From Favolaschia claudopus (lineage: Eukaryota > Basidiomycota > Agaricomycetes > Agaricales > Mycenaceae): a stretch of DNA of 64,000 bases. Shown here one piece after another: positions 1-64,000 of the stretch. Position 1 is the stretch's first letter; every line of letters starts with the position of its first letter. The stretch is taken from contig JAWWNJ010000103.1 in NCBI GenBank assembly GCA_037176885.1, forward strand, positions 620,001 through 684,000, in the 5' to 3' direction. The notes beneath the pieces are model-generated. The model saw only the letters and a program-made list of their open reading frames with translations. It did not search any database and was not told where the DNA came from. A program made the translations under genes and the position numbers.

Positions 1-1457
1 GCGAGAATGTCTTCTAAGTCTGTAGGTCAGCCCGGAAAGAGCACGAAATTTTTTGTGCGACTGGGGATTTGGCCGTGGGAACGATTAATAAGCGTTACAT
101 AACGTGCTTAAGTAAGGTGCGGGGATCCCACGCTCTCTATCTTAGATGGGCCTTTGAGTGACCTAACAGTGAGCTGCTGAAACCATATCATCCCATGTTG
201 ACTTTCCAGCTGAGCTAACTAATCAACAATCCCTGGCCTGCTGGGATCAGCAGCGAGCTGCTTCGCAGTGTCAAGGAAATGGAGGTACATACTGACAGTA
301 CTTACAGCCGTTTCGTAAAAAGAATACGGGCCTCTTTGATTTTTTGTCTACACTTGTTGACGATTCTGTCAAAAACTCCACAAATTGCGGAAGGTGCCGT
401 AAGGAACACAATTGGGTCAGACGAGCTTGCACGATTGTTGGGGTCCATATAAGAATTGTAATTTAACCTGATAATAGGCCAATCCTCTATGGTACCCACA
501 GAACTTTCCCGGAGATATACCGAGGCCGGGCGAGCGAGAAATCAGATTCCGCAAACAGACTCAAGGTCAAGCAAGTGTCAACAAAAATTGAGGAGCAACA
601 AATGCCGAAACCCGTATTCTTTTTCCGAAACAGCTGTACCAGGTACTCACTGTTAGAGAGTTTGTGTGAGCGACCCAGGTCGCTTTTTGACCGCTCAGAT
701 CTCCGCAACAACAGATACCAGGTGTGATCTCTAAGCGACCTAGGAAAGTATTGCCCTAGGACATTCCTAGGGCGCTGAGACTTCACACCTGACACTCCTC
801 GTTGTGGACATTTGAGCGGTACCAAAGCGACCCGGGTCGCTTTGCACAAACCTGCTATTACAATTAATTGACACCATCTCGACATCCCAGCGCCGTCTAT
901 CGAATGGAGTGGAAGGTAGCCTTTTAGACTTTTGTCCGTATTCACGCAGTTGACTCCTTCGCAGACTGAACTGAACACGGTAGCCCAAAGTTCCAAACTT
1001 CGCACAGGTACGCTGGTTGTGTTTTGTGCTAATTTATATGCTGACGTCTGCCCGTGTTGTGCTGTGGGTGTTTCATTTTACTTAGACGCGAACTTTACTG
1101 TCTCATTGTTCGCAGGACTTGAAGTTCAGTAAGCTTGACCAGTACTTCTGCTTTGCTGCGGAACGCGTTCTGACGATTCAATTTTATGTTATACTGTCCT
1201 TGTTCACGCCATGCTTCTGATCTATGAGAAGGACATCGGTGAGTTTTCGACTCCAACTTATTTCAAGGTACTTGCCTATTGACAACTTTCCGTTCGGTCC
1301 AGTGTGCCTCTGTGGCCCTCGACTGAAAGCAGGGTTAACACGGGTGTGTGATGGGTGTGTATAGGACGTATATGCAAGCTTAAGCTCGTTTCGGCCTCCC
1401 TAGTACTCGTGTATGCTCGACGTTTTTCTGAAGATAGTTGTTCACTCTATACTAGAG
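1..1457. other. No gene recognised, except a foldback element at 669-842
   Basis: Short open frames occur on both strands, but none has a recognisable motif, a consistent frame or convincing splice signals. Apart from the 669-842 foldback I see nothing nameable here. Confidence 0.5.
669..842. mobile_element. Foldback (hairpin) MITE
   Basis: The two halves are inverted copies over almost the whole length. The left arm begins AGCGACCCAGGTCGCT and the right arm, reverse complemented, begins AGCGACCCGGGTCGCT. ACCGCTCA, AGGTGTGA and CCCTAGG are matched by their complements in mirror order around position 757. No target duplication is clear. There is no coding capacity, so this would be a non-autonomous element or a relic palindrome. 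Confidence 0.55.
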
Positions 1458-1586
1458 AATCTGCGGATTGAGGTATCCCCCGATCCGGACAACCTCACGG
1501 CCGCGTGCGGGGTGGCCTTTGTAATCCACTGCAATACAGCGGCGGCAGATAACACCATCTCAGAAATTGTGATTTTCTTTCCCTAA
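1458..1586 (+). pseudogene. LINE endonuclease fragment
   Basis: An open stretch of 42 codons ending at TAA (1584-1586) includes ACGVAFVIHCNT. This resembles the middle of the exonuclease-endonuclease-phosphatase domain of agaricomycete LINE ORF2, where an 'xGVAFVxNK' strand is typical. Nothing of the reverse transcriptase follows. It is a short relic, and the assignment rests on this one motif. Confidence 0.35.
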
Positions 1587-1815
1587 CCTTGTAAGTTACA
1601 GTTTGCTTAACGCACAGAACCCCTCAATCAGCCAGAGCGGCTTATCTACACCTGGAGTGAAATGCGTCACAATAGAAAAACGCGGATGATGTGGGAGCGA
1701 ACAGAGTCCTCCGACCACCGTATTCTACGACGGTCAATATACGAGTATTTTCAGTGCATAGCAAGCACCCGTTCTCCGTCAACACCGCTAAGAGGCTCTG
1801 CTTCACTATCCTGTT

Positions 1816-1985
1816 GTGAAGTCAGAGTCGCTTCGTTACCTCCTAACCCTAGCTGCAAAGCTGGACTGGGAATTGTACGTTGTGGACGTCGGCTCCGCCT
1901 TTCTCAACAGCGAGACGGATCCAGACGAGCCACCTATCTACATGCGACAGCCTCAGGGCCATAGTGTTCGTGGAAAGGAGCTGTT
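1816..1985 (+). pseudogene. Ty1/copia reverse transcriptase fragment
   Basis: Translation contains ESLRYLLTLAAKLDWEL, then VVDVGSAFLN and IYMRQPQG. This matches the copia RT block (xSVRxLLALAAxxxWEL-xxMDVxxAFLNG-EIYMxQPxG), with the first catalytic Asp in 'VDV'. Homology stops near 1985 and the rest of pol is absent. It is a small piece of a copia family different from elements A, B and C. Confidence 0.7.
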
Positions 1986-2136
1986 GTTACTGGATATCGC
2001 GCGCCGTCAATTTATTATGCTTCTCCTTACCCCTCTGCGCATCCATTTCATCTACTACCACCACGCAACATGGTCGAGGCTAGTACGCAAACAGAGCCTG
2101 AAACCGTCGACCTGCTAATTCGAATGGCCGTCGACT

Positions 2137-2742
2137 TTGCATCAACAAACCAAAACTGGAGGTCGGCAGCGTAATAAGTTCAGCTGGCCTCCTGGTGTCA
2201 CGATTGAGACAGAGGATCGCCTTCTCGTAGCGTTGCGCGCAATCAAGAAGGCGGGCTTTCACACTCTCGGGGCCTTTCTTGCGCATGCCTTTGACAACGC
2301 ATCTGTGTACAACAAGCATCCCACCGTCTACCACACTATTGCCTCGTTTCTTCAGGCCAAGAATCACGCCGTCGACCATCACCCGGCAGCGATTGTCGAC
2401 CTGATCTTCCACCACAAGAAATTACAAGATATTGTTGCGGGGGTTCGCATGGAACCGAATTTTACCCTCCCGCGATACGCCCTTAATCCAGTGGGACCAA
2501 TCCCCTCTCCGAATGCAACCTCAGACGCACTCCTGAATTGGTCTCTACACTGTGTGATGGAGAGAGTGGAAAAGGAGACGAAGCAACTCCTCCAGCCCCG
2601 CCACGGATTTTTACATCGCCCCAACGACAGGAAGAAAAGGACATTGGCTTGAACTTGACTTGCTACAAGAGCACTTCAATTTTTGGATCAAGGCTCTATT
2701 CAACTCAAAGAGCCATAATTTCTATAGCAAACATCTTTCAGA
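2137..2742 (+). pseudogene. DUF6589-like relic
   Basis: A 171-codon frame (2137-2652) has a stretch, FHTLGAFLAHAFDN, followed by a run of conserved-looking helices. A second frame just downstream (about 2630-2740) encodes ELDLLQEHFNFWIKALF. That motif is characteristic, as far as I recall, of the C-terminal half of the large basidiomycete DUF6589 proteins. The middle of the family, hundreds of residues, is missing and the frame changes between the pieces, so this is a deleted remnant. It is cut at 2743 by the next element. Function is unknown. Confidence 0.4.
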
Positions 2743-3710
2743 TGTCGGAAAAATGCCAGTGTGCTTGTAAGGGATTGAGCCGGCTTAGGGTCTTGTAGAA
2801 GCTTGGAATGGCTTACAACTCAACTGCGGGGTAGGTCATAAGCCACCTCAAGTCGTTCGGAGCTGCTATGAGCTGGGTGGTGGATTTGTCGGAAAAACGT
2901 CAGTCTGCTTATAACGGATCAGAAGGGCTTACGGTCTTGCAGGACCTCGAAACGGCTTAGGACCGGTTGGCTGGGTGGGCTATAAGGACCCTTGAGCCGT
3001 TCAAAGCCGCTGTGAGCGAGGCTATGGATTGAGTGGCTTGAGAGGGATTGAGACTCAACAGAAAATACCCGTAGCCCGACTGTTATTTGTTCTTCCTTGG
3101 AGTAGATCTGGCAGCCTCAAACAATTTTATTTACGCGCAAATACATGTCCTCGTCGATACAGTCAATAACGTAGTAAACCTCCTTCGACGCGCCAAAGAT
3201 TGGGCATAGTAAAGCACCCCACACATCTTCGCAGGCGGGGCCGTCTCGCAGCCGTGTGCCCCGCGACCGCAGGGCTCCTCAACCCGCATCGTCTCCTCAT
3301 CCCGCCGGTGCTCAGGCAGGGCCATCTCGCGGTCACAATTACCGCAGCCCTCGCGCCCTCTCGTCCACGCCGCATCCCCCGCCGCAACGCGTAGTGCGTC
3401 GGAGATAGAATTATCTTACTGCTGTAATGTGTTGAATGAATTAACTACTGCTGTTCCATATTGCATGTGGATATCGGTAGCAATATGTACAATGGGTCCT
3501 TACCCAATAGTAAGTAGTATATAGGGGCTTTGAGGCGGTTGTAAGGTCCTAATCCCCATATTCCGTTCAATGGTCTCACAAGACAAGCGGTGACTTAGGA
3601 GGCAACATAAGGTCAAAACTGTGTGTCATAAGACACCTTATCCCTTAGGGCCTTCTGACGGCTTGCAACCGCGCCAGAGCCGTTCAAAGCAAACTGGGGT
3701 TTTTCCGACA
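2743..3710. mobile_element. Non-autonomous DNA element with TGTCGGAAAAA ends
   Basis: TGTCGGAAAAATGCCAGT at 2743 and TGTCGGAAAAACGTCAGT at 2887 are matched in inverted orientation by the right end (reverse complement TGTCGGAAAAACCCCAGT, ending 3710). The left terminus is therefore present twice in tandem. AGCCGTTCAAAGC-type subterminal repeats recur near both ends. No transposase is present and no secure target duplication was found. Confidence 0.5.
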
Positions 3711-4112
3711 GAGGCTGTCTGTTTGAATATTACCGGGATCAACAACCTGCGCGAGCAGTTTCCCGCGCTGTTCGGGCTCAAGAAGAACGGCCAAAAACAC
3801 CGAAAAACTCTTGCCATCGATGATATTAATTGTTCAGGTGCTCATTTCAGAGCCGAGCATATCTTACAGTGGGAATCCGGCCGAGATCAGCCCTACGTTG
3901 TTGGGAATGAATTCGCAGAGGGTGACGCAGTCTTGAACAAGGGTACACTGAAGACTTTTTTGGCACGCACAGCATCGGGTGGGTCCGTTCAACAGGGAGA
4001 TGTTGAACCTGATGACGCGCAAGATGTTTTGGAGCAGCCGCCGTGCCCAGCAACTGTTGTGGACGGAGTGATGGAGGTAGATATGTTCATTACTGGAGCA
4101 GCTGAAGCATGA
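3711..4112 (+). other. Unrecognised open frame
   Basis: An open frame runs from inside the preceding element (from 3621) to TGA at 4110-4112. The part outside the element has an even, protein-like composition (NITGINNLREQFPALFGL) and an acidic tail. I do not recognise it. It may be a further exon of the gene whose remains lie at 2137-2742, but this is not shown. Confidence 0.25.
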
Positions 4113-4157
4113 TGTACACAGAGGAATTCGGTGAATTTGACATAAAATCCAGGCTTT

Positions 4158-4829
4158 TTAACTGTATGCCTCGAGCATCAGTTCAAACACGCGTTTGAAG
4201 AACGGGGAGCGACTCAATGAGTTGATTTCTTCCTGGCGACGCGACGCGTCTTGGGGAAGAGTGCTCTTAGGTGATGTATAGTATGCTCGCAGAGGTGAAG
4301 GAGGCGATGGCGGTGGAAGGACAGTGGCAGATAGTATGGCGGTATTGCCTTCAGTATAACGAGCGACGACAGCAAGGTTATCGCGCTTGAAGACCAGTCC
4401 AGTGCTATTGCCTTGTAGAGTAAATAGGAGGTACAGCGCGGAGAAGAGATTCGTTCGCAATGCTGGTACGTGGAGGACATCAGTCAACACAATTTCCTGT
4501 TCGCCGTCCAACCGAAAAACAATGGATCCAACTCCTTCAGAGTAGACGGTTGAATCGTCGGCGAGCCGAATGGGCACCACACAAGTTGCGTAGCTGTGGA
4601 AGTGACCGCAAAAGCTGGTCATAAGTATGTCGACTTGCGCCTGTGTCGGCAATCCAATCAAGAGCGCTGTACTGTGCTCCGGCCAAGCTCCCGGCAGTGG
4701 AGGCATGTTCAATTGGCACATTGGGTCTAGCAGTGCGTGCCAGCGCACGTAAAAAAGGTTCCGTTGACTCCAGCATAAAAAGGGGGCGTCGAAGAACTTC
4801 TTCATGCGCGCCGCGCGGGGCCCATAACC
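4158..4829 (-). pseudogene. Copia element A: primer site and protease remnant
   Basis: Minus-strand reading gives DWIADTGASRH, the aspartic-protease active site of a Ty1/copia polyprotein, with DTG retained. In a second frame it gives VVPIRLADDSTVYSEGVGSI and VLTDVLHVPALRTNLFSALY, the flap and C-terminal half of copia protease. The frame changes near 4610, and capsid sequence is missing between the primer site and protease. Downstream domains are not found to the left. This is the oldest copia copy in the nest. Confidence 0.7.
4814..4829 (-). promoter_or_regulatory. Primer binding site of element A (half-tRNA type)
   Basis: Directly inside the LTR end (…TACA) the minus strand reads GGTTATGGGCCCCGCG. 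This is complementary to a CCCATAACC anticodon arm, as expected if reverse transcription is primed by a 5' fragment of initiator tRNA-Met, known for Drosophila copia and Ty5. That the tRNA is initiator Met is an inference. Confidence 0.5.
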
Positions 4830-4989
4830 TGTACTCTAGAGCGCGGAAGGAAGGTCGAAGACGGACTGCGTCGTAGCGGTCAATGCCGTGTATACAATAA
4901 GTACATCTAATACACACCTGCGTCGCAGCGTCGTAGCGGTCAATGCCAAAGAGGCGTGACCGTGACGACGCAGCACTTATACTACGCGC
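4830..4989 (-). repeat. LTR of copia element A, 3' part (interrupted)
   Basis: This segment lies between the A primer site and the insertion point of element B. It contains two copies of GCGTCGTAGCGGTCAATGCC (about 4871 and 4929). The last five bases (4985-4989, CGCGC) are the target duplication of element B; the LTR should resume at 22327. Its outer end was not identified. Confidence 0.5.
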
Positions 4990-5297
4990 TAACAGAATCT
5001 GAAAATGCGCGGAAGGCGCAATAACCTCAGTCTCCCGCAATGTGGGATGAAAGACTGTATATTAAGTACCTGAAAATGCGCGGAAGGCGCAATAACTACA
5101 CAATGAGTAAGTAAATACAAGTAGGTAGATAGATAGAGAACTCACCCTCAGTCTCCCGCAATGTGGGATGAAAGACTGAGGGTGGTGGACAGACGAGCAC
5201 GGTTTATATGTAAGAACAAGGCTGTATGATAAGTATCAGATATCTATCAAGGGCCGGAGCGGCGGGGCGGCTACCCGGAATAATTCATATTCTGACA
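4990..5297 (-). repeat. 3' LTR of copia B
   Basis: On the minus strand it begins TGTCAGAATATG directly after the polypurine stretch GAGTGGGGG (5298-5306) and ends CTGTTA. It contains two copies of each of two modules, TGAAAATGCGCGGAAGGCGC and the hairpin-forming CCCGCAATGTGGG. The termini are TG…TA rather than TG…CA. Confidence 0.92.
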
Positions 5298-5914
5298 CCC
5301 CCACTCGACCCAGGCCGTAGTCCCATAGATAGACAGAATTTGGAGTGCTTGTCATGAGATAAAGGTTTTGTGAAAATATCGGCCACCATTTCATCTGTAG
5401 GATACCACAAGACAATACATTCTCTGGTGCGAACCAAGTCATCACGAACAAAATGATATTTTCTTTGTATATGCTGAGTCCTAGCGCGGTATTGTGGATC
5501 CTGGGACAGAATAATGGCAGCTCGATTATCACATCTCAACTCAGTGGGATTTCTCTGATGTTGGCCTAGTTCGTCAAAAAAGGATCTTAACCATGCTAGA
5601 TGTTGTCCTGCATTTGCAAGTCCAATGTATTCACTCTCAGTAGAAGATAGAGCGACCATGGATTGCCGACGGCTAGACCATCCGATTGCTCCAGAGTTGA
5701 CAATGAACACATAACCAGAAGTAGAACGAGATGTATCTCTGTCTCCATTCCAATTGGCATCACTGTATCCCAGAAATTGCATGTCCATGCTGATGTCAGC
5801 CCCGTTGTATACAAGTTCCCAATGACGGGTGCCTTTGAGGTATCGAAGAAGTCGTTTTGCTGCTGCCCAATGAATTCTCTTTGGCTTTGCACTAAATCGA
5901 CCAAGTACTCCTAC
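5298..5914 (-). pseudogene. Copia B: RNase H and polyprotein C-terminus
   Basis: The frame reads GYSDANWNGDRDTSRSTSGY, then ALSSTESEYIGL and LRCDNRAAI, the RNase H catalytic blocks, and ends FTKPL…GLRPGSSGGVRI with TAA next to the LTR. DANW, TESEY and CDN carry the metal-binding acidic residues, so the domain itself looks intact. It is separated from RT by the KH element. Excising that insert and one CCTAC copy rejoins the frame (…PDLAYCVG/VLGRFS…). Confidence 0.92.
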
Positions 5915-6087
5915 TGTCAGGGGACTCCACAGCTATGACTTGGGCAGAAGTTCTCTGTCTCCAAGACATCATGCTGTGCTCACTTATGTCATATCTTACG
6001 TCACCTCTTGTATATAAGTAGTCCGCTGGGGATCTCTGATCCCCAGGTTTGTTATCGACTTGGCTCCTGGGCCCTTCTCCCCTTACA
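5915..6087 (+). repeat. 5' LTR of the KH element
   Basis: It runs from TGTCAGGGGACTCC to CTTCTCCCCTTACA, 173 bp, and appears identical to the 3' copy. It contains a TATA element at 6011 and a short hairpin at 6026-6046. Confidence 0.93.
6011..6046 (+). promoter_or_regulatory. TATA box and 5'-RNA hairpin in the LTR
   Basis: TATATAAGTA (6011-6020) is a good TATA box. CTGGGGAT-CTCTG-ATCCCCAG (6026-6046), a perfect 8-bp stem with a 5-base loop, lies about where transcription would start. The repeated (R) RNA end would therefore carry the hairpin at both termini. Its role in packaging, strand transfer or termination is inference. Confidence 0.55.
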
Positions 6088-6192
6088 GCATAACAAACCT
6101 TCTATTCGACTCTGGCACTCTCCTAGCCCCAGCCGACCACCCTACTTCCTACTCTGCCCTCATCCTACCATCGACCTCACACCTCCCTTGCT

Positions 6193-7239
6193 ATGGCAAC
6201 CCCCGCAGTTCCTCAGGACCTTTATTCCTACTGCACTCTCCTTCGAAGCGAACTACAGCGTGTCCACGACCGTCTTGATCGTCTTGAGTTTGGGGACGCT
6301 GCAGCCTCTACTCCCCGAGGGCATGCCTGGCGCTTCTCTTGGGATGGTGCTCGCTGGGGCTCTGAACCTTCAACCCCAGCCCCTACCCCTGCCATCATCG
6401 CTGTCGGCCACACCGCCATACCACTCGCCGAAACCCTCCCTACTGCAGAGGACTCACCGTCCCGCTACTCGTGTACGCTTGTGGTGCCTGACTCGGTCGT
6501 CGGGCATATCGTTGGCCGTGGTGGTAAGGGTCTCCATCAGTCGCACGACATCTCCGGCGCCCAACTTCGAGCCTATACTGATAAGGCTTCCCCCTTGGAG
6601 CGCCGTGTATCTATCCGCGGTACCGACCAGCAAATCGGTGAAGCGCTAATTGCGCTTGGGAAGCGTGTCATGCGTAAGCGTATCCGCTCTAAGAAGAAAG
6701 GTCCGTCACGCCTTTCCGGGGACCCTGCCCTTCCCCCTCCTGGCCCGGTGCCGGTTTTGCCGAACGCTTCTGGCGAGGGCTGTCGCCCGCTGAAGAAGCG
6801 CGCACACCCCGTCCACCCGTCTCAGTCACCAGCTCCGGTTCCGCCCCCTCCAGCGGCCAGTGCTCAGCCGCACCCAGGTGCCGCTACACAGCCAAGGAAG
6901 TCTGGGGTGCGATTTGCACCACAGGAGTCTTCCTACCCCGCCTCTCACTCCCTACCCCATAACCCTGCCACCATCTCTATTCCTACGCAGGTAATGGCGT
7001 CCCCAATTCCTACTCCCCGCCCCAGCTCTACTCCTTATGCCCCCTCGGTGGCCATGTCCACTGCCGTCCCGTCCCCCCCTCCACGTTCAGTAGCTCCTTC
7101 GCCTATGGCCATTGATGCTATTCGACCTGAAAGGGGACGTCGACCACAGACGGCACGGCGAGGTGGTGCAGTGTCTGCGTCTGATACGCGGATTGACTCC
7201 CAGGGCAACCTACTCTTCCGTGGCGATCCAGGATTTTGA
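6193..7239 (+). CDS. KH-domain RNA-binding protein of the LTR element
   Basis: 348 codons, starting at the first ATG after the leader and ending about 63 bp before the 3' LTR. Residues about 8-32 form a probable coiled coil (LLRSELQRVHDRLDRLEF). Residues about 92-164 are a type-I KH fold: a CTLVVPDSVVGHIVGRGGKG block with the canonical GxxG loop (GRGG, residues 108-111), helices and a closing basic segment (KRVMRKRIRSKKKG). The rest is a long Pro/Ser/Ala-rich region with basic patches and a conserved-looking C-terminal tail, NLLFRGDPGF. There are no Cys-His knuckles. KH domains bind short single-stranded RNA. By position this is likely a gag-like or RNA-packaging factor, but that role is inferred. 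No stop or frameshift is seen. Confidence 0.88.
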   Translation: MATPAVPQDLYSYCTLLRSELQRVHDRLDRLEFGDAAASTPRGHAWRFSWDGARWGSEPSTPAPTPAIIAVGHTAIPLAETLPTAEDSPSRYSCTLVVPDSVVGHIVGRGGKGLHQSHDISGAQLRAYTDKASPLERRVSIRGTDQQIGEALIALGKRVMRKRIRSKKKGPSRLSGDPALPPPGPVPVLPNASGEGCRPLKKRAHPVHPSQSPAPVPPPPAASAQPHPGAATQPRKSGVRFAPQESSYPASHSLPHNPATISIPTQVMASPIPTPRPSSTPYAPSVAMSTAVPSPPPRSVAPSPMAIDAIRPERGRRPQTARRGGAVSASDTRIDSQGNLLFRGDPGF

Positions 7240-7287
7240 AAGATCGTTCATTCTACTGGGCTTTGGTCTTCGTCGAGGCGACGAATC

Positions 7288-7302
7288 TTGAAGAGGGGGT
7301 GA
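7288..7302 (+). promoter_or_regulatory. Polypurine tract of the KH element
   Basis: The purine-rich run AAGAGGGGGTGA immediately precedes the 3' LTR. This is the expected position of the plus-strand primer and fixes the element's orientation as plus. Confidence 0.75.
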
Positions 7303-7475
7303 TGTCAGGGGACTCCACAGCTATGACTTGGGCAGAAGTTCTCTGTCTCCAAGACATCATGCTGTGCTCACTTATGTCATATCTTACGTCACCTCTTGTA
7401 TATAAGTAGTCCGCTGGGGATCTCTGATCCCCAGGTTTGTTATCGACTTGGCTCCTGGGCCCTTCTCCCCTTACA
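7303..7475 (+). repeat. 3' LTR of the KH element
   Basis: 173 bp, with no difference from the 5' LTR seen on reading. It is followed by the CCTAC target duplication at 7476-7480, after which copia B RT resumes. Confidence 0.93.
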
Positions 7476-8700
7476 CCTACACAGTATGCAAGATCTGGTC
7501 GAGTACCTAGCATGGCATACATAGCAGACCCGATTACACTTTGATATGGAACAATAGATCCGCCTTCGACAATAGCCATATGGGTAATGATACTGTCGTC
7601 ATCAGGGTCATTCTCTGTGAGCGGGGTTCCAGTAGACATAGGCGTGAATACAGGTTTACAGTCTGTCATGCCATAGCGAGAAAGGACTTTGTCAATATAC
7701 TGACACTGGTTCAGTGCAATGGTGCGCTTCTTACGGTTTCGAACGATCTCGATCCCAAGGAGGTATTTGGCTGGACCTAGGTCTCGCATCTTAAAAGTAG
7801 ATGAAAGCATTCTTTTGACTTTGGAAGAGAATTCTTTAGAAGTTGCAGCAACAAGAAGATCATCAACATAGACCACAACAAAACAAGTCTGTTTGCCTTC
7901 TTTATAAACATAAAGGCAGGTCTCTGAATTCAAGCGATGAAATCCGAGTTTTAGAATCTCTGTGTCAAAAGTCCTGTTCCAAGTTCTCCCAGCTTGTTTA
8001 AGACCATACAATGAACGCTTGAGTCGCCAGCAGTGACCTTCTGGAATTTCAACACCATCTGGAGGCATCATGTAGATTTCTTCTTCCAGTTTACCATTGA
8101 GGTAGGCTTGTGAAACATCCAGCTGATCCAGTTCTAAGTCATATTTGGCAGCAAGAGCACAAATGATGCGAACAGACTCAAGATTGGCAGTGGGCGCAAA
8201 AACTTCTTTGTAGTCAACACCTTCTTTCTGAGTATCTCCTCTGGCAACGATTCGGACTTTGTAACGAGCAATTTTGCCTGTTTCATCCACTTTGACTTTG
8301 GGAACCACTTTGGATTTAATAGGCTTGACACCGTCTGGTATGGGAACAACATCATAGACATCATTTGCTCGGAAAGCAGCAAGTTCCTCTTCAAGTCCAG
8401 CTTTCCAATGTTCAGCATTAGGACCCTGCAATGCTTCTTGCCAACTAGAAGGGTCAAGAGGGTTCTGAGCTAAAAAGGCTTCTTTAATAGCATCATCTAG
8501 AGAAGCAAGCAAGACTGCCTCTGGAGCATCAGGGACTTCAATGTCTGGTTCGACAGAAGCTTCATTTTCTTTCGCCTGTTTACGTGCTGCATTCTCTGCA
8601 TCACGCTGAGCTTTTGACTGATGCTGTGGTCCTTCAGCTATTCTGTCGTACTCAGCAGTGGGATGTTGTGCCCTTGCATGTGGACGTGTTGACCACCTAG
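7476..8700 (-). pseudogene. Copia B: reverse transcriptase
   Basis: Minus-strand frame with all copia RT landmarks: a long linker, then WKAGLEEELAAFRANDVYDV, ARYKVRIVARGDTQKEGVDY, LDQLDVSQAYLNGKLEEEIY (first Asp), GLKQAGRTWNRTF, VVVYVDDLLVAAT (YVDD active site) and MRDLGPAKYLLGIEI. The domain is open throughout. It runs out of frame only where the KH element enters, after GTRPDLAYCVG. The upstream end is interrupted by the Tc1-like MITE. Confidence 0.95.
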
Positions 8701-9550
8701 TACTCGGTGTCCACAAAAGTGACCGGAAATCCGTGCCAAATTTGTAGTATTTTCGGAAGCAAACTAGATAGGTGTAATCCTTGCTTTATTCTGATCACAT
8801 ATCATACATATCATGTGTAAAGCTGCTCAGGAGAGACCGTTCCAGAGGGACAAATCCATCAGCTGTATTTTGACGGTGATCAACAAAGTCAGTGCAACAA
8901 AGCTTGTTCTGGGAGGAAAATTATGGTTTTGATTTTGCAAGACTCTTCAGCATGGTGTCCTTTTGTGGGCACGAAGACTCGACATTGAAAAGAAACTGTG
9001 TACAGTTGATATTTGCAGTGTTTATTTTCAACAGAGCGTCAGACAATTATTTAGGGTGTTTTAAGCAACAATTCAATCAGTTCTGGCTACCTAACAATGA
9101 ACACTAATTGTGTTCAAGAGGCCTATTGATATTGCTTCTGTCTCCAAACTTGCATAAATGTGAGTGGAAAACTGAAATTTAAGCAAAAGGTTGAAAATTC
9201 TGGTTTCCACAATTCTGGTCTGATAGTGCATCATTTGGAATGGTTCAGAGGGCTTGAGAGATACTAACAGAGCGCTCATGTAGTATGCATTGTGCGAAAA
9301 TGGTCAACCATGCGTATTTGAGCCAACAGCAACCAATTTCTGGCACAACCTTGACAACTTGGCATTGCCAACCAAGAACATCCTGAATTCAACTAGCTCT
9401 AGAATGATGTAAAGAGAGCAGATCTCCGAGAGACTTAGGAGATGATCTACTCACATTAAAAGGTATGCAGCCAGGTGCAGCAACCGTGGGAAACGCACAT
9501 GATCGCGTCGAAATATCGGCATTTCCGGTCACTTTTATGGACACCGAGTA
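8701..9550. mobile_element. Tc1/mariner-type MITE
   Basis: Terminal inverted repeats of 28 bp with one mismatch (left CTCGGTGTCCACAAAAGTGA, right CTCGGTGTCCATAAAAGTGA on the complement) bound 8703-9548 and are flanked by TA (8701-8702, 9549-9550). 846 bp with no transposase. Excision with one TA restores the copia B frame (…RQEP-TRWSTRPH…). The TIR resembles Tc1-like ends (GTGTCCAxAAAAGTGACC). Confidence 0.88.
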
Positions 9551-9762
9551 GGTTCCTGTCGTACGCCTGCGACCTTGCGCAATGGTGGAGCTCCCCTATT
9601 TCATGGATGGACAATAGACGGTGGATCAGCCTGACTTAGATTATCCCCCACTGAACCTGGTATTGGGTGAGGTAGAGTGTCCGGCGGTTCATCATCATCG
9701 TCATTATCACCATAATATGGGGTAGACCTCTTCCGCAGTGTCTGAGCAAAATCCTCATATTC
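9551..9762 (-). pseudogene. Copia B: integrase-RT linker
   Basis: Reads EYEDFAQTLRKRSTPYYGDN, an acidic stretch, then a TGA at 9601-9603 and RGAPPLRKVAGVRQEP into the MITE. Variable, charged sequence is usual between copia integrase and RT. The TGA is one of only two lesions intrinsic to element B. Confidence 0.8.
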
Positions 9763-10125
9763 TGTGAAGCCTGCGTGCTTCGGTTCGGGGGCTTCTCGTC
9801 CTTCTGAAGACTCTGATACTGGTTTAACGGTTATCGGGCGCTAACCAGGCGCTGTGACCCTTCCGCAGGAGCTGTGTCACCCTGAGCAGGGCTCTGGTAA
9901 TCCGGAGAGGAGGGCAGTTGTACGGTTGCCCAGCCAGAGTGAGTATTGAGATATAAGGAGCACCTCCAGGCCCTATGCGTCCGTTCTTTAAGAAAGCATG
10001 TGTAGGCAGAGGTTAAGTTATTCAATGATTATCTAATACATCATTGTGGCTATGTGACCCGCGGAATGCTACCTAATCGGGAATGTTTGATGGACATGCT
10101 AAAGGGATATTCCTCCCATATCACA
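9763..10125 (-). repeat. 3' LTR of the gag/pol-less element
   Basis: Runs TGTGAAGCCTGCG to CCCATATCACA on the plus strand. The ends read TGTG…CACA in both directions. It matches 18342-18704 except for about two substitutions. Confidence 0.92.
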
Positions 10126-10136
10126 GAGCCCCCCGC
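10126..10136 (-). promoter_or_regulatory. Polypurine tract candidate
   Basis: GCGGGGGGCTC on the minus strand abuts the 3' LTR. The same AGCCCCCCGC string recurs at 10650, so the tract may have been duplicated by the inverted cassette lying between. Confidence 0.5.
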
Positions 10137-10204
10137 ATGTTCAGTGAACATGCCCGAATAAGTCAATCTTGAACATTTGGCGAACCTTTCAAATGTTCAG
10201 CTGT

Positions 10205-10544
10205 TGAAAAAAAAAAAAAAATTTGGCCCAAAATTTCAACGTGATGTTTCTTCGCAAATGGATTTGCCGAAGGCGACAGTTGGGTGAGTGACGAAAGCTT
10301 ATCAGCTTTCCACGTAGCAGCAGGTAAAGCTCTAGAGCAAAGCTCCATACAGAGCTTTCCCTTCTCGCCGTGTCCAATTCCAAGTCGCTGTAGCGTGGCT
10401 GAGGGTATCTGCAGATCTGAGACATGAAGTCCAGATCCGCATGCAAAGGATGAGGGCAGACGTTGTCTGCATTCACGCATCAACAGAGATGTACTGTAGA
10501 TCCACAACTGTGGATTCACATTGAAGCCGTTGTCTTCCTCTCCG
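10205..10544 (-). repeat. Inverted cassette, copy 1
   Basis: About 330 bp, from the A-rich end (A tract then TTTGGCCCAAAATTTCAACG) to TCTTCCTCTCCG, is nearly identical in inverted orientation to 17082-17410. It contains further small palindromes such as AAAGCTGATAAGCTTT and AGCTCCATACAGAGCT. No gene is recognised. Confidence 0.8.
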
Positions 10545-10604
10545 TGATAGCGGTGAAACCCTCAATATCCTAAGCCAAGCTCTAAGGAGAATGGGGAGAG
10601 GAGG

Positions 10605-10650
10605 AGAGTCAACACGGTTGACTCTCACTATACATATACCCCTACACAGC
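10605..10650 (+). repeat. Palindrome plus CCCTACACA motif, copy 1
   Basis: GAGTCAACACGGTTGACTC is an 8-bp perfect inverted repeat with a 3-base spacer. It is followed by TCACTATACATATACCCCTA and CACA. The same block occurs, in the same orientation, at 17035-17081 next to the other cassette copy. A regulatory or end-recognition role is possible but unproven. Confidence 0.65.
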
Positions 10651-11559
10651 CCCCCGCTTTTTTGCCGTGCAGCTCAATGACGGAGGAATCTGGATGTGCG
10701 GCAGAAAATCACCAAACTCGAAACGAAGACTCGAAGCTTCTCGCGACAATTCAATGAGGTTGTTCACCGGGATTGGAGCGAACAATGGCCCCCCAATCCC
10801 TAAGTAAACAGGCTTCATTCGCAGCCCCCCAGGATGAAGACTGCAATAGAACTTTGACGCGTAAGGTCGGGTCACTGTTTCTAGTCCATGTCCGCAACTT
10901 CAGTCGTTACGAAAAAAAAATTGGGGCAAATTTTCCGAGCAGGAACTCTACCTCGCAGTAGGGAGTTCGACCACTAACCCTGATAACAGTTTGCAATTGA
11001 GTTCATCCCTTGAAATGAAGTCGAAGGGAATCCATTCACAAATGAATGAAGAGCGTCGAACACTCATGAACTTTCAAATTCAATAAACATTGACCTATGC
11101 CCCCCAGGCTCCGTGGAATCAACTCTCTCAAAGAGAGCTACACCCTGGCCGCCTCGAGCCTTCGAAAATTAATTCATCCTTGGAATCACTGTTCCAAGGC
11201 ATCCATTCATTGATTGAATGAAGAGCACTCAAGCTCATGAATCAAGACGGTGGTGCGTAGATGTTCGACGAAGACGATGTTTTCGTAGTAGAACAGAAAA
11301 ATATTCATTTCCTAGTCACCGCACATGGGAACTCGACACCTTCGCCGGTGGAATTCACCAATAAGGGTATGTAATGAACAGTCAACAAACCGAGCGCGGC
11401 ACAACAAAGTGGAGTTCAAGGTCTGAACGCTGAAGTCCGAGCTCACGCTGGACAGCGGAGCTCAAGGACGCCATGCAGAGATCAAGACTCCAGAGTTTGA
11501 GGCTGTGATCTCGAGGCTTTCAAGACGAAGAAAGAGACTCGTGTTCCCGGAGGCCTTGA
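10651..11559. other. Non-coding part of the LARD-like element
   Basis: AT-richer sequence with CCCCCCAG strings (about 10791, 11101) and the twin stem-loop repeats. AAGTCCGAGCTCACG/CGGAGCTCAAGGAC (about 11430-11465) recurs near 17985-18022, close to the other end of the element. Confidence 0.5.
10995..11241 (+). repeat. Twin stem-loop repeats
   Basis: Two related units of about 75 bp, 10995-11070 and 11167-11241, start near TTCATCC and end in a CTCATGAA-type string. In each a first stem (CCTT…AAGG in unit 1, CCTTGGAA…TTCCAAGG in unit 2) is followed by a second (CATTCA…TGAATG and CATTCATTGATTGAATG). Bases differ between the units while pairing is kept. Confidence 0.6.
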
Positions 11560-14500
11560 CGTCGCTTGCAGACGGAGGGTGTCCGACGTGATGGGTCTCC
11601 TCGTATCTTATCGACCCAAATTCCATCTAAACACTTCTCGTCCCCTCATGGCCATTCTTCGCTTCAGAACCCCCTTTTCCGTGAACCCGAATCAAGTCAA
11701 GCTATTTTACTCGGTGACGAGCATTAAGGATCGAGGCAGCGCGTGAAGGGTACGCGCTCGAATCAGCAGCAGAGGCGACGGGCGAGGGATGTCGACGATG
11801 GCGAGAGAGAACAACGGTCGACGAGGGCGAAGAGGACAAGGGAAAGTGACACGGCGTTATTGCGAAGGCGACGCATCAGCGAAGCCGCGAGGTCGTTAGA
11901 ACGCTAGTCCTCAACGTCTTTCGTAGACGGAGGGCGTCTTGTCTGCCATAGCAGCGAGGGAGACAGCAACAACGCTGAGTAGATCGTCGGATTGGTTTCC
12001 AGACGACGCGACGGAGACGAGGAGTGGAGGACGCCAGAGCGGCGTCGTAGTGGGCCTCGACGTCGTTTGGGGACGGAGGCGTCCGGCGTGAAGAGTTTCC
12101 CGACACGCCTTCACAGATGCGGCGACGAACGACGATCTCACTTATCTCTTGCAGACCCAACCCATCCAAATTCCATCTCGTCCCTTCGACAATATTCCCT
12201 CCCAACGGAAATCTTTGAGACGTTTTGCAGGGAATCAAGCAAGTCGCTTGTTGCATCGGAAGTCAAAAAGGAGCGTTTGCATCCTAAACGGGCGTCATGA
12301 TGCTCGAGTCAAGTCGGGCAGTGAAGAAGTCCGATCTCTTCGCAGGTTCGCCAAACTACGCAAGATACGGCCAGAGAAACCTCGACGTCTCATTAGACGG
12401 AGATTTACTCGTAGCCGTATTCGGCGCAAGCAGCGCAATGTGCAGAAGAAACGCTTCCTTCGAACTCCAAGCTTTCTCGGTTAATCTTTCAACCCTACGA
12501 AACTATTGTGAACGTAATAGGTGGCAGCTCGCGCTTCTTCTACGCGATGAGTTGCTGGGGTCGAAAGTCCGTCGGAGAAGAGCCGAGTCGATTGACGCAA
12601 ACAAGAGCTGGCAAGGGCGGAGATGGGCTCGCTGTGAGGTGTATTCGTCAAGACGAGTTATCGTTAACGAGCGCTTCAATCGTGTGATGCAGAGGCCTCG
12701 ACGTCGGTTTGTAGACGGAGGCATTCCGGATGTGAATCGACGAAGCGGGCGGAGTGAAGTTTAAAGGCGAGAGCGTTTCGAAACTCTAAGTAGTGAGGCT
12801 TCGAAAGTGTCGATGTGAAGCCGGCTCGACGTCTCCGAGACTTGCAGACGGCGGGAGTCCAGCACGATGCGAGGTGATAGGTGCGAGACGGGGAAAGGAG
12901 GCACGATGAAAGTCTCGCGCCGTTGAACGGTGTAAAAGAGAGTGACATCGCTGAATCTCTTGCAGCGAGTCGGGTGCACACGGGGCGGTACAGCAGAGGT
13001 GTGCTGTCGCCGTGCTGGGCCTCAAGATCGTTTGAAGATGGAGGGAGTTCGGCGTTGGCGAACGGCGACCGAGTCGACAACAACACGACGATCAACTCAC
13101 TACAAACGTTCCACCCTTGACTCCAAGCCTTTCCTCTTTCTTCTCTCTACTCTTCCCTTTCCAACGGCTCAAAGGTCTTCTCGGACACGAGAAACCGTGA
13201 AATTTTGAGTGAGGTCGGCGGTTTGCGGTAGCGTCGATAAGAAGCTTAAACGGCCGCTTGTGAACCGCGTCGGAGGAGTTGATGTAATGTACTAATGGGG
13301 ACCTCAATGTCTCTTGCAGACGGAGGGCACCGGTGTTGAGGGAGTACAGAGAGGAAAGAGGTGCGCAGGAGCGTCGAGAGGTGGTGGTGGTGGGAGAAGG
13401 CAACATCTAGATACCACGCTTGACGATTGGACTCGCCGAATCAATATCTCCGCACATCACTTTTACTCTTTTGTACCCGCACTTCCGACTCGAAACGGCA
13501 CCCTTCCAGGATTTGCTGACTCCATTTACAATATCACACTGCCCCCCAGGTAGCAAATGCTTGAAGAGGAAAAAAAAAATTCCGCTGCAATTTCCTCATT
13601 TCCTTCGATACGACGATATTACAGTACGACATGAGCCGCTTCGTCAAGAGTCAATCAACCACGCAAGAGACCAACCAACAACTTAATGGCGCGTAGGATT
13701 GCGGCGAAGAAGGCGGAGGCAACGGAGATCAAACTGTGCACACAGCGGTCTCGACGTTCCTATCCGCCTGTGTACATTCCGTGTGTAGGTACGTGTACAT
13801 CGTTTCCAGTAGAAATGAGGCGAGAGGGACAAGCGAGATGGGCAGCGAGGGATGTCCGCGCTGAGTTCTTCGACAACCCAGCTCCCATCTTAATCTTCTA
13901 CTTTCTTCTCAACGACCTGACGATGAGCCCCGCGAGGCTTGAGATTCAAGCATTGAAAGTTCCGCCTCGACGTCTGGCTCAAACGGAGGCGAGAAGAATG
14001 ATCGCGCAGTCGGCAAGGATGACAAGCGGCGAAGAATCGGGCTTCGACGTGCAAATGTGGAACGATACTCTCCCCTCCTTAATTCTGTCATCTCCCAAGA
14101 TTTCTTGACGTGTTGGAGCTGGGCCTCGACGCTTCTTGTAAGCGAAGGCCATCAGCGCGAGGCGGAGGGAGTGCACGAGATAGAGGGAAAGCAAGAAGTG
14201 GTGTCGGCTGCCACGTTGACGACGACCCAAGAGCTGCCGGCGACAACGCGGCGTGCAGCTTAGGAATCCCGCGCAACATACAGAAGCGCGCAGTCGATAG
14301 GTAGGAGCGGCGACGGGGCAAGCAGCTGCGGCGGCGTACCGGGTCTCGACGTCCAATCGACGTCGTTATAGACGGAGGACGTCTGGTATTGGAAGGTGCT
14401 TGGTTCCCTACGATCCCTAATCCCATCCGAATTCCATCTGAACTCTTCCAAACTTCTCTCGCCTACATCTCTTCCCTACTGAAAAATGCCCCAGACGCCT

Positions 14501-17470
14501 TGAATTGAGACGATTGACTCGGGCGTAAGCGTCGGAGGTCAAAGCAAGGCGTAGGCCCATCCAAAGCAGCAAGTGGTTTCCGCAAGGAGCTGGGCCTCGA
14601 CGTCCCTTGCAGACGGAGGCTACAGCGCGAGATGCTTTGTCGGCGCAACGAGATGCAGGAAGAAGTGAGGAGGGGAATTACTGTCGCGTCGACGGCAAGC
14701 GCGTGGAAGAGATGGCCGTCTTTTCTTCCATAGATCTCAGGTGAGAACGAGGCGAGGGAATCGAGCGAGGTGGATAGCGGGGTTTGGTGTCTTGAAACGA
14801 CGTACGCGCTTAGATCTTCACCACTCTGAAGTTCTCTCTATTCCTTTATCTTCCCCTCGACAACACGACGACGTGCCGCGCTAAAAACACCGCCTCAACG
14901 TCTAGTCTAGCTCAGACGGAGGCGAGGACGAGGTGGCTGTCACGCGAATGGCATTAATAACACAAGCAGAGCCTCGACGTCTGAAAGACGGAGGGCGTTC
15001 GGCAACGGAAAACGCGGAGGTAGGGTTGTCGAGGATGAAAAGAGAATAATCGGTCGAGGAACTAGGCGCTGAGCAGCAATCGCAGCGAGTGTAGACGACG
15101 CGAAGCGTTGTCACTCACTTCCTTCTTTACCAACCCGAACCCCGGTCGTCTCCTATTCGTCCTCTCGACAAATTCTTTCCCTCCACGTGGGCGTTGGAAG
15201 CGAAAGTTTCGGGTGCGCACATCCAACGAGGCCGCAAGGTCAATATAACGCTACCCTCGACGTTTGTTGTAGACGGAGGCTACTAGAGATCGGCTAGATG
15301 CCGGGGATGCGCGCTGGGAAGGGAGAAGGCGAAGGACTACAGCATATCCTCGCGTTCATGGCGAGGCGAGTGGAAGCGCGGAGCCAGCAATATCAGCGCT
15401 GGAAGAAGTCGCTGGCGAACTCCAGGAGAATGTTCCTCATCGTCGTCCAACGAGCTCATCCCAACACACATTCAATCTTTTAGCAGGTTTACCAGACCGC
15501 ACAGAATACGGCCAGAGAAATGTCGACGTTTGATAAAACGGAGATTTATTCCTGGTCGTATTCGTCGCAAGCGGCGTAAGGAGGTCGCCTGGCTGCCTGA
15601 TAGATTGCAGTCTTGCGGATATGCTGGCGGAAAGGCGATAAAACGAAACGACCGGCTCGACCACCCTCGCAGCGGGTGGCTCGTCGTATGGATGCGATGC
15701 GGCTCGGCGTCGGTATGAAGCTGAGTCTCAACGTCACTTGACGGAGAGCGTATCGACGGCGATGCGAGATGTAACTCCTACTCACGGGGTCTCGACGAAC
15801 GGAGAACGACCGAAGGGCGGTGGTCAATTAGAGATCGACAAGAATGCGACGGCGAATGAGGTGAACTCGCAAGCTGTTCGCGAGCCCGTCGACGGCGAGA
15901 ACGGAAGCAGAGCGTGCGGCGGCATCATAGCATGACGTTTGACTCTTCTTTCGCTTGACATTCCAATGAAGACAGAACGAGAGAACACCAAGAAGATCAA
16001 AGGAGTGAGCGCGACGCGTTCGGCGACAAGGAAGGAGAGAGCGGCGTCGGAATGAAGCTAGGTCTCGACGTCACTTGACGGAGAGCGTCCAGCGGCGGCA
16101 AACTTCCCAAGACGGCGGTGGTCGTCGAGTTGGCGGCTCGACTTGGATGCGCCAACATATCTCTCCTCGACCCTTCGACAACATCCCTTTCTTGCGGAAA
16201 CTGTTCTGGACGCCTTGTATTGAAAGTAGCGTCTAGCTCGAGCGTAGTCGTCGCAAATCAAAGCGCATCCAAAGCAGCTGCGACGGCCTCTGAGTGGAGC
16301 CGGGCCCGACGTCTCTTATAGACGGAGGGAGTCTGGTTTTGCAAGCGCCAGAGCGACTGACAAGTCCGAACTCTCCGCAGATTCACCACCGCGCAAAATA
16401 CGGCCAGAGAAACCTCGACGTCTAATTAGACGGAGGTTTACTCGCAGTCGTATTCGGCTCAAGCGGCGCAACCTAACCACGGGGCACTGGAAGACCAAAA
16501 TGCTGTGGAAACTTGAAGCGACAACACAGACGAACCACGAACGAGACTTATCCACTTGCGCGGAGGGAGCATCGTCGAGATCAAATGCTGATGTTCGTGT
16601 TCGGCGAGGGAAGACGCGACGGTGGAGGCGGCGGCGATCTTGGATCTATTCGACCTCGCGTGACGGCGACGAATGGACGGGGCGTCGGATGATACAAGCG
16701 CTCTTAATCTCGTGATGCTGTATGTCGGTAGTATCGATGAAGAAGAGTCGCTGCGTCGTACTGAGCCTCGGCGTCGCTAGGAGACGGAGACGATTGGCGG
16801 GGCGAGTTCCCCAACACTCCAGCACACGGGGACGAAGCGACAAGGGAGTCAAACTCACTTCCTCCCAATCCTTTCTAATCTCCGCTTTGTCTTCTCAACA
16901 AAACTCCTTCCCCACAGAAACCTGCGGCAGACTTTCAAACGTCTCGATTAGGGACGCGCCACTTGCTCAGGCGTGGGCGTCGAGAGCCATGTCGACGCGT
17001 GGGCGCGTCCAACCGAGAAGGAGTTGGGGTGAGGAGGAGAGTCAACACGGTTGACTCTCACTATACATATATCCCTACACACGGAGAGGAAGACAACGGC
17101 TTCAATGTGAATCCACAGTTGTGGATCTACAGTACATCTCTGTTGATGCGTGAATGCAGACAACGTCTGCCCTCATCCTTTGCATGCGGGTCTGGACTTC
17201 ATGTCTCAGATCTGCAGATACCCTCAGCCACGCTACAGCGACTTGGAATTGGACGGCGAGAAGGGAAAGCTCTGTATGGAGCTTTGCTCTAGAGCTTTAC
17301 CTGCTGCTACGTGGAAAGCTGATAAGCTTTCGTCACTCACCCAACTGTCGCCTTCGGCAAATCCATTTGCGAAGAAACATCACGTTGAAATTTTGGGCCA
17401 AATTTTTTTTGTGTAGGGGTAGAACCGGACCTCGACGTCTTCTTGCAGACGGAGGGCGTCCGGCGTCGCT
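11560..17470 (+). repeat. Array of about twenty dispersed hairpin motifs
   Basis: Consensus CCTCGACGTCtcttgc followed by AGACGGAGGGCGTCCGG. Copies begin near 11568, 11911, 12058, 12381, 12695, 12823, 13306, 13969, 14127, 14345, 14593, 14895, 14975, 15258, 15727, 16064, 16303, 16413, 16767 and 17433, all in the same orientation at irregular spacing of roughly 80-670 bp. CGTC/GACG arms are kept while the loop varies (CGTCTAATTAGACG, CGTCTGAAAGACG, CGTCACTTGACG). Between motifs lie diverged pyrimidine-rich blocks (such as AATTCCATCT, then CCCTCGACAA), suggesting a decayed larger unit. No coding function is seen. Confidence 0.75.
17073..17418 (+). repeat. Inverted cassette, copy 2, with CCCTACACA ends
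   Basis: The 330-bp cassette appears here in the opposite orientation to copy 1 and is bounded by CCCTACACA (17073-17081) and TGTGTAGGG (17410-17418). That makes this copy look like a short TIR-bounded unit. The palindromic block at 17035-17072 precedes it. Confidence 0.7.
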
Positions 17471-18324
17471 AGTACGCGGAGGACGAGCGAGAGGAGGGGA
17501 GAGAAAGAAGAGTTGACTGCCACGTCGATAACGACGGCGTGGGAGACAGCGGCGACAACGCGGAGCGGGTCGTCGGATCGAACCCCGTGCGACAGCGCGA
17601 GTAAAGTCAAAAACGACGTGAGATTGCACCAGTGGCGGAGGCGAGGGCGGCGCGAGATGTTGTGTACCAGAGAACTCACTTGGTTGTTCTTCTCCCGTTT
17701 CCTCCGAATCTCATTCCCTGTCAACGATCGTTTTCCCCGATGAAGTCTTGAAGTCTTTTCTTCCAATTCGAGTACAGGGTAGCGTTGGGTTGAGGATGGA
17801 AGGAGGTGGAGGTGGAGTCGAGGTTGTGGTCGTCACCCGACTAGTCGAATAGCAGTATAAAGACAAAATGAATATATTTGCCCTCGACTAAGTACACGCC
17901 GGAGCTCAAGCGCTCGGAGCTCACGGTACGAGTAGGAGATGTAAACCTGAGCGCAACATTGAACAACGAAGCTCTAGGTTTATGCCAAGTCCGAGCTCAC
18001 GCCGTCAGCGGAGCTCAAGGACAAGATTAAAGGCCAAAAGCGGATTTTCAAAGCTATAAGCTTTGAAGACGCAGTTTATCCCGTAACGAGGGGCGTCAAT
18101 TCCAAGTATAGCGGCCAAGGTGGGGTGAACGGAATTGACGGGGCGGATAATGTCGCGGCCCGCAAATCAAATGAATGAAAGTGAGGGAGGCGACAAAGCG
18201 CCTCACCGTACCACTATTGAGACAGCAAGCAGAGGGGAGGTTACTTGAGGCTCGCAAGAGGTAAGAAGTCTATTGTAGACTTGGTGAGGTGCTGAGAGTC
18301 TTCGGGAGGAGTTTGGTGAAGCCT
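17471..18324. other. 5' internal region of the LARD-like element
   Basis: No gene recognised. GAGCTCAAGCGCTCGGAGCTC and CGAGCTCACGCCG…GGAGCTCAAGG (17913-18022) are palindrome-rich and resemble 11430-11465. The remainder up to the primer site has no frame with a motif. Confidence 0.45.
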
Positions 18325-18340
18325 CCCTGTGTGTCCACCA
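18325..18340 (-). promoter_or_regulatory. Primer binding site candidate of the LARD-like element
   Basis: One base inside the 5' LTR the minus strand reads TGGTGGACACACAGGG, complementary to a tRNA 3' end finishing …TGTCCACCA. The TGG start and the position fit a conventional tRNA-3'-end primer site. The tRNA was not identified. Confidence 0.6.
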
Positions 18341-18341
18341 T

Positions 18342-18704
18342 TGTGAAGCCTGCGTTCTTCGGTTCGGGGGCTTCTCGTCCTTCTGAAGACTCTGATACTG
18401 GTTTAACGGTTATCGGGCGCTAACCAGGCGCTGTGACCCTTCCGCAGGAGCTGTGTCACCCTGAGCAGGGCTCTGGTAATCCGGAGAGGAGGGCAGTTGT
18501 ACGGTTGCTCAGCCAGAGTGAGTATTGAGATATAAGGAGCACCTCCAGGCCCTATGCGTCCGTTCTTTAAGAAAGCATGTGTAGGCAGAGGTTAAGTTAT
18601 TCAATGATTATCTAATACATCATTGTGGCTATGTGACCCGCGGAATGCTACCTAATCGGGAATGTTTGATGGACATGCTAAAGGGATATTCCTCCCATAT
18701 CACA
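18342..18704 (-). repeat. 5' LTR of the gag/pol-less element
   Basis: 363 bp, TGTGAAGCC…ATATCACA, the partner of 9763-10125, followed by the TATTC target duplication at 18705-18709. Confidence 0.92.
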
Positions 18705-19585
18705 TATTCTTTCCTAGATGTAGCAGGTGCCTCAAGCTTTGGTTCTATAGGTGAATGAAGTTCCTGGTCATCAAACCGAACATGCCTAGATGTGATGGTT
18801 TCGCCATAAGAACCATCTTTATTGATTACTAGCAAGTCATGTGCTTTACTGTTTTCATGGTAGCCAACAAAGATGCACCGCTTTGCTTTATCACCAAATT
18901 TCTGCTTGTGACGTTTTTCTTTAGGAATGAGAGGATAAGCTCTACAGCCAAAGGGATGCAGGTGTCGTATGTTTATTGGACGGTCAAAGAGTTTCTCATG
19001 AGGTATTTCAAATTCCTGTGCTGAAGTAGGTGTTCTATTCACAGTATAACCAGCTGCTCGCATTGCTAAGACCCAAAATTTACGAGGAAGGCGTGAGGCA
19101 ATCAACATAGTTGTAGCTCTGGAAACAAGTGTTTGATTCATTCGCTCTGCTACTCCGTTTTGCTCTGGGGTGTAAGGTGCTGTTGTTTCATGGATGATGC
19201 CTAGACGTTTGAATTCTGTTTCCATTTGATGAGACGTGAATTCACCACCCCCATCTGTGCGAAAGAATCGAGTCCAGCCCTCACAGAATTCCCAATTAGC
19301 AATTTGAGCACGAAAATGTGCCTCAGTAGATTTTCGCCATTCTTTGAGTTTTGAATAGACTTGGGATTTCTTTTGGGCAAATAGAATCCACACCTCAGAG
19401 GAATGATGATCTATAAGGACCACCCAGTAGCGTATTCCACCTGGGCCTTCAGGCGTTACTGGACCACCAACATCAGATGATACAATATCTAAAGGACCAC
19501 GAGCTTTGGTTTGACTTTTGGAAAATGGTAATTTCTTCATTTTCCCAAGAACACAGGGTTCACAGAATTTGGGGATTCCTGTCAA
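18705..19585 (-). pseudogene. Copia B: integrase
   Basis: Reads CEPCVLGKMKKLPF (second half of the zinc-binding region), DIVSSDVGGPV (first catalytic Asp), FFRTDGGGEFTS (second Asp), TTAPYTPEQNGVAERMNQTL (catalytic Glu), FGCRAYPLIPKEKRHKQKF and CIFVGY. DDE residues are all present. It is open up to the insertion of the LARD-like element, where …TSRKE/YEDFAQT… rejoins across the TATTC duplication. Confidence 0.94.
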
Positions 19586-19817
19586 GGATGTAATCTCACC
19601 AAGTCGGCCTTTAGCAACAGATTTCTGTAATAGTTGGAAATTTGTATGACCAGATATTCAAGATGATTGATATCCATAGCAAATAGTGCATGTGGATCTT
19701 CACTCAAAGGAGTATAGACAATGTGGTACAGTCCCTTCCGATGCTTGGCTTCAATCATTCTTTGCCCTTTTGGGTTTCGAACAATGCAGCTATCTGCTTC
19801 GAACATGCTATTGTATC
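19586..19817 (-). pseudogene. Copia B: pre-integrase (GAG-pre-INT)
   Basis: After the pogo-like MITE the frame resumes with YNSMFEADSCIVRNPKGQ and GLYHIVYTPL. The His-rich motif is split: NHLEYL is followed in another frame by GHTNFQLLQKSVAKGRLGEI. A one-base indel near 19660 therefore breaks the polyprotein. Confidence 0.85.
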
Positions 19818-20539
19818 CAGTCATAAACTAGGAAGCGCAACGTAACGTAGAAGAGCAACGCGCATATTCCGTCGCCGCAGACGCTTTCGTGAGAAAGGCT
19901 TTCCACCCTACTACCATTTTTGAGGTCGCTAAATTCAATGGAATGGTTTTTGGAGCCTAAAAATCACTTCTCTGGGCAGTGGGAGCGCAATTTGTTGAAA
20001 ATGCCCAATTTTGGAAGGAATTTTGTGATTTTCCCAAATATTTGAACTTCTGCAGGGAATTTTTGGAGCTCAAGGTACAGTCACAAGCTAAATCTCCCAC
20101 CAGCAACAAGTTTGGACTGAATAGCCTTTTTAAAGGACTAGAACAAGCTGATTTATTGCTGATTTTCGATGTTTTCAGCTGAGTTGTGGATTTTGCCTTG
20201 TAATATAGACGCTTCCTGGTGTTCCTGAGCATGCTGAATTTGTGGTATAATATTTGTAGGGCCAGAATATACATACTCTATGTTGTCGCGACCTGCGGGG
20301 ACGGATTCTGGGTTTGTTTACTGTTGTTGCTCTTCTATGTTATTTGGCTCATTTGGGTGCAGCCAAACTTTGGCCTGGGAACTCGCTCAAAACAGGCCAT
20401 ATCGACCCAGTATTTTTGAAAATCTTGCAGAATGGATGCGGGGCTATTATCCTAGCACAAAAAACTGGCAGTTTTGGTGTGTTGTTCATCGAGTAATCAG
20501 CGTGGAACGCTAATCGTTGCGCTTCCCGGTTTATTACTG
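19818..20539. mobile_element. Pogo-like MITE with CAGT ends
   Basis: Ends CAGTCATAAACTAGGAAGCG and, on the complement, CAGTAATAAACCGGGAAGCG form imperfect inverted repeats of about 25 bp. Flanking dinucleotides are TC on both sides (19816-19817, 20540-20541). Removing the insert rejoins …MAKKG/YNSMF… in copia B. 722 bp, no transposase. A second, truncated copy is at 58242-58639. Confidence 0.82.
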
Positions 20540-21829
20540 TCCCTTTTTAGCCATTTGTTGCACTGAGACAAGTGTGATACCAAAGGTTGGGACATGTAAT
20601 GCACGTAAAGAGACATCAGACATCCCTCGCTTTGTTTTGCAAGATAGACGGATGGTTCCAGTTCCAACTGCATCACAATATGTGTCATTTCCAAGCCGCA
20701 CCCTTTTCGGTGGATTGAGTACTTTATAATAAATTGTCTCAAACCATGCATCATTTGGTGTCATGGTAGTAGAAGCACCAGAGTCAATTACCACAGCTTT
20801 GGATGAAGGGTTTGCATCACTCAAAAGATAAGCAGACATAGCAGCATAAGATTTCTGGGAAACAACAGGTACAGCTAAATGTCCATGTTCAGAGTCATCG
20901 GAATCAGATTCGGAATCTGTAGTAGCAGAGGCATTTGCCTTGTCACGGCGCTTTCTCGGTCTCGCTTTCTCAGACTTCTGCTTGTCATTCTTCTTTGAGT
21001 CCTTTGATCCCTGCGCTAGATTCTTCAACTGATAGCAGTTATCGGAGATATGAGATTTATTCTGTCCATGTATAAGGCAATGTTTATCGCCCTTGGCAGA
21101 TGGCTTTCCTTTGCCAGGGTTTGTGCATTTAGCAGCTAGAGCAGTGTCGTCGCCGTTCTCACTCTTTGGTAGTTTACCAAGAGTAATCAGGCGAGCACGA
21201 GCTTTATCCCAAGTTATGCCTGTACCAAGAGAGGAAACAATGTTCCCTTTAATGCCTGTCCAGTAGCTATCATCTGGTAGAGTGCTGAGCAGAATGAGAG
21301 GCTGAAGCTCTGGGGGGAATGGAAATTCCAGGTGTGCAAGCCTATCAAAGCAGGTCTTGATAGCAGCTACATGAGAAAGAATCTTGTTGCGATCCATGAG
21401 CTCTGATTCGCCTTCAATAACGAGCTTGGTGCTCAAAAGTTCTGCTAGAACACCCATTGCAGAATCGGCACGATTTTCTGCTTCAAAACGCTGGCGCAGT
21501 TTGGCCCAGAGAATTCCAGCATTAGATTCGTTGACATACTCTGTGCGCAGTTCTGCTGAAAGAAGCTTCTGAATGACACCTAAAGCACGGCTATTACGTT
21601 CGCCAGGGGTATCCTTGAAAGCTACTCCAGCAACAGGAGCTGTGGCAGGCAGAGGAGTGACGGCAGCAGCAGCAACAGAGGCATCAGCTGCATTTGCAGC
21701 GAGGATAACAGATTCAAGCAGAGTGTAGACTCCCTGTAGGCGCAGTTCCACTGTAGCATTAACATGAAAAATCGGCCAGTCTTCTGCTCCGGAAAGCTCA
21801 GAAGAAGCCGAGTTTGCCGCAGTTGACAT
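20540..21829 (-). pseudogene. Copia B: gag and protease
   Basis: Likely start at ATG 21829 (MSTAANSASSELSG), chosen because it opens the capsid-like region; the frame stays open upstream to 21967. Capsid-like helices (IQKLLSAELRTEYVNESNAG, ILWAKLRQRFEAENR) are followed by a knuckle-like CLIHGQNKSHISDNC and a basic linker (KARPRKRRDKAN). Protease follows with VVIDSGASTTMTPND (DSG active site), RVRLGNDTYCDAVGTGTI and LHVPTFGITLVSVQQMAKKG, where the MITE enters. Confidence 0.93.
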
Positions 21830-22002
21830 TGTGTGAGAAGTCCGAGGTGAGATAACCAGAGTCCGAGGGAATTTCGGCAACAGGTGTGTGATTGATTGAT
21901 TGATACAAGTCTGTGCTTGTGATGCTTCGAGCTCTGATGAGCGAGCAGGTGAGTCTTCCAATCGCAATGAATAGGTACGTCTTCAGAGAGCTAGCGCTCG
22001 GT

Positions 22003-22013
22003 GGCCCATAACC
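22003..22013 (-). promoter_or_regulatory. Primer binding site of copia B (half-tRNA type)
   Basis: Immediately inside the 5' LTR the minus strand reads GGTTATGGGCC, the same start as in element A. It matches an internal anticodon-arm primer (initiator tRNA-Met fragment) rather than a tRNA 3' end. Confidence 0.55.
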
Positions 22014-22321
22014 TAACAGAATCCGAAAATGCGCGGAAGGCGCAATAACCTCAGTCTCCCGCAATGTGGGATGAAAGACTGTATATTAAATACCTGAAAA
22101 TGCGCGGAAGGCGCAATAACTACACAATGAGTAAGTAAATACAAGTAGGTAGATAGATAGAGAACTCACCCTCAGTCTCCCGCAATGTGGGATGAAAGAC
22201 TGAGGGTGGTGGACAGACGAGCACGGTTTATATGTAAGAACAAGGCTGTATGATAAGTATCAGATATCTATCAAGGGCCGGAGCGGCGGGGCGGCTACCC
22301 GGAATAATTCATATTCTGACA
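22014..22321 (-). repeat. 5' LTR of copia B
   Basis: 308 bp, same length as 4990-5297 with two visible substitutions, flanked outside by CGCGC at 22322-22326. A truncated third copy lies at 58640-58781 in plus orientation. Confidence 0.93.
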
Positions 22322-22326
22322 CGCGC

Positions 22327-22969
22327 GCGACTACTTGAACCACTACAGACTGCTTCCAGCGTCCTCAACATGGAGCACAGTCCGCAGTCGACTATGCCGC
22401 TGCATGCACAGTCCACAGTCGACTACGCCGCAGCACGCGCAGTTGCACAGTCACTGTGCCCGCAGTAAGTATATGTTCTATTTTTGTTTCGCTGCATTTG
22501 CAGTATTCCACGGTGCTCCGCACTTATTCTGTACACTATAAAAGCCCTGTATATTTCTCAGTAATGACAATTCTACTTTCACCCCCCACTTCGTGCAATA
22601 TCAACAATATCAAGCAAGCGAGCTCTGCTGAGGGTAAGTTGCAGTTGAAGTTTCTTAGTTGAGGTGTCTTGAAGTCAACTCGGAAGGGTGCGGTGGTCAG
22701 ATACGGTAAAATGTAGGCACGAAAGAGAGGGGCGAGGCTACGACGGGACTGTTGAAACGGCATTAGAAACGAGAAGATGGCATATGAGTGAAAATCGTTG
22801 AACAAGAGGCAATAATTAACTTCTATGCGAAAAGTACAAAGCAAATGTCTACAGAACATTGATTAGCAACGCACAGCACATTTGAAGCTGACTCACCAGG
22901 GTGCGGAAGCGTCGTGCATATCTGTGAAGAACAAATTGAGAAGAAGAATAGCGGTGGCGATGATTCCAC
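22327..22969. other. Presumed remainder of the element A LTR, then unassigned sequence
   Basis: Sequence should continue the element A LTR interrupted at 4989; it has CAGTCGACTAYGCCGC repeats at 22385-22430. Further right I recognise no gene. Confidence 0.35.
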
Positions 22970-23405
22970 TCACGCGAGCAATAGAAAATGAGACAGATGT
23001 GTTTCTAACGAACGAGTCAGCTTTGCAGGCAGAGTGTCAAACGAATCTTTAGAGAAGACGTCGTTGAACTCTTGCGCCCAGGTCGTCAAACTCTTCCGGC
23101 TTCTCCGACTCGTCGCAGTCGGAACAGTCGTTGTCGTCGCTGTAGTCTGGGAACAGCTCAGGGAGGTCGTCAAAGCCTTCATAGGCTCCGCTAAGGTCGA
23201 CCGCACAGATTGTGGGGGTCGGACCAGCGCGCAGTTGGCGGAGGATAGCGGCGGAAGCTTTGTCGTGCTTGCGCTGGGCGCGGGCCTCATCACGGCAGGT
23301 GTCGCAGGAAGTGGGGCAGCGGCTCATCTTGATCTCTTGGGTGGTCCAATCGATCTCTAGGTTGTGCAGACGAAGCCAGGCAAGGTGCAGGCTTGGTGCA
23401 GGCGT
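22970..23405 (-). pseudogene. Ty3/gypsy pol fragment (protease-RT linker)
   Basis: Minus-strand reading gives HLAWLRLHNLEIDWTTQEIK, then MSRCPTSCDTCRDEARAQRK, an acidic spacer, and after a frame change EFNDVFSKDSFDTLP. 'PWLRxHNPxIDW' and 'xxDVFSxxxxDxLPP' are hallmarks of the segment between protease and RT in fungal gypsy polyproteins. Neither the protease core nor RT is present. The WDHAIEL continuation is lost, so this is an isolated scrap. Confidence 0.72.
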
Positions 23406-23459
23406 CTGACGTTAGCGTATGCCTCAGAGTATTTGCTGACTTTATGTGCATCTCAATAC

Positions 23460-24860
23460 TCCACCCATGCCCCCCAGTCGGCAAATGCTAGAAGAAAAAT
23501 TCTCCCGTGGAAATTTGGTGGAAATAACTGGTCACTCAATTTCGTAGTCGAATCTTTTCAAATCCCGATGGGAAAGACCGATACATTCTCAAAGATTGTT
23601 CTCGCTGAGACAAAGGTCCGGTAGCCCATAGATATTGTGTTAAAGGGAGTCGCAGATGCAACTCTACCTCGAATACAATCGTATGGTACGGTACGGTGAG
23701 GATGTTCGGGGCAGATCTGTCGCTCGTCGGGACATCGAAACCGACGGGTCGAGCGTTGGCGTCGGCGGCAGCGAGAGCTGTTGTGCGGACGTACCGGGCC
23801 TCAACGTCGTTCTCAGACGGAGGGCTTCCGATGCACGAAGCAAAGGGAGAAGGTTGCGGAGAGGCGGACGTCCCACTCGCAGACGAAAGGAGTCGAAGTG
23901 GGGCGTGTTAACGCCGCGAAAGGGAGGCGGAGGTGCCTTCTAACGTTTGCGCTGACTGAGAGGGGTCGTCGGCGGTATCGATCGCGCCGGCGGTCGTGCC
24001 GTCGTACCGGGCCTCAACGTCGCTTCAAGACGGAGGTCGTCCAGTCGGGAAGGTGCCTCACCCTCCAATCTCTCAGGCTCTGACTCAAACCCTCCATTTT
24101 CTCTCCCTTTCCCCCTCGCGACTTCTCTGCGGAGGCGTCGTAAACGTGTCGAACCGAAGCTAGTGCTGGTAAGGTGGAAGCGCCGAGAGCGAGCGTGCCG
24201 GGTTGGTGCAGACGAGGCGGTCGCGTGGGGCGTCGGCGAAGAGCCGGGCCTCGACGTCTCTTGGAGACGGAGGGCGTCCGACATCGTCGGCAGGTTGGGT
24301 AGGTGGCGGGCGCAGCGGTAGAAGCGATGGCGGCGCAGAAACGTCGTCGAATGACTGACTTACTTCATTCCCCTGATCCAAACCCCTTCCCGTTTCCCTC
24401 TTCTTCCTTTCAGTGACCTTTTGTCCCTACGAAGACGTCCTAAACGTCTTGAATCAAGGAAGGCGCTCGTTAAGCTGCAAGCGCCGAAGGCGAGCGTGCT
24501 GCGCTGGCGCAAACAAGGCGGCGGCGATGAACATCTTCGACCGGCCTCGGCGTCTCTTGCAGACGGAGGGCGCCCACCGGTGGGCGATGCGTCGTAGACG
24601 AAACGAGATGGAGGGAGGAGAGAAGAGGGATTTCTCCCACATCGTTGTCCGACGTGGGAGACGGCGGCGCCAACACGGCGGTCGCCGCGGTCAGTATGCG
24701 AGAGGCAGATGGCGGGACAGCGAAGTCGCTGGGACGTATCAGGTCGTAAGCTTCGTAGTCGTCCGAGGTCTATTGAGTCTCGATATCTCTTGAAGATGGA
24801 GAACAACTGTCTGAGCCGAGGAGAGAACCTGGCAGCCATGGAAGAGATGGCGGCGGCCTC
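23460..24860 (+). repeat. Second block of the hairpin motif (LTR-less LARD fragment)
   Basis: Five further motif copies near 23800, 24013, 24248, 24547 and 24779, same orientation as the 11.5-17.5 kb array. CCCATGCCCCCCAG and GCAAATGCTAGAAG at about 23465-23490 match the CTGCCCCCCAGGTAGCAAAT region near 13540. It looks like a piece of the same internal region without its LTRs. Confidence 0.65.
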
Positions 24861-25103
24861 GACGTACGATGCCGTGCAAGACTAACCACTCGCATTTTCT
24901 CTTGTTCGGCTTCTAACTCAGCGAAATCGTTCCCAAGTTTCGTGAACGAAGGTAGGCCATCCATGCAGACGATAAGCAGCACGCGGCAATGTGCATCTTC
25001 CGAAGTACTTGTCTTCCAGTGAGATGGTACATCTTCCCGGAGCATCGGAAGGACGGCGCTGTCGCGAAGGTGGCGCTTTCTATGGGCGATATATATGGGC
25101 GAT

Positions 25104-26008
25104 ATAGCGTGCAAAAAGTATTTTCAACTTACTCCCGGGTTTTTGCTAAAATTTGGACAACTTCGCCGTGCTGCAACTTTGGCAGGTGCGCAACTCGAAT
25201 TGTTGATGGGACAACTTTGAGTTCTTGCAACTTTGGTAGGATACAACTTCGGAGGGAAGAGACGCACCTTCAGATTGCTCTGCTGCACTCTGACCTGCCA
25301 GTACTGATATTGTACCCCAGAAACCTCCAATCAACCGGCATTGATTGAATCTGTTTGTGATCCGCCAGGTGCGCTGATCAGCCGGTCTCACACGGCATCA
25401 CTGTTTTGAGGATGCGGTGAACTCGGCATGTTCGATTCATCTGAAATTCTGTCAGCATCTCGGCGGCATTATGAGGTTCTGCTCGCTTAAGCTTCTCTAA
25501 TGTGGAAGACCTGTCTGACAATGCCATTCTGATACTTATGGTCCAATTATTGATAGGTACATTTTCTGATGCGTTTCCCCATTCACCTGCCTCGTTTCGT
25601 CTCCTAGTGTGTCGTAGACTCTTCGGTGCTTAAAAAGATATCTATTTCAGTCCGTGGTGTGTTGTAAAGCACAAGAATATTCCATGGATAGTGGACTTTC
25701 AGTGATCAGAAAGTATTCACATCAGTTCGGTGCCGAAACCAGCCTGATGTCATCATTCAACATCGACAACACGGAGGATCGATGGAAACTCACGAATTTC
25801 TACGAGGCAGCACATGCAACCAAGATTCCCCAAGGTGTAGCCAAGAACCGTACAAGTTGTAGCCATTGAAACACGGTTGGAAGAAAGTTGCAGCAGCTCA
25901 AAGTTGTAATTTCTCAAGTTGCATCTTGTCAAAGTTGCTGCCGGACCAAAGTTGCCCAAAATTCAGCCCAAATATCGAAGTTGTCGACGAAAACTTTTTG
26001 CACACTAT
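25104..26008. mobile_element. Non-autonomous DNA element with CAACTTTG repeats
   Basis: Ends ATAGCGTGCAAAAAGTATTT and, on the complement, ATAGTGTGCAAAAAGTTTTC are inverted repeats. Many short CAACTTTG/CAAAGTTG units lie inside both ends, inverted relative to each other, as expected of subterminal transposase-binding repeats. 905 bp, no transposase and no clear target duplication. Confidence 0.55.
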
Positions 26009-26705
26009 GTCTGCCATAGATATACTGTAAAATTAATAATTGGGACATCTACAGTAAAAGTGCGTACAACTTTGACTTGCGGCAGCAACTTTGAATTTAT
26101 GGTGACAACTCACTCAAAAGTGACAACTCGGTGCACCGGCAACTCATCAATTTTAAAACTCAAAGAAGTCACAACCTGCGTGGACGGTGTTGTCGTATCG
26201 ACAACTCACTCTTGAATCCATCTAGAGCATCCCCCTACAACTTTTGGAAGCACATCTTGCGCTGTCGACAACCTGTAGCACCAACAACTTGTGTGACTCG
26301 TTGGGGCAACTCGTTTTACCACAATTGTATTTCTCAGCTTGCCGGCTATCGCCGCGCCGATTCCGGCGAAGGCTGTCACATACGTCACAGTATCACCCTC
26401 CGCCTCGCTACTTAGCTTTGAAGATGCAGCGTCGTCGAGAATCAACTTCTGAGACATACATAAGTATGTTGTGTGGGGTCTCCCTTTGCAGTTTTGTGCA
26501 CTCAGAAACCGTTAGCCATTCAAGCCCACACTCACGAATCACAAATAATAAACCTCGGAGGCTCGGACTCAAACTTTCGGCTTCCTGCGAGCGAGCAAAA
26601 AGTTGTATAATTCACGACAATATCCGTCAATCTGCTCTAGATCAATGGTATCTAGCCTCCCATACATCCAGTGGCTTCAAGATAAGAGATTATTGCATAA
26701 AATGT
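26009..26705. other. CAACTT-rich continuation, no gene
   Basis: GACAACTC, CAACTTTG and CAACTTGTG units continue to about 26320, so a second element of the same type may adjoin. Nothing coding is recognised. Confidence 0.4.
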
Positions 26706-27062
26706 TCAGTAATAGGCATCACGGCTGCACAATATAAATCTATACCCCAATTCCCATCGTCGGAGAGAAAGTCCATCCCAGGCAAAATCTCCCGCAACCG
26801 CTGCCCAAGTGTTTCCCATGTCATGCAGTTCGATAGCGCGATCAATATCCAAGGCGTAGCGTGGTCGCCCACGTCCAGAAGGAGGGATTGTGCGAGTGCC
26901 AATGTTGTGAGGGGGAGGAGGACTCTGTAGATACTGTTCCAGTGAAGAGCCAGTGCTAACCACAACGTCGATCAAGCGGTCGATCTCAGACTGAGAGAGC
27001 CAGGGGTCGTCCATGTTGGCAAGCACCACGTGAATACAGTTCCTGACAATCAAACCCCGCAA
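26706..27062 (-). pseudogene. Helix-turn-helix relic of an integrase-core-type protein
   Basis: Frame contains QSEIDRLIDVVVSTGSSLEQ and GRGRPRYALDIDRAIELHDM, then TWAAVAGDFAWDGLSLRRWE. 'GRGRPxxxIDxxxLxxLxxxGxSWxxIAxxLxVSxxTLxRRxxEYGL' is the pattern of the N-terminal region of a common basidiomycete protein family with an integrase (rve) core. The catalytic core is absent. Assignment rests on pattern memory only. Confidence 0.35.
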
Positions 27063-27798
27063 ATTAAATATAGGTCAAAATACTATTTTCTGGATCCAGC
27101 TGAGTTCAGAATCAGATCCAGCACCCCAAAATATGTCCAAAACCGATTTTTCCTGAATTCTCCCACGAGAAAATGGGTCCGGCCAAATATTTGGGTCAAC
27201 TGAACGAAATTGAGTGTACCTCTGTGAGGGCGCGTTTTTCACTGGAGTTGAGTGGTTGTATTAACATACCTCGGTCCAAGCGAGGATAATGGGCCATATA
27301 TGATGTCCCCGAATGCATGGTAGTCCAGGGCAGCAAGTTTGTCGGAGAAAACTTCAATATCAGAGGATATTCGGGCGGCCTATGAATACATTGTCGGTGA
27401 GAATGAGACCAAATCCAAGCAGCACTCACATGAAATACAATGCAGTAGCAGGCGAGTTTGGCAAAAGTCAGTTTGCGTTCGTTGAAGTAGCGCAGAGACG
27501 ACAAAAGCCGGCTCCGAAGATCCTAAGTAGATTTGGGCATCGAATACGATGGTGTTTGAATTAGGGACGGAGCGTGGGTTCTCGAGAACAGCCGCGATGC
27601 TGCAGATAGAGGCAGAGGAAGGCATGGTGATGACTATAAGAGCGAACTGGTGATTTGGAGATGAGGGATTTTCTTGCGCAGCGGCATGCCTTTTATGCAG
27701 GAAATTAGGATACGTCAGTGGAGATAGTGGAGACACGTAGCAGACTGTATCAGAAAGAAGAAGCACGTAAGTACATACCAAGACTTCTATTATACAAA
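27063..27798. other. No gene recognised
   Basis: Short frames only. TATTATAC occurs just before the G tract (27789-27796) and again just after it. Confidence 0.45.

Positions 27799-27868
<70 letters not shown>
27799..27868. repeat. Uninterrupted run of 70 G
   Basis: Seventy consecutive G on the plus strand. An eight-base direct repeat, TATTATAC, lies on both sides (27789-27796, 27873-27880). On the minus strand it is a C tract about 345 bp beyond the LINE ORF2 stop codon. Apparent poly-Gly/poly-Pro frames across it are artefacts. An assembly or sequencing error cannot be excluded. Confidence 0.85.
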
Positions 27869-27869
<1 letters not shown>

Positions 27870-28213
27870 TGTATTATACTCGCGCGGTCCACAGTCTGAA
27901 CTGCGAGTTTACGGAAGACATACATGTAGTACTGTACGGGTGGTTATCCTCACAGAATTCTACAAGATGTCAACCGAGCACAACGTCTTTCCAGGGGGTC
28001 AATCGCGCAACGCAATCAGGGAACTGGCCGGCCGCTTGTATGGCAGGACCTCTGGTTAAAACCCGTAGGACCTGTGGGGGGTTCTCTCCCACCAGGTATA
28101 AATCCCCAGTATCCACCAGTAACCTGACGCAATTGAACGTCTTTCCCTTTGCCGACGCATGCACACCACTCGCCAAGGCGAGCCCAAGGACTTTAGGGTG
28201 GTAAGTTGCGACC

Positions 28214-31200
28214 CTACGCAGTCGACGGTGGCGGATAAACCAGCAGCATAGGCACTGCATCGTAAATTTGAAGGGTTTTGAAGGCCAATTTCGCCAGAAT
28301 CGGTGTGACTTCCCTTTTCGCGAGGACGGCGCGGTAGAAGTTCATTATGTCGGTAAAAGCGTTCTTAAAATCCGGTACGGTCGCGTACAATCCTGTGAGA
28401 AATTCCTCCCGAACTTGCATGAGGTCCGGATGAGGACAGATGAACATGGCATGAGCTTCGTCCTCCACGGCCTCAAGGCAGAATCGGCATTTGCGCCATT
28501 CCCTCGGGACAACGTCTTTCCCTCGCTCCTTCCACCTGCGGCGCTCCACGGCGAGACTGTGACTAGATAGAACAATGCGCGTGAGGGCAAGTCGATGCCC
28601 AGGTGTTTTGACGCGCAGGTAGTGTCGAAAGTCCAAGGATTTTTTGACCAATTTTCCCGTGTCGTTGTCCATTTCAAGCCTGCCTACTAAGATGTCTTTT
28701 GTTCGGGAGGAATTCGAGATTTCATGGTCAATCCACGCCTCCATCGAGAGCTTGACCTGATTCATGGCTTCTTTCACTGCAGCAACCTCCAGAGGACCAG
28801 AGATATCCAGTGTCACTGGGATGTACAATTTTGAAAGGACAATTCGCAAATCATTTATCCAGGAGATATTGCGCTGACGAGCCAGGTTGATAGATTCTTG
28901 CAGCGCGTTCCATGCCGGTCGATCTTCATCCAACTGAACCCAGTAGCACAGATTTTTGAGGGCAAGATAGATGCGGCGGTAACGAATCGGCCAAATCCCC
29001 GTTTCGGAAAAGAGAACGGCCTTCATCGAGCGCGAGCCAATTCCCAGCATTCGGCGCAAAAATTTCAGTTGAACCTTCTCCAGAAGCTGCAGACTTTTTG
29101 CCTCAATATCTAGACAGACTTCGCACCCGGCCGTGAGGTATGGGTCCACGCGAGCCATATAGAGTGTTCGCAAATCCCATACCGGCATCGAGCCAACGAA
29201 ACGATGGAGTCCGAGGATCGTGTTCGCCACCTTGGATGCTTTCTTGGCCTTCAAAATGTACTGCTCGCGCCACATGAATTTACAGCCTGTTTCAAACCAG
29301 ATGCCAAGATAGCGCGCTTTCTGCACCTGTTCAATCAGTTTCCCAGCCATATGAAAGGTAGGATTAAATTTTTGACGGCGTCCGTAAATTTGGCAGAGCG
29401 ATTTTGGAATTGAAACCTCGCATCCATTATTGTCTGCCCAGTTTTGAGAGTCGTTGAGATGAAGCTGAAATCCTGGTGGTGACGTTGAAGCCGTCATAAC
29501 ATCGTCGGCATGTTCGACTTGATTTGTGGGCACGCCATTAAGTCGAATATCGTCAGGATGGACACTCAACGCGAAATCGGCCATGAAAAGGTTCCACAAG
29601 TGCGGAGATCCGGGGTCTCCAGTTAAGATTCCCAGGAGCGATTCGAAGTGACGTCCGTATTGGCCGTCCAGGCGAACTATATATCGGATGCGGTCGTAAA
29701 GGCATTTCAACCATTCAATCATGGGTCCGGAAATACCGAGTCTCCCAAGTTTGGTCCATAAAGTTGGACGATCCGTCCCTGGAAAAGCATTCTTAAGATC
29801 CAGGTATCCGACGTAGAGAGGTTTGTCCATTGATTCTGCCTTGTCGATCATGCATAACAGAACAAAGGCACTGTCATTCGTTCGCAGATGCGCCTGAAAG
29901 CCATTCTGCGAAGGCGGAATTGCACCAATGTCTTCTGCCCCTTCGCGAAGACGTCGGTCGATGATCAGCGTCAACATTTTCAACATACAACATTCCAACG
30001 CGACCAGACGATAGCCCTTTGGGTCCGTAGAGTCCTTGTCTTTCTTCAAGATGCCGATGAGTAGGGAGATGAGCCATTGCTTCGGAATTTCTTGATTTTG
30101 AAGGCAGAACCGAAAGAATTCGAGCAGTTTTTCGTTCGGAATTTGGAGGCAGTCTTGGTAAGAGAAACCGTCGACGCCGATAGCTGTGTCGAGTCCATGC
30201 TCTGTGATGTGCTTCTTCATCCATTCTATCTCGTCCAGACTGATCTCCCGGGTATAAGATTTGCGCGGTGAATTATCAGCCAAGTTTCCCTTCAGCTCCC
30301 GTGCCATGCGTGCGTTAAAAGCCAGCTGATCCGAGTTAAACGTTGCGGGGACCTCCGGCGGATAGTTCAAACGATTTTTGAACTCTTCAGAAAGATCTTC
30401 CAGCGATACCTTGGCCTTCCTGGGGCGGGGGTCCGTGCGTCTTCGTACAAAATCCCAGAATTCCTTGATATTCTTGCAGGCTAAAAGCTCTGCACGAAGA
30501 CCTGCTTGCAATTCATGAACCTTAGCGCGGCCACGGTGACTTTCCGGCTGTGAATTCTCCGCCGGGTCATCGTCCCAATTTTTCCACGGTTTAGGTCGGT
30601 CGGGCGAAGTCTCCTCCAAGTCGGTGGTAACCTTGCACCTGTCTGAAATCGGCACAGAGGCAGGAAAATTTGAAGACGGTAACGGGCCCTGTGCAATAGG
30701 TTCAAATGAAGTAGCTGATTCCGGTACTTGAAGCGCCGCCTTAGCAAGTGAATAAGCCTCCTTCTTTAAACCGTTTGGGGATTTGGAATCAATGAACACA
30801 AAAGTCGTCGAGCCATGGCGCTTCGCTAGTAATGCAACAGTGTCTCGAAACAAGTCGCCGTTTGAGCCAGGCCAGCCAATTGCCATTTTCTTCGCGGCAG
30901 CGTAACAAAGCTGGCGGATGATCATTCTTGAAGTACAAAAGACCACCAGAGTTTTGTCGGAGTCAACCTTTCGAATTGCTTCATGAATAGCATAGATTCG
31001 GCCTCGATCCGCGGTCGGTTTTCCCGGGCCAGGAACTTTGAAGCAAGTATTCGATGGTGACCCCATCCCAAAGCAGATTCCAGCACCTGCCGCCTTCGTT
31101 CGTACTTTCCCAGGGGCTGCACCTTCAACATATACGTGGACAGGCAAAGATTCGGTGAGTATTGGTCCGTATAACGAACATAACGCCTGTTTCGGTGTTT

Positions 31201-31510
31201 CCCTCGAGTCTAGTATGTCACGATAGAGACTATCAATTTCGTCTTGTCCGGAGAAGTCTGGAGCAGATTGGGGTTGGTGAAGAGAAGTTGTTGTTGCGCG
31301 CGAGATAGCACGACCATCCAAGGTTACACAGATACGAGTGTGGTCGGCCCAATCATCCTTTGGGTCCGGTGTTGGTTGCTCAACATGAAAACTGCGGACC
31401 AACGGCAGTAGAGACTCAGAAACAAATGCATAATCAATTGTCGATTGGCCAGTAGGTTGATGAGAGGTATATCGTCCGGGAGACGTACTTTCCAGCGAAG
31501 TACCGTTCAA
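28214..31510 (-). pseudogene. LINE ORF2: endonuclease C-terminus, dead RNase H, RT, zinc motif
   Basis: 1,098 open codons. Residues 1-60 are the end of the endonuclease (STIDYAFVS and DDWADHTRI, with the catalytic DH). About 122-255 is RNase H-like (VHVYVEGAAPG; AGAGICFG; LVVFCTSRMIIRQL; FVFIDSKSPNGLKKEAYSLA), but the expected catalytic D-E-D-D positions read E, I/Y, T and Y. About 460-700 is RT: LIGILKKDKDSTDPKGYRLV, VGYLDLKNAFPGTDR, GILTGDPGSP and VEHADDVM, where the usual Y/F of the ADD box is H. About 1010 is CRFCLEAVEDEAHAMFIC, a CCHC motif usual at LINE C-termini. RT residues look functional, but the upstream breaks make the copy defective. Confidence 0.88.
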
Positions 31511-31622
31511 AATGCAGGAGACTCAGAAACAAATGCATAATCAATTGTCGATTGGCCAGTAGGTTGATGAGAGGTATATCGTCCGGGAGACGTACTTTCC
31601 AGCGAAGTACCGTTCAAAATGC
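31411..31622 (-). repeat. 106-bp tandem duplication in the LINE
   Basis: The block beginning GAGACTCAGAAACAAATGCA occurs at 31411 and again at 31517, head to tail. 106 is not a multiple of three, so the duplication itself shifts the ORF2 frame. Both copies encode the end of the endonuclease (TSLESTSPGRYTSHQPTGQS). Confidence 0.92.
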
Positions 31623-32673
31623 AGAGTCCATATTTGTCGCACTCGTTCAGAATTGCCCTCCCACGAGTATTTTCTGTCGCATCGGAAGAGATCCTTGGCC
31701 AGTTCTCCGTGAATTTCGTAACTTGATCTGATCCTGTTCGGCCGTTTATATCAGTGAGAAGCAGAACAGGCTTCTCAGCGCTAGCACTACAAACAGCGAT
31801 GGTTTCCCAGAGTTGTTGAATGGGCTCCACGTCGGTCCAACCCTGCCATCGAGATGTTTCCGGAGGTACTATATGCACCAACAAGCCACATTGAGCCTAA
31901 GTCCAGCACCAAAATATCGGGAGAGCTCAAGGGGGACTTGGCGAAATGAATATTATCGCGGATGAGAAGCGCATCCCGCCGCCACGACGTTCCGTTTGGA
32001 GCCTGGGCTTTCGAGGCAAGGAAATAAGCGAGAAACCTTTCGGAACGTCTGCAGGGTCCTCTTCGTCGGGCAGCATGTCCGTTTCCGCGAAAAACATTAT
32101 GTCGTATGGTGCGAGAAGGCCGTGGAAGTCAGGGCTGGTCAATTTCAGTGTGAAATGGTGATGTATATTCCAGTACATAATTTTAACATCAGAATTACCG
32201 ACTTCAGGAGCGTGCTGACTGGATCGTACGTTGATGTCCGTGTTGGTAGAGGTCGAGATTTGCCCAATGCCGTCACGGCGTCGCTCGCCTGTGTTGTGTC
32301 CTATCCCAGTTGATACAAATCCTGCAAGTCCTGCGGTCCCAGAGCCTGTTGTTGAGGTCGGCACATTTCCTGTCGGCGCAGATCCTGAATTCGGCGCAGC
32401 CTGAACGAAAGTCGGCCCATCAAACGCGAATCCAAATCCAGGCACATCGGCACATGCATAGGGAGAGGTCCATTGGTTAATCCGAGTCCAATTCCGCAAT
32501 TTTCTGTACCGTAAAAAGCAATAGAAGATCCAGGTATAGACAAAAGTGCAAAGCAAGAGCGGCAAGGGGAGCGGAGACATCGGACCGGGATTAGCGGTTG
32601 CCATGCGGAGGTGACCGGAAGGATACCCGACTTGTCCGAATGTCGTGCAGGATGCCAGCAAAGCATCGTCCAT
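31511..32673 (-). pseudogene. LINE ORF2 N-terminus and endonuclease
   Basis: The 5' frame (to about 31927) holds a low-complexity N-terminus and then VKIMYWNIHHHF and YDIMFFAETDML, the Asn and Glu motifs of the exonuclease-endonuclease-phosphatase domain. After a frame change near 31965 it continues ALLIRDNIHFAKSPLSSPDI and VLLLTDINGRTGS (catalytic D-x-N). Catalytic residues are kept, but the reading frame is broken. Confidence 0.82.
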
Positions 32674-33473
32674 CGACGAGCAGAGGTGGCTGAGAGGGTG
32701 AGGTTCGGATCCAAGGTGGCCAGTAGCATGCCCGACGTAAGGGGGTATCCGTGCCCATGGTTCTGGAAGTCCATCCGACGCAAGTAACCGTTGTCAGCTC
32801 AGTGGGGACAAGCACGGTGTGGGGTCCATTTCGCGCCAGGTGAGGGTCAAAAACGTCCGATCCAGTTGGCCAGGGTGCGAACGAGCCCTCGGGGTCCAAT
32901 ACGAAGTCCGACACGGGTCCACGGCGGTCCAATATCAAGAATTTCTCCGTCGGCACAAATACGCGAAAATCGCCCATTCCCGTCCAAAGCAGCGTATAGC
33001 TCCGAGATAAAGACCTCCATCCATTGGGTATCCAACCTCCAGACGGTGGTGCACGTTGTGGACCGAGTAAAGTATGTTTTTGCGAGGATTCAAAAATCGA
33101 CATGGTGGTAGAGTGCGGCAAAGGGTGGTTGTTCTGTCTCCTGTAGACAAGACAAGACATACAAAGGGATAACCTGATTGGCTGCTCACCTGGTCAGCTG
33201 CTGATCTGTTCCGTCATCTTCTCCGGAGTCCGAGGAATTCAATCAACGGGTCCCGTGATCGCGTGCCCGTCGTCGCGTCCTGTACGCTCATGTCTTCTGC
33301 GTCGTTCCCTCTTCTTCCTCTCCTCTGTCTCATGTCTTACCATGTTTATGTAATGTTAAGGCAGCTGCTGCTCATGCTATGTGACTCAATCCCCGGTTCC
33401 TCATCAGTTTTTCTCAGCCGACGGCAGATGAAGCTAGCCCATGGCCTATATGACTCAGAAGTAAGAACCAGTA
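32674..33473. other. LINE 5' region or flank; no separate gene recognised
   Basis: Overlapping frames of up to 189 codons on the minus strand (32591-33160) have no recognisable motif. It may contain the LINE leader. CTCCGGAGTCCGAGGA at about 33222 recurs near 34260. Confidence 0.4.
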
Positions 33474-34070
33474 GTGTCCTTGGGCGATAGTATCTCCAGC
33501 GAATCAACTTCCAGCAAGCGCTCAGTGGGTCAGAAACGACGTCGGGAAAGGGAGGGCCGAAAATTTCTAACCCGTGGTAAGCAGGACAGATTTTGTTCAT
33601 GGTACGAGGTTCGATCTAAGCTTTGCGAGAAGTCACGGTCACGGCGTTCTGTCGCTCAACGTGCACGATGACAGCGGGAGCTTGCAGACAAGATTGAGTC
33701 TGAGCTCACTCAAGTGATGTCATCACCGATAAGCATGAGTCGCGCTCAAGAGCTCAGAAATTCCGGAGACAAGTTGAGGTTGCTCAGCGACGCCTCGAAG
33801 CTCACCCTGACTGTGGTATGTGCTGCGCACAATTTCTTGCTTGCTTTTGTGTGCGGTTTTGACAATAGATGCAACGGAGTCCCTGGAGTCAGTTGTCGTC
33901 ACAGATAAGCATGCGTTTTGCTCCGGAACTCAGAGATTACGTAGGCAAGCTGAGGCTGTTCAGCGACGTCTTCAAGCTTGGCCTGATTGCGGTCTGTGCT
34001 GTTCTCATTATTTGGTTTATACTGTGCTCAGTTTGACAATAGATGTAACGGCGTCCCTCACAATATTTTT
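33474..34070 (+). pseudogene. Decayed intron-containing gene with a tandem exon-intron duplication
   Basis: A basic stretch (KRSVGQKRRREREGRKFLTR) ends at an in-frame TGA (33669-33671), beyond which the frame continues. Two units follow: SMSRAQELRNSGDKLRLLSD (first) and SMRFAPELRDYVGKLRLFSD (second). Each is followed by a similar GT…TTGACAATAG intron (33816-33868 and 33992-34042). Unit length is 176 bp. A third exon start (ATGTAACGGCG) carries a stop. Conserved splice signals suggest this was once a real gene with a duplicated exon. Family unknown. Confidence 0.45.
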
Positions 34071-35211
34071 ATCGTAAAGAGAGCCATTAGAGGGAATGCG
34101 CAGGATCCACTCCCCATGTTAATTTGTCAGTTCTGACTATTATGATTTGTTTCTTGAGGTTCAGATTCTCATGTTGTGAGGTTCTGTTTCCCCTACGAGT
34201 GTCATCCTGGTTGTAACCTGTCGGTCTGTACTCTCTCCGTACGCCTCTGCTGATTCTTGCTCCGGAGTCCGAGGATGTCGATCAAAGCCTCCAAGCCAAT
34301 TCATCTGCTCCCAAGGCAACTCTTTGCTCTCAATGCACTGCTACAAGTTCTGATGGCTTTTGGAATCTTAGCCGACATCGACACGGTGCGACTCGCTGCC
34401 AACCTTTGCTCCTCATCAACCAGAAGCTTCGTTTTCTTCAGGGTAAAATGTCTATTGAGTTTTTTTTTACCTTGGGTTCCATCATGTTTCCAGAGATGTG
34501 TTGTTAAGTAGGCGCACTCAGTTTGGTTACAGACGCAACCAAATCCTTGGACATGTGACTGGAATACAATGAAGACTATTTTTCACGTTTCCAGAACGAG
34601 AGTCAGTGGAAAAGAATACATAGAATATATTTACAGTCCAATGGAAACTAATATTTCTAAATACACTGCTCAATCCTGCTCCGAGAATGATTTGGCTTCT
34701 TACCTATGTATGAGCATTATTAATATTTGACTCTTCTTCCTCTCCTCCCTATACATGTCACCGAGTTTTGTTCAGGGTCATAAGTAGGTCTGTCATGGAT
34801 CTCTTCATTGGGACAAGTGTCCGAGGTGTTTTCTTCTTCTCAATCTCAAATGACTGGTGCTATTCACAGAGTAAGAGTACATGAATGGCTGTACTAATAG
34901 TATTGACCTGGCATTTTGAGCGGGACTCGGAAACAAGGACGCGAGGAACCAACCACAGGTTGGTGACAAGGGTCCAAGAGATAATCTGAGACTCTGAACT
35001 CATGCATAGTGTGCACATCCGCAACTCAGTTGCACTCAGATTCTTCCTTCAAGTTCTTGAATTCCAAGAATCATATCATTCGTAGCGAAGCACGAGTTCC
35101 TGCTAGTACGAAACAAAATGCATGGTATAGTGCAAGAGGCACACAAACTTGTTGCCAAGATACAAGGAAATCTATGGAATGTACAGTACTTTATAGCAAA
35201 ACTTGAGGGAA
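34071..35211. other. No gene recognised
   Basis: AT-rich sequence with short frames only. The CTCCGGAGTCCGAGGA string near 34260 links it to the region at 33222. Confidence 0.45.
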
Positions 35212-35385
35212 TACTGTAGCAATCTGTATGACTGAAACGTAACGCGTAACGGCGGCCTGTTTCTGCTTACAAACCACCCATATAAGGCAGGTCACCTTCC
35301 ATAAAAGGGTGATTTGTAAGCCGTTTCAGCCGTTTCAGCCTGTAACGGTCCATTTTGCGTTTCAGTCATACAGATTGCTACAGTA
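35212..35385. mobile_element. 170-bp TA-flanked MITE
   Basis: Inverted repeats starting CTGTAGCAATCTGTATGACT on both strands bound 35214-35383, with TA on each side. No coding capacity. It lies immediately beyond the helicase remnant. Confidence 0.85.
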
Positions 35386-36870
35386 CAATATTCGGTGTAC
35401 AATTGGACTGTGACCGTGCGGTAGAAGAATTTTGACACGGTGCCGAGACGTGGCTCGGGAGAGAGCAACATAAAGCTGTCCATGTGTGAAGACGGGCATG
35501 CGGAGGTCAAGGCCAACATATTTTACTGACTGCCCCTGCGCCTTGTTGATGACATAGCAAATGCAAGCCGAAGAGGGAACTGGAGGCGCAAAAGTGTGAA
35601 AGAAAGATCATTTGTGATGTTTGGGGGCGTCAACATGATTCGGGGTATTTGAGTAACTTCGCCACTGTGCTCTCCGCCCAAGATTTCAGCCTCCAAAACG
35701 CGATCAGACATTCGTCGTACCACCAGTCGGGTGCCGTTACAAAGGCCCGAAGAAGGTGAGAGGTTCCGAAGAAGGATGACTGGACAGCCATTCTTGAGAG
35801 TCAGCTCTCCAGGGGAGAGACCAGAAGCATTCAAGGAGCGCAGATACTCGGCAGGGATCTCATCATTTCTTATGGGGTCATGAGCACCCCGCTCTCTTGA
35901 CACGCTATCAGCACTGGTGAAGGTTCGACTGTCGCCCCGCATGCGTTCCAAAATGAGTCCATCAACGTCGCCATTCCGAGCTGCCAAGATGGTGCGCTCG
36001 AGAAAGAAAAGTGGAGGTGGCGTTGATCCAGCAATCCCCGGGAATATTGAGTCAATGAGGTTCTCGCTTTCGCGAGTGATCATATCCGCTGGGAGCTCAA
36101 GATTCCCCTCGGAATCATTGATTGTCCCATGCCCGACGTCTAGTAGCCACTGCGCAAATTCTGTTTCCTCTGCACCAACATCAAGCCGCATGTTCTGAGT
36201 GAGCGTGAGCACCTCCGTAAACTGCCAAAGGTACGACCGGAATATTGACGCGTCTAATATCTCCTCTGGTGTCCCCTTTGGTACAACAGGCAAGATCTGT
36301 TTGGGGTCACCACCGAGAAGCATAGTCAGGCCTCCGAAACGACGGGTATTACCACAGAGATCACGTAGAGTACTCCACGGCTTCATGACATTTACGATCA
36401 TGCATGGGAGCTTCGTCCCATATGCCTAGTTTTGCAGCACGCATGAGGCCGCCACGTAGACTCTCCTTGAAAATGGAGCAGGTGGACTCGTCGTTGAGGC
36501 CATCAATGGGGATTTTGAACACAGAGTGTGCCGTTCGCCGACCACGTAAGAGTAGCGCAGCGATCCCGGAGGAAGCAACACAGAGGACCACACATGACTG
36601 GCCGCGAAAATGATGAGCGAGTGAATTGTAGAGGAAAGTTTTGCCAGTGCCTCCAGCACCAGAGACGAAGAAGAGCTTTCCGAGGTTGTTGTTTTTGACA
36701 GATTCGACAACTTTGTCGAAAGCAGACTGCTGCTTGGGGTTCATCTGAGCATAATTCTCTATTCCATGTGCACGTTCCTCCGCTGGGCTTAGTCTGAACG
36801 AGCTCGGAGTTGGCGGGTCTGATCAAGGACCTCGGATTTGTCACGGCTGTCACGTCAGGTGCGCTTTCCC
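35386..36870 (-). pseudogene. PIF1-type helicase, C-terminal part (Helitron-like)
   Basis: Begins within IENYAQMNPKQQSAFDKVV (from about 36790; ATG at 36744). Walker A is FVSGAGGTGKTF, Walker B LGIWDEAPMHDR, motif III MLLGGDPKQILPVV, motif IV LTQNMRL, then GCPVILLRNLSPSSGLCNGT. The last motifs (VINKAQGQSVKYVGLDL and LYVALSRATSRHRVKILL) lie in another frame from about 35560, so there is at least one frameshift there, and another near 36400 where the two long frames overlap. PIF1-like sequence with this domain pattern occurs in Helitron RepHel proteins; the Rep/HUH domain and Helitron ends are absent. Helicase activity unwinds DNA 5'-3'; this copy cannot be intact. Confidence 0.85.
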
Positions 36871-37083
36871 ACACGGTTCCAAAAAGAGCGAATTAGCGAC
36901 TGCAAAGCGACTGTACGGCCAATGGCAGTGTAGTTTGGGGTCCAGGCAGCTTAGAAGACTCTCGAATCCTGTTTGCAGCTTTTTTCTGATGAGAAAATTG
37001 TTGATTTGACTTCGTATGCGAGCCTTTTCTTGGAAGCCACAAGGTTCAGCCTAGTCTCGGTAGGTATGTCGGTCAAAGTGCAC

Positions 37084-37378
37084 ATTTAAGTTTCCGAGAC
37101 TTTTTTGCACTTTCCGACACTTTTATCGCATAATTTCGTGTTTCCGACACTTTTCAGGCGTCAAAGAAAGTGTCGCAAGAACGTCGAAATCCCGACACTT
37201 TTATTTCGGTGAGTTGAGATTCCGACACTTTTATTTCAACCCTTCGAACCTGCCGACGCCTTTTCTGACGGCACTCGAATCCCGACACTTGTGCAAGAAT
37301 GACAACGCCACAGAGTGTCGAGATTGAAATCACGACACTTTTTATTTGCGAAGTCATTTCCCGACACTTTTATTTGAG
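37084..37378 (+). repeat. Cluster of CCGACACTTTTATTT motifs
   Basis: About nine direct, variably spaced copies of TTCCCGACACTTTTATTT or close variants (near 37091, 37113, 37141, 37186, 37220, 37252, 37279, 37331, 37360), plus a reverse AAAGTGTCG near 37166. It has the look of transposase-binding subterminal repeats or a binding-site array. It abuts the TA-flanked MITE at 37391. Confidence 0.7.
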
Positions 37379-37390
37379 TGGGACATTACG

Positions 37391-37766
37391 TACAGTTGCG
37401 GCAAAATCAATTTACTTACCAAATAAAGAAATTTTCATCAAACCCGCTCTACCGCACAGCAAAACCACCACAAGCACGTTGAAATGGCACAAAGGGCCTA
37501 TACTCCTGGAATTGAGCCGGGCTACGCACAAAAAAAAAAAACCGGATTCGTCATGTTTCTCACTGCCTTTGGCTGCACTTTATGAGACAAAGTTGCTGGT
37601 TATCCCGGCGAAACCAATACAAAGGAGCCAGTTTTTCTACATCAGGAATACAGGCCAGCAGTTCTTAGTATTCTTATCAACTTACCGCTCGAAAAAAACG
37701 AGCAAAAGGAGCGAATTGACGAGAATTTCCTTATTTAGTAAGTAAATTGATTTTACCGCAACTGTA
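37391..37766. mobile_element. 372-bp MITE with TA duplication and CAGT ends
   Basis: Inverted repeats of more than 40 bp, starting CAGTTGCGGCAAAATCAATT (left) and CAGTTGCGGTAAAATCAATT (right complement), bound 37393-37764, with TA flanking each end. The CAGT start and TA duplication fit the pogo/Tc1-mariner group. Frames within are short. Confidence 0.9.
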
Positions 37767-39039
37767 GAATCAAATGAGTAAGATAGGTGTAAGATAGGTG
37801 TCACGCCGATGCGGCACCCTTATATAAGCATTACGTTTGCACAGCCACCCGCCATTTGGTCAACTACTCTTTTTCGTCTTTGGCTGCTTTGAGAGACTCG
37901 GAATTTTTTTTCGAAGATGAGCCAAGTAAGACCGAGCCTCCAAGCAGAATCTAGCAGCTTTTGCAATGGTGTCATAGTCTCTCTAAGACAGACGCTATAA
38001 CTGAACGCTCGTACCTCGCTAGTTATATGGTGTCATGCATTGAGTTTGCACCAAAGTGATAAAATACAGTACTTATGTAGACTCGTAGAGTGGGTTGAAT
38101 TGGACCTAAGCATTTGATCTCTCCATTGTGGATCCCCAATGGAGTCAGAATACTTTGCAAAGCAATACAGACTACATCATCAGAATGAATTCCACCCCTA
38201 CAGACATGCAGTACTTGTTCCAGCTGGAGTATGTACAGTAGTAGGACCAAGGAAGGTCCCAATACGGTGGAAGAGCCGAGTCGTCGAGCCATTTGTCTTG
38301 AAAGCAGTAAAAAGCTGTGTTTACCGCATTTGGGGGGAGTCCCTTTACGTGTGATGATCAATGTGTCAAATCCTCCGATGACCTCTTGGTTCGCGCCGCG
38401 TGCCGGTCACGAGAATGCGCACGGGTTGCTGTACGTAAGCTTATGTAATCCGCCAAATCTCCACCCCCATTCTACGAAAACACAATGAAAATTGGTTTGG
38501 AAGGTTTTAGACCTGGGTTGTTTTTTTTGAAAAGATAGTCTTATAACTTTCCAACCAGGAGATATTACAGTGTTTTACCGCCGATTGGGACTCCATCACT
38601 GAATGGGACGAATCCAGTTTTCCTGCCCAATCTTCACTACTGACCCATAAGATTTGACGTATATGTACCTTGTATCATTGCCTTAGTACCCATGAAGCCA
38701 ATTGTCAACTGAGGCAGCCGATGTCTTGCATTGTGCACATCATTAGCATTGCGCTAAAGACCCAAAACATTTTGAGCTTTGATGTGCGAAGCAATGAGAG
38801 ATAAAATCTGAGATTTTTCTACGGGTAAAATACAACTATTTGAAGGTTAACTGCACACTTCCGAGGGCAATCCAGACCCTAAAGAACACAGGATTGAGAA
38901 TTATACAGTGGATACGCCCAAATGGAACAGTCACATCACACTTGCCTGATTTGGGACACGGCCGAAAATTTGCTTCCTGCCACTGAAAACGCGTCCTCGT
39001 CTGCCCTTCTTGATCAACCACCAATCGACGCGTTCTAAC
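37767..39039. other. No gene recognised; possible left end of the pogo element
   Basis: TA-CAGTGGATACGCCCAAATGG at 38903-38922 has the form of a pogo-type left terminus before the transposase, but I could not find its inverted partner downstream. Otherwise only short frames occur. Confidence 0.4.
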
Positions 39040-41355
39040 ATGGTCAAGCATGCCGAATCTGACCGGTCCAAGTCAAAGTTTGCAAAAGTCGAGGAGGACT
39101 GGGTTATACGCGCCGCCACAATTTACAATGAAGGCCAGGGATCGTCTTCGGGCCCGCCCCTGAGTCTTCAAAAAGCTATTGACAAGGCACAGGAGGAGTA
39201 CCATGCTCAGACCGGCCTTGTCTTGAAGCTTGCCAAGTCTCGAGTCCATCGACGCGTCCACGGAGGCAGGAGTCGACAAGAAGCCGCGGACGAGAGAAAC
39301 TGGCTCACCCCCGAGGAAGTCAAAATTGTCATTGACTTCGCAATCGAATATGCGAACCGCGGCTTTGCTCTGAGCCACAAGCGCTTGAAAGAGCACGTCG
39401 ACTCCATCTTGCGTGCACGACTGGGCGACAAGTTCCCGGCTGAAGGCGTCGGGAAGCAGTGGACGGCGCGCTTCGTCTCCGACCACCCCCAGTTGAGGAC
39501 GTACTGGTCGCGAGCATTGGACAAGTCGCGTGCGCGTGCCGTCAACCCGACGACAAAGGCGGAATACTTCGATTTGCTGGAAGAAGTTATTGCGGGTGCG
39601 GGCGGTGACGATAGAATTCCCGACGAGCTGATATGGGGGGCGGATGAGTCTGGGTTTCAAAAGGGGATAGGGCAGCGCGAACGGGTCATAGGAGGGTCGG
39701 GGAACAAGACACAACATCAGCAGCGCAGCGGAGATCGAGAGAATATCACCATCCTTGTAACCATCTGCGGCGACGGCACCACACATCCACCAGCCGTGAT
39801 CTTCAAAGGCGAGGGGTTCCAGGTCAAGTGGAAGCAAAACAATCCTACAGATGCATCGTCAGTCAATGATCCTTGATCTAATTTGCTACTGACCATCCTC
39901 CGTAGCCTGGGGTACTCAAAGAAAGGCTACATTGATGGGGAGATCAGTGTTGAGTGGATCAAAGACTTCGATCTGAAGACGCGCGCCAAGGCGGCAGGTC
40001 GACGCCGTCTTCTCCTCCTCGACGGACACGCCTCACAATAAACTGCCGCCTTCCTTCTGTATGCTCGAGAAAACCGGATCGAAGTCGTGGGGTATCCTTC
40101 ACACAGTACACATATCTACCAAGGTCTTGAAGTTGCAATTTTCGGCGCGTTCAAGACCAACTGGAGTGAAGTCCGTGACCGCTGGGAGCGCGAAGGGCAT
40201 ACAGTTGACAAGACCAACTTCCTCGCCGTCTACGCGGAAGCGCATTTCAAAACCCTCACGCCCGAGAACATTAAAGCCGCTTTCAAGAAAACCGGGGTCA
40301 TTCCAATGAACCGAGACGTTATTACTGAGAAGATGATGGCACCGAGCATCGAGTCGTCGTCGCGCGGCGTGCTTCCTGTCCAGCAGTCGAGTCCAGTCAA
40401 ATGCATGTCGAACATGATTGCGGATTATCTGGATTATCAAAAAATACAAGCTGCTAATGTCGACGAACCTGTTGCGACGTCGTCCGCTATTCCCACTGCA
40501 CTTTCGACCCCTCCCTCCGGCTCCCCGACGTCGACTTCTGCCTCCTCTTCAGCTGCGGGTATTTGTCCCCCATCCGTTCCCTTATTTGCGCGTTCGGGTG
40601 GACAGCCTGGAAAGCACATCAGCAGCGTTCCTCCTCTCGTCCTCACCCCTCAAATCCACTTCGATGCCCCCTCTCTTCAAACCACTCACCATTTCCCCTC
40701 AACGACGCGTCTCCCGTTATGCCGAACTACTCAACCGACCCGTTGCTAGTGCCCGCGAGCAGGAGCTTCGCGATGCTCTGCTAGTAGGTGATCTTCGGGA
40801 CGAGGGGAGAAAGGTAGCGATGGTGGAAATGCAGGCGGGGGTGGTCCTTGCAGGAATGTATGCTGAGCGTGCGCAGCGTCAGTTGCAGGCGGCTGATGAG
40901 AGGAAGGGGAAGGAGAAGAGCGGGGGGAAGCTGAAGATGGGCTATGGTAAGGCGAAATGGTTCACCCCGGACGCATTCATCCAATTGTGTGTCGAGGATG
41001 AGCGGACCAAAGCGGAGGAAGCGGCAGCAAAGAAGGGGCGGAAAGGGGAGCGACAGAGACACGCCGTTGTGCTGGCAGAGTGGAAGAAGAAGAATGATCA
41101 GATCCGAGAGCGCAATGAGGCGAAAAAGGCGGAGTACGGGGCAGAGAAGGCAGGTGGGAGTTGGAAAAGGAGCAGGCCAAGCTTGTTGGGCGACGCCCGG
41201 GTTGGCTGAAACCGAAGTGGAAGGATTGGGATCCAGAGGTTCTGTTACCCAGGCCAAAAAAGTCGAAGAGCGGGGAGGACGACGAGGACGATGAGAGCGA
41301 GGATGGGGAGGACGATGACGGCTCGGACGCTGATTGGATTCCGGAAGTATTTTAG
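39040..41355 (+). pseudogene. Pogo/Fot1-type (CENP-B-like) transposase
   Basis: Start at ATG 39040 (MVKHAESDRSKSKF). Order: N-terminal helix-turn-helix, CENP-B-type DNA-binding region (WLTPEEVKIVIDFAIEYANR, WTARFVSDHPQLRTYWSRAL), then DDE_1 core with first Asp in IWGADESGF. A 48-bp intron (39858-39905, GTCAGT…GTAG) joins …NPTDAS to LGYSKKGYIDGEI. LLLLDGHASQ carries the second Asp, followed by TAA at 40039-40041. In YQGLEVAIFGAFK the usual third Asp reads Glu. A long Ser/Pro-rich then charged tail changes frame near 40700 and 41165 and ends EDDDGSDADWIPEVF. The nonsense codon and two frameshifts make it inactive. Confidence 0.88.
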
Positions 41356-41611
41356 CCGAGCTGATGTGACACGTCCGATAAGTTTTCACCTAATAATAAT
41401 AAAGTTCCATTTTTATAGTAACTGGACGCCGTTTACGGCGTATGATGCTACTCTAAACATGAGATTCTACTATTGATTGCATTTATATGGGTGGGAGTGG
41501 TTTTCATGGGTTCAGTAGGAGTAATCCCGGGGGTGAGGGAGAGCAGGGAATTTGTGAATACGTGAGGGGTGTGGGAGCAAGAGGAAGGGGCAGGGATTGG
41601 CATTGGGGGAA

Positions 41612-43301
41612 TTAATCCGTGGGGAAAAACGGCCCCGATGCATGGTGCTCGGCCGCGATGCGTCGAAGAATCGACTGACGGACGGGACATGCAGGATCGG
41701 TGGATCGGTGCTGCCCGCCGCATCCCCGGAGGGCGCATTTGAGCACGATATGGGTGCATCCAGAGGAATTGGCACGACAGGGAGTCTTGTGGGGGCAGCG
41801 GCAGTTCGAAGTGGGGTGGTCAGAAGCGCAGGTGCCGCAAACAGAAGGTCGTTTGCACTGCGCGGCTATATGTCCAAAACGGTAACAGTTAAAGCACTGC
41901 ATGGGCTGCGGGCAATACTTCTCGGTGCGATGGAGGTGACCGTGAAGAGCGAGCTTATTCGTAATGAAGTAATTCGCCACATCCCGATCATTGAAGTGCA
42001 GAACCAATGACGAGAATTTCTTGGTCTTTCGAACCTGCTCGCTGGAACGGCGTCCGATCCAGTGAACTCGGACCAGACTCTCGTGGTCGACTTCATTCGT
42101 ATCTGCTAGCTCCAGAATGTCGTTCTCCCACGAGTCATTGCTCGCATCCAAAGTGCCATTACCAACATTGAAGCCAGTGGGGACACGATGCATGACAACA
42201 GCGTAGGAGGGGAAACGAAATTGGAGCAGACTGGAGAATGCGGGCAGCCAGTCGTTGAGGTATTCCTGAAGGACCTCTACCTCTTCGACTCTCGCGAGTG
42301 TAAGACGGATGTCTCCGTTGCGATATTTCGCAACAGCACGAGCCGATGGGTGGATAGGGGAGTCAAACTCCATCTGGTTCATGAGTGCATTGAACTGTTG
42401 TTGGATTGCGAAGTGGGTGTCGTTGGCGAACGCCTTGTGGAGGGGGTCAATATGAGATCACGTGATGTGTCACGGGTGACGTGGGAAGGGGCGAGTGACG
42501 TGGCGGGTGTGCTGGCGGAGGCCCCGGGAAGCTCCACCAAAGGGTTGTCCGCAAAATTTCCGGATTTTGGCCTCAAAAACCCAATTATCCGGGGCTCAAA
42601 AACCCAATATCGGACAAGGGTTGTGACGGGTCACAGACGTGACTCAGCCAGAAGAATGTCACGCAAAATGGCTAGAAATGTGAAAATTTCTCCCGCGCCC
42701 CGTAAAAGGCAGAAAATCGACGAATCTGGAGTTTTGCTCCTGCAAAATATGTGAGCTGAGGACAAGCTAGAAATTCTGCCCAACATCAAGAAAAAATCTA
42801 CCTCTCGAGCCCTCAAAAACCTAATTTAGGGACAAGGCTTGGGCAAATTTGTCGCCCCAATCGCCTCAAAAACCCAATTTGGGGACAAGGATTTGGCCAA
42901 ATTTCGGTCTCAAAAACCCAATTTTGCGGACAACCCTTTGGTGGAGCTTCCCGGGGCCTGCTGGCGGCGACAGAAGCATAGGATTTGTCTGGGGTGCTGG
43001 TGGATGCAGGAGTGGTTTGGGTGGTCAAAGTGGGTAGGGATTCCAGTTTCGTCATAATGGTGTCCAGTTTTGTGGTCAGGGACTCGATGCGGGTGGTATT
43101 TGAGTTGGCAGCAGGCTGCTGTACAAGTGCGGCGGCAAGCGCTCGAATGGTATTCCAGTCGGCAAGAGGAACGGTGCAGGATTTAGCATTGGTAGTTTTG
43201 GGAAGTTTAACAGCGTAGATTATTTTGTGAAGATTCTGGATGGTAGCGCTGGGAAGCGCCCTGGGTGCAGATGGTGGTACCGGATCAAGAGGCATCTCCA
43301 A
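41612..43301 (-). pseudogene. LINE ORF1 (gag-like) interrupted by a MITE
   Basis: The N-terminal part (43301-42968) has KIIYAVKLPKTTNAKSC and a coiled coil (TRIESLTTKLDTIMTKLESL), ending SYASVAAS. After the MITE it resumes with a TGA near 42452, then DPLHKAFANDTHFAIQQQFN and ALARVEEVEVLQ-type ORF1 sequence (LARVEEVEVLQEYLNDWLPA), VMHRVPTGFN, and zinc knuckles CFNCYRFGHIAAQC and CGTCASDHPTSNC plus a third Cys-His cluster. This is the RNA-binding ORF1 protein of Tad-like LINEs. No ORF2 follows at lower coordinates, where the pogo gene ends instead. Confidence 0.85.
42510..42967. mobile_element. 440-bp MULE-type MITE
   Basis: Inverted repeats starting GGCCCCGGGAAGCTCCACCA (about 38 bp) bound 42519-42958, flanked by the 9-bp duplication TGCTGGCGG (42510-42518, 42959-42967). 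Inside are several CTCAAAAACCCAAT repeats. A 9-bp duplication with long TIRs points to the Mutator-like group. It sits in the LINE ORF1. Confidence 0.88.
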
Positions 43302-43507
43302 GTTTTCACCTCAATCTGACTTGATATAGCCCTACATCCCGTGGATAAACCCAGAAACACGGTACAATCATTGAGAACTGCGAGGACTTTGGGAAGCACT
43401 GTCAGCAACAATGACACAACAGCCAAATATCCTGAGATGTGCGACGAGGATCAAAATAAAATATTTGAAGTAATCCAGTGGACTGGCTAGGCTTCAGAGA
43501 GAGGTAT

Positions 43508-43745
43508 TACTGTACTATTTCGACCGTAGATTCAAGTCACAGGTCACAGAGGGACTTGAATTGAATCTATTTTATTTTCGTAACATGTCACAGCGCGTTT
43601 TGGGGCCATTTCCCATCAAAAATTGATCGGAAAAACGCGCAAAATCTCCCTAAAAGGCAATTTAATCACTGCTGAATGATGGCAAAAGTGAAGATGAAGT
43701 GTCACATCTCAAACCCATTGAATCTACGGTCGAAATAGTACAGTA
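43508..43745. mobile_element. 234-bp TA-flanked MITE (CTGTACTATTTCG ends)
   Basis: Perfect inverted repeats CTGTACTATTTCGACCGTAG at both ends, TA on each side. An internal GTCACAGGTCACAGA string is shared with the MITE at 48007, so the two are related. Confidence 0.9.
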
Positions 43746-43947
43746 TTGTAAAAAATTAGTACATCTCCTAGCTAGAGCGAGCTGAACCAGCGGCTGCAAG
43801 GTCCACATACTGTGGGAAAACTCCATCAATTTTGATAGGACGAAGGTAGGCTCATGTAATATGTCTGTGGTTACCTATGTCCAAATATGGAGATAGGTCT
43901 GCACCCGTGCTGATTGACAGATCCTGTATGTTCCGTGTGATCCTTCC

Positions 43948-44500
43948 TTTTTTTTTTTTTTTTTTTATGAGGTGTGAATTCGCCAGAATTCCCAGTGAGT
44001 TACCGGTCACAGCTTGCGCTGCTCCCACCGAGGGCTTTAGAGGCCCTCCTTCGGGTCTCGGCCGTAGCCGCCTTTCAGGGCTGATCATATCATCCGGCTC
44101 ACTGCCACATGTAGTCTGTTTGGGTCAATGTGACCTGTAACGTTGGAGTGACTACTGCTCCAGGAAGAAATGCATTTACGCAGACCAGATTAGGCATATG
44201 CCACTGTAGTAAGTGGCTGCCGGCAGTGGTACTGTGGGACTCGGCTGACACGCAATACTCACTAAAACTCCCTGATGGTTTGATGCGGGATTTCAACCCG
44301 CGGCCGAAGAAAACATCTTCCGAACGGCGGCCGGCGCAAAGGCTCGACCGGATCAGCAATTCTGGCATATCCACAAAAGCCAGCTGATCCCGCTGAAGTG
44401 GCGTTCTCGGGATTCGAACCCTCTCGGGACCCGGGGCATCTAAAAATATGATTTGTATGCCGGAGTTCCGGCCTACAGAAGGGGGAGCTTGCGCAAATCT
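43948..44500 (-). repeat. SINE-like segment with A tail and a B-box
   Basis: Read on the minus strand it would end in 21 A (T tract 43948-43968). It contains GGTTCGAATCC (44410-44420 on the complement), a perfect tRNA B-box. A convincing A-box and target duplication were not found, so a SINE or tRNA remnant is only suggested. GTGTGATCCTTCCT just before the T tract recurs at 45054. Confidence 0.35.
44447..44500 (+). repeat. Structured 50-bp repeat, copy 1
   Basis: ATGATTTGTATGCCGGAGTT, CCGGCCTACAGAAGG, GGGAGCTTGCGCAAAT. The GCCGG…CCGGC stem is kept in the other copies (53431, 57763, 57832), as are YTACAG and the following AGGGGGAGCTTG. Nature unknown. Confidence 0.6.
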
Positions 44501-45633
44501 GTATCGATATTACAAATGCACCTTAGAGTAAAGGAAGTTGATCAAGAAATTATCAACTACGTTCAAGTAAATTAGGATTCAGAAAAATACATATTAAAGT
44601 CCATTCTTTGGCTGTCGAGGGTAAATCTTGGGGCAAATGTAATATAAGTTAAGCTCTCCATTGGATATCAGTCTCAAGCATCCGCATTGAATCTGTTACA
44701 TTAGCTTTTTTCAGTCGTCCCTAGTGAAGACTCGTTCGAAATGCAGCCAAAGTATTGAAGCTTGACGCGTGAACTTTTAATGGCCACAAATGAAAGTCCC
44801 GATGAAAGCATGTGCAACGGTGTTACCATCACCAGCCATCGCTCGGGATCAAGCGGACGCTCTCTGGATCAAGCGGAAATCTCTCGCATCACTCGGATTC
44901 ACCATCTATCAAAGATCTATCGATCACATCAAAAAGCCCTCTAGCACAGCTTATTGCTTTTCGGTGACGGCTCTGATAAAGGGGGAGCAAGCTCCCCCAA
45001 TAAATTGGACACCAGGCAGCGCGAGCATGACCACTTCACCACGCTGCCCTTCGTGTGATCCTTCCTGCCTCGAACCTTGCTCGCGCTGCAACTAAGCTCG
45101 CGCCCGACTTGCCTTCTACCCCACAGCTTATAGCTCGAGTAAGGCTCTGTTTTGTTGATAGTACTGGTCGCCATTTGGGGAGAAAATAATAATCTTACGC
45201 CTTCAGAAATGTCGTTAGAACTACCGTTGATCTGGAGTAATTAAAGAATCAGAAATTGAGCTGACCAGATTCGCTTAAAAACAAAAACGCGTCAACTGGG
45301 GCAAGGCAGGTTGGGCAGTTTGATGCACGTCAAGATTTCCGTTAATTGGTGAACTCTCGACAGTACGGTAATTTAGCCCAAGTCCAGGAGGTGTCAAGAC
45401 ATGTTCTTTAGCCTAATGGACGTGTCGAAAATGAGTTTATTGGATATTCTACGCAGGACGGAATACATATAGCAGTGAGAAGCACACCTTTGAATCTGAA
45501 GTGAACAGGTTGACGTAGAAGGTTGAAAGTAAATCTTGAAGATTTCCTAGAATCTAATGCATGTGGCGACTAAGTTGGCATGCAAATCTCAAACAAGCCC
45601 AGTGACGAGATTAGACTACGAGATTGAACTCAC
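44501..45633. other. No clear gene; one tRNA-like piece
   Basis: At about 44985-45060 the minus strand has TGGTGAAGTGGTC (A-box-like) beside a GGGGGAGCAAGCTCCCCC palindrome, and GTGTGATCCTTCCT recurs from 43934. A tRNA-derived repeat is possible. No protein gene is recognised. Confidence 0.35.
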
Positions 45634-45950
45634 CAGTACGGATGTCCGAGGTGGCCATTCACGGCAACGTTCAAAATCGAATTTGAGCGGCGCTGGGTCC
45701 GAAATGTTCTGAACTCAATAAGGTGTTGCAGTTGAAGGAGAATTGAAGACTTACTCAACGCGGAAGGAATAAAACCATTGATACACTCGCGAGACGTTGA
45801 AGAATCAGACTTGAGATTCGACATGGGCATGTTGAGATCAACGAGAACGTGAGGCAAGCTGAAAGAGCTGGGAATCAGAGTGTCAAGAAAGCTTCACTGC
45901 ACTCACCTGATGCAGGCAGCAGACTTGTGCTTCGCTCGCGAGACGGTTTG
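45634..45950 (-). CDS. Exons of an unrecognised spliced gene (partial)
   Basis: Three minus-strand exons joined by two good fungal introns: …45907 | 45906-45859 (GTGAGT…TTTCAG, 48 bp) | 45858-45755 | 45754-45693 (GTAAGT…CCCAG, 62 bp) | 45692-45634 | GTGAGT. Joined translation reads ACISLPHVLVDLNMPMSNLK, then FIPSALTPLKFDFERCREWP and PRTSVL, open across both junctions. The further 5' and 3' exons are not identified. No family is recognised. Splice signals and frame continuity argue for a real or recently real gene. Confidence 0.45.
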
Positions 45951-46824
45951 GAATCCGATTTTTCAATTTCGAGCTTGATTCAGTTACTACACACTCGCGG
46001 GGGCGCAATATGTGTAGTCAGAGCAGACGCGCCGCTCGCGGCAGCAGGCGCAAATTTTAAGCGCACGGTGATGACGGGGCCTTCCGCCGCTTGTGCACCG
46101 GCGGCAAAAATCCGGTTTTGAGGACATGGAAAAAAAAACACAAGATCGTACGTTGTAGCTCGCGGAAACGCGTTCCATATACCCGAAAGCAAATGCCCCG
46201 CTGAGCGGCGCTTGCAGAAAGGACAAGAAGTCTTGAGGTGGGCAGTTAGGACGACGAAGCAAAGTTCTATGATCAGCCAATTAATTGATGGAATCCCCGC
46301 CTTTCAATTCTTCAGACCCGCTGTGCCTAGGAGAATCTTGCAGGGAACGAGTCTCGAAAGTGGCCAGAACAGTCTAAAGCAGCGGTGAAGGCGAAGGCGA
46401 CGGAGATGACGAGCTCGCGGACGCGACAACGTGTTGTTCTGGGCGCGTCTGCCGAGCTGCCGACCACTTGACATGAGAAAAAGTACAAAACCATTCGTTG
46501 TGGGTTACCGTCGATTTGGGTCAGACATGGGCTTTGAAATCAAACGATTTTCAGCGGAGCCAGCGGCATCGATAGTCAATCAAATGGTGAACCGTCGTTT
46601 CTGGTGCTGCAAACGCTTCAAAGGGCGAAAAACAGGGCTAAATACTTTCGAATAAATTGGGTGAGTCTCCCTCCTTTTTCCCTCTTTTTTCTCTCTTTTC
46701 GTTTTGAAAAAACGCGATTTTTCACGCACAACCACAGACATAGTACATAAGCCCGAAGGTACGCCTCCGCGGCCGCTGATTGTTCTTAAGTATGACAGGG
46801 TTCCCGTTTGGGATGTCATATTAA
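45951..46824. other. No gene recognised
   Basis: A minus-strand frame at 45987-46280 is Cys/Arg-rich (KPDFCRRCTSGGRPRHH, ICACCRERRVC) and might be an upstream exon of the 45.7-kb gene, but splice sites linking it were not found. Confidence 0.3.
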
Positions 46825-46956
46825 TACACTGGCGGCGGCATCTGATGCCACCCCCCAAAAAATGATGTGGCGCCAAACGACATCATTTCCATCAAGAGTT
46901 CCAGAAATGGGCAATTCTATTTTTAGGGGGTGGCGTCAGATGCCGCCGTCAGTGTA
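46825..46956. mobile_element. 128-bp MITE with CACTG ends
   Basis: Inverted repeats CACTGGCGGCGGCATCTGAT (left) and CACTGACGGCGGCATCTGAC (right complement) bound 46827-46954, with TA on both sides. Confidence 0.85.
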
Positions 46957-46999
46957 AGAGTCGGTCACGAGACTAGCGCAAGACAAGCACTTGTGCGCA

Positions 47000-47593
47000 T
47001 TCCGCCGCAACGTGCGCACCCGATAAGGGAATTTGATGAGAGCTGTGTTGATGGCAATCATTCCGGCGAACCTCGGCATCCGCCAAATCCTTGTCCTTCA
47101 TTTGCGCGAAGGGGACCAACCATTCGCGTCCCCTCCCCTACCTCGCTCCGCTCGGGGGGTCCCCCAAGCCGGGGCCGCTCAGGTTGGCACTCTAAAGCCT
47201 CGTTCGCGCGAATCCCTCTGTTCCTCACCCCACACCCCCCCGAGCCCTAACCACTAACCCAAACCTTAACCCTAACCAGGTACTAACCGAGTAATCTTTT
47301 GGCCTTCGGCAGTCACAAAAGTGGGAGCAAACCCTAACCACCTAACCAGTGACTTTTTGGGCCTTCGGCAGTGATAGTATAAGTGAAGCAAAAAAATGTA
47401 ACAGAGACCACCCAATTACACGGTGTCTATACTACACAGCTATTGGTTGACTCCTTTCTTTCAGCACGACATTACGCCCAAATTACGCCCTCGAGCCTCG
47501 ACGACTCACATTGATCTATAGTGAAATATATTTGATCGCCGAGAATTCTGCCGCGATCAAATTCCCTTATCGGGTGCGCACGTTGCGGCGGAA
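47000..47593. mobile_element. 594-bp inverted-repeat element containing telomere-like repeats
   Basis: Ends TTCCGCCGCAACGTGCGCAC are perfect inverted repeats that extend through CCGATAAGGGAATTTGAT (about 38 bp). No target duplication was identified. A GGCCTTCGGCAGT-containing unit is present twice inside. Confidence 0.75.
47244..47350 (-). repeat. Interstitial telomere-like repeats
   Basis: CCCTAACC and near variants (CACTAACCC, CTTAACCCTAACC, then ACCCTAACCACCTAACC) occur at 47244-47277 and 47331-47348, i.e. degenerate TTAGGG on the minus strand. They lie inside the TIR-bounded element, not at a chromosome end. Confidence 0.6.
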
Positions 47594-48004
47594 AGTCAAG
47601 AGCCAAGACAAGGGGTGAGCGAAAAATCGGTCATTCTGAGGGGTTTTTAGATGCCGAAAACGCGTTTTCCCTGCCGAGGATTTTCCCCTCCAAGATTGAT
47701 AAAGAGCGTGGGAAATCCGACCGATTTGCCATCACCCTTGGAATGGCGGGGTTGCCCCGAGATGAGCGTGGAATCACTCACGCGGAACACTCTCAAGCAC
47801 CAGTTGCTGTTCCGCGCCCTGACCCGACCCTGACCCACCCCGACCCAGGGTCGGGTCGACCCGGGTCTAGGGTCGGCGACCCGACCCGGAACAACACTAA
47901 AGTCTGGCACAGCTTTATTCTCAATTCGGACATTTTGTAGCTTGGGAGTTCGTTTTCGATGGTACCAGCTTGCACATAGCTCTCCTATTGTCTTAGATAC
48001 CAAC
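47594..48004. other. No gene; GACCC-rich low-complexity tract
   Basis: 47816-47890 is a run of GACCC/GGGTC units with internal palindromes. Frames on both strands here have no recognised motif. Confidence 0.5.
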
Positions 48005-48273
48005 TACTGTAGTATTTCGTTCAATTCGTAAGGTCACAGGTCACAGACCCCAAATCCTACGAAAATTTTCGTAAGTCACAGCGTCACAAAGGGGTCCTAC
48101 GAAAGGTTTCCCTCTGTGACTCGGATTTTGGCGCATTTCTGGGCCAAAAAAAGGGGTAAAAAAACGAAAATTTTCGTAAGTCACAGGGTCACAAAGCCTC
48201 CTTAAGAAAGGGTAAATTCGTAAGGGGTGTCACACCCAAAACCGGCTTACGAATTGAACGAAATACTACAGTA
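48005..48273. mobile_element. 265-bp TA-flanked MITE (CTGTAGTATTTCG ends)
   Basis: Inverted repeats CTGTAGTATTTCGTTCAATT bound 48007-48271 with TA at both sides. GTCACAGGTCACAGA near the left end is shared with 43510-43743. Confidence 0.9.
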
Positions 48274-48275
48274 CT

Positions 48276-48403
48276 TACTGTTTTTTTCGAGGCTTTGACG
48301 AAATTTTTTGGGGTGTCACGCTCGGTCTGGCCCCGCGACGAACCTCCCGAGGTGTCACGGGTCACAGGGCCGGCGAATTGACAATGACCGAAATACTACA
48401 GTA
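48276..48403. mobile_element. Short, degraded relative of the same MITE family
   Basis: 48278-48401, TA-flanked. The right end complement CTGTAGTATTTCGGTCATTG is a good family terminus; the left (CTGTTTTTTTCGAGG) is degraded. It lies directly after the previous copy. Confidence 0.6.
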
Positions 48404-48493
48404 AGCACGTGGCTTCACACGTGCTAAGCGGTGCCTCGTTTTGGCCTCATTCAAGTTCTTGCTGTTGCCACGCGTTTCCCGCATGCCGTGCCT

Positions 48494-48500
48494 TATATAA
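48494..48500 (+). promoter_or_regulatory. TATA box of the gene at 48540
   Basis: TATATAA lies 40 bp before the ATG at 48540. Both MITEs end less than 140 bp upstream, so the promoter space is very short. Confidence 0.5.
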
Positions 48501-48539
48501 GTTCAGTCGCTACGTCTTGTACGACACGTCCCTCCTTCG

Positions 48540-50796
48540 ATGCTTGACAACTGTGGCTCACCTTCTCCGACCGCGACCCCTCACTCGAAACCTGGCTCTC
48601 TTCCCGAGCCCAACGATATCGATATGGCATCCATTATCAGCGGAGAATCGCTTGTCATTACCCCACCGAGTCCAGCTGGGGTCTTGGTAGCCACCAGCGA
48701 GTCTCAGCTCGCCCGCGCAACGACGGTCGTCGAGCCAAGACATCTTTACGCGTACGCACAACGCAACGAAAACCTCCTCGTTGATATCGCCACGAGCAGC
48801 GGCGTCATTGCTCTCGCCGTGGCGGCCCGCGCCAACACTCCTCTGGCCACCACTGCCTATGCGACAGCCCACTGGATTATCTGGGCCGATGCAGCCTATC
48901 GCCAAACACAGTTTGCTTACAATCTCGCGGTCGAGACAGGGGTCGAAGTCCACATACGCCCTGCAGAGGCGGCTCCGCTCGATCTCCGACTCGACCGCCT
49001 TCGCATCCCACTTTCTCCTTTGCAAACTAGATCCCCCTCCAGAGCGTCAACTCCACCCGAGTCTAATGGGCGGCAGTGTTTTACGACATCGCGCCGTTCT
49101 TACTCCCGCCGCAGCAATGAGAACGCCGATCCGTTTCATGCCAACCCTGAGAATTGGCGTCCTTCATCTCACTTCGATGATGAAAATATTCAACCATCCC
49201 GCCGTTCTCGGGCGCGCCCTCTCTCACGCTCTCCTGCGGATCCTACCACCAGCGCTGACGTTGAACAGCTACCCGCACACACGCTGCCTCAGCGTCTGCC
49301 ACGCGGCGCTCAAGCGCCTCACCTGCCCCTGACTTCTGCGACTTCTTATATTCCATACCAGGTAGGACGCACGGCTCTACTTCCTCCACCCTGCATAGGG
49401 CCACAAGAAGACGAAACCATTCCGATCCAGCCTGATGCGGAGAAACGATCAATGATAGACGTCTGGCGCAATCAGGAACTGTCAGCTACTTTGTCTCTCA
49501 GCATGCAGGTGAGTATGGCCAGCCTGAGTCTGGTGGATGCTAAAAATCAACCACAGCGCGGGCGGCGCGATCGATTGGCGAAACAGGAAATAACCGTTCC
49601 TCTCGTTGCGAAATTAAACTTCGCCCGTGATCAACATGAACTTGCAGGCGGATACTTGACTGTTGCCTCCAACGGGTATCCGCACACACTTCATCTGTTC
49701 GTCTATAATACTTAGCCTGCGACATTAACTCTAGCAGCGTTAACTAACTCTTCTCACAGCACGTATGACAATCCAATCCCTCTTGGTACACCGAAGACGA
49801 TCCACAAATACACGGACACGCGAACCGTAGGAGCTACAGTAGGTCTCGCTCCCCCGGGAGTTAATGTCGCCGCGACAGCGTCATTGGCGGTCGGAAGCGA
49901 GCAAGCGACAGAAACACAGTGGCCGGTGCGAAGGATTTTTCACTCCCATACTTCTCAACTGAGAGCATCATCCTAGGCCACTACTCCATACGTCAGTCGT
50001 ATCTCGGAAAATAAGATGATTGGGCAGACGGTCGAGATTATACCGCACGATCATGGCACAACTGACCCCAGTATCTTGGTCGACATGGAAGCCACCGTGG
50101 ATATAGCCCAACCATCGCAGCGAGGCGCTCGGTACGAGCTTCCTCTCTTCTTCACCGCCCAATGGCACCTTCGTGACCGGTCGAAGCGTAAAATCGGCTT
50201 TTATCATGTAGTTGTATTCCAGGTGTTTGTCTATTTCCCTTCTTTGTGCACTTTCTCTTACGTTGAATTGAGGTCGCCGAAGATGTGTGGGGAGGCAATT
50301 GGGAGGCCGACTCAGTGACTCGCAGTGTGGTGAGCTGGGCAGGTGAGGTTCCGATCATCAGAGTCTCATTTGCCCCTGAATTGCCTGTTAGATGAGCCGC
50401 AGCGCAATACCGTCACCGGCCTCCGTATGTTAAGAAGCATTCGTCGTTAGTTAACATTGAACAAGGATTGTAGAAGCTCCTGCGCTGTACCAGCTCGGCG
50501 ATATTGGAAAATCGGTTGTTGTCGGTCTGAGGTCTCGACTCGAACCAGAGACACGCTTCTGGTTCTCAGGCCTTAGAACTATATTCCGAAGAATGCGCAA
50601 AAGAACGGTCCCGCCACGCGAGCTCAAAGCCGGAGCTTACGAAATGTGGGGCAGGCGTGGATGGATTCCTGTGGACGTTGGTCAAGTGCTTCAAGTTCCT
50701 CTCGTTGATTCGCTGTATCCAGACGGCTCTTTTGTCTTTGACGCGCTGCAGGTCCACCATGCACTCCACTTCAGGGAGCCTACGAGAAGTTCTTAG
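48540..50796 (+). CDS. Six-exon gene of unknown function
   Basis: Model: 48540-49675, 49760-49925, 49977-50222, 50273-50342, 50392-50424, 50474-50796. The introns are 84, 51, 50, 49 and 49 bp, all GT-AG. It has 657 codons with every phase consistent. Exon 1 has a helical alanine-rich part (VIALAVAARANTPLATTAYA) then a Ser/Arg/Pro-rich region. Exons 2-3 encode GATVGLAPPGVNVAATASLA and RYELPLFFTAQWHLRDRSKR; the last exon ends LQVHHALHFREPTRSS. Skipping intron 2 would hit a TAG at 49974-49976, and reading through intron 4 a TGA at 50393-50395, which supports splicing. The 3' end could instead use a further intron after GSF (about 50734-50776). I recognise no domain; the glycine-rich strand pattern recalls hypothetical agaricomycete proteins. 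No lesion is seen. Confidence 0.65.
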
Positions 50797-52928
50797 TGTT
50801 CATGGATGGGAACGAGCACTGCCTATCCCGGACACGGCAGCTTTGTTTCCAACTGCCGCTGTGTTCCTCGCACTCTTGTAGTTGCGGACAAAGTTGTCTC
50901 TATTTGTGCTAGGAATGTACTTAGCCTCACCATTTGTACCCCGAAACCTATACAGTTCTCTGCTTTCTCATCTTACATGCCGTGTTGTTCATCGAAGTCT
51001 GGGCCAAATAATTCGCGACCCATATTCGGCCAATACCGCGTGATGACGTCCTCAAAAAAACAGCGCAGCACCGCCGACAGCATTGAAATCGCCCCCTACG
51101 ATGTTGTCGGAGATGCCCCGCCATGCCATCGAGTTCAGCCACCACCTTGAACTGCCCGCCACTAAGGAAGTCAGTCATTCTGGACCAGCCTTTGGTGAAC
51201 CGCGAGGGAAAGGTGACCAGGTTGGATTTGACCAGGAGTCGAACTCGGCTTCATCTGTTGACTATCGACTACTAAGTATCACCGCCAACCCAGACTGAGA
51301 CCTGTGTGATCTCAATGCCGAGTGTCAATTGAGGCCCACGGTTGGTCTCAAAAAGAGGCAATGTTGATGTCAAAAGTCATTCCATTCGGCTTATCATTTT
51401 GGTCTCAGTTTGAGCGCCACCTCATTTTGAGCTCAATGACTGACATCGAAATCAAGCTTTCATCCAGCCTCTCTGGGAGCACAGGCTGTGTGTAGCGTTG
51501 ACGAAATTATAAATATGAATCACACCGGTTTCAAGATTGGGAACAGGCTGATATTGGGATATAAAATAGTACATACAGTTCTGTACGGTAGTTATGATCG
51601 TCAGCTAGGAAGGGTTCGAACGGTGGATCCTGCAGACAGGTGTCAGTGGGCACGTAACTGCCAACAGGACATTTGCTGGCGCAAGCCCACGGAAAACGAT
51701 TATAGTGTCGTCGGGAGCTATTGATCGAAGAGAGGACTTTGACGGTTGCATTTGCTCGGGTGGCAACTGTGTTGCGGAGGGCGGGAGGGAGGGAGGGAGG
51801 GAAGCAGTACACGATCGATCGAGGACGAAGGGCGGGTGAGGCAGGACATGCATATGAAGAAGTCCGGTTAGTCGTTGACTCAGCCAAGGGAACGGAGACA
51901 CACCAACGAACATCAAACTTTGTCGAGCCACGAGCATCCTGCTCCGTCAACTCTGGGTTGAGCCGACTTGGAACCTGCAAGAATCTCAAGGCCACGTTGT
52001 GGCTTGGCAATGACACGGACATCGAAGAGCTAGGTGGACTTGCAGGAGGAAGCTTGAGGTGAACTTGATCATGTAGTTGAATGAAGCCAGTCTTGACAAC
52101 TTGCACTCAAAGAAGGTCAGCTTGACGAACTTGCAGCTCTGACGCAGACTTGGGCAGGCGCTTGGAGGAAAGGTGTCTTGTGGATTCTTGTAAGTTAAGG
52201 CTTGAGGTGGCTGAGGCTGAGCACGGACCGAGGTCTTGAGAGGTCTTGAGCACACGAAGGGGAACGAAAAGGTTGATTTGACTGTTTGAAGGGGGGGGGA
52301 AGGAAGGAGGGTGAGTCACACGGTAACACTTGACAACGAACATGATCAACAAAAACGTGACATCGCGTCATCTCACGTGTTGATGTGGGACTTGGAGGAG
52401 ATTTTTTTTCAGTCTGCAGAGTCTTTCGTTACTTACGCTCGTCGCGCTGCCCGAGTGCGAGGCATCTGCGGCGGCTTCAATACATTGTGCATCATGCCCT
52501 AAACCCCGTTGTCACCAGTGCCTCGACCTCAGCACCGAGCTGCGTGAATGCAGGCTTGGCATCGCGGCTGCCGGCAGCCGCCCACAACGATGACCTCCAT
52601 GCTGCATCTGCCCTGGGTGTGATACCGATAAACACTTAAATCGGACTTTATCTTATATGCTTTGGCGGTAATTGTCTTTCGGCTACTTAGCGCTACTAAC
52701 AAAGTACTCTCAGCAACTTGGCAAGGGAGACAATATATTGAGAGCAGGACAAGGAATCAAAACGGGGTTGTAATTGAGTCCAGAGCGATCACAAATCTGA
52801 GTTCATTTTGAGCTCGGAAACAAGATGTCAATTTGGAATCAAGACGAGACCGAATTGGTGTCATCAAACGATCTCAAATCAAGGTTTCAGCTTGGTCTCA
52901 CCAAGACCCCACTCCAGGTTGGTGGTGG
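50797..52928. other. No gene recognised
   Basis: A minus-strand frame of 191 codons (51531-52106) contains VPSRLNPELTEQDARGSTKF but no known motif; its spliced structure, if any, was not resolved. The rest has short frames. Confidence 0.35.
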
Positions 52929-53374
52929 TAAGATAGGCCGCATCCATAGACAGCTAGCTGTGACCGTGACTGGTCACAAATGCCTAGTTTTCGACCACTT
53001 TGTTTATATCTCCACATTGAGGGCGTAAATGAAAAATCTGTTCCGTCAATCGATGTACAGATAGTCTGGCTAGGTTCTCCCAAAATTTCAAGGTGATTCA
53101 GGCTGTATCCAAGAAGGAGATAGATTTTTAGTTCGGCTGCTCACAAAATTGGGGTTTTACAAGATCCCCCATCAAAATTCTATCTCCTCCCTCAAAACTA
53201 CCTTAACTACTTTATAATTTGAAGAGAATCCAGCCAGATTACCTCCCTATTGATTGACGGAACAGATTTCTTATTTTCTTCTCCGTTGTCGAGATATGAG
53301 GGAGATGGTCGAAAATTAGGCTTTTGTGACCAATCACGGTCACAGCTAGCTGTCTATGGATGCGGCCTATCTTA
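52929..53374. mobile_element. 442-bp TA-flanked MITE with about 100-bp inverted repeats
   Basis: The left end AGATAGGCCGCATCCATAGA and the complement of the right end share CAGCTAGCTGTGACCGTGA and continue with few differences for about 100 bp. TA at 52929-52930 and 53373-53374. No coding capacity. Confidence 0.88.
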
Positions 53375-53430
53375 GCTTCCTGCACCCTCCAAATATGGAA
53401 AAAAAAATAAAAATAAAATAAACTAAAATA

Positions 53431-53482
53431 TGCGTTGTAATGCCGGTATCCGGCTTACGAAAGGGGGAGCTTGCCTAATCCG
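53431..53482 (+). repeat. Structured 50-bp repeat, copy 2
   Basis: TGTAATGCCGGTATCCGGCT, TACGAAAGGGGGAGCTTGCC. The stem GCCGG…CCGGC and the AGGGGGAGCTTG tail match copy 1. Confidence 0.6.
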
Positions 53483-53687
53483 AGCAAGAGGTAGGCGGCA
53501 ATTGCCGCCCGTACACAGACCTCTTTGACAGCACCCCCAAAATAGGAAGGTGTCACTCTCTATTGCGTGTACATGCGGCAACCCAGAGCCGCTCCATGTG
53601 ATGTTTTCGCACCAGGGTGTCCCGTTGTCCGCTGAGCATGAAAGACCACTACACAATACCCGGGTATTGTGTAGTGGTCTTTATGCT

Positions 53688-54240
53688 TTAGGGCCTGATC
53701 GGGTGCCTCCGATTCTGGTTCCAGATTTTTGGACCCCGAGCTTTCCCACCCAATTGCGTCTCTAAATTCCCATAGAAGGTTTAGTTTATGGCCAAAAAGA
53801 TACTTTCCGGTTGAAGAGTGGTGAAATGTCGAGAGAGCGAATCAAATTGAACATTCTGAACTTGCGATCGGAATATTCTGGTTCAACTGCAGAATGTATA
53901 CATCTTTTGCACTTGTAAATTTTTGGCCACTCTCGCTCCATAGAATTCAAAAACCGGTACAAATTACTCTATATAGCATTGAAATGTCGAGAGAGCGAAT
54001 CAAATTGAACATTCTGAACTTGCGATCGGAATATTCTGGTTCAACTGCAGAATGTATACATCTTTTGCACTTGTAAATTTTTGGCCACTCTCGCTCCATA
54101 GAATTCAAAAACCGGTACAAATTACTCTATATAGCATAGTTTAGTGACGAATGATGTCCAGAAAGGGCACAACAGGACCACTTCTTTCAGGTTCCGGAAG
54201 GTTTTCGGCCGAAATTCTGGTGCACCCGATCAGGCCCTTA
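53688..54240. mobile_element. 547-bp PIF/Harbinger-type MITE with an internal 158-bp tandem duplication
   Basis: Ends GGGCCTGATCGGGTGC / GCACCCGATCAGGCCC are inverted repeats bounding 53691-54237, flanked by TTA (53688-53690, 54238-54240). Inside, 53823-53980 is repeated exactly or nearly so as 53981-54138. The 3-bp TTA duplication fits PIF/Harbinger. Confidence 0.88.
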
Positions 54241-54925
54241 TTGTGTAGTGGTCTTTATGCTTGACAATATTGTGTAGTGGTCTTTATGCTTGACAAAACA
54301 TCTGAACCTGGGGACAGGAGGTCTGTGGTTCGAGTCCACCAGATGGAGACTTTGGCATATCGAACGTAGTTGTTGTTGTTGAGATCAATTAACGTGCTCG
54401 AGCCGCTGCAAGCGGCTATAGTACACGACATGCCGACATCGACTACATGATTAATCGTTTCCAGTCCGTCCTTTCCTCCCACGTCACCCTTTTTATACAA
54501 CCAATGCCTCGGGCATGAAGTCCCGGTCCGACGGCCTTTGGCCAGTGCTTGCCGAGGTTGCGATCCCCGTAGGATGGGCGTCAAAGGATCAAGGCGGCAG
54601 CGTACGCCTGATCAGACAAAGTGTGATGGACGATTTGTTGCCGCGCGTCTGTTAAAGTTGAATTTCCCAGCCGCCGGCCGACCGGGGCTTGAACCGCAAG
54701 TGCTCGAACGTAAAACACTGCTTACAGTGCTCGGGGACTTGAGACCAAGTTAGGCGGCCCATTAACCGGTTGACCATATGAAAAAGGCTCAAGGGACGGA
54801 TAGATCTGGGCAGCCTAACCCCTGTCCAGGTTCAGATGTTTTGTCAAGCATAAAGACCACTACACAATACCCGGGGTATTGTGTAGTGGTCCCCGGGTAT
54901 TGTGTAGTGGTCTTTATGCTTGACA
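54239..54925. repeat. tRNA-half-derived repeat cluster
   Basis: TTGTGTAGTGGTCTTTATGC (tRNA A-box-like) is present about seven times around the Harbinger MITE: 53637-53659 (-), 53665-53688, 54239-54266, 54268-54295, 54842-54869 (-), 54877-54891 (partial) and 54898-54925. Only the 54268 copy is followed at tRNA-like distance by a B-box, GGTTCGAGTCC (54327-54337). 54268-54317 and 54826-54869 are inverted copies, bounding a further unit that has a second B-box-like GGTTCAAGCCC on the minus strand. It sits inside the Bem46-like pseudogene. Confidence 0.6.
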
Positions 54926-55704
54926 CTGGGTGCAGGCGAGGGAAAGAAGCAAAGGGACGAATGACGGGCGTATAGGGAAGTCTCGCACTACTTCCGGGAG
55001 GGAGGTGAACGTATTCTCCAGAATGAGTGCCAATTTCTTATATCGGACGTTAGGTGTGATGAGGGAGACTCTCGGCTTTTTAAGCCCTCACCTGATTAGG
55101 ATTTCTGCTTGCGAGATCAACGGCGACAGCGCCACCCAACGACGTTCCTTACAAGATCTGGTAAAAAAAACGATGAAGGTCAATGGTCAGGGAAAACAAA
55201 CCGTCCGTGGGACGGATAATTCGGAATCAGAGCTTATAAAGTCCAGCGCAGCCTGAGCGTCGAAGCATAAGCCTACAGTAGCATTCGTGTTAGTCACAAA
55301 GCCGACATCGCATCAGTGAGGCAGACGCCCAACCTTTCTCGGAGGGAATGCCGTAGGACGTCCCGTATCTGAGGTCGACTGCATAAGGGAGCTGTAAAAG
55401 CAACACAGATGTAATACTTACCCACGATACGACAACAAAAGGACATTGCAACGTTCAGTACTTAAGAAATTTCTTGGCTGCAAATATTCATTCCATCGGA
55501 GTAGTTTGAGCCATTCCCGTGAAACTGAATCACGCTGGCAATCGCAGTGGAGGTCTGGAACATATCAGCCGTTAGTGCAGGACTGCTTATTTGATCACAA
55601 ACCGAGTTTCGCTGCTCCGAATACCGCAGTAAGTAGCAATGCAGAGTTACTCCATCTGCCGTGAGGATTTTCACATCCCTGTAAACCAAGCGTTCATACA
55701 TAGG

Positions 55705-56037
55705 CAGTGTTGCAAGGGGTTGACCTTTGGAGGGGTCAACTACCTTACGTAGACTTATGTAAGGGCTCTGAGCCCCTGGACTCCCTCGTTCCCTCCGCGT
55801 CTTATTCACTTCCATCAGGAGTGTGTGGAGGCATTTTCCAGCAAACTATCACCTATCCAGGGGCAATGGAAGTTGTACAAGAAATGTCGACAATTTCCTT
55901 TTCTGGTGTAATATACAACAGGTGCAAACAAACTTGCCCCCCACTTGCCCCGGGGTCAAGGTCCGGTCAACCTCGAGCTGGATGACCCTTGACCTTAGGT
56001 CCGGACCCCCTGCAACTGCAACACTCTTGACAATGTA
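55705..56037. mobile_element. 333-bp insertion in the Bem46-like pseudogene
   Basis: Contains inverted AGTGTTGCA…GGGG blocks near both ends and is flanked by ACATAGG (55698-55704, 56038-56044). Removing it with one ACATAGG gives an open join, IRTPMYERLVYRDVK, as expected for the hydrolase. The superfamily is uncertain because the inverted blocks are offset from the putative ends. Confidence 0.55.
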
Positions 56038-56174
56038 ACATAGGGGTCCGGATATCTGCTAATTGATGCAATTCTGAAGTCACTCGAAAACAGATACCTA
56101 CATCGAGGGCGTGGCAGAAACGCAGCGGGGTAGACCAAGAACGGTTGGCCAAACCTCAAAAACTTGAAGCTCAT

Positions 56175-57020
56175 CGTCAAAAACCGAATTCCAAGTAGAC
56201 TCAAGCCTCACCTTCCAAATGAAGTCCGCGATGCAGTAAAGAATAGGTAGCATGTTGATAAGTAGCCCATGATAGCGGACCACACTTCGTGACAAGCCAA
56301 TTACCCAATTTGGAAACGCCTACTGCTCATTCATACTTCACTTTTCCACGTTGTAAACTATGCAGAAAAGACCATAAGAGGCAGCTCTAGGGATGATTCT
56401 ATTGAGAATTTTTTCTTTATGAACTTGATGTATGTTTCTTTCCATTTTTCCCATTGCTATTATTGGGGGGAAGGAAAGAGCAGCCGCATGCTACGTACGG
56501 TATTTGGTAGGGGACATGGACCTCATCACGCCTTCAAATGGCTTGGGGCTTCCGTATTCCGTTGGAGTGGATAGGTCGCTCACAAACCACTATAAGGCTC
56601 CACTGTGCGCTACAATCCACACTACATTGTAACGCCTTGTAGCCGCTCAGAGACCGTTACTAGCAATCCGAGATTTTTCCAACAACATGGTCTTACCATA
56701 TCTTGAATTCGTCTGATCTGCCTAATCAAGGCATAAGAAATCAAGATTCCGGTCGCTCTGCTGAGTGCTGCAATGAGTCTGGAGAGCTGATTTTTGGGGA
56801 GGATAGTCTCAGATACATGGTGAGTCTCTCCCTTCTCCTCCCTTTTTCTCCTTTTTTTTTCGCACCTTGAAAACTTGATTTCGACGGACTCTCCACAGGC
56901 ATAATATATACATAGTACATCCTATGATTCGCTCGTCTTCCCTCATTCGAATTTTGGGAACCTTTGGGAAAATTCCGACTCGGAATCAGGATTTGACTGG
57001 CATACAGCTCACAGCCGTCA
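56175..57020. other. No gene recognised
   Basis: Upstream of the Bem46-like start and downstream of the next gene. Short frames only; it may hold their 5' and 3' flanks. Confidence 0.45.
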
Positions 57021-57705
57021 TCATAGATTGCTTCGACACTTCTTTAGGTGATCCGAGAGAGTGAAAAATTTCCCCTCTCTTGCAACAAGGATATCCCGGA
57101 GAAACCCTTCATTGCCTCTTTTAGTATCAACGTCCTGGGTCCATGGCAATGTAGTCTCACTGTTGGAAGACTCTTCGAGTAACTGTTTGTAAGCTAGCCT
57201 CAGGGTATCAAGGGCATCAGTTATCCGTTGACTGCGTATTGAAAGTTCTATATGCCTTCCCTATATGCAACGATTTACGCGGAATCGTGCATGCTGATTG
57301 CAAGGGACTTACTTCGGCCACCGTAGCGAATTTGGGTTGTGTTCGTACTACGATCACACTTCCCACTTTCCTCTGAATACATTTGTAGGGCCTTGTTGAT
57401 AGAGGAAACGAGCCCTGAAATTACAAAAGGTCAATGTGAGATGGGGTGTGAACAAAGATATGCCTGAACGTTGGCACTGCTCTATCAGAAGTCTTTCAAG
57501 CACGACCTTCTCAAGACCCTCCAATTCCTCTGAGTTTGACTGAAGTACGAATCCGGTGAGATAATGTCAATACGTGTGTACATAAGCCCGGGCGAGATGT
57601 ACCGATGGTATCGAGCTCATAGAGCTGAGACTTCCTGGAGCCGACATCATGAGTATATGAATCGGATAAACATCGCCAAACAGGTACCATCATTGATGGG
57701 ATCAT
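57021..57705 (-). CDS. Small four-exon gene of unknown function
   Basis: Exons 57705-57603, 57529-57470, 57414-57313 and 57247-57021; introns of 73, 55 and 65 bp, all GT-AG; 163 residues. Phases are consistent only with this splicing. Translation: start MIPSMMVPVWRCL, then ELEGLEKVVLERLLIEQCQR, LVSSINKALQMYSEESGKC, RSQRITDALDTLRLAYKQLL, ending FTLSDHLKKCRSNL. It is largely helical and possibly coiled coil. No family is recognised. The start is the least certain part, since further 5' exons may exist (an open frame lies at 57915-58153). No lesion is seen. Confidence 0.6.
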
Positions 57706-57762
57706 TAATATTTCAGATTGACCAACATGACTTCTAGGGGGGTTGGCGAGAGTCAGAATGTA

Positions 57763-57885
57763 GGTTTTGCAATGCCGATGCCCGGCTTACAGTAAAGGGA
57801 AGGCTTGCGCGATTCTGACTTCTGTGTAGAATATGATTTGTATGCCGGAGTACCGGCCTACAGCAGGGGGAGCTTGTGTAAATTG
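57763..57885 (+). repeat. Structured 50-bp repeat, copies 3 and 4 in tandem
   Basis: 57763-57817: TGCAATGCCGATGCCCGGCT…AAGGCTTGCGCGA. 57832-57885: ATGATTTGTATGCCGGAGTA, CCGGCCTACAGCAGG, GGGAGCTTGTGTAAAT. Stem bases change while pairing is largely kept (GCCGG/CCGGC; GCCG-ATG-CCCGGC). Confidence 0.6.
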
Positions 57886-58241
57886 CTACTGGAATGGCAC
57901 ATAAATTAACAATATCAATGTTGCGCTGTTGTTTGGGGCAGGATTGGCCTGAGTTCTCGAGAGGGAAAGATGTGTAAGCAAGCCATTGATATATTGGGCG
58001 TGAACTCCGAAATGGAGCTCGCTGCACTCCGCCCGAAGACGAAGGAGCCGAGGCAGCCCAAAACCAACAGCTCACCCTGAAGCAGCCAAAGGTGGGAATA
58101 CAGGGGGAAGCGCCACAGGCTCCACAAAAAAACAGGGAGGAAACGGACAGCAATGGGGAGACGAGAGGGGAGGGAGGGGGAGGGGGAGGAAGGGGTGCTA
58201 GGAGTGCACAGACTCTACTTATATAATAGATTTATCGACTA
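57886..58241. other. Unassigned sequence upstream of the four-exon gene
   Basis: A minus-strand frame (57915-58153) encodes LLVLGCLGSFVFGRSAASSI and could be a 5' exon or shadow. 58155-58195 is G-rich. Confidence 0.3.
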
Positions 58242-58639
58242 CAGTCGTAAACTGAGAAGCGCAACGTAACGTAGAAGAGTAGAAGAGCAACACGCATATT
58301 CCGTACCCGCGGACATTTTGGCGAGCTGGAATTTGCACTCTCCTACCATTTTTGAGGTTGCTGAATTCAATGGACTACTTTTGGGAGCCTAAAAATTACT
58401 TCTCTGGGCAGTGGGAGCGCAATTTGTCGAAAATGCCCAATTTTGGAAGGAAGTTTGTGATTTCCCCAAACCTTTATGGAAAATATGGTGTCTCAAAAGT
58501 CCCCACAAACCATATTTCCCATTGGCAAAAAAATTGGACTGAATAGCTTCTTTGAAGGGCTAGAACCAGCTGGTTTGTTGCTGATTTTTGATTTTTTCAG
58601 CTGAATTGTGAATTTTGCCTTGCAATATAAACACCAGCT
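58242..58639 (+). mobile_element. Truncated copy of the pogo-like MITE
   Basis: Starts TA-CAGTCGTAAACTGAGAAGC and matches 19818-20215 for about 390 bp, then stops where copia B LTR sequence starts at 58640. The right terminus is missing. Here the left flank is TA, unlike the TC of the copy in copia B. Confidence 0.8.
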
Positions 58640-59146
58640 TGTCAGAATATGAATTATTCCGGGTAGCCGCCCCGCCGCTCCGACCCTTAATAGATATCTG
58701 ATACTTATCATACAGCCTTGTTCTTACATATAAACCGTGCTCGTCTGTCCACCACCCTCAGTCTTTCATCCCACATTGCGGTGCTACATCGACTTTGCAG
58801 AAACCCTACTCCAGCATGAGCGGGGTGGCGGGGAACCGGGTGAAGTGCTATTCTCGCTGCACTTTGCGATTGAAACGATGGACTGGTGACTGCGGATGAG
58901 GGTGAGAACAACACGGAGAGTGGTCCAGAAGCTTCTTTCAGCAGAACTGCCTACAGAGTATGTCAACAAATCTAATGCTGGAATTCTCTGGGCCAAACTG
59001 CGCCAGGGTTTTGAAGCAGAAAATCGTGTCGATTCTGCAATGGGTGTTCTAGCAGAACTTTTTAGCACCAAGCTCGCTATTGAAGGCGAACCAGAGCTCA
59101 TGGATCGCAACAAGATCCTTTCTCATGTAGCTGCTATCAAGACCTG
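58640..59146 (+). pseudogene. Plus-strand fragment of copia B: LTR start and gag piece
   Basis: 58640-58781 is the first 142 bp of the B LTR (TGTCAGAATATG…CACATTGCGG). After an unmatched stretch, about 58920-59146 encodes VQKLLSAELPTEYVNKSNAG, ILWAKLRQGFEAENRVDSAM and DRNKILSHVAAIKTC, the B capsid. It ends abruptly against element C RT in the opposite orientation, forming a chimeric frame 58896-59726. Confidence 0.85.
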
Positions 59147-59159
59147 CGACCGGCGTCTT

Positions 59160-59789
59160 TCAGACCATAGAGGGAACGAGGACACCGTTGAGGTATGCGG
59201 TGGATACGTCCATCTGGTCCAGCTCCAGGTCGTACTTGGCAGCCAGCAAGCAGATGATGCGGATGGACTCAAGGTTCGCAACGGGTGCAAAGGTCTCCTT
59301 GAGGTTTCCACTCTGCTGTCCAAAATCCCGGGCGACAATACGGAGCTTGTATCGTTCTATGTTCCCCTTGCTGTCCAGCTTTATGCGCATGACTGGTTTG
59401 GTGCTGATTGGTTTGACTCCAGTGGGTGTGGGGACGATCTCATAGACATCGTTCTCAGCCAAGTTTCCCATCTCCTCAGCAAGTGCAGCCCTCCACTTTT
59501 CAGCGTCTGGTCCGCTGAATGCCTCAGTAAGTGTAGCGGGAGTGGGGATTTCACTCGGGCCGCTATTGGCCACGCCAGCAAAGAAGGCATCGTCAATGTC
59601 AATGAGCTCGACTTCGGGTTCTTCTTCAATGATTTGTGGAAGGTTGGCGACTTGGAGGGGAGGGGATTCTGGCTCGGCCGGTTGAGGCAGCGGTTCGGGT
59701 TTCCGGAGCTGCTGAGGACCATTTGACTTCTGTAGGGGGTTTCGGTTTCGATCTGCTGGTTTTCTGACACGTTCTCCTCGTCGGAGCAT
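59160..59789 (-). pseudogene. Copia C: RT N-terminal half
   Basis: Reads EKWRAALAEEMGNLAENDVY, GNIERYKLRIVARDFGQQSG, FAPVANLESIRIICLLAAKY and LDQMDVSTAYLNGVL (first Asp), then ends at the chimeric junction. The upstream part is the Pro/Glu-rich linker, entered by a frame change from integrase near 59790. Confidence 0.9.
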
Positions 59790-60763
59790 GGGCTCGTCAG
59801 GCTTTGGCAGAGCTGGGACTGGTACCGGTGGCGCGAGTCGACGACAGTGGGTAGTGGACGTGGTGACGCAATGGGATTTCTCCTGCGGGCAATGTGCTCA
59901 GAGATGGAAGTAGAGTTTACTGGGACAGGAATACGAGAGGGTGTTTCGCGTTTTACTGTGCTGATAGTCTCTGTGTCTGTCTCCCTCCCTTGCCGAATGG
60001 AAAAAGTCTCTAGTGCTCCCACTGGCTCGACATCGTCAATTACACTCCCACTGTCTGAAGGCTCCCTCGCCTGTTCGGGACGGAACAAGAACTCCCACTG
60101 AGTTTGGGGTGCAGGGTCCTGAAGGATAGAGGTGTCTGTTTCCCCTGTCTCATCGAAGCGGACATGTCGGCTGTGGAAGATAGCCTTGGTCTCTACATCC
60201 GGGAGGCGATATGCCTTCTTCCCATCCCCCACATCACCATTACCATAGCCAAGCATGATGCACCGGCGGCCACGGTTGGAGAACTTCCCAACGCGCTTGT
60301 CCTTTGGTATCGAAGCGTATCCCGTGCAGCCAAACGGTCGGAACTGAATGGGATCCACCTTTCGCTTGAACAGGGTCTCGTATGGTGGTACGCCGTTGTT
60401 GGAGGAGAGAACGTAGGAGGCACAGCTCATGGCTTCCTTCCAGAAGTTTTGTGGAAGGCCTGAATCGATGAGCATGGTGAGGGCGGTGGAAACGAGCGTC
60501 TGATTTGCTCTTTCAGCTACACCATTCTGCTTGGGTGTGTCTGCGGCAGTTGTGTGATGGATGATTCCGCTGGCTTTCAATTCTGCCTCCAGTTCGTTAG
60601 AGGTGAACTCTCCCCCGTTGTCAGTGCGCCAGAAGTCAATGAAATTTTCAGAGAATATGATCTCCTCAATCTCCTCCTCAAAGAAAGCTTGCACGTCTGC
60701 CTTCCATTGTTTGAAGGCGGCATGCACGTCACTCTTCTTCTTGAGATAGAGTACCCAATCAAA
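59790..60763 (-). pseudogene. Copia C: integrase core
   Basis: Reads FDWVLYLKKKSDVHAAFKQW, DFWRTDNGGEFTS (second Asp), TPKQNGVAERANQTL (Glu), FRPFGCTGYASIPKDKRVGK, CIMLGYGNG and RHVRFDETGE. DDE residues are intact. The first Asp block lies beyond the hAT-type MITE at 61400. Confidence 0.93.
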
Positions 60764-61292
60764 GCCACTGTCAAGGGTGTGCGGGCCGGTCAAGCCGGCA
60801 CACCGGGCAGGGAGGGTGGGTCGGCCGAGGAGGGCCAGAAAAAAAAATAATTGATTATTTTTTGGGAGGTTGGAAGCGTGTCCAAGAGCTCAAAATCAGT
60901 TAGAATAGACGTATTAAGCACCAATTTAGTGTTTTCTAGGTAACACCCCTCTGACAATGGCTTCACGGACCAGTCACCGCACCGGCATCCCTTTTGGGGG
61001 ATCAACTTTGGTCATGTTTGATATCGGAGGTGAGTGAGGATGTGTCCTGTAGCGAAGAAAAAGTTGGCGTTTGGGTTAATTTCACTCTCAAAATCGTAAG
61101 CTTGAACCATAGCATGAAGCGGAGGGTCAACCTGCCGAAAAGACATGTTCCTGTATAGGTTCACGTGAAAAATTACCCGATTTAGACGTGACGTAATGCT
61201 TACGAGGTAGGGTGGTTCGGCTGGAGGGGTCGGTTTGAAAAAAAACGGCCCTAGGTATTTTTTTTTAGTTTCCGCACACCCTTGGCCACTGT
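60764..61292. mobile_element. 513-bp hAT-type MITE
   Basis: Inverted repeats CAAGGGTGTGCGG at both ends (60772, 61284) and a perfect 8-bp duplication GCCACTGT (60764-60771, 61285-61292), as for hAT elements. Excision restores LDDHSG/FDWVLYL in copia C integrase. Confidence 0.92.
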
Positions 61293-61765
61293 GATCGTCG
61301 AGGAATGTGATCCAGTAACGATATCCGTCTCGTGACTGTGGGCTGACTGGTCCACCGACATCACTATGTATGATTTGTAGTGGGCGTGTTGCCCGCTGGC
61401 GTCCCTCAGTTGGGAACGGCTGCTTGCGCATCTTTCCCTGAGCGCAGGCGTGGCAGAATTCAGGGGTACCAGTGGTGCGCTCCACGCCCTTCCGCTCTCC
61501 CTTCCTGACCATACGCTCAAGGCTGTCTATTCCCACATGCGCCATGCGGTGGTGGAGGACGTTAATGTCAACGGCGGCAAGTGCACATTCCTCCTGGACC
61601 ACCGGCTCTGCAGTCAAATGGTATAGCCCTTGGTCATGGTTGACCTCGAGAACGACATCGCCATTGCGGTCGAGAACGTGACCACCCGTCCTCCCAAAGA
61701 TCGAAGTCAGGTTACCCTGTTGGGCTAGCTTCTGTACGGAAATGAGGGAGATCTGGAATGAGGGA
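61293..61765 (-). pseudogene. Copia C: pre-integrase and integrase N-terminus
   Basis: Reads ISLISVQKLAQQGNLTSIFG, LYHLTAEPV, then NVLHHRMAHVGIDSLERMV and CHACAQGKMRKQPF (HHCC zinc site), IIHSDVGGPVS (first Asp), YWITFLDDHSG. A frame change near 61765 separates it from protease. Confidence 0.9.
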
Positions 61766-62161
61766 GGTATAGGACGTTCGAGAGTGTGAGGAGTGTCTGT
61801 TTGCCTTTGACAGTGCTGAGGAGCTGAATTTCCCCAATCCCAGTGGCTTCAGCGAACGACTCATCCCCAAAGCGTACTTTTCTCGGGGGGTCAAGCTGCC
61901 GAAAGGTCTTAGCTATGAACAACTCCAGGACCGGTACCATGTGTGTTGACGCGCCGGTGTCAAGGACTGTTGTGTAGACGAGGGCAGGTGTCGTTTCACT
62001 CGCAGCATAAGCTCCAATGCGTTTTGCAAGGTCCTTCGATACAGAGTTTCCGAATGCGGTAACATAATGTCCGCTCTCATCGCCCCCTGCATTTAGCGCC
62101 TTCGCCCCGTCCTCTTCCGCCTTCTTCTTGAGATCGCGGCAGTCCTTGGTGTCATGATAGC
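61766..62161 (-). pseudogene. Copia C: zinc knuckle end and protease
   Basis: CYHDTKDCRDLKKK is the second half of the knuckle. VYTTVLDTGASTHMVPVLEL holds the DTG active site, followed by KVRFGDESFAEATGIGEIQL and TLSNVLYLPHS. Confidence 0.9.
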
Positions 62162-63293
62162 AAACACTGTGAAAACATCGGCGCCTGATTTTCATGTACC
62201 TAGACAATGAATTAGTTATCTCATGGAAATGCCCATGATTTTTGTGTTTCATGTATCCCAGAGTAATGAGGCCCCATTCAACGAAATTCAGTGGATGCGC
62301 ACCCCCTCGAAAAATCATGGACTTGGACATGAAAATCACAGCGCCGTCCAATGCAAAAAAAGCACAAAAACGTCTAAGTCCAAATGCCGAGTTGCCGGAC
62401 AGTGACGTCAGAGCTCCACATCCGCAGCACATATGCTGCGGACGCTCTCACACTCTCTTGTCGCCCTACCACCACCACCACCACCACCATCTCGCCAACT
62501 TGTCGTCGCCATCGCCATCGCCGTCGCCGTCGCCGTCGCTGTCACCGCCCCCGCTCTATCCCTCCCTCTCTTGCTAGAGTCAACACTGACGTAGCAGATC
62601 CCGCCAGCAACAACGCCCGCACAAGTTGGTTAGACACGCGGAGGATACGGGGTAGTCTGCATGCGAGGGGTGGGCTGTATTTGGGAACCGTGGTACGTCA
62701 ACAAAGTGGATGGTCTTCAAACTTGCTTGTCGTGATCTCAGGCACTTGTCGCGATAGTTGCAACGATTCCGGCAACGAAGATCAACACGATGATAGGGCA
62801 GTATGACGAGACGGATGGCCAGGAGCGGGCGTCATTGGTGTGTCAATGTGTATTGATTTATGTCTATATCTTCATTGACACCATCTAGTCGCAGGACGTT
62901 AGCTCTCTCTCTCTCCGGTCTGATGGGCGAGAAGTGTCGCCGTTGAGCGCTGAGCAAGGGTGTCGAGTGCAATCTGAATCGTAGCTGCCGTACTGTACCT
63001 TTTGTACCTATATATCCTCAATATCATATATTTTTTTTATAAATTTAATTCGCCCTCCCTCGATTTTAATGTACGATGCCCATGATTCGAGACAGTGCTC
63101 TGAACTTTTAAATGATTTTCATGTACTCAGCACATTAAATTGGCACATGAAAACGTCAAAAAAGAATATGATTTTATTTGAGCGCTAGGTACATGAAAAT
63201 CCGGGGACGACGACTGATTTTCAGAGTGTGGGTACATGAAAATCGGGGTACCAAGGTACACGATTTTCATGTGCCCGCATCTTCACAGTGAAA
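62162..63293. mobile_element. 1,126-bp CACTA-type MITE
   Basis: Ends CACTGTGAA / TTCACAGTG at 62165 and 63290 with the 3-bp duplication AAA (62162-62164, 63291-63293). GATTTTCATGTAC-type subterminal repeats occur at least eight times near the ends (for example 62186, 63110, 63190, 63261). Excision recreates the gag knuckle CQVHGLCYHDTKDC. No transposase. Confidence 0.88.
62469..62560 (+). repeat. Trinucleotide and hexanucleotide microsatellite
   Basis: A (CAC)n run followed by (GCCATC)n/(GCCGTC)n inside the CACTA-type MITE; it produces artefactual His/Thr- and Ser/Pro-rich frames. Confidence 0.85.
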
Positions 63294-63937
63294 GGCCGTG
63301 GACTTGGCACTTCTTCGTGGGGCCACCGGTTTTCTTCCCTTTGTAGTTCGTCGACGAAGACGGCACTGCAGCTGCGAGCGCGGACTCCTGTGGGCCAGTG
63401 ATGATGGGGTTTCCCAACTCGGCTCTGATGCGCTGCTCAGCTTCGGAGAACTTGAGCTTTCCGCCCTGGGGGGCTGCCCGATCGAAGTTTGGTGAGGTGG
63501 TCGTCGAGCTTGGTGGAGTCCCACTTGGCCTCTAGCATTTGGACTAGGGTGAAGAAAGCAGTGGCACCAACGTTGACCTTCTCGTACTCCTTGACAATGG
63601 TGTCCCATGTTTCTTTTGCGCCAGTGAGATGAGCGATGGATATGAGAATGGGGTTGGAGATGAACTTGTGGATGATACCACGAGCTCGGGCATCGCGTAC
63701 GCGGAAAGAGTCGCGGATAGCGCTAGTGGAAGTGGTTACGACACCATAGATGGCAGAGACAGTGCTGGCAGATGCAGCGGCGGTTTCTGCAGCCGCCTGA
63801 GTTGCCGCGTTGTCCTTCCCAGAGATGATGAGGCCAACCTTCTCTCGGGCAAACTCTCCCTCCATTCGAATCTTCCAGATTGGATAGTTTTCTGCCCCGA
63901 CCAGCACCGGAGTGGTGGGTTCGGATGTAGTCGCCAT
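63294..63937 (-). pseudogene. Copia C: gag
   Basis: ATG 63937: MATTSEPTTPVLVGAENYPI, then WKIRMEGEFAREKVGLIISG (copia capsid W-x-x-xM pattern), AHLTGAKETWDTIVKEYEKV, and after a frame change near 63490 KTGGPTKKCQVHG, the first half of the CCHC knuckle. The last 63 bp of the window (63938-64000) are presumably its 5' leader. Confidence 0.9.
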
Positions 63938-64000
63938 GTCTGGCGGATGACGCGGCCTGGAGTTGCGAGCGTTTGCAGACTCCTGCGGCTGGTTGGTTTT

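What the first reader, a model, noticed from the sequence alone, without database searches (positions are those of the whole stretch)
5915..7475. LTR retroelement whose only gene is a KH-domain protein
Structurally complete (identical 173-bp LTRs, CCTAC duplication, purine tract) yet it encodes no pol or zinc-knuckle gag, only an intact 348-residue protein with a GxxG KH domain, an N-terminal coiled coil and a conserved-looking tail. Most TRIMs have no ORF. A dedicated RNA-binding protein suggests an undescribed non-autonomous strategy, such as selecting its own RNA for packaging into another element's particle.
Basis: partly seen in the sequence, partly recalled or inferred. Interest (0 to 1): 0.88.

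Follow-up and report, generated by a model that had tools for sequence, protein, structure and literature searches.

The report
Jumping element encoding one RNA-binding protein
A small mushroom retrotransposon without copying machinery of its own encodes a single conserved RNA-binding (KH) protein and shares its ends and its self-priming layout with an abundant larger element that probably moves it, which suggests that a hitch-hiking element can keep its own RNA-handling protein.

Summary
Window 5915-7475 is a 1,561-bp LTR retroelement: identical 173-bp LTRs, CCTAC duplication, purine tract, one 348-codon ORF with a type I KH domain. Of 29 copies aligned end to end, 29 have exact 5-bp duplications, 21 identical LTR pairs, 22 the 348-codon ORF. 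N-terminus and KH domain look to be under purifying selection (pN/pS 0.10 and 0.23; proline-rich part 0.68). Relatives occur in Mycena, Dendrothele, Tetrapyrgos, Phlegmacium and environmental contigs.

New here: the leader pairs over 11 nt with the predicted mRNA start, as in Tf1/sushi self-priming. An abundant Ty3/gypsy element with gag, RT and chromodomain shares its LTR ends, 3' segment and purine tract and has its own 12-nt pair: the likely helper. The KH protein has no Gag or pol Pfam match and no significant similarity to that Gag, so this is not a plain deletion derivative. That it promotes packaging of its own C-rich RNA is inference, untested.

The parts
5910..5914 (.). target-site duplication, left copy (CCTAC)
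5915..6087 (+). 5' LTR, 173 bp, TGTCAGGGGA...TCCCCTTACA
   Evidence: identical to 3' LTR; ends compared with the chromodomain Ty3/gypsy LTR
6011..6018 (+). TATA box TATATAAG (predicted)
   Evidence: 34 nt before the predicted mRNA start
6045..6055 (+). predicted mRNA 5' end / self-primer AGGTTTGTTAT
   Evidence: reverse complement of the primer site; folds with it, z -2.46; transcript start not measured
6090..6100 (+). self-complementary primer-binding site ATAACAAACCT
   Evidence: both 11-mers kept in 28 of 29 copies
6088..6192 (+). leader, C-rich (48 of 105 C, 10 G)
6193..7239 (+). KH-protein ORF, 348 aa
6220..6309 (+). N-terminal helix, residues 10-39
6466..6675 (+). type I KH domain, residues 92-161, GRGG loop 108-111
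7099..7119 (+). conserved SPMAIDA motif, residues 303-309
   Evidence: PM-x-[IVL]-D type motif in the last 110 residues of 78 of 96 family members of 300 aa or more
7186..7218 (+). predicted C-terminal beta hairpin, residues 332-342
7271..7280 (+). CGTCGAGGCG, start of the 3' segment shared with the chromodomain Ty3/gypsy element
7290..7299 (+). polypurine tract
7303..7475 (+). 3' LTR, identical to 5' LTR
7476..7480 (.). target-site duplication, right copy (CCTAC)

Best explanation
This is a non-autonomous LTR retroelement of Agaricales fungi that keeps cis-acting ends like those of a self-priming chromodomain Ty3/gypsy (Tf1/sushi-like) element and, in place of gag-pol, encodes a protein with one type I KH domain. 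Shown: structure, copy number, duplications, conserved ORF, a signal of purifying selection, a self-complementary primer site, and ends shared with a gag-RT-chromodomain element in the same genome. Inferred: that element supplies Gag particle, reverse transcriptase/RNase H and integrase. The transcript starts at about 6045, folds its first 11 nt onto the primer site at 6090-6100 and is self-primed. The KH protein, perhaps dimerised by its N-terminal helix, binds the element's own C-rich leader (its best structural matches include poly(C)-binding KH domains) and raises the share of this RNA that is packaged or reverse transcribed by the helper: a nucleocapsid-like factor that works mainly on the RNA that encodes it.
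For: 5-bp duplications in 29 of 29 copies aligned end to end. 22 of 29 keep the 348-codon ORF; pN/pS 0.10 at residues 1-45, 0.23 at 90-165, 0.68 at 166-300; N-terminus plus KH 13 synonymous of 19 changes, P = 0.0009 against an expected 0.31. Profile search: 168 relatives, 120 listed; 65 of 65 aligned members match KH_1 and none a gag or pol family. Self-priming pair: 11 nt, reached in 4 of 20,000 shuffled LTRs. The gypsy element: Retrotrans_gag, RVT_1, SH3_Tf2-1 and Chromo; LTR starts TGTCAGGGGA and ends CCCTTACA followed by GCA; its own 12-nt pair (5 of 20,000 shuffles); a second subfamily with the same ends and pair; a shared 3' segment plus purine tract (score reached in 1 of 5,000 shuffles, 8 of 5,000 without the tract). 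Foldseek: PCBP2 KH3 first, PCBP1 and hnRNP K KH3 next. Leader 46% C, 10% G.
Against: No RNA-binding, expression or packaging data. The leader's C-richness may be incidental: the ORF is 37% C and a stretch of helper leader 36% C. KH domains serve many RNA processes. Beyond the ends the LTRs of element and helper do not align (best local alignment E 0.15, and that is the LTR start). At least one further family shares the LTR start (L053), so the exact helper is not fixed. Longer folds are no better than shuffles (z -1.15; helper, z 0.02). The pairing and end matches were found first and tested afterwards, with shuffles that keep base composition only. Of six complete copies chosen by leader junction alone, 3 keep the 348-codon ORF, so decay is common.
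Confidence: 0.45

Rival explanations
1. The KH protein is an RNA stability, export, translation or anti-silencing factor for the element's transcript (or for host RNA), not a packaging factor; packaging is done by helper Gag through cis signals alone.
For: Best matches among solved KH domains are KSRP, PCBP, hnRNP K, FUBP and Nova, whose recalled roles are mRNA stability, splicing and translation. A basic stretch after the KH domain and a low-confidence proline-rich part are usual in such proteins (recalled).
Against: None direct. It explains conservation as well as packaging does, but not why the gene sits in an LTR element whose bottleneck is a helper's particle.
Confidence: 0.3
2. The KH protein is a Gag-like adaptor or decoy: it keeps a Gag tail motif (PM-x-[IV]-D followed by an Arg-rich tail) and docks onto helper Gag, bringing its RNA or disturbing helper particles.
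For: A motif P[MIL][DEQ][VIL]D lies within 45 residues before the zinc knuckle in 44 of 46 Gag relatives that have a CCHC (78 relatives in all). PM[DEQAVHLS][IVL]D lies in the last 110 residues of 78 of 96 KH proteins, the strict form PM[DEQ][IV]D in 47 of 96. hhalign's only alignment of the two families falls on this motif.
Against: hhalign probability 2.2%, P 0.022: not significant. BLASTP of the two proteins: best E 1.1, elsewhere. No capsid family match.
Confidence: 0.15
3. The ORF is a captured host gene fragment carried as a passenger, without a role in mobility.
For: KH proteins are common host genes, and small LTR elements can capture gene pieces (recalled).
Against: Selection signal and the same architecture in other genera. 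No host KH gene was among the 120 relatives listed by name, but only proteins of 0.55-1.75 times the length were candidates and most bear no informative name.
Confidence: 0.04
4. Plain deletion derivative of an autonomous element that itself carries gag, pol and the KH gene.
For: A gag-pol element with the same ends exists.
Against: The helper pieces read (5' end, gag, an RT stretch, 3' end) show no KH gene. Of 20 LTR-leader junctions read up to 8 kb on, 16 lead into the KH gene and 4 into truncated or foreign sequence; RT-type YxDD motifs turned up in 2 of 20 (L031, L037), both loci with a complete KH element, so the motif lies outside it.
Confidence: 0.05

Closest known systems
TRIM (terminal-repeat retrotransposons in miniature)
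   Same: Small, short LTRs, 5-bp duplications, depends on other elements (passages of PMC4717578).
   Different: [quoted passage not shown] this one has a conserved 348-codon gene making two thirds of its length.
TR-GAG elements
   Same: LTR element with a single ORF that can move although most proteins are missing (passages of PMC8704663).
   Different: The ORF there is Gag; here it is a KH protein with no Gag domain.
Tf1/sushi group of chromovirus Ty3/gypsy retrotransposons
   Same: Self-priming is described as a common feature of the group (passages of PMC10085805); the likely helper has a chromodomain and an SH3_Tf2-1 match.
   Different: The KH element has no gag-pol. The helper was not placed on a tree.
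PCBP / hnRNP K KH domains
   Same: Type I KH fold; PCBP2 KH3 best match, TM 0.86 by target length, 27% identity.
   Different: Single KH domain in a mobile element, with N-terminal helix and C-terminal hairpin.

Membership tests
LTR retrotransposon (non-autonomous) | two LTRs, 5-bp duplication, primer site, purine tract | tested here: met
LTR retrotransposon (non-autonomous) | lacks gag-pol | tested here: met
TRIM | no coding capacity | tested here: not met
   definition
TRIM | small size, short LTRs | tested here: met
   1,561 bp, LTR 173 bp; size limits of the class recalled, and 1,561 bp is at or above the usual upper end
TR-GAG | single ORF encodes Gag | tested here: not met
   definition
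Tf1/sushi-type self-priming | 5' end of mRNA complementary to the primer site just after the 5' LTR | tested here: met
   by sequence: 11 nt in the KH element, 12 nt in two gypsy subfamilies; transcript start predicted, not measured
Tf1/sushi-type self-priming | RNase H cleavage of the mRNA to free the primer (recalled) | not testable with these tools
   needs biochemistry
Chromovirus (likely helper) | Ty3/gypsy gag, RT and C-terminal chromodomain between LTRs | tested here: met
   gag read in L048 and matched at C169:227257-228455; RT and chromodomain read from C169; LTR pair at C169. The C169 copy has a stop in its RT frame
Chromovirus (likely helper) | place in Tf1/sushi clade by RT tree | not tested
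   no RT tree built
KH domain type I | beta-alpha-alpha-beta-beta-alpha with GxxG loop | tested here: met

The most novel reading that the evidence does not exclude
A widespread, undescribed class of satellite-like LTR elements in mushroom-forming fungi that has kept a helper's self-priming layout and integration ends but replaced gag-pol by its own nucleocapsid-like KH protein, which steers the element's RNA into a chromodomain Ty3/gypsy element's particles. Environmental relatives sit on contigs of median length about 1,630 bases (64 listed rows), as expected if whole elements assemble as collapsed repeats.
Probability: 0.4. Interest if true: 0.88.

Novelty: new variant of a known kind. Interest (0 to 1): 0.74.

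Why it matters
Non-autonomous LTR elements are usually seen as empty passengers or as Gag-only derivatives. Here is one whose protein family spans several fungal families, that encodes one RNA-binding-type protein with a selection signal, and whose likely helper can be named. That makes a general question testable: how does a parasite of a retroelement get its RNA preferred over the helper's own? It also gives a compact natural case of two partner elements with the same self-priming layout but unrelated primer letters (11 and 12 nt).

Tried and rejected
LTRs about 15 kb apart on contigs C264, C30 and C50 looked like a large relative. Read and rejected as helper: a repeated block in which KH-element parts sit beside other sequence; no YxDD motif in its stop-free stretches of 80 codons or more and no Pfam match in four of its ORFs.

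Copies with only LTR plus leader (L042, L045, L047, L048) looked like a helper. L045 and L047 are truncated copies; L042 and L048 share a block with inverted-repeat sequence. L048's gag belongs to another family that begins at L048:864; that family turned out to be the likely helper.

Pattern searches for a helper with another letter after the LTR start or another primer-site continuation gave 2 hits (control 2) and 1 hit. Viral-contig scan with the KH alignment: 91 pattern matches, no relative. KH protein against helper Gag: not significant. Viral structure library: no match at E 0.001 or better.

Limits. Copy counts are lower bounds (one search scored 40 of 495 candidates). The 29 copies are those that aligned end to end in one piece among the loci held; 23 come from the best matches or LTR hits from leader junctions. 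The protein search of the own genome did not complete, so distant KH families in it were not counted. The selection test uses intact copies only, counts each variant once and ignores their tree. One copy (L043) was mis-split by the LTR script and is among the 8 of 29 not called identical. No DNA of other species was readable, so that the relatives' genes lie between LTRs is not shown. The Gag search listed no Favolaschia protein among 78, although the genome holds the family; why was not followed up.

Full report
What is there. The window holds a complete 1,561-bp LTR element at 5915-7475: two identical 173-bp LTRs, CCTAC on both sides, a purine tract just before the 3' LTR, and a sense ORF of 348 codons. 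The only Pfam match at E up to 1 is KH_1 at residues 94-153, E 4.5e-6. By sequence the best solved chains are KH domains of KSRP, PCBP2, Nova-1 and FUBP1. A first AlphaFold2 model on 15 sequences was poor (mean pLDDT 54.6); one on 65 sequences (mean 64.3) gives a clear type I KH fold (residues 92-161, block means 86-92), an N-terminal helix (10-39), a low-confidence middle and a short C-terminal hairpin. Foldseek puts PCBP2 KH3 first (E 3.8e-6, TM 0.86 by target, 27% identity), then PCBP1 and hnRNP K KH3. In the viral library nothing reaches E 0.001.

It is a family, not a single copy. The own genome (264.6 Mb, 460 contigs) gave 41 matches at 40 loci, 39 of them full length at 96-100% identity; only 40 of 495 candidates were scored. 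The exact LTR-leader junction occurs 130 times, against 2 for the reversed control. The assembly is Favolaschia claudopus (Mycenaceae): contig lengths printed for its proteins equal those of G000. Of 20 junctions taken from the 100 listed, none of them's list, 16 encode the KH protein or part of it and 4 hold only LTR and leader.

Copies move and the gene is kept. Among the loci held, 29 distinct copies aligned end to end; 29 of 29 have an exact 5-bp duplication, at 27 different flank pairs, so a few are duplicates of one insertion. 21 of 29 have identical LTR pairs. 22 of 29 keep a 348-codon ORF: 19 of 23 among copies taken from best matches and LTR hits, 3 of 6 among those taken by leader junction. 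Among the 22, pN/pS is 0.44 overall, 0.10 for residues 1-45, 0.48 for 46-89, 0.23 for the KH region, 0.68 for the proline-rich part and 0.49 for the tail. N-terminus and KH together show 13 synonymous of 19 changes, P = 0.0009 against an expected 0.31; the whole ORF 45 of 98, P = 0.0014; the proline-rich part 14 of 38, P = 0.29. These are counts of variants, not events on a tree.

The protein family is old. phmmer found 66 relatives: Favolaschia, eight named Mycena species, Dendrothele bispora, Tetrapyrgos nigripes and metagenomes. Against 14 of these the KH region averages 83% identity (59-91) and residues 166-270 average 32%. In a tree of 25 chosen proteins the rows of each species with more than one row fall together; some inner branches are open, and the long rows P0047 and P0061 are unsafe. 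A profile search gave 168 proteins, 120 listed, including Phlegmacium glaucopus (Cortinariaceae) and many environmental proteins near 340 aa. Of 64 environmental rows with a contig length, typed over from that list, the median is about 1,630 bases and 50 lie between 1,100 and 1,850. That is the size of a whole element and fits collapsed repeats, but the DNA of those contigs was not readable. 65 of 65 aligned members match KH_1; none matches a gag or pol family.

Priming. A primer site complementary to a tRNA 3' end would begin with TGG (recalled); this one does not. Two bases after the LTR comes ATAACAAACCT, whose reverse complement AGGTTTGTTAT lies in the LTR at 6045, 34 nt after a TATATAAG box. 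A match of this length arose in 4 of 20,000 shuffled LTRs. Both 11-mers are present in 28 of 29 copies, L031 being the exception. The 66-nt stretch folds into that hairpin with z -2.46, 3 of 200 shuffles as good; a longer stretch is unremarkable (z -1.15). Self-priming of this kind is described as a common feature of Tf1/sushi chromoviruses (passages of PMC10085805).

The likely helper. One locus with the KH leader (L048) lies next to a Ty3/gypsy gag (Retrotrans_gag, E 2e-7) of an abundant family (40 of 1,266 candidates scored). The 5' end of another copy (L049) shows a 332-bp LTR that begins TGTCAGGGGAACTCC and ends CCCTTACA, followed by GCA; the KH element begins TGTCAGGGGACTCC and ends CCCTTACA, followed by GCA. 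The rest of the two LTRs does not align. Two bases after the gypsy LTR comes a 12-nt site whose reverse complement starts 33 nt after a TATATG box: the same layout with unrelated letters; 5 of 20,000 shuffled LTRs match as well. A second subfamily (L052) has a different U3 but the same ends and the same 12-nt pair. LTR pairs about 5.6 kb apart, one each on C169 and C5 and two on C14, give an element of about 5.9 kb. On C169 the gag match lies between the LTRs, its 3' end encodes SH3_Tf2-1 (E 1.4e-15) and Chromo (E 1.7e-8), and a middle piece RVT_1 (E 1.3e-25); this copy has a stop in the RT frame. The last 33 alignment columns before its 3' LTR match the KH element's (CGTCGAGGCG and the purine tract); that score was reached in 1 of 5,000 shuffles, and in 8 of 5,000 without the tract. 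Relatives of this Gag occur in Mycena citricolor and M. olivaceomarginata, which also have the KH protein, and in M. haematopus and M. chlorophos; no Favolaschia protein is among the 78 listed, an unexplained gap given. The LTR start occurs 475 times and is used by at least one more family, so a clade of helpers is possible.

Mechanism. Shown: anatomy, family, selection signal, shared ends, shared layout of priming. Inferred: the chromodomain element provides Gag, RT/RNase H and integrase; KH RNA is self-primed by the 11-nt duplex; integrase accepts the shared LTR ends and makes the 5-bp duplication. The KH protein's role is the open point. Its fold is nearest to KH domains that include poly(C)-binding ones; R137, nearly invariant, is aligned with an arginine of PCBP2 KH1; the leader of its own RNA is 46% C and 10% G, against 37% C in the ORF and 36% C, 23% G in a helper leader stretch. 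I therefore favour binding of its own leader and promotion of packaging or reverse transcription, at about 0.45. RNA stability or silencing defence is the main rival.

A doubtful lead. KH proteins carry PM[DEQAVHLS][IVL]D in the last 110 residues (78 of 96 of 300 aa or more; the strict form PM[DEQ][IV]D in 47 of 96), and Gag relatives carry P[MIL][DEQ][VIL]D before the zinc knuckle (44 of 46 with a CCHC). hhalign aligns just this motif, but with probability 2.2%. It may be a shared docking motif or chance.

Literature. None of those names an LTR element with a KH protein. Passages were read from PMC10085805, PMC2864245, PMC8704663 and PMC4717578. TRIMs are described there as having no coding capacity, and TR-GAGs as having Gag as the single ORF. 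This element fits neither. Most subscription papers are outside the library, so novelty is not proven.

Noticed in passing
window 5285-8716 (- strand): The KH element lies inside a Ty1/copia element: the ORF at 7253-8716 (-), which runs into the KH element's 3' end, matches RVT_2 (E 4.1e-69); the short ORF 5285-5788 (-) on the other side had no Pfam match.
   Followed up: partly
window 9763-18704: Second LTR element, 8,942 bp, 363-bp LTRs about 99.4% identical, TSD TATTC, ends TGTGAAGCCT/CCATATCACA.
   Followed up: no
L009-L014 (contigs C264, C30, C50): Repeated block of about 15 kb with KH-element parts at its edges; on C264 and C30 a whole KH element, then other sequence, then the KH 3' half and an LTR; on C50 an LTR alone at the first edge. 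A predicted protein (P0040) joins a foreign N-terminal part to the KH protein's C-terminal part.
   Followed up: partly
L042:7627-8401, L048:90-864: Two loci share a 775-bp block (99.4%) holding KH 3' end, LTR and leader in that order, beside inverted-repeat sequence; looks like a junction of tandem elements caught by another repeat.
   Followed up: partly
L037:6427-6781, L040:1694-1925: Extra or partial third LTR next to a KH element, hint of tandem or recombined copies.
   Followed up: no
window 5937-5951 (KH LTR position 23) and L052 LTR: 15-nt stretch GACTTGGGCAGAAGT of the KH LTR occurs as its reverse complement in the LTR of a helper subfamily; possible shared control site.
   Followed up: no
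L053: A third family shares GGGCTGATGTCAGGGGA at the LTR start but differs after it; GGGNNGATGTCAGGGGA occurs 475 times in the genome, 0 for the reversed control.
   Followed up: partly
KH protein residues 303-309 and helper Gag: Shared short motif of PM-x-[IV]-D type before an Arg-rich tail in both families; not significant as homology.
   Followed up: partly
G000: Contig lengths of this assembly equal those given for Favolaschia claudopus proteins (2,003,745; 2,272,875; 1,918,676; 710,145), which names the source.
   Followed up: yes
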